From a virus: a stretch of 20,261 bases of DNA. Below, one piece after another: positions 1-20,261 of the stretch. Each line of letters starts with the position of its first letter. Within the stretch, counting starts at the first letter, position 1. The DNA lies in IMG/VR virus record IMGVR_UViG_3300044641_009294, positions 1 to 20,261 of that record; one strand, written 5' to 3'. Made by a program: the position numbers and the translations under genes. A model generated the notes under the pieces. It was not told the origin of the DNA. It worked only from the letters and a program-made list of their open reading frames with translations, and made no database searches.

Positions 1-131
1 AAACGCAGAACTACTCGTACAACGCTCCCAGCGACTTCAATCAGCTAGTCGGGATTGCCACTCAACTCGGCACGCTCCTGCAGAACCCAACCGTAAAAGA
101 AATCTTTGAAAGCCTGTTCCCGCCTAATTAA
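1..131 (+). CDS. C-terminal end of an unidentified phage protein (partial)
   Basis: An open frame enters from the left edge (first full codon at 3) and ends at a TAA at 129-131, giving 42 residues that end in KEIFESLFPPN. The tail reads like a structured, partly amphipathic helix (QLVGIATQLGTLLQNP). It lies 11 nt before the next + strand gene and is co-oriented with the two large virion-type genes, so it probably belongs to the same late operon. The fragment is too short to assign a family. The other two forward frames are closed by stops within this stretch, which supports this frame as the coding one. Confidence 0.6.
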   Translation, partial: TQNYSYNAPSDFNQLVGIATQLGTLLQNPTVKEIFESLFPPN

Positions 132-142
132 GGGCCAAGACC

Positions 143-1966
143 ATGATTGACCAACAAGTCACACGCTTGATGGACGCATACCGGGGAAATCCGGGGGCGC
201 TTGCACAGAACGCGGGCGTGCCGCCTGACCTCATCAAGCTGCTCGCCTTACAGCAGTTGAAGTCGGAGAAAGAGGCGGCGATGCGGTCGATGCAGATGGC
301 TGCAGCACCGCAGACTAATCAAATGCCGACGGTGGCGGACCAGCGCGAGCAAGAACTCCTTGACATGACGACTCAACAGGTTGCCCAGCAGGTGGGCGGA
401 GTCGCGCAGCAGAAGCAGCAGTCGGAGAAACAGAATCTTCAGAAGCTGCTTCAGTCAGGGATTGCATCAGCGCCGGGGGCCCAAGCGGCTGCGCAACCGC
501 AGATGATGGCAGCGGGTGGGATCGTAGCTTTTGCAGAGGGCGATCCGGTAGAAGACCCGGTCGTCAAACGCATGCAGGAATTGCTTCGCCGGGGGGCATC
601 GGTAGAGACCTTACGCCGAAATTTTAGGAATCTTTCTGTTCCGGAGTTTCGCGCTGCGTTGGAGGCTGCACAGAAAGCGCCGGTGTCGCCTATCTCAGAC
701 TCAGCACCGCCCGCTCCACGCGCCGCGCGTCCAATGTTTAGCACCACAGGGATCCCTGAAAGTTCTGCGATTGCCGAGCCGCGTTCACCCCTGCCCGACT
801 ATGAAGGCGCTGTGGCGGCAGCGGGGCTTTCTACCACGCCGCCCAGTTCTGCTACCCCTGCTGAGCCCGCCGCTCCGGCGGCCCCTGCGTTCCCAATCCC
901 GACCTCGCCGGGCGGAATGAGCCCGGAATTGCGCAAAGCGCTTGAGCAGACCGTCACGAGCGGATTGACCCCGCAGGCCAACCAACTGCAGATAGATGCA
1001 GAGACTCAAGCTCGTCGCCTTGCTGCGACCGACCCGATGGCGGTAGCGGAGCAGTTCCGTGCGGAGTTTCCGCAGCCCACGAAGGCCGAACTTGATCAGC
1101 AGCAGGCACGCCTTGCGCGGCGCCGTGCCATGCTTGAGGAACAGTACAACCCGAAGCAGCAGGGTATTGAACAGCTTCTCCGGATGGGGGCTGCGTTCTC
1201 GCGTGGATTGACCCCGGGCATGGCTGCCGGTCCGTCGGCAGAGGTTGGCTTGAACTACATGGCGCAGCAGCGTGCAGCGCGCGCTAAGGCTGAGGATGCG
1301 ATCCTTACTGAGGAAGAAAGGCAGATGGAGAGCGCGCTGACCGGGCGCCGCGAAGCTTCCAAAGCTGGCGTGAAAGGCTACGAAGTAGGAATGCCCGGGC
1401 AGATTGCTGGCAGCCGAGGGCTGGCTGACTTGGCTAACGCTCGACGTCTTGGAGACGCAAGCGCTCTCGAAGCGGCGTCACGGATGCTGGGCACCGAGTC
1501 GGCGGTGGCCGCGAACCGGTACGGCAGTGAGCTTCAAGCAGCAGTAAGCGCCGCGAACAACGCGGCCACAGTAGCTGAGCGTGAACTTGCGCGAGGGCCT
1601 ACAGAAACTTCTAACCTGCTGGGGCATCAGGCGCGGCTTACCGCTGCGATTGCGGAGACTGAGCGGAAGTTCCGTGAGGATAAAGATAAATACCTCACTA
1701 CGCCGGGCGCTGGCCTGCGGATTGCGAACGCGCTACGAGATCCTACCAAACCGGAAAACCGTAGGATCGTAGACGACTATAAACGTCAGGTTGACCAAGA
1801 ACTTGCGGCGCTCACTGGGCCCGCTAAAGCGCTGCTAGCGCAAGTTAACACTGCGCTTAACCGCACGATCCCCGGTGGGGGCGCAACCCCGGGCGCCGTC
1901 GACCCCGCTGCGCGGGCCCGCCAAGAGTTGGAGCGCCGCCTTAGGCAAGCCGCTGGAGGTCAATAA
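143..1966 (+). CDS. Putative helical virion/internal protein, 607 aa
   Basis: Starts at ATG 143 with a GGG-containing purine stretch about 8 nt upstream. No catalytic motif is visible. The protein is rich in Ala, Gln, Glu and Arg. The N-terminal 110 residues are Gln-rich helix. Residues about 121-134 carry MMAAGGIVAFAEGD, a glycine-rich motif I recall from structural proteins of marine-type phages (memory, not a search). Residues about 190-255 are a Pro/Ala-rich linker, and about 265-600 are long amphipathic helices likely to form coiled coils. It ends in an Ala/Arg-rich tail. Its stop overlaps the start of the giant gene (TAATG). Position directly before a giant polyvalent protein suggests a late virion component, for example an internal or ejection protein; a tape-measure or scaffold role is not excluded. 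The function is inferred from context only. Confidence 0.8.
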   Translation: MIDQQVTRLMDAYRGNPGALAQNAGVPPDLIKLLALQQLKSEKEAAMRSMQMAAAPQTNQMPTVADQREQELLDMTTQQVAQQVGGVAQQKQQSEKQNLQKLLQSGIASAPGAQAAAQPQMMAAGGIVAFAEGDPVEDPVVKRMQELLRRGASVETLRRNFRNLSVPEFRAALEAAQKAPVSPISDSAPPAPRAARPMFSTTGIPESSAIAEPRSPLPDYEGAVAAAGLSTTPPSSATPAEPAAPAAPAFPIPTSPGGMSPELRKALEQTVTSGLTPQANQLQIDAETQARRLAATDPMAVAEQFRAEFPQPTKAELDQQQARLARRRAMLEEQYNPKQQGIEQLLRMGAAFSRGLTPGMAAGPSAEVGLNYMAQQRAARAKAEDAILTEEERQMESALTGRREASKAGVKGYEVGMPGQIAGSRGLADLANARRLGDASALEAASRMLGTESAVAANRYGSELQAAVSAANNAATVAERELARGPTETSNLLGHQARLTAAIAETERKFREDKDKYLTTPGAGLRIANALRDPTKPENRRIVDDYKRQVDQELAALTGPAKALLAQVNTALNRTIPGGGATPGAVDPAARARQELERRLRQAAGGQ

Positions 1967-4900
1967 TGGCTGATCGTTTCTCCCTGCTGTCGACGGAAGA
2001 CCTGCAGGCACTTGCAGCCAATGACTGGTCACGTGTATCAACCCGTGGCCTGCAGATCCTAGCAGGAGAACGAGAACCTGAGCCCACTGCCCCCGTTAAG
2101 ACTCCTGCCAGCACAGAGCGTACGTGGGGAGAAGTACCCCGCGATGTAGGCGCGCAAGCGCTATCTGGACTCGGTGCTCTCATTAAGTTTCCCGGGCAGC
2201 TCTACGGGCTGGCTACGGGCGATTTCCGCCCAATTGGTAATCTTGGCTTAGGCCAGCGCGCACAACGAGGCGCGGAACAAATGAAGTCTCCCGGCCTGCG
2301 GGCTCGAGAGGAGCAGCTCTCTGAACGTATTCAGGAAGCCGAGCAGCGCGGGCAGGGCGCCGCGTTCATGGAAGCGCTCAAAGGAACGGTTACTGATCCA
2401 GCCCTGTTGGGCGGTGCGGTTGTAGAGTCTATCCCTGCAATGCTTCCGGCGCTTGGTCTCGGCGCAGCGGTTGCGCGTACCACAACACAGCGAGCCCTTG
2501 CCAAGGGGGCTGAAGCTGCCGCAGCGCGTGCAGCGGGGGCCACTGCCGGCGTAGGAACCGCAAAGGGTGTCGGGGCGGTCCAGCAAGGTGCGGAGGTCGG
2601 TGCCGAGTCGTACAAGCAGCTCTTCGATGAGTTCCGCCGGCAGGGGCTCGATGAGCCGGAGGCCGCCAAGCGCACACTAAACGCAGCCCGGGCAGCTGGT
2701 GCCTCGGGGGCCATCATCTCGTATCTTGCTCAGAGCCTGCCCGGCGCGTCTGCGCTTGAAGAAGCAATCATCACCGGCCAGCGTCGTGTGCTGGGTCGGG
2801 TCGGTGCCGGTATCGCAGGTGGCCTCAAAGAAGCGCCCAGTGAAGCGATTGAAGAGGGTGGTGGGCGTGCCACGCAGAACGTGGCGTTGCGGGAGGCTAT
2901 CCCCGATCAACCCATCTCTGCCGGTGTGGGCGAAGCTGCTGGTCGTGCTGCCGCTGCGGGCCTTGGTCTTGGTGCTGGAGTCGGTGCCATTCAGCGTGGG
3001 CCGGCGCGCCCTGCGCCGCAAGTTACTCCTCCGCCACCCCCACCCCCTGCGCAACCAACAGGCGGCCCCACCCTCGAGCCCAGCGCGCCTGCGGGTACGC
3101 AAGGCGAACTGTTCACCGAGGCTGAAGCGCCCCGTGCTCCGACGCCTGAGGGGCTTGCACAGAACAAGGCGTACTACGACGCGCTAAACAACCAGCTCAC
3201 GCAACTGACGCGCGAGCAAGAGACGCTCCGTGCTCAGGCCAGCCAGACCTCTGATCCTGCGGCGCAGGAACAGCTTCGCCAGCAATCCGTAGCTGTGACC
3301 GAGCAGATTGCGAATGTCTCAGGCGAGATGGCCCGCTACGCGCCGACGATTCCGTCGATCGCACAAGAACCCCGGATTGATACCGAGGCACGTGCAGAAG
3401 AGGCTGAGCGCACTGCAGACCTGCAAGCCAAGCGCCAAGAGTTTGACACGCTGCAGCGTGAGAATGAACGCCTCAAAGCGGAGTATGAACGTGCATCGGC
3501 CTTAGAAGATCGTGTGCAACGAGTGCGGGAGACGATGAGGATTCGCGCCGAAGCCGAACGTCTCGCGCCCTCGCTTGCTGCGCTGCAAGAGGATATTCAG
3601 CGGGACCGACGCGCTTTGCCGACGCAGGCTACACAGCGTGCTCCCACTGCCGAAGGTCAGCTCGATCTTCGATTTGGTGATGAGATCCGACTGGAGGATC
3701 TCACTGCGTCCGGCATTCCTGTAGAAGGCGGCAGCAATCAGCAACGCGCTGTGCGTAGCTGGTTCCGAGACAATGTCATCGGCAAGACGCCGAATGACCT
3801 CCGTGCTATGGTAGCGAAAGACCCCAGCCTTACTGAAGGTACGGGGCTGAGAGCGCGAGCGATCCAGCAGATTCTTGCGCCAGAGCCGACGCCGCCCGCA
3901 TTTGAGGAGAAGCCCCGTGCACCCGTCTCCGTTCCACAAACCAATGTACCTGCAGCTCCCGTCCAACCAGAACTTGACTTTGGAGGAACTGGGGCAGGCG
4001 TGGAAGTTTCTGGACGAGCTGCACAACCAGCCGTTCCTGCCGGCGCTCCCGCCCAACCTCAAGCGGCTCAGCCCGGAGGACTGGGAGGCCGTGGGGTACC
4101 TGCTGCACCGCGAACTGGAGAACCGGCGGCACCATCGGGTCAACTAGACCTCGACTTCACAGCGACTGCGTCGGACGCAGACCGCCGCCGGCGCGCGTTT
4201 GAGGATTGGCTTGGCGGAGTCGCTAAGCGTGGGGCGCAAGAAGCCGCTGCGCAAGACATTCTTGACGATATGGACGAGCAAAACGTCTCTCCAAAAGATG
4301 AAGCTCGTAAGTTTTGGAAAGAGACCTACTTCAAGCTGCCGGCTGAGGCCCAACAGCGGTTCCAGCGGATGCTCAAAGCACAGACCGGTATGGAGCCGGG
4401 CAGTGCCATTACGTCCGATCGCCGCGCGGCAGATTGGTTTGAGATCGCGGACGACTACATCGAGAGTGAGCTGCCGGATTCTGCCGCTGACCTAGAGGGT
4501 ACTTCTCGAGGTTTTGTTGCGCTTATGGCGGAAGGCAATAAGCGGACACGGGATGTGGAAGCCCCCGCCGCTGCTCCCGCTACCGCTACTGCGCTACCAG
4601 CCCCCGCTGCGCCCAACCAAGAAGCCGCCAAAGCCGCGAAGAAAGCCGAAGCTGCTGCAAAGCGTAAAGCCGCAGCCGAAGCCAAGCGTGCAGAGGCTGA
4701 AGCGCGCAAAGCGGAAGCCGATGCTCGCAAAGCCGAGGAAGAGGCCCGGCAGGCTGAAGCGGCTGCAAAGCAAGCTGAGGAAGAAGCCAAGCAGCGCGAA
4801 GAGGAAGAGCGCACCCGCAGAGTCGCGGAGACCGCACGTAAAGGTCAACTCAAACAGGCCGGTGCCAAATGGCGCGAGTACGCGGACCCGGATACGCAGC

Positions 4901-7900
4901 CCAAATGGGCTGATCTGTCTGACGAGCAAAAGGAACGCTGGCGCGAAGCGATTGAAGCGGGCAAGCCGACGATCGCGCTTGCCGAGGAGATTGCACCGCC
5001 CCAAGTTGAGCCCGTTGCGGCAGCGCCTGATGTACCCCTGCCTGAGTGGGCCAAAGCAGATTTGCGCAAACGTGGCGCTACTTTTGTCTCATTCGATGGT
5101 AAAAACCTTATTTACCGTACTTTTGGTGATCGCGGCAGTGATTTTTTCTCACTTGCGTCAAAAGACGTAACAGTAAACTTCTACGATGTAAACACCATCG
5201 ATAAGCAGTCATTCAGGTTCTTTTCAAAGGCGGAAGTACAAGCTGCGGCTCAAGCGGTCGCTCGGTTCCAAAATGAAGACGCTCTCCAATCAAAGGCTTA
5301 CCCCGAGGGTCCGTTTACCGGAGCAAAGCAGGGTGTCGTCGGTGACTCAGACGTCGATCCGAAGTACGTTGCGTACCTGCAAGAACTAATTAACAAACTC
5401 AACATAAACCTACCGGGTGGACAGCCTCTGCGGATTTTCCTGCGGGGCAAGACGTTGAGTGATGACGCTCGAACCGAATCCAAACTCTATGGGGCTTATC
5501 GGCACGCATCGTACCCGCTGGAGGGGTATGGGCATACCATTAAAGTCGGCCCGCTCCGGCGGGACTTTGTGATCGCCGTAGATTTTGACACCGCACCCGA
5601 AGCCGCGTTATCAACGCTCGGCCATGAATTCGGTCACGTCATTGAAATGACCATGCTTGCGTCGGCGCCCGTTGAGGTGCAAAACGCTATCAGGGCGGAA
5701 TACGACAAATGGTTAGCCGCAAGACCTCGTGATGAAAGCGCGCTCGATTTCTTCAAGTCCCGCAGCTCGCCATTTTTTGTAAAAACTACGCAAGAAGAAG
5801 CTAAATCTAAAGGGATGGATTTAGCGGCAGCGCGGGCAGCAAACCTGTCTTCCTACTGGCGCCAGTTTAATGAATGGTTTGCAGACCAAGTCTCGCGTTG
5901 GGCCACCACCGAAGACAAACCCCTATCGGTAGTCGAGAAGTTCTTTGCGTCGGTTGCCGCCAAGATGCGCAAGCTCGTGGCGCTGGTTGACAAGCGAGAG
6001 TCGGCCCCGGCGGCGTCGGTCAAGAAGTTCCTTGACGAGATGTACGCGCGGCGCGGTGCTGGCCTGCAAGCAATTCAGTCGTGGCATGCCCTGCCCACGT
6101 CGGGCACACCGAAAGCGCAACCGCTCCTTGCTATTGATTCCCCCGTTGAGGTTGACGAGCTCCGCTCGCTCAGTAGCCTAATGAACCCCAACGGCGGCAC
6201 AAGCCTTGGCATGGGCCAGTCGGCAACGGACTTCGTCACGAAGTTTCGTACGCGCATCGCAGACAAGGGCGCCACTGCCTTTGAGGCAATCTCCAAGGGC
6301 TTCAACGGTGCCGTGCGCAACGCGCTGGGACAGGCCAGCCTAGAGCCTCTGTACCGCCAAGCTGAAGCGTCCGATCAGCTGATCCCTGCATACCTGCGCT
6401 TGGGGTCGCTTGCCAAAGATAAAGCCACGGGCCTCTGGCGTGCTGTGGCGAAGCCCAACCTGCGCCCGCCGGCAGATGTGCTGAGCGTCATTGAGACGTG
6501 GGCCAAGTCGCAGAACATGTCGTTCCAAAAGGCGTACGACGAAGCGGGCAAGATCATGGAGTCCGCGCGGCAGAAAGAGTTCAAGGACCTCAACGCTTCG
6601 ATGGCTAAGGGTCGGCAGTTCCCCGTATCGATGTCGGATGCCGATATCAACAAGTACTACGGGATCTACTCGTCTGACCCAACGTTCCACCGCACCCTGC
6701 GGAAGATCCTTGACGATGCGCGCTTCGATTTGATCGACAACATGGTGAAGGTAGGGCGCATCCCGCAAGAGATGGCCGACGATTGGAAGACTGCCACTGC
6801 GTACATTCCGTTCGATCGTGAAGGTGTGGCGGGCCTTGAACAGTATTTCCGGTCGCAGCGTAAATTGGGGCGCGGCATCGCACAAATGGGCAAAGCCAAT
6901 CCCCAGCTTGTAGACGCCCCGCTGATTGACCGCCAAGTCAAGAACTCACTTGACAACTACTTCAACTGGATGGGGTGGGGTGTGCGTCAGGTTGTGCAAG
7001 CCGATGCCACCATCCGTACACTGCGCGCGCTAGAGAAGGTCGGGCAAGCTCGGTTCCTGCCGGGCGGTGCCGCACAGGTCAACTCCAACAACAAGCCACG
7101 GGTAGTGCAGGCATACGTCAAAGGCGACGAGGTCTACTTCGAAACGCCCTCTGCGTATCACGCTGCTGCGTTTAATATCCAGATCGCACCCTTGCCGGCG
7201 CTATTTGAGGTAATGGGTAAGTTCTCGCAAGTGCTGCGCACAGCCATCACGGCGGTGCCGACCTTTACGGCAACGCAGGTCCCACAGGATATTCAGCGTG
7301 CGATCATGTACTCGGGCGTCAAAGACGCCGCAATGCTGACTGCACGGACGCTTACGAACTTCACGGAGTACTCAAAGTCTGCGCTGCTGGGCAAGCTGCC
7401 ACAGATCACGCACGAGCTTGGTGAGTATGGCGTCGCAGGCGACTTCGACTTCCGTATGGATGAGGCTGCTGACTCGTTCCTGCGGAGCATGGGCGTCAAA
7501 CCCCGCCGAGGTGGAGTGGTTGGTGAGTTCGTGCACCGCATGAGCGACATTGCTCGGGCCTCTGACTTCGCGCTGCGCCGTGCGATCTACGAGCAGACTC
7601 TCTACGAAGGCGGCGATCAGCTACTGGCGCTTCATCGGGCGCGGGAGATCATCAACTTCCGTCGGTACGGCATGGGCGACCAGCTCGGCATCGTGCACAT
7701 GCTGACGCAGGTGATTCCCTTCTATGGCGCGTACATCCAAGGTATGGATGTGCAGTATCGCAGTCTCACTGGTAAGGACGCCCCCTCTGGACTGGAGCGC
7801 TCTGCAGCGCTCAAGCAGTTCTATACGGTAGCTGCCTACGCTACATCGGTGGCGGTGCTCTACTCGCTCGCAAAAGCCGGCGACGAAGAATACGAGAACA

Positions 7901-8769
7901 TGGACCTGCGTGAGCGGGACAAGACGTGGGTAATCGGCGACGGCTTTGGCATCCCCGTGCCGGGCGAACTGGGGGTGATCTTCAAAGCGCTGCCCGAGCG
8001 CGTGCTGGAAGCCATGCGCAAGCAAGGCACACCGGACGAAGCTGTTGCTGCCGAGGCTGTCATCTCGTGGTTCAAGGCAGCGTTTGATGAGTACTCTGGG
8101 CGCGGCTACATGCCGGCGTCCTTCAAGCCGCTCCTCGAGAACATAACCAACTACTCGTTCCTCAGCGGTCGGGCGCTTGAGGGTACCTACCAAGCTGGAC
8201 TGCTACCCAGCGAACGTACGACGTCTCGCACCTCTGAGTTGTCGAAGAACATCGCGCGCTTCACTGCGGATACGACCGGCTTTCAAGTCTCACCAATCAA
8301 GATTGACAACTTCCTGCAAGGGTATCTTGGCACGACGGCAGGGCTTCTGTTCGCAACAACGGACGCTATGCTGAACCCGGATCGGATTGACCGCCCCCTG
8401 CATCAACTGGTGGGGCTGACTGCGTTCACGTATGACCCGGTGGGAACGCGCCGCGCAGGCGAGTTCTACGATCTTCGCGAGAAGGTTGTGCAGACACAGA
8501 ACACGCTGAACCAGATGATGAAAGAGGATCTTGGTCGCGCTGCGGATTTTGCTGAGAAGAACGCCGACAAGCTCATGCTCTACAAGGCTGTCAACAGCAC
8601 GCTCAAAGAGATCGAGCGGACCCGTGCCTATCGCAACTGGCTGAGTAGCGCTGACGCTGCGCAATCCTTGACCCAGAAAGAACGGGCGCAGCAGATGGAA
8701 GAGATCAAGCGCTACGAGCAGCAGATGTTCGAGTGGACCCGGGACGTGCGCAACTACTTAAAGCTCTAA
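1966..8769 (+). CDS. Giant polyvalent virion-type protein with zincin metallopeptidase motif, 2267 aa
   Basis: Starts at ATG 1966 in a TAATG overlap with the previous gene; GGAGG lies 6 nt upstream. Visible layout: residues 1-345 Gly/Ala-rich helices with hydrophobic stretches (about 147-170 and 320-342); a poly-proline linker near 355-361; coiled coils about 395-450 and 470-548; four short QLDLxF/QGELF-like peptides between 379 and 731; an Ala/Lys/Glu-rich TolA-like coiled coil about 885-960; a metallopeptidase-like domain with HEFGH (H1220, E1221, H1224) and a possible third ligand in NEWFAD (E1303); then about 850 residues of C-terminal region, including a hydrophobic helix near 1952-1972 and an IPVPGELG...ALPER segment. 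This architecture fits the large polyvalent proteins of phages and mobile elements, which are thought to enter the host with the DNA. Roles as internal core, peptidoglycan or host-protein protease, or anti-defence factor are all possible; none is shown here. Confidence 0.85.
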   Translation: MADRFSLLSTEDLQALAANDWSRVSTRGLQILAGEREPEPTAPVKTPASTERTWGEVPRDVGAQALSGLGALIKFPGQLYGLATGDFRPIGNLGLGQRAQRGAEQMKSPGLRAREEQLSERIQEAEQRGQGAAFMEALKGTVTDPALLGGAVVESIPAMLPALGLGAAVARTTTQRALAKGAEAAAARAAGATAGVGTAKGVGAVQQGAEVGAESYKQLFDEFRRQGLDEPEAAKRTLNAARAAGASGAIISYLAQSLPGASALEEAIITGQRRVLGRVGAGIAGGLKEAPSEAIEEGGGRATQNVALREAIPDQPISAGVGEAAGRAAAAGLGLGAGVGAIQRGPARPAPQVTPPPPPPPAQPTGGPTLEPSAPAGTQGELFTEAEAPRAPTPEGLAQNKAYYDALNNQLTQLTREQETLRAQASQTSDPAAQEQLRQQSVAVTEQIANVSGEMARYAPTIPSIAQEPRIDTEARAEEAERTADLQAKRQEFDTLQRENERLKAEYERASALEDRVQRVRETMRIRAEAERLAPSLAALQEDIQRDRRALPTQATQRAPTAEGQLDLRFGDEIRLEDLTASGIPVEGGSNQQRAVRSWFRDNVIGKTPNDLRAMVAKDPSLTEGTGLRARAIQQILAPEPTPPAFEEKPRAPVSVPQTNVPAAPVQPELDFGGTGAGVEVSGRAAQPAVPAGAPAQPQAAQPGGLGGRGVPAAPRTGEPAAPSGQLDLDFTATASDADRRRRAFEDWLGGVAKRGAQEAAAQDILDDMDEQNVSPKDEARKFWKETYFKLPAEAQQRFQRMLKAQTGMEPGSAITSDRRAADWFEIADDYIESELPDSAADLEGTSRGFVALMAEGNKRTRDVEAPAAAPATATALPAPAAPNQEAAKAAKKAEAAAKRKAAAEAKRAEAEARKAEADARKAEEEARQAEAAAKQAEEEAKQREEEERTRRVAETARKGQLKQAGAKWREYADPDTQPKWADLSDEQKERWREAIEAGKPTIALAEEIAPPQVEPVAAAPDVPLPEWAKADLRKRGATFVSFDGKNLIYRTFGDRGSDFFSLASKDVTVNFYDVNTIDKQSFRFFSKAEVQAAAQAVARFQNEDALQSKAYPEGPFTGAKQGVVGDSDVDPKYVAYLQELINKLNINLPGGQPLRIFLRGKTLSDDARTESKLYGAYRHASYPLEGYGHTIKVGPLRRDFVIAVDFDTAPEAALSTLGHEFGHVIEMTMLASAPVEVQNAIRAEYDKWLAARPRDESALDFFKSRSSPFFVKTTQEEAKSKGMDLAAARAANLSSYWRQFNEWFADQVSRWATTEDKPLSVVEKFFASVAAKMRKLVALVDKRESAPAASVKKFLDEMYARRGAGLQAIQSWHALPTSGTPKAQPLLAIDSPVEVDELRSLSSLMNPNGGTSLGMGQSATDFVTKFRTRIADKGATAFEAISKGFNGAVRNALGQASLEPLYRQAEASDQLIPAYLRLGSLAKDKATGLWRAVAKPNLRPPADVLSVIETWAKSQNMSFQKAYDEAGKIMESARQKEFKDLNASMAKGRQFPVSMSDADINKYYGIYSSDPTFHRTLRKILDDARFDLIDNMVKVGRIPQEMADDWKTATAYIPFDREGVAGLEQYFRSQRKLGRGIAQMGKANPQLVDAPLIDRQVKNSLDNYFNWMGWGVRQVVQADATIRTLRALEKVGQARFLPGGAAQVNSNNKPRVVQAYVKGDEVYFETPSAYHAAAFNIQIAPLPALFEVMGKFSQVLRTAITAVPTFTATQVPQDIQRAIMYSGVKDAAMLTARTLTNFTEYSKSALLGKLPQITHELGEYGVAGDFDFRMDEAADSFLRSMGVKPRRGGVVGEFVHRMSDIARASDFALRRAIYEQTLYEGGDQLLALHRAREIINFRRYGMGDQLGIVHMLTQVIPFYGAYIQGMDVQYRSLTGKDAPSGLERSAALKQFYTVAAYATSVAVLYSLAKAGDEEYENMDLRERDKTWVIGDGFGIPVPGELGVIFKALPERVLEAMRKQGTPDEAVAAEAVISWFKAAFDEYSGRGYMPASFKPLLENITNYSFLSGRALEGTYQAGLLPSERTTSRTSELSKNIARFTADTTGFQVSPIKIDNFLQGYLGTTAGLLFATTDAMLNPDRIDRPLHQLVGLTAFTYDPVGTRRAGEFYDLREKVVQTQNTLNQMMKEDLGRAADFAEKNADKLMLYKAVNSTLKEIERTRAYRNWLSSADAAQSLTQKERAQQMEEIKRYEQQMFEWTRDVRNYLKL

Positions 8770-9035
8770 CGTAGCCGCCAGATTCGGATGCCGTAATAGC
8801 CGTACTCACAGCGGTTGTGCGCAACGAACTGGCAGCTGAAGTAGTTGTTGGCCCGGGCAAGCTGGCTTTTGATCTCTGCCGCATCAGCGGTCGTCTTCAG
8901 GAACACCGAGCTGCCCGGGGGCATTGCCTCCCACGGGATGTAGTAATTTATCCCGTAGATGTAGATGAACCGCAGCTCATCCGGCAGGGGTGCTATCGCC
9001 CTCGCTGGGACTAGCGGTCTTGAAAGCATCAGCAT
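8766..9035 (-). CDS. Conserved-looking small phage protein, 89 aa
   Basis: The ATG at 9033-9035 is preceded by AGGG at about 4 nt; a second in-frame ATG at 9027-9029 and a TTG at 9036-9038 are alternatives. The gene overlaps the 3' end of the primase-helicase gene by about 59 nt in another frame. The product has an aromatic core (IYGINYYIPWEAMPPGSSVF), a middle helix and a C-terminal GYYGIRIWRLR. The pattern 'W..M.PG.S.F ... G.R.WR' is one I associate with small uncharacterised proteins of phage replication regions, so I believe it is real. No enzymatic motif is visible. Its TAG stop overlaps the TAA stop of the giant + strand gene, so it is the last gene of the leftward block. Confidence 0.65.
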   Translation of the reverse strand: MLMLSRPLVPARAIAPLPDELRFIYIYGINYYIPWEAMPPGSSVFLKTTADAAEIKSQLARANNYFSCQFVAHNRCEYGYYGIRIWRLR

Positions 9036-11856
9036 CAATCCCTAACGTCGACGCTACAAACTGGTAGCAGCGCACTGCGGACGCATCCAGCCCCTCTAGC
9101 GCACCAGCCGCGATACGCTTCATGCAGGAGGACGCCGAAGTAGCGTAGCCTAGATGCGCAAGCTCGCTCAAGGTTGCCCGCACATCGATCTGCCGTGCGG
9201 TCAGGTATTCCTTGAACGGCCCCACCGGGATCCACACGAAGCCCGTGTCTGGCTCGAATCGGAACCGCAGCGGGCCACGCGGTAGGAAGCGCGCGATCGG
9301 CGCGTTGGTGCCCACACGATTGCCGTTCACAACCAGAGCGTTGTGCAGGTTCTCCCCGATGAATGAACTCAGCGCCTCCACTGCGATGCCCTTCGAGTCG
9401 GCTGCGGGCTGCAGCACGTCGATCTGGATGTTGTTCAGCGTGTTGACCAGATACGTGATGACGGGGTCGACCGGGATGTTGTGCAGGGCGATCTCTCTTG
9501 TGATGTGCCCGGCTGCGATGGCGCATGCGCCGATGATCGAGTAGTAGCGGTCTTGCTGCTGGTTGTTGAGGAGTCGATCAAGTTGAGACTGAACCCCTAG
9601 CGTAAAAGTGCGCAGTCTGTCCTTGTTGGCAAGAACATAGTTGACGAAGATGGGACCTGCCAGTCCGTAGTTGTGCTGAAGCTTGCCGAACACCGCATCA
9701 GACTCAGCCTTGGTGATGTTGAGCGGACGCGTGATGCGCAGTTCAATCAACCGACGCAGTTCGCCGTCGGCTGTGGCCTTATGCGATGATAGTTTGTCGT
9801 AGAGCGAGGAGTTGCTCGACGTGATGAGGAACGTGCTCCATGACGTCTTGTTGACCCGGAGCTTGTTGACCTGCGCCTCCATACGGTTGCGCCCACGGCC
9901 CTGCGGAATGTCGTAGATCAGGTCCGATAACTGCTCATCGGTTAGGTTGGTCACCTCGTCCATCGTGGCGGGGATCGTGTTCAGCATGCCAAGCCACTGC
10001 ATCTTCGACGCGATGGTGTCGTTCTTCCGCATGAGGAGTGCATTGGGGTGGCCGAAGATGCTATTGACGACCATCTGTGCAGTCGTTTTACCAGTGCCAG
10101 ATCGGTTAGACATCAGGTTAACCGTAGCACCCTGCACCTCGAGGCCGCCTACCAGCTTGAGTAGGACCGCGCCAAATCCGAAGAACACCGCAAGCGCATG
10201 GGCCTCCATGCCCGGCTGCGCGTAAAAGTCAACGACCGACCGCCAGTTCTCAAGCGACCCCTTACTGGTTAGGTACGGCGCGATGCTGCGCGTAGCGAGC
10301 GATGCAGGTGTGAACTTGGGCCCGTGCAGTGTGTACTCGGTCTCGCCCACTACGAACCCATCGAGGTCCGCCGTCCACCCCATCTGGTTGTGCATGCGCG
10401 TAGCGGGGCTCTTGCGCTGCAAGTCTCGGATCGTTGATGCAAAGTACGCCATGATGTCTTCCAACTGTTTATTGAGCGCAACCACACCGTGTTTGACGAG
10501 AAGCTCGCGGGCCTTCTCCTTCGATAGCAGTGTGGTGATGGGCACCGTCAGACGGCGGACGCCGTCCTGTGGGCTCGTGACGCAGATGCTGACTAGCTCG
10601 CCGTCACCTTCGCCGTTCTCATCCGAATCGTAGTACCGTGCAGTGGCATACAGATCGTATGCATACACCTTGACCTCGGTCGGGTTGTTGTCCTTGTCTT
10701 TCTCCTTGCGGTACACGCCGCCCGTGGCGGGGCGGAAATACGGAAACGGATACGCAGGTATCTGCGGTACGGGCGCTGTGGGGACAACCGTTACGCCCTC
10801 CTCAACGGGGGCGGCTTCAATCTTGCGCCCAAGTTGTATCGGGCTTGTTACTGAGTGCGGGCAGCCTTCGCAGTGTTGCGGGTAGTTCTGGCGGTACCAT
10901 GCACAGGTCATCGGTCCTCGGGTATTCTCCGCTTTTTGCAGAGTTAACTCCGAGGTATATTCGGGATGTGGTGAGGAAAGCTTGTGTATCGCGGTTTCTG
11001 CGTCTGTGCAGCGCCACGCGATCGAAAGCGCCGCGCGCCAAAGCGGCTCCTCCAGCGTCTCTGCGTTCATCAGCGCGTGTGCGATCTGTCGACACCCAGC
11101 ATCCCCCTTCAAACTACGTGAAGCCAATCGTGCAAACGAGGTCGGGGGGAAGTCCCCTCCGGCCATCTTGCGCGTCATCTCATCCAGCCCGTACTCGCGG
11201 GCCGCGCGCAAATCCATCGTGACGGCGGGACCTTCGTCCAGCCCTTTGACCACATCCTCAATGTCGTACCGCTGCATCTCCGTCATCAACATGACAGGCG
11301 ATGGCGGGCTCGACTTGAAGTTCTTCGTATCCGGCATCCGCAACACGCGCGCAGCATCGGTCGGCACTGCGATGTCGATGGCGAACTTGTCGTTGATGCA
11401 GGTTTGCTTCAGGCGCAGCCCGTAGTTCCGCCAGTCGGCGGCGGACAAAGGCGCCTTCAACGGCCAGTACACGTGCAGGCCCCGACCGGAATCCACCAGA
11501 ACAGGTTCTGGCAAACCTCGACGGTCGACGAACTCCCGCAGTGCTTGGCTGCCCGCTATTTTATCGGGATAGGGCTTGTTATACCCACAGTCGATATCAA
11601 GAAATAGCGCTTGAAGTTCTACTGCATTGGTTGCTTTCCGCCCATCCTCCGGCTTCTCGAAGGTAGCCAGCGCAAAGTAGGCATTTAGCCCCTCATTGCT
11701 TAGCTCCTCCCCCCTCTGAAGTAGTTCACTGAACGTTGTATGGAAACTATGCACCACACGCTTGTTGATGATGCCGACAGCGCAGTAGTTCCCAGTGGGC
11801 GGTAGTACCGCCTCGTAGAATTGTGTAGCCACATTGCCCCACGCGGTTGAGCACAC
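8977..11856 (-). CDS. Primase-helicase: AEP-type primase fused to DUF927-like ATPase, 959 aa
   Basis: Likely makes primers and unwinds DNA at the fork. The N-terminal part has archaeo-eukaryotic primase features: FLDIDCG (D87, D89), SGRGLHVYW (S123, H128) and ARVLRMPDTKNFK (169-181) with D161 as possible third acidic residue. A Cys/His group (C318, C329, C332, H334) may bind zinc. Residues about 480-710 are a DUF927-like helicase/ATPase: Walker A MSNRSGTGKTT (K590), Walker B ATMDEV (D633, E634), sensor-like TSSN (N682). The start is uncertain: GTG 11856 lacks a clear ribosome site, and a later in-frame GTG at 11832 has GGGG close upstream. The frame stays open upstream back to a TAG near 11908 and reads plausibly (PRVFTV just before the GTG), so the true N-terminus may be longer with a non-standard start. 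It follows the HTH gene and ends overlapping the 89-aa gene. Confidence 0.92.
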   Translation of the reverse strand: MCSTAWGNVATQFYEAVLPPTGNYCAVGIINKRVVHSFHTTFSELLQRGEELSNEGLNAYFALATFEKPEDGRKATNAVELQALFLDIDCGYNKPYPDKIAGSQALREFVDRRGLPEPVLVDSGRGLHVYWPLKAPLSAADWRNYGLRLKQTCINDKFAIDIAVPTDAARVLRMPDTKNFKSSPPSPVMLMTEMQRYDIEDVVKGLDEGPAVTMDLRAAREYGLDEMTRKMAGGDFPPTSFARLASRSLKGDAGCRQIAHALMNAETLEEPLWRAALSIAWRCTDAETAIHKLSSPHPEYTSELTLQKAENTRGPMTCAWYRQNYPQHCEGCPHSVTSPIQLGRKIEAAPVEEGVTVVPTAPVPQIPAYPFPYFRPATGGVYRKEKDKDNNPTEVKVYAYDLYATARYYDSDENGEGDGELVSICVTSPQDGVRRLTVPITTLLSKEKARELLVKHGVVALNKQLEDIMAYFASTIRDLQRKSPATRMHNQMGWTADLDGFVVGETEYTLHGPKFTPASLATRSIAPYLTSKGSLENWRSVVDFYAQPGMEAHALAVFFGFGAVLLKLVGGLEVQGATVNLMSNRSGTGKTTAQMVVNSIFGHPNALLMRKNDTIASKMQWLGMLNTIPATMDEVTNLTDEQLSDLIYDIPQGRGRNRMEAQVNKLRVNKTSWSTFLITSSNSSLYDKLSSHKATADGELRRLIELRITRPLNITKAESDAVFGKLQHNYGLAGPIFVNYVLANKDRLRTFTLGVQSQLDRLLNNQQQDRYYSIIGACAIAAGHITREIALHNIPVDPVITYLVNTLNNIQIDVLQPAADSKGIAVEALSSFIGENLHNALVVNGNRVGTNAPIARFLPRGPLRFRFEPDTGFVWIPVGPFKEYLTARQIDVRATLSELAHLGYATSASSCMKRIAAGALEGLDASAVRCYQFVASTLGIDADAFKTASPSEGDSTPAG

Positions 11857-11925
11857 GGTGAAAACCCGGGGCAGCGGGCCGTGGTCCGCTGCGTCAGAGA
11901 AGCCTCTCTAGCCCCGGGGGGACAA
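11857..11925 (-). promoter_or_regulatory. Structured leader between HTH gene and primase-helicase (three-way-junction-like)
   Basis: Two nested hairpins sit inside an outer stem. The outer arms are 11865-11872 and 11911-11918 (8 bp, CCCGGGGC type). The inner arms are 11871-11877/11886-11892 (7 bp) and 11896-11900/11905-11909 (5 bp). The outer and first inner stems share two bases, so one or two pairs must give way. On the - strand the outer stem is followed by TTTT (11864-11861), which is short for an intrinsic terminator. It could be an attenuator, a translation-control element for the primase-helicase, or chance in GC-rich DNA. Part of it may be coding if the primase starts upstream. Confidence 0.4.
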
Positions 11926-11954
11926 CTATACTGCCGAGCGCCGCCGGTCTTCAA
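11925..11954 (-). promoter_or_regulatory. Weak sigma70-like promoter before primase-helicase
   Basis: TTGAAG (11954-11949), an 18-nt spacer and TATAGT (11930-11925). The -10 has 5 of 6 consensus bases; the -35 is a poor match. The -10 box includes the TAG stop of the HTH gene. It would produce a leader of about 60 nt holding the structured region before the primase-helicase start. The low match score means it may be chance. Confidence 0.3.
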
Positions 11955-12183
11955 GCAACTGCTCGATCCGCGTCACGTACTCTTGGCGCGGGGTGAACCG
12001 CCCCGCGAACCAGTGGTACACCGTCATACGTGACACGTTGAGCGACGTCGCTATCTCGCGCACCGGGATGTCATTCTCGATGCACATACGACCCAGCTGC
12101 ACGCCGATCAACTGCGGATCGGCGCCCTCGATCAGCTTGACGAGGTTGTGGGAATACCCTCGTGATTTACTCATCGCCATCAT
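11926..12183 (-). CDS. Helix-turn-helix DNA-binding protein, 85 aa
   Basis: The predicted helix-turn-helix covers about residues 38-63 (PVREIATSLNVSRMTVYHWF): a helix, a turn at Leu-Asn-Val, then a recognition helix. This matches the Cro/CI-like or XRE fold. The short length fits a stand-alone phage regulator, with little left for dimerisation beyond the C-terminal helix (EYVTRIEQLLEDRR). The ATG at 12181-12183 has GGAG 5 nt upstream; ATGs at 12178-12180 and 12172-12174 are also possible, the last overlapping the previous stop in ATGAGTAA. It sits between the probable SSB and primase-helicase genes, so it is probably an early-gene regulator or a DNA-binding replication accessory. Whether it is a lysogeny repressor cannot be told from sequence; no integrase is present. 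Confidence 0.85.
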   Translation of the reverse strand: MMAMSKSRGYSHNLVKLIEGADPQLIGVQLGRMCIENDIPVREIATSLNVSRMTVYHWFAGRFTPRQEYVTRIEQLLEDRRRSAV

Positions 12184-13051
12184 CGGAACTCCATGCGGAG
12201 AGCACCGAGTTCAGGTCTTTCGGCGGCGCAGGCGGAGCGTCTTTCTTGCTCTCTCGCTTGGTCGGCTCAGACATGTGCGCGGTGGCTTCCGGTGTAAAGG
12301 TGTTGGGCAGTGCTGCTGCCGGGGCTGCAGCGCGTTTGGTGGGCGAGGCGAACTTCGTCTCGATAGCCTGCATGGCATCGGGGGTCGATCCTTGCTGCAG
12401 CGACAGCTCCCACTCGTCCCGGGTAAGCGGGCGCACAGAGCGAAAAGTCAGCACCGGCACGGACTGCGACGTATCGAAGCGAGCCTCGGTCACAACGCCC
12501 TTCATAGGCACGCCGTGGCCCGCAAGGAACCGTGCGTACGCTTGGAACGGCATCTTCTCACCGACAGGCTTGCCAAAGATCGACTTGGCCGGGAGCTGCA
12601 AGCGGTAGACGTTGCCACCGATATCGCCCTCGAGAGCAACAGCGATGCGCTGGAAGTATCGGCAGGCGCGCGACGTACCGTCGCCCGACCCTTCGACGTT
12701 CTGCGGGCAGGTTGCGCAGGCTGAGCTTTGCGGGTTCACAGCCGTGGGATCCGGGGCCTTGCCATCTGCCGAGAAGCAGGCAGGAGCCGAGGCTTCGCCC
12801 TTGACGTACTTGCCAGAGTAGAAGACCCGCGACACGTTGGGCGAGCCGTTGACCACCACGAAGTTCATGGCACGGTCTTCGTTCTTGGCGATCTCCTCGC
12901 CGCCCACGATCATGCGCCAGACACCGCCCTCGATGCTGATCGATTTGCCGCCGGGGTTGCCGGCCATCTTGCGCGTGAAGTCGTCTTCATCGGCACGAAT
13001 GTAGTCAGGGATAGCGACACCGGCTTGCTTGAACAGAGTGATTTCAGACAT
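12167..13051 (-). CDS. Probable ssDNA-binding protein with cysteine cluster, 294 aa
   Basis: The ATG at 13049-13051 is preceded by AAGGA about 9 nt upstream. The N-terminal 210 residues appear to be a mixed beta fold. Four cysteines (C92, C112, C115, C130) in the pattern C-x19-CxxC-x14-C, followed by RYFQRIAVAL, look like a structural zinc site. From about residue 235 there is a low-complexity Ala/Pro/Lys linker ending in a strongly acidic, Trp-containing tail (AWSSDDGDE). An acidic disordered tail after a folded domain is the hallmark of phage and bacterial SSBs (T7 gp2.5, T4 gp32, SSB), where it contacts polymerase and helicase. Placement among polymerase, helicase and primase genes supports this. 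The SSB assignment is inference; I do not recall a named family with certainty. The HTH start lies inside its last codons. Confidence 0.65.
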   Translation of the reverse strand: MSEITLFKQAGVAIPDYIRADEDDFTRKMAGNPGGKSISIEGGVWRMIVGGEEIAKNEDRAMNFVVVNGSPNVSRVFYSGKYVKGEASAPACFSADGKAPDPTAVNPQSSACATCPQNVEGSGDGTSRACRYFQRIAVALEGDIGGNVYRLQLPAKSIFGKPVGEKMPFQAYARFLAGHGVPMKGVVTEARFDTSQSVPVLTFRSVRPLTRDEWELSLQQGSTPDAMQAIETKFASPTKRAAAPAAALPNTFTPEATAHMSEPTKRESKKDAPPAPPKDLNSVLSAWSSDDGDE

Positions 13052-13068
13052 GGAAGTATTTCCTTAGG

Positions 13069-13458
13069 TTACTTGCTGGCCCGACGGACCGTGATGGCAT
13101 AACGAGCGTCCGCGTTCAAACCCTCAGGCAGGGTGCCCGGGTTCTCTTGCAAGAACTGCTTCATATTGCCTTGGTGCACTCGCTGCTCCAGAAGCTGGAC
13201 AGCGTCGTGTTCTTTGATGAAGCGGTACATGGAGTCCCAATCATTGGTCCAGTATCGCGTCTTGACGCTGCGGCTGAACGTGCCGTACGTCGTGCGTCCG
13301 CCGTCTTGCCCGGTCAACTTGCAGATTTCGAGCAGAGCTTGCTCGATCAGCTCCATCTGCTCCTTGATCTCGTTGACCTTGGCATCGTACTCACGCGTGA
13401 TGGCGTCTTTTGCGTCGCGCATCTTGATGTATGCAGCGACAAGTTTGTCAGCATCCAC
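13069..13458 (-). CDS. Conserved-type replication-region protein of unknown function, 129 aa
   Basis: Starts at GTG 13456-13458 with a perfect AAGGAG (13471-13466) 7 nt upstream; the ATG at 13452-13454 is out of frame. The first 45 residues form a charged helix or coiled coil (AITREYDAKVNEIKEQMELI). The second half holds an aromatic segment (RYWTNDWDSMYRFIKEHDAV) and a basic end (YAITVRRASK). The layout, an N-terminal coiled coil then a compact domain ending in a VRR strand, is loosely like Gam-type nuclease inhibitors, but I see no diagnostic match. It is the first gene after a near-consensus promoter and lies 17 nt before the probable SSB gene, so it is likely made early and at a high level with it. 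A role as SSB partner or exonuclease inhibitor is possible. Confidence 0.75.
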   Translation of the reverse strand: MDADKLVAAYIKMRDAKDAITREYDAKVNEIKEQMELIEQALLEICKLTGQDGGRTTYGTFSRSVKTRYWTNDWDSMYRFIKEHDAVQLLEQRVHQGNMKQFLQENPGTLPEGLNADARYAITVRRASK

Positions 13459-13490
13459 GGGACAGCTCCTTCTTTTGTATTGGACTTAGA

Positions 13491-13518
13491 ATTATACAGG
13501 GGCGAATAACTATGTCAA
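13491..13518 (-). promoter_or_regulatory. Near-consensus sigma70 promoter upstream of the 129-aa gene and probable SSB
   Basis: On the - strand, TTGACA (13518-13513), a 16-nt spacer, TATAAT (13496-13491). Both hexamers are perfect; the spacer is 1 nt short of optimum. The predicted transcript start is near 13484, giving a leader of about 26 nt that contains the AAGGAG ribosome site (13471-13466) of the 129-aa gene. The -35 hexamer includes the TGA stop of the SNF2 gene (13517-13515). It should serve the 129-aa gene, the probable SSB, the HTH gene and perhaps the primase-helicase, and relies on host RNA polymerase. Confidence 0.88.
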
Positions 13519-15065
13519 GCGATCTCCTGTTCGTAGAGTTCGACGAGGCCCTGATGGAGGTCCACTTTTCCATCGAGCAGGTTGTAGATCCGCTTCTCCA
13601 CGGGGCTGCCTTGGATGCGCACCACGGTGACGGGGTTGCGCTGGCCTGCACGGTGCGCCCGGGCGTTGCCCTGCATGTAGAGTTCAGCCGAGGCGATGGG
13701 CCCCCACCAGACGATGGTGTCGGCTTTGGTGAGCGTGATGCCGTGTGCGGCAGCTTGCGGGATCAGCATAATGACTCGCGGGTCATCTTCCGTTTGAAAG
13801 CGCTTGATGTTCTGGGCGCGATGTGAAGCGGGGGTACCCCCGTGGATGGTGGCAACCGAGATGCCCTCCTTGATCAGCTCCTGCTCCACGCGCTCAAGCG
13901 CATGCTTGAACGGCACGAAGACGATCACTTTGTTGGGTGTAGCCCGGATGACATCGAGCAGCTCATCCATGCGGTTGCGCATGTCGAACTCAACAACTTC
14001 CCGATCCTCGGTGTACGCCACGCCTTGGCTGATCTGCAGGAGCTTGTTGATCATGCCCGCTGCGTTGACCGCTGTGATGCGCTCGCCAGCCGCCGTCGCC
14101 ACCATCGATTTGCGAATCTTCTCGTAGTACTTCTCCTGCTGCGCGGTCAGCGGTACCTCTCGAGTTGTGTACAGCATGTCTGGGAGATCTAAACACTCCG
14201 CCTTGGAGAACCGGATGGCAGGCTGCAGGACGCTGTGCACGATCTCGGAGGCGTTGGCTCGAGGGATCCATTTGAACTGCGTGGCCTTGTACATCACACG
14301 GTCGCGGAACGCACCGAAGAACTTGGGTACCCCCGCCGGGTTCACGAGCTTGGCAAGTCCGTAGGCATCCACAGGCGACTGCGCCGCAGGTGTACCCGTC
14401 ATCATCCACAGGCGTGTGTGCGCAGTGATCAGCCCTGCAAGCGCGCGCCACCGGTCCGTCGTCACCGACTTCACAGCGTTGGCTTCGTCAGCAATGATCA
14501 GATCGAACCCGCCGTTGGCAAGGGCTTCGCGAACCACCTTCACGCCGTCGTAGTTGATGATGACAAACTCGTAGCCCCCGGCGATCACCGCTTCGCGCTT
14601 GGCTCGAGGCCCCACTGCAAGCGCCGCCGTGCGGTGCATCACCGTCTTGAAGAGGTCAGACAGCCACGCCGTCTCCATGATGGACACTGGGCATACGATC
14701 AGAACGCGCTTGATAACGCCGATCGTCATTAGGTAGTCCGCCGCCCATGCGGCAGCTCCCGTCTTGCCTGTGCCCGGGTCTGACAGAACGAACGCTCGAG
14801 GATGCGAGGTCAGAAAGGCTGCGGTGGTGCGCTGGTGCTCGAACGGGCTGAAGATGCCCGGCCACTTGTACTTTCCAAGAATGGGGCTCGGCACGTCCTT
14901 GATGCGCAAGTTGCGCAGGATCCGCGCCTCGTCGTAACCCCAGTTGACCAGCACCCTGCCAAGATCTCCCTGCCGCTCGAGGAGCTTGCTCTTGGGGATG
15001 AGCCTGACGATCTGATCAGCCTTGCGTGTGGTCAGCAGCAGGGCCTTGTTTTCGATGATTTGCAT
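13515..15065 (-). CDS. SNF2-family (SF2) DNA helicase/translocase, 516 aa
   Basis: An ATP-driven DNA translocase. Counting from ATG 15065: motif I SDPGTGKTG (K101), motif II DEAN (193-196, where DEAH is usual), motif III TGTP (223-226), IHGG near 408, and motifs V/VI ending QGNARAHRAGQ (465-475), the RxHRxGQ signature of SNF2 proteins. Both RecA-like lobes are present, and the length is close to a minimal SNF2 core without accessory domains. The frame is open to a TTG at 15113, but that would put the palindrome at 15088-15110 inside the gene and start 1 nt after the terminator U-tract, so ATG 15065 is preferred; its ribosome site is weak (GGGTG). It lies between the HNH and 129-aa genes. SNF2 helicases are common in phage replication modules, and the exact role (fork remodelling, annealing) is unknown. 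Confidence 0.93.
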   Translation of the reverse strand: MQIIENKALLLTTRKADQIVRLIPKSKLLERQGDLGRVLVNWGYDEARILRNLRIKDVPSPILGKYKWPGIFSPFEHQRTTAAFLTSHPRAFVLSDPGTGKTGAAAWAADYLMTIGVIKRVLIVCPVSIMETAWLSDLFKTVMHRTAALAVGPRAKREAVIAGGYEFVIINYDGVKVVREALANGGFDLIIADEANAVKSVTTDRWRALAGLITAHTRLWMMTGTPAAQSPVDAYGLAKLVNPAGVPKFFGAFRDRVMYKATQFKWIPRANASEIVHSVLQPAIRFSKAECLDLPDMLYTTREVPLTAQQEKYYEKIRKSMVATAAGERITAVNAAGMINKLLQISQGVAYTEDREVVEFDMRNRMDELLDVIRATPNKVIVFVPFKHALERVEQELIKEGISVATIHGGTPASHRAQNIKRFQTEDDPRVIMLIPQAAAHGITLTKADTIVWWGPIASAELYMQGNARAHRAGQRNPVTVVRIQGSPVEKRIYNLLDGKVDLHQGLVELYEQEIA

Positions 15066-15087
15066 GTGCACCCATGAAGCAAAATCG

Positions 15088-15110
15088 CCAAGGTACGGTC
15101 CGTACCTCGG
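15088..15110. promoter_or_regulatory. Operator-like palindrome upstream of SNF2 gene
   Basis: The core aggtacgg-t-ccgtacct (15091-15107) is a perfect 8-bp inverted repeat around one central base. The symmetry extends to 11-bp arms with one mismatch (15088-15110). It lies 23 nt upstream of the chosen SNF2 start and directly after the terminator U-tract. The symmetry and size fit a dimeric regulator site, for example for the HTH protein encoded at 11926-12183, or an RNA hairpin that hides the SNF2 ribosome site. I noticed no second full copy of this palindrome in the window. Confidence 0.5.
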
Positions 15111-15111
15111 C

Positions 15112-15140
15112 AAAAAAGGCGCGGGGAGGGGACCCCGCGC
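15112..15140 (-). terminator. Strong intrinsic terminator between HNH and SNF2 genes
   Basis: On the - strand, GCGCGGGG (15140-15133), loop TCCCCT, CCCCGCGC (15126-15119), then C and TTTTTT (15117-15112). This is an 8-bp all-GC stem with a 6-nt loop and six Us, a textbook Rho-independent terminator. It would end the polymerase-nuclease-HNH transcript and also any RNA starting at the promoter 15186-15213. Confidence 0.85.
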
Positions 15141-15179
15141 TAAACCACTTCTGAAGGAGCCCCCGTAACCAACGTGGGC
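15112..15179 (-). ncRNA. Candidate short RNA or attenuated leader (about 68 nt)
   Basis: The stretch lies between the predicted start of the 15186-15213 promoter and the U-tract of the intrinsic terminator. It contains part of an imperfect stem-loop (about 15152-15182, partly removed by the assumed start site) and the 8-bp terminator stem. No open frame with a plausible ribosome site was found in it. It may be an independent phage small RNA or the attenuated 5' leader of the SNF2 mRNA. It is supported only by promoter and terminator matches. Confidence 0.35.
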
Positions 15180-15185
15180 CTCCCC

Positions 15186-15213
15186 ATCATACCGAAACAG
15201 GTTACTGCGTCAA
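15186..15213 (-). promoter_or_regulatory. Sigma70-type promoter after the HNH gene
   Basis: On the - strand, TTGACG (15213-15208), a 16-nt spacer, TATGAT (15191-15186); each hexamer has one mismatch to consensus. The -35 contains the TGA stop of the HNH gene (15212-15210), the same arrangement as the promoter at 13491-13518. The predicted start is near 15179, about 40 nt before the terminator stem, so the primary product could be a short RNA of roughly 68 nt unless read-through occurs into the SNF2 gene. Confidence 0.7.
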
Positions 15214-15467
15214 GCCTTCTTCATTGCGCCTGACGACGTTCTTGCAAAGCTGCGATTGGCAGACTTGGGCTTGACCCGCAGGTTCGACGCACCCGTGCTG
15301 CCGCCCTTGCTGAGCGGCTTCTTGTGGTCGACGTCCATGCCGTCGCCCTTCTTCACGCGCCCAGCCTTGGTCATCTCCCGACGTGCCTTGTTCCGCATGG
15401 CTCGGTTGTGGATCTGCTCAGGCGTACCTTGGTAGTTCTCGTATTCAGATTTGTAGTTGCGCGGCAT
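15210..15467 (-). CDS. Small HNH endonuclease-like protein, 85 aa
   Basis: The motif MDVDHKKPLSKGG (D47, H48) followed by SNLRV (N62) and SANRSF (N71) is the core of a compact HNH nuclease, with His48 as likely general base and Asn/His-type metal ligands. The N-terminal 40 residues are a basic helix (HNRAMRNKARREMTKAG) suited to DNA binding. The ATG at 15465-15467 has AGGTGA just upstream and begins 3 nt after the stop of the PD-(D/E)XK nuclease gene. Its size and composition match a family of small HNH proteins seen widely in phage genomes. The partner and substrate are unknown: it could act in replication or packaging or be a degenerate homing nuclease. No CxxC zinc motifs are present. Confidence 0.85.
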   Translation of the reverse strand: MPRNYKSEYENYQGTPEQIHNRAMRNKARREMTKAGRVKKGDGMDVDHKKPLSKGGSTGASNLRVKPKSANRSFARTSSGAMKKA

Positions 15468-15470
15468 ATA

Positions 15471-16118
15471 TCACCTGTGTTCGCATACCTCTTCCGACAC
15501 CGGGCAGAAATTGCAGAGCCCGCTGGGCTTTGCCGGCCACGGCTGGTCGGGGTTCATACCATCGATCTGATCTGCGTAGCCCGTCCACTTGGACAGGATT
15601 TCGGGAAGCTGCTCTCGGGTGTACTCCGCCCGGATGATGTCGCCGGCCACGAGGAAGAACAGCATCCCCTTGACCTTCTTCACCTCGGGGTAGTGCACCA
15701 TGATCATCGCAGCCATCAACTCGAGCTGCGACGTGTCGGCGAAGCGACTGCTCTTCCCGGTCTTCCAATCGGCTACCCATGCGGACGGGCCGTTGACAAG
15801 GAGGAGATCGGGGATGCCACGGAAGAAGACGTCTTTTGCGAAGAACTCACAGGGTTGAAAGTCTTTGGTGAACCCCATTTTCCGTTCGCAGTGGCGCTCT
15901 CCAACCATATCTCGTATGTGCTGAAGAACCTCTTGGTGGCGTTCAAGATCGGCAGGGAGTCCGCCCCCAGTGAAAAAAGATTCAAACGCTTTATGGACAC
16001 GTTCGCCGTACGTAGTTGCTTCCGTTGGCGCCGACTTAAATCGCTTGAGGATTCGGACTTGTTGGTATCGACGACTGCAACCTTGGAAGTCTTTGATGGA
16101 GGAATGGGAGTGTGGCAT
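15471..16118 (-). CDS. PD-(D/E)XK nuclease, Cas4/RecB-like, with putative Fe-S cysteines, 215 aa
   Basis: Numbered from ATG 16118: SSIKDFQGCSRRY near the N-terminus (C14), GERVHKAFE (H42), FFRGIPDLLLV (D104), AWVADWKTGKS (D117, K119), then a QLELMAAM helix (Q131). These are the ordered motifs of RecB/Cas4-type exonucleases. The four cysteines C14 and C202-x2-C205-x6-C212 are spaced as in Cas4/AddB proteins that bind a 4Fe-4S cluster. The frame is open to a TTG at 16139 that overlaps the polymerase stop, but the ATG gives a more typical N-terminus; neither start has a strong ribosome site, so coupling to the polymerase is likely. It lies between polymerase and HNH genes. Probable roles are end resection, recombination or host DNA degradation. 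No cas genes are nearby. Confidence 0.88.
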   Translation of the reverse strand: MPHSHSSIKDFQGCSRRYQQVRILKRFKSAPTEATTYGERVHKAFESFFTGGGLPADLERHQEVLQHIRDMVGERHCERKMGFTKDFQPCEFFAKDVFFRGIPDLLLVNGPSAWVADWKTGKSSRFADTSQLELMAAMIMVHYPEVKKVKGMLFFLVAGDIIRAEYTREQLPEILSKWTGYADQIDGMNPDQPWPAKPSGLCNFCPVSEEVCEHR

Positions 16119-16132
16119 TTTGAGTTTCGCAT

Positions 16133-17962
16133 TTAGCAATCCCCGTATGATGCGCCTCGACCGGCCTCACAAGCAAGCGGCAGGGTCCCTGCCCATCGCG
16201 GGCGCCACGACATGCACTCCTCCACGTAGCGCTGCGCCTCCTCGGCCTCCTCTTCCGGGGCGATGCAAGCCACCGCATCGTGCACCGTCAGCACGGGCGT
16301 ATATCGCTTAGCGATGCGCAGCATCTGCTCGCCCACCACGCACCGCGCAACAGCCTGCGTGAAGTTCTCCACGCACTTCCCACCGTAGACAGCCACTATG
16401 CGTCCGCGTGACGTGTAGTGCCACCGGAGCTGTCCCTCCTCGTCTGCGAACTGTCGCAGGTCGGGATACTGGATATGCAGCCCGCTGGGGAGGCTCAGCC
16501 CCTTGCCGGGTACCACGTGCACAAGTTGTTGGGCGTCCACTGGCATGGGCATCTGCGCAGCCAGCATGGCAAGCGCTGTGTCAGCGCGCTTCCACAACTC
16601 GGGGATGCGGTAGTACGTCCGCCGGTACGTATCGATGATCCGCTTGGCTTCTTCCTCTGACACCTCGACCTTCGCGCCCGTCTTCAGGAAGAGCCGCAGC
16701 TTGGCATGCCCGACGCCGTACCCTGCACCGAGGATCGCGGTCTTGCCCACCTGCCGCTGCGTCTTGTCCACTTGGTCTGGTGCCACGCCATAGATCTGCG
16801 CAGCCATGATCCGATAGACGTCCTGCTTGTTTGCGAACGCATCGACGAGATCCATCTGTCCGGCCAGCCATGCGAGCGTACGCGCTTCGATCTGCGAGGA
16901 GTCGCAGTCGATGATGACGTAGCCCGGGGGTGCCTTGATCGCGCGCTTGAGCGTGTTCTTGGTCGGGTCCCGCGCCGGCAGGTTCTGGAGGTTCACCTTG
17001 TCTTGCCCGGACCAGCGGCCTGAGTGAGCGCCGTAGTACCGCAGGGGCACGGGGAACGCACCACGGTTCGACATCTGCAGGAAGCGCTCTGCGCGAGTCT
17101 CTTCGATTGTTGACTTGACCCCCAGCCGGGCGGCCACCAGCGCGTTCACGCGCGGGTCCGGGTGCTCCTCCATCAGCCGCTTGAAGTCTTCGTCGGTCTT
17201 GGCGAAGGCGTAGGTCTCCTTGCCTGTGGTGAGGCTGATCTTGGTGGGCGGCTCGACGCCGTACTCACGCAGGAGTTCTGCAAACTGTTTGTTCGACATG
17301 AACTGAGCACGATCGACGTTGACCGCAGCGAGCAGGGCCTCTTGGGTCTCGCGGACCTCGACGACGTACTCCCGCAGGAGCGGTGCATCCAGCACGAGCT
17401 TAGGCTCGATGAACATACGAAGCGTTGCATCGATCAGCTTCATCTCACCGACTGGGAACTTATAGTCCGTGGCGTAGAGATCGAAAAGCTTAGTGGTTAG
17501 CTCAACGTCGTTGATGCAGTACTCGCCGTAGCGAGCGAGTTGCTCTTCTGTGAAGTCCTTATGGCGTTTGCCCAGCGCGTTGATGACCTCATCGCCCTTC
17601 ATACCGATGCTGTGACGTTTGGCCTGTGCAGCAAGGCCGTGGGCCTTGTCGTGTGGGAACAGTGCTCGAGACATGCCTAGCGTGTCGCCCCACGCCCGAG
17701 CTTTGCGATCAAACCGCCAAGCGAGGATGGCCGCGTCGAACATCATGTTCTGTCCGATCACAAGCGAGTTCTCCCAATCGACGGTGCGCAGTCCCTTCTC
17801 AATGTGCATCTGGGGGTACCACTGCGCAGGCTCGTCGTTGATCTTGACGGCAACACCGATTGCCTCGAACCGCTCGTCGCGGATGTACTCCTCTGTCGTT
17901 AGCTTGGTGAGCGAGTAGTCGCGGTCGTAGTACGTCTCGAAGTCCAGCACGACTCGGTTCAT
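16133..17962 (-). CDS. polA: Family A DNA polymerase with 3'-5' exonuclease, 609 aa
   Basis: The replicative polymerase. Exonuclease motifs: LDFET (D7, E9), GQNMMFD (N72, D76), YCINDV (D152). Polymerase motif A IDCDSSQIEAR (D354, E359); motif B TQRQVGKTAILGAGYG (R403, K407, L411, Y415); motif C TVHDAV (D562). All metal-binding aspartates are present. Two residues are notable: Leu411 at the position of E. coli Phe762, and Ala563 where HDE is usual. There is no 5' nuclease domain, as in T7 gp5; I see no obvious T7-like thioredoxin-binding loop, and the protein is shorter than gp5 (about 700 aa). The ATG overlaps the previous stop (ATGA at 17959-17962), so translation is coupled to the 115-aa gene. 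The polymerase stop is followed within 15 nt by the Cas4/RecB-like gene. Confidence 0.97.
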   Translation of the reverse strand: MNRVVLDFETYYDRDYSLTKLTTEEYIRDERFEAIGVAVKINDEPAQWYPQMHIEKGLRTVDWENSLVIGQNMMFDAAILAWRFDRKARAWGDTLGMSRALFPHDKAHGLAAQAKRHSIGMKGDEVINALGKRHKDFTEEQLARYGEYCINDVELTTKLFDLYATDYKFPVGEMKLIDATLRMFIEPKLVLDAPLLREYVVEVRETQEALLAAVNVDRAQFMSNKQFAELLREYGVEPPTKISLTTGKETYAFAKTDEDFKRLMEEHPDPRVNALVAARLGVKSTIEETRAERFLQMSNRGAFPVPLRYYGAHSGRWSGQDKVNLQNLPARDPTKNTLKRAIKAPPGYVIIDCDSSQIEARTLAWLAGQMDLVDAFANKQDVYRIMAAQIYGVAPDQVDKTQRQVGKTAILGAGYGVGHAKLRLFLKTGAKVEVSEEEAKRIIDTYRRTYYRIPELWKRADTALAMLAAQMPMPVDAQQLVHVVPGKGLSLPSGLHIQYPDLRQFADEEGQLRWHYTSRGRIVAVYGGKCVENFTQAVARCVVGEQMLRIAKRYTPVLTVHDAVACIAPEEEAEEAQRYVEECMSWRPRWAGTLPLACEAGRGASYGDC

Positions 17963-18306
17963 GTATTTTTCTCCTTCAGTTTTTCTTCGATAGCCTCAAG
18001 AGTTGAGGCGCTAATCCAATAAAACTCGTTCACTTCCTCATCCGTCAGCCCGACCCATTCTCGCGGTGCGGTGTAAAGCGGCAACGCGCGCTGCGGCTCG
18101 GCGAAGTCTGTCGGGTTATCTGTAACACACACTGACTTACCGTCAAGCCCATAGACCATCCACGCCACCGGCTCTTGCTTCTCAGCCTGCTCGATGGCAG
18201 CGCGGAGAGCGGCGATGGCGGCGTCAAGGTGCGGCACCGGGCCGTCCTGCCACTCGCGCTCAATGCCCAACGCTTCCAGCGCCTGCTTCATAACTGCGAT
18301 GCTCAT
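17959..18306 (-). CDS. Small phage protein with MSIxxMKQALE N-terminus, 115 aa
   Basis: Begins MSIAVMKQALEALG, then LRAAIEQAEKQEPVAWMV, a PLYTAP segment and REWVGLTDEEVNEF. I associate this mosaic (MKQALE, AIEQAE, EPVAWM, PLYTAP, WVGLTDEE) with a very common class of uncharacterised small proteins in proteobacterial phages. The ATG at 18304-18306 overlaps the TGA of the upstream gene (ATGA) with GGAGAG just before it; its own stop overlaps the polymerase start. The N-terminal 45 residues are helical; the rest appears to be a small mixed domain. The function is unknown. Direct coupling to the polymerase suggests a replication-associated or merely co-transcribed role. It is related at its N-terminus to the next gene upstream (18303-18596). 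Confidence 0.88.
   Translation of the reverse strand: MSIAVMKQALEALGIEREWQDGPVPHLDAAIAALRAAIEQAEKQEPVAWMVYGLDGKSVCVTDNPTDFAEPQRALPLYTAPREWVGLTDEEVNEFYWISASTLEAIEEKLKEKNT
18275..18306. repeat. Direct repeat copy A at the start of the 115-aa gene
   Basis: A 32-nt segment covering the start codon and first ten codons of the 115-aa gene, 28 of 32 bases identical to 18565-18596. It reflects a shared gene start (MSIxxMKQALE), probably from duplication or module exchange. Confidence 0.8.
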
Positions 18307-18596
18307 TTCTTCTCTCCAAACTCTTCGTTCAGGATCCGCGCTGCGTGATGCTCGACCTCTGGCCGGAGATCCCTGAAGGCAATCTTGAGGTTAGCGACTT
18401 GTAGCTTCCCGATCAGTGTGTAGCAGGTGTTTTCTAGACTGGCGATACGGTCGTTCTGATTCTCCGCTTGCTCTATGGCATTACGAAGGGTGGTGACCGT
18501 TTTGGTTAGCGGAGTGTCTGGCACCATCCACAGCGCGGCGCTTTTGTTCCTAGACTCAATGAACTCCAACGCCTGCTTCATTGCTTCGATGCTCAT
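18303..18596 (-). CDS. Paralogous MSIxxMKQALE-type small protein, 97 aa
   Basis: Starts at ATG 18594-18596, with GGAGG 5 nt upstream; an upstream GTG (18608) is open but less likely. The N-terminus MSIEAMKQALEFIE and the later LRNAIEQAENQN match the 115-aa neighbour, but the C-terminal half differs: a coiled-coil-like helix (RIASLENTCYTLIGKLQVAN) and a charged end (ARILNEEFGEKK). The two genes thus share an N-terminal helix and a middle helix but carry different tails. The start overlaps the stop of the 43-aa gene, and the stop overlaps the start of the 115-aa gene (both ATGA). The function is unknown. Confidence 0.85.
   Translation of the reverse strand: MSIEAMKQALEFIESRNKSAALWMVPDTPLTKTVTTLRNAIEQAENQNDRIASLENTCYTLIGKLQVANLKIAFRDLRPEVEHHAARILNEEFGEKK
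18565..18596. repeat. Direct repeat copy B at the start of the 97-aa gene
   Basis: Partner of 18275-18306, 290 nt away in the same orientation, with four mismatches. It covers the start codon and first ten codons of the 97-aa gene. Confidence 0.8.
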
Positions 18597-18724
18597 CTCC
18601 GCCTCCACAAAAACCGTAACGTCAGTCCATCAACAACGCTCCGCTTGAACCGTGTCTCAGGTGCCCAGACCACATAGCCAAGCACGATGCCGACTGCGTA
18701 GCCGATGAAGAATGCTTCGGTCAT
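18593..18724 (-). CDS. Small single-pass membrane peptide, 43 aa
   Basis: A short frame starting at ATG 18722-18724 and ending with TGA 18595-18593. The sequence begins MTEAFFIGYAVGIVLGYVVW, one hydrophobic helix of about 17 residues with a GxxxG-like GIVLG element, then a basic tail ending RFLWRRR. Positive charges on the C-terminal side suggest an N-out, C-in topology. The start overlaps the upstream gene's stop (ATGA, with GGTGAG before it) and the stop overlaps the next start (ATGA), so it fits exactly between its neighbours. That coupling, and the lack of any other use for this DNA, supports it as real. Possible roles are membrane anchoring, superinfection exclusion or a lysis accessory; none is proved. 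Confidence 0.7.
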   Translation of the reverse strand: MTEAFFIGYAVGIVLGYVVWAPETRFKRSVVDGLTLRFLWRRR

Positions 18725-19263
18725 TTCTCACCCGCCGTCTTCCCCCCAGAAAACACCGCAACGCTAACCTTTGTGTCTGTCAACTTCTGAATTGCCTCTA
18801 ACGCCATAGCCATCCGCTCTGCATTGGCTATTGCTTGCAGGAACTCAGGAGTGGTGAGTATTGCTTGTGCTTGTTTATATTTTTCCTTCATTTGATTTAC
18901 TTCGTTCTGCACTCGCTCACTTGCGGCTTTCATACTCGATATGTCGTTCTTTACCGACGCCCGAAACTCATCAACCGTTTGTTTAAGTTTATCGATTGCC
19001 TCGTGCGCCCGCTCCGCTGATTCAACTGCTGCAATGCTGGTTTCCATACAGACCTTCCAATAGTTGAAGTAAACAATCGTGTCTTCGATCAGCCTGATAT
19101 GACTAACTCGATAACCACCACCTTCACGACCGCCTTGTGCATGCACAGCAGGGCGGCTGAAAACAGATTTGATCGGGCCAATTAAACAAGCTGGAGCCAT
19201 CTTGTCTAACTTGTACTCCAGCGCCTCCGTCTTACCCTCCCACCACAATTCACCGGCCCGCAC
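18721..19263 (-). CDS. Coiled-coil protein of unknown function, about 180 aa (start uncertain)
   Basis: The C-terminal 100 residues are a long, charged coiled coil (AHEAIDKLKQTVDEFRASVK, then EVNQMKEKYKQAQAIL) ending in a short strand and GGKTAGEK. Three starts are possible: GTG 19263 (180 aa, GAGG about 9 nt upstream, 14-nt overlap with the previous gene); ATG 19200 (159 aa); ATG 19047 (108 aa, with AGG 5 nt upstream). I prefer the longest because the block has almost no untranslated gaps, and the extra part (for example GYRVSHIRLIEDTIVYFNYW) reads like folded protein. The frame farther upstream to 19389 is rich in Arg, Cys and Ser and is probably not coding. Its stop overlaps the 43-aa membrane gene. 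This stretch is more AT-rich than the polymerase region. Confidence 0.7.
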   Translation of the reverse strand: MRAGELWWEGKTEALEYKLDKMAPACLIGPIKSVFSRPAVHAQGGREGGGYRVSHIRLIEDTIVYFNYWKVCMETSIAAVESAERAHEAIDKLKQTVDEFRASVKNDISSMKAASERVQNEVNQMKEKYKQAQAILTTPEFLQAIANAERMAMALEAIQKLTDTKVSVAVFSGGKTAGEK

Positions 19264-19534
19264 TTGCAACCACCTCGCAAGAATGCGGTGACATCTTTCC
19301 GCATACCAACGTTCGTTGCTCCTGCACGTTCTCTGCCTTGTACCCGCTGAGCTTGTATGCAATCGGCATGGCGTTCTTGAGGATCCCAAGCGCCGTCAAC
19401 CCGTTGTCATTGTTCTTGACCACTGCGGTATCCATCGCTTCCGCCAGTTCAGCCATAAACGAATCTGGATCCAAACACGTCGTTTGAATCACAAATTCCC
19501 CCGTACCGCTTTCATCCATGTAGATCCTGACCAT
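19250..19534 (-). CDS. Unknown small protein, 94 aa
   Basis: The ATG at 19532-19534 has GAGG 6 nt upstream, better than the GTG at 19546 12 nt earlier. The product starts MVRIYMDESGTGEFVIQTT (a beta-rich start), then an acidic helix (FMAELAEAMDTAVVKN), a TALGILKNAMPIAYKLSGY segment, and a Cys-containing end. Two cysteines near the C-terminus (LVCGKMSPHSCEV) and one near the N-terminus could be structural. I do not recognise the family. It lies downstream of the VRR-NUC gene with a 28-nt gap and overlaps the next gene's likely start. Confidence 0.72.
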   Translation of the reverse strand: MVRIYMDESGTGEFVIQTTCLDPDSFMAELAEAMDTAVVKNNDNGLTALGILKNAMPIAYKLSGYKAENVQEQRTLVCGKMSPHSCEVVASAGR

Positions 19535-19562
19535 TGTGTTCCTCACTTAGGTTTTAAGAGTG

Positions 19563-19856
19563 TCATGCCTTCAACTTCAGTACGCTACGCACTTCTTCAA
19601 GATTTGCCTCATTCACCACGATGGCGATCCCCCCTGCCTCGCGGATGCGCTCCAGCTCCAACAGCTGAAGCTCAGTCGGTTTACCCCTCCCTGCCTTACA
19701 CTCAATCGCGAAGAAGTACCCCCGATAGCAGCCCACGATATCGGGGACACCCATGCGACCGTAGCCATTGGCCGGAGGCGCGAAGTGGTACGCCCCCAGC
19801 TCATCCAGCTCCTTCTTGACTTTGGCCTTTACCGCGCCCTCGGGGGTACGTGCCAT
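19563..19856 (-). CDS. VRR-NUC domain nuclease, 97 aa
   Basis: A stand-alone VRR-NUC (PD-(D/E)XK superfamily) protein. Signature residues: NGYGRMGVPDIVG (G36, D39), FFAIECKAG (E52, K54) and the following KPTELQ (Q64), which together make the metal-binding active site. The length of about 100 residues matches the stand-alone phage and bacterial members, some of which dimerise and cut Holliday junctions or flaps. The ATG at 19854-19856 follows GAGG by 7 nt and overlaps the TGA of the DUF3310 gene; a GTG one codon earlier is less likely. It is followed by a short gap to the unknown 94-aa gene. The likely role is structure-specific cleavage during replication or recombination. Confidence 0.93.
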   Translation of the reverse strand: MARTPEGAVKAKVKKELDELGAYHFAPPANGYGRMGVPDIVGCYRGYFFAIECKAGRGKPTELQLLELERIREAGGIAIVVNEANLEEVRSVLKLKA

Positions 19857-20143
19857 CACTGCACCTCGTTCAGTTTCTGGATGTAGTGCTTCAACTTGCC
19901 GGCGTCATCGGAGTCCTTACGCCCCTGCCGCATCGCGTACTTGATTACGTTACCTTTGAGAAAGCCCACAAACTCCTCATGCGTCAGCAACGCCTCCATC
20001 ACGGTCCAAGGCTGCACCGCCATGTCCTTGTAGTGAGTACCGCCCACCTGCCGGTCGTCTGCTTTTTGATCTGCTTCCATGATGTTGTATATCTCCATTC
20101 GGTCTCTGATTAGGTCTGCAAGGGTTTGCGGGCGGTTACTCAT
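19856..20143 (-). CDS. DUF3310 family protein (SaV-like), 95 aa
   Basis: Recognised by GGTHYKDMAVQPW (34-46), then KGNVIKYAMRQGRKD (63-77) and a helix KLKHYIQKLNEV; these are the conserved features of DUF3310, often loosely annotated as a nucleotide kinase although no P-loop is present. The Gly-Gly-Thr-His-Tyr, Gln-Pro-Trp and Lys-Gly-Asn-x-x-Lys-Tyr motifs are intact. DUF3310 genes are typical of phage early regions. The ATG at 20141-20143 overlaps the stop of the upstream partial frame (ATGA) and has little ribosome-site sequence, so coupling is likely. Its stop overlaps the VRR-NUC start. The biochemical function is not established for the family. Confidence 0.93.
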   Translation of the reverse strand: MSNRPQTLADLIRDRMEIYNIMEADQKADDRQVGGTHYKDMAVQPWTVMEALLTHEEFVGFLKGNVIKYAMRQGRKDSDDAGKLKHYIQKLNEVQ

Positions 20144-20261
20144 GGGTTGCTATCGCTTACGCGACCTCCAGTGCCACGTGACCACAGCATGGCTACGCGA
20201 GGCGTAGCGCCCTTCAACATCAGCTCAGAAGCTGAGTAGCGGGTCATGTTGTGCACGGGGT
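20140..20261 (-). CDS. Partial unknown ORF at the right edge
   Basis: An open frame runs from the right edge to TGA 20142-20140, which overlaps the DUF3310 start in the same ATGA manner as the other genes. It contains MTRYSASELMLKGATPRVAM in frame; an internal ATG (20247-20245) would give 35 residues, or the gene may extend beyond the window. The end VSDSNP is polar. It is credible mainly because of the coupled stop/start. The family is unknown. Confidence 0.45.
   Translation of the reverse strand, partial: PVHNMTRYSASELMLKGATPRVAMLWSRGTGGRVSDSNP
20192..20208. other. Inverted repeat near the right edge
   Basis: gctacgc-gag-gcgtagc is a perfect 7-bp inverted repeat with a 3-base centre. A second small one, ctcag-aag-ctgag, lies at 20224-20236. 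Both fall inside the partial edge ORF, so they may be coding coincidence or a leader structure ahead of the DUF3310 gene. Confidence 0.3.

Follow-up and report, generated by a model that had tools for sequence, protein, structure and literature searches.

A putative family of small base-pairing RNAs encoded in the replication operon of uncultured environmental phages

The spacer between an HNH-type gene and an SNF2 helicase gene of an environmental phage looks like the gene for a roughly 70-nucleotide phage RNA that is conserved in about 90 related phage sequences. Our best reading, drawn from sequence comparison, is that it belongs to a new family of base-pairing small RNAs encoded by phages, which would repress a neighbouring gene and probably early genes too. 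Conserved boundaries of the RNA, a covarying terminator, a linker enriched in anti-Shine-Dalgarno motifs and a coevolution with the target that is specific in position and gene were established by computation, and we consider it likely that the region encodes a small trans-acting RNA which blocks translation of its target by base pairing.

The window, i.e. the whole stretch of DNA analysed, is an IMG/VR virus record of 20.3 kb. Its minus strand carries around the spacer the genes for DNA polymerase A, a PD-(D/E)XK exonuclease, the HNH-type protein, the SNF2 helicase and a DUF7307-like protein, and a primase/helicase-like protein is encoded farther along the same series. At 1966-8769 lies the gene for a 2267-residue protein whose residues 100-542 weakly match the PHROG "virion RNA polymerase" (E 2.7e-10). 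The features considered below are the following.

15210 to 15467, minus strand: HNH-type small gene, upstream neighbour (phrog_4590; HNH-like by motif, no Pfam match; synteny conserved)
15208 to 15213, minus strand: -35 element TTGACG, overlapping the TGA stop of the HNH-type gene
15186 to 15191, minus strand: -10 element TATGAT, 16-nt spacer to the -35; predicted transcription start near 15179
15112 to 15179, minus strand: predicted small RNA, about 68 nt
15159 to 15179, minus strand: 5' hairpin of the small RNA in the predicted fold, GCCC-CGU / ACG-GGGC
15153 to 15160, minus strand: putative anti-Shine-Dalgarno seed GCUCCUUC, complementary to GAAGGAGC at 13472-13465
15112 to 15140, minus strand: intrinsic terminator, eight G-C pairs and U6 (GCGCGGGG-TCCCCT-CCCCGCGC at 15140-15119, then C and six T to 15112)
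15085 to 15113, minus strand: second hairpin, TTGCCGAGGTACGGACCGTACCTTGGCGA and TTTT (UUUU after the stem in the RNA)
13515 to 15065, minus strand: SNF2-type helicase gene, the neighbour on the downstream side, which seems not to be a target
13491 to 13518, minus strand: promoter of the target gene, TTGACA-N16-TATAAT, (T)GACAGTGTATAAT-like in relatives
13465 to 13472, minus strand: predicted pairing site GAAGGAGC over the Shine-Dalgarno sequence of 13069-13458
13069 to 13458, minus strand: predicted main target gene, directly after SNF2 (phrog_13900; similar to DUF7307 / Pam3 gp33-like)
17971 to 17979, minus strand: possible additional pairing site CUGAAGGAG at the start of polA, seen in this window but without significance over the family as a whole

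Promoter, terminator and second hairpin in the window

The promoter TTGACG-N16-TATGAT (15213-15186, 10 of 12 matches) and the 8-bp all-GC terminator with six Us, both reported in a preliminary description of this DNA, are present on the minus strand, the terminator having the highest G-C pair count among the window's terminator-like sites. The promoter hexamers alone occur at chance frequency: counted over the 20-kb window and in shuffles, promoter-like sites number 5 against 5.9 and terminator-like sites 16 against 17.5, and the case must therefore rest on relatives. The leader nevertheless folds better than its own shuffles (z -4.45).

The perfect 8-bp palindrome described just after the terminator is indeed found there, but its size was understated, since it forms as RNA a stem of 13 pairs including one G-U. 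The suggestion that it is a regulator site is unlikely, as most relatives lack it and no palindromic sequence conserved among them, as a protein-binding operator would require, was found. In the four loci where it recurs (L088, L003, L255 and L256) the stem sequence is changed and the pairing largely kept; this second hairpin therefore behaves as an RNA hairpin or a backup terminator, and is probably a backup terminator or 5' untranslated hairpin confined to the lineage of the window and a few relatives. The probable start of the SNF2 reading frame is the ATG at 15065, from which most relatives align, and the hairpin would thus lie within the SNF2 5' untranslated region. The SNF2 gene shows neither a clear Shine-Dalgarno sequence nor a promoter-like site after the terminator, so that its expression must use read-through or another route.

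Conservation of the small RNA among related phages

Four protein scans, three of them with SNF2 and one with the HNH-type protein, yielded nearly 290 loci, among which the HNH-SNF2 synteny is common and the spacers sort into three groups. Group 1, which includes the window, consists of related IMG/VR phages with at least 62% SNF2 identity and provides 93 distinct HNH-to-SNF2 spacers; group 2 spacers hold a different, longer structured RNA, and group 3 has practically no spacer. None of the cultured phages whose helicases are related (Rhizobium RHph_TM3_14A, Pseudomonas Rollin, Acinetobacter HHU4 and Effie, Xanthomonas Xp15) has an HNH-spacer-SNF2 arrangement like this one, and a near-identity search of the phage collection with the window returned no match. 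Matches in the genome collection were confined to contigs of metagenome-assembled genomes, probably binned phage contigs, and therefore gave no host.

Group 1 spacers share one order of elements: immediately past the HNH stop comes a -10-like element, followed as a rule by a 5' hairpin, then by the linker, the terminator and a poorly conserved stretch up to SNF2. A covariance model, R1, built from 11 distant group 1 members, none of them from the window's clade, matched the two strands of the window only once, at 15191-15111, from the -10 element to the U tract (18.2 bits, E 0.016), and full-length matches of this type in the large contigs tested numbered at most one per contig. Covariation was evaluated on 52 distinct sequences aligned with MAFFT on sequence alone. 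In the terminator helix 100% of cells are paired, 7 of 9 pairs are changed on both sides, and sliding the partner destroys the helix, while the helix matching the 5' hairpin is paired in 73.5% of cells, with double changes at 6/6 pairs. Of the two elements whose conservation was in question, the terminator stem is thus kept in relatives with compensatory changes, whereas the palindrome is missing in most of them. The predicted RNA ends, like base-pairing small RNAs, in a Rho-independent terminator with a U tail, and the initial proposal of a small RNA of about 68 nt is supported by 5' and 3' boundaries, terminator helix and anti-Shine-Dalgarno linker, all conserved in about 90 relatives. A scan with Rfam models retrieved no family at gathering level in this stretch.

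The 5' boundary also bears on how the RNA would be made. A TANNNT element stands two bases past the HNH stop in 79 of the 93 relatives, and the window clade combines -35 and -10 elements, whereas most relatives have the -10-like box and no recognisable -35; the promoter may therefore depend on an activator, or the RNA may arise by cleavage of the operon mRNA. The latter would make it a 3' UTR-derived small RNA without its own promoter, released when an endonuclease cleaves the mRNA of the polymerase operon immediately past the HNH stop. Such a position right after a stop codon is typical for these RNAs, and the element following the HNH stop, (G)AUUU, would suit an RNase E-like site as well. 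However, the letters conserved are precisely T1, A2 and T6 of a -10 box, AUUU is absent there in the window, and TTGAC occurs at the right spacing in the window clade, L002, L003, L255 and L256; in all it is found at the HNH stop in 15 spacers, several of sister groups included. We consider this origin a fair alternative, but the less likely one.

Coevolution of the linker with the neighbouring gene and early genes

The motif UCUCCU precedes the terminator in 68/93 spacers against 2.6 in dinucleotide shuffles, and CUCCUCC or CUCCUU in 61/93 against 3.4, these sequences being related and the counts thus not independent events. Relatives carry UUUCUCCUU or UCUCCUCCC where the window has GCUCCUUC. 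We compared the RNA-to-gene complementarity of matched pairs with that of swapped pairs, by gene and by position. The 13069-13458 orthologue gave a matched mean of 6.54 against 5.85 ± 0.12 for swapped pairs (P<0.0002, n=84), and the excess was kept with one member per cluster at 95, 90, 85 or 80% SNF2 identity (15-44 clusters, median P <1/300). It is restricted along the target gene to window centres -20 and 0 (z 4.6 and 5.0), i.e. the ribosome-binding site and start codon, with no excess at centres -120 to -40 and +20 to +100; within the RNA, the excess comes from the 30 nt preceding the terminator (z 6.0). No matched-pair excess was found for the control genes SNF2, HNH, exonuclease, polA, primase and g12167 (P 0.25-0.99). 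Such a pattern, at one place of one gene, is not what common ancestry or composition would be expected to give. The seed region thus coevolves with the translation initiation region of a transcript that is presumably separate, since the target gene has its own promoter.

The strength of the match varies among phages. The longest contiguous complementarity at the target start ranks in the top 5% of locus windows in 25 of 84 phages and is the best of all in 12 of 84, examples being AACAGGAGAAAACA (14 nt, L234), AACAGGAGAAACA (13, L186) and ACAAAGGAGAA (11, L003); members without CUCC pair over the target start codon (L238, L241 and L250, with ACAACCAUGA, AACCAUGA and AACCAUGAG). The window clade has a match of only 8 nt, GAAGGAGC, and its seed is only about half unpaired (0.46) in the predicted fold. 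Over half of the RNA-target pairs, notably in the CUCCUCCC lineage, have no unusual match to the 13069 orthologue. When duplex energies were scanned along each locus, the target did not stand out, since purine-rich start sites are outweighed by GC-rich coding DNA.

The promoter (T)GACAGTGTATAAT before the DUF7307-like gene is very conserved in group 1, where a -35 at the usual distance is often missing. Between this promoter and the gene, L189, L013, L224, L151, L195 and others share a recurring, apparently structured leader, GGGGGAAAGC...GCGGACGAGCGGUUAGUACCCCC / GGGGAAAGCGGAUGCUG...CAGCGAGUACCC, which had no Rfam match in the 12 group 1 loci scanned.

Larger contigs extend into genes that we call early from their position and type, a region short of which the window ends. 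The small RNA matches early-gene starts there with seeds differing by phage (GGAGAAACC in G001, AACCAUGAA in G003, ACCACAAAGGA in G005). Swap tests on 12 gene families, with P values uncorrected for that number, are suggestive of further targets: a VARSS-type gene (301-residue protein, no Pfam family; P 0.005, n=13) and an AAA ATPase gene (P 0.015, n=9), and, less strongly, a DUF2201 VWA-metallopeptidase gene (P 0.07, n=11). The polA gene looked like a target in the window, but its family-wide swap test was negative. Over whole contigs, seeds numbered 67 for own, 40 for swapped and 17 for shuffled RNAs; for G004, G012, G018 and G019 the locus of the RNA itself, read in antisense, contributes to the own count, so the orthologue swap test was relied on instead.

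These counts also bear on a more general role, in which an anti-Shine-Dalgarno RNA would act mainly on host mRNAs. UCUCCU and UCUCCUCCC are complementary to Shine-Dalgarno sequences in general, the 16S rRNA 3' end carrying CCUCCUU; RNAs of other phages match many start sites, as the 40 against 17 for shuffled RNAs indicates, and the CUCCUCCC lineage has no preference for the 13069 orthologue. Against this, the complementarity excess is limited to certain phage genes, and to start codons even without CUCC, which makes a mainly host-directed action improbable.

The other initial proposal, a conditionally attenuated leader of SNF2 governed by antitermination or leader-peptide control, is very unlikely. 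Promoter and terminator do precede SNF2, and the spacer offers no other SNF2 promoter, so that read-through would be needed if the upstream operon stops here. However, the terminator helix dominates the ensemble of 92/93 members (mean pair probability 0.98, below 0.8 in 1/93), neither a competing antiterminator structure nor a leader peptide conserved among relatives was found, and sister phages keep SNF2 but have no spacer. The claim that the element controls the helicase start is likewise unsupported, complementarity between the RNA and the SNF2 start being no better in matched than in swapped pairs (P 0.97). An operon terminator beside a chance promoter-like match would fit the shuffle-level scans of the window, but is disfavoured, and the least probable reading of all, given the swap, dereplicated-cluster and position results together with the conserved 5' boundary and linker motif.

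Proposed mechanism and related RNAs

For the trans-acting RNA that we favour, RNA polymerase would start near 15179 and stop at the intrinsic terminator near 15112, and the linker exposed between 5' hairpin and terminator would pair with the Shine-Dalgarno sequence or start codon of 13069-13458 and, in phages with longer contigs, probably also with the AAA ATPase and 301-residue protein genes. Pairing would block ribosome loading and lower target translation once the replication operon is active. The exposed segment stays complementary to the target ribosome-binding site as both change, and therefore probably turns off target translation; silencing by occlusion of this site is the simplest reading, by analogy with NfeR1 (PMC10746234). 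We infer transcription of the RNA, repression rather than activation, the use of Hfq and the timing. The location of the RNA gene in the replication operon, together with early genes among the candidate targets, makes an early-to-middle switch possible. More tentatively, a widespread clade of environmental phages could use one replication-operon small RNA to silence a set of early genes and the neighbouring gene, with lineage seeds coevolving with the regulon and sister phages carrying an unrelated structured RNA in the same place.

Rhizobiales possess anti-Shine-Dalgarno small RNAs of the alpha-r14 / NfeR1 or "cuckoo" type (PMC10746234, PMC3927594), of which NfeR1 pairs with mRNAs at their translation initiation region and so silences them (PMC10746234). 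They resemble the phage RNA in their anti-Shine-Dalgarno motif (CCUCCUCCC) in unpaired regions, but are chromosomal, with three or more hairpins each bearing the motif. Here a phage gene encodes a 5' hairpin, usually a single linker motif, UCUCCU(UU/CCC), and a terminator, in place of at least three hairpins with CCUCCUCCC in the loop, and the seed drifts with the target. Phage regulatory RNAs include PreS (lambda), VpdS (VP882), c4 (P1/P7), sar (P22) and OOP (review PMC12197685), among which c4 and sar block phage-gene translation near the ribosome-binding site, while PreS and VpdS work together with Hfq. No link to these five was seen in sequence or synteny, and the present family differs from them in its environmental phages, its replication operon and its predicted coevolving trans targets. 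The Burkholderia RNAs ncS54 and ncS025 (Rfam RF02871 and RF02869) have a similar size and hairpin-plus-terminator layout, and their models match the same place weakly; membership was rejected, the scores being far under the gathering thresholds (18.6 against 43 and 17.9 against 46 bits, respectively). Within a partial coverage of papers, no description of this small RNA family was found.

Most of what is known about RNA control in phages concerns temperate phages, lambda-like ones among them. That uncultured environmental phages have a conserved family of predicted small RNAs, whose target could be predicted solely by coevolution, suggests that this form of control is common elsewhere too, and the comparison of matched and swapped complementarity by gene and position is reusable for other phage spacers.

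Sister phages carry in the HNH-SNF2 spacer another structured RNA of about 150-240 nt (L028, L027, L031, L037, L029, L100, L041, L065, L062, L283, L289, L054, L077, L023 and L148), in which the hairpin loop GGUAUGAGUG pairs with a downstream CAUAUC/CGCACC element. Except for L027, L041, L283 and L289, the spacers of these loci were compared with Rfam and had no match at gathering score. The pseudoknot is paired in 98.9% of cells, with two pairs changed on both sides. Among all the loci scanned with Rfam, the one match above gathering score is an int-alpA RNA at L023:11355-11423.
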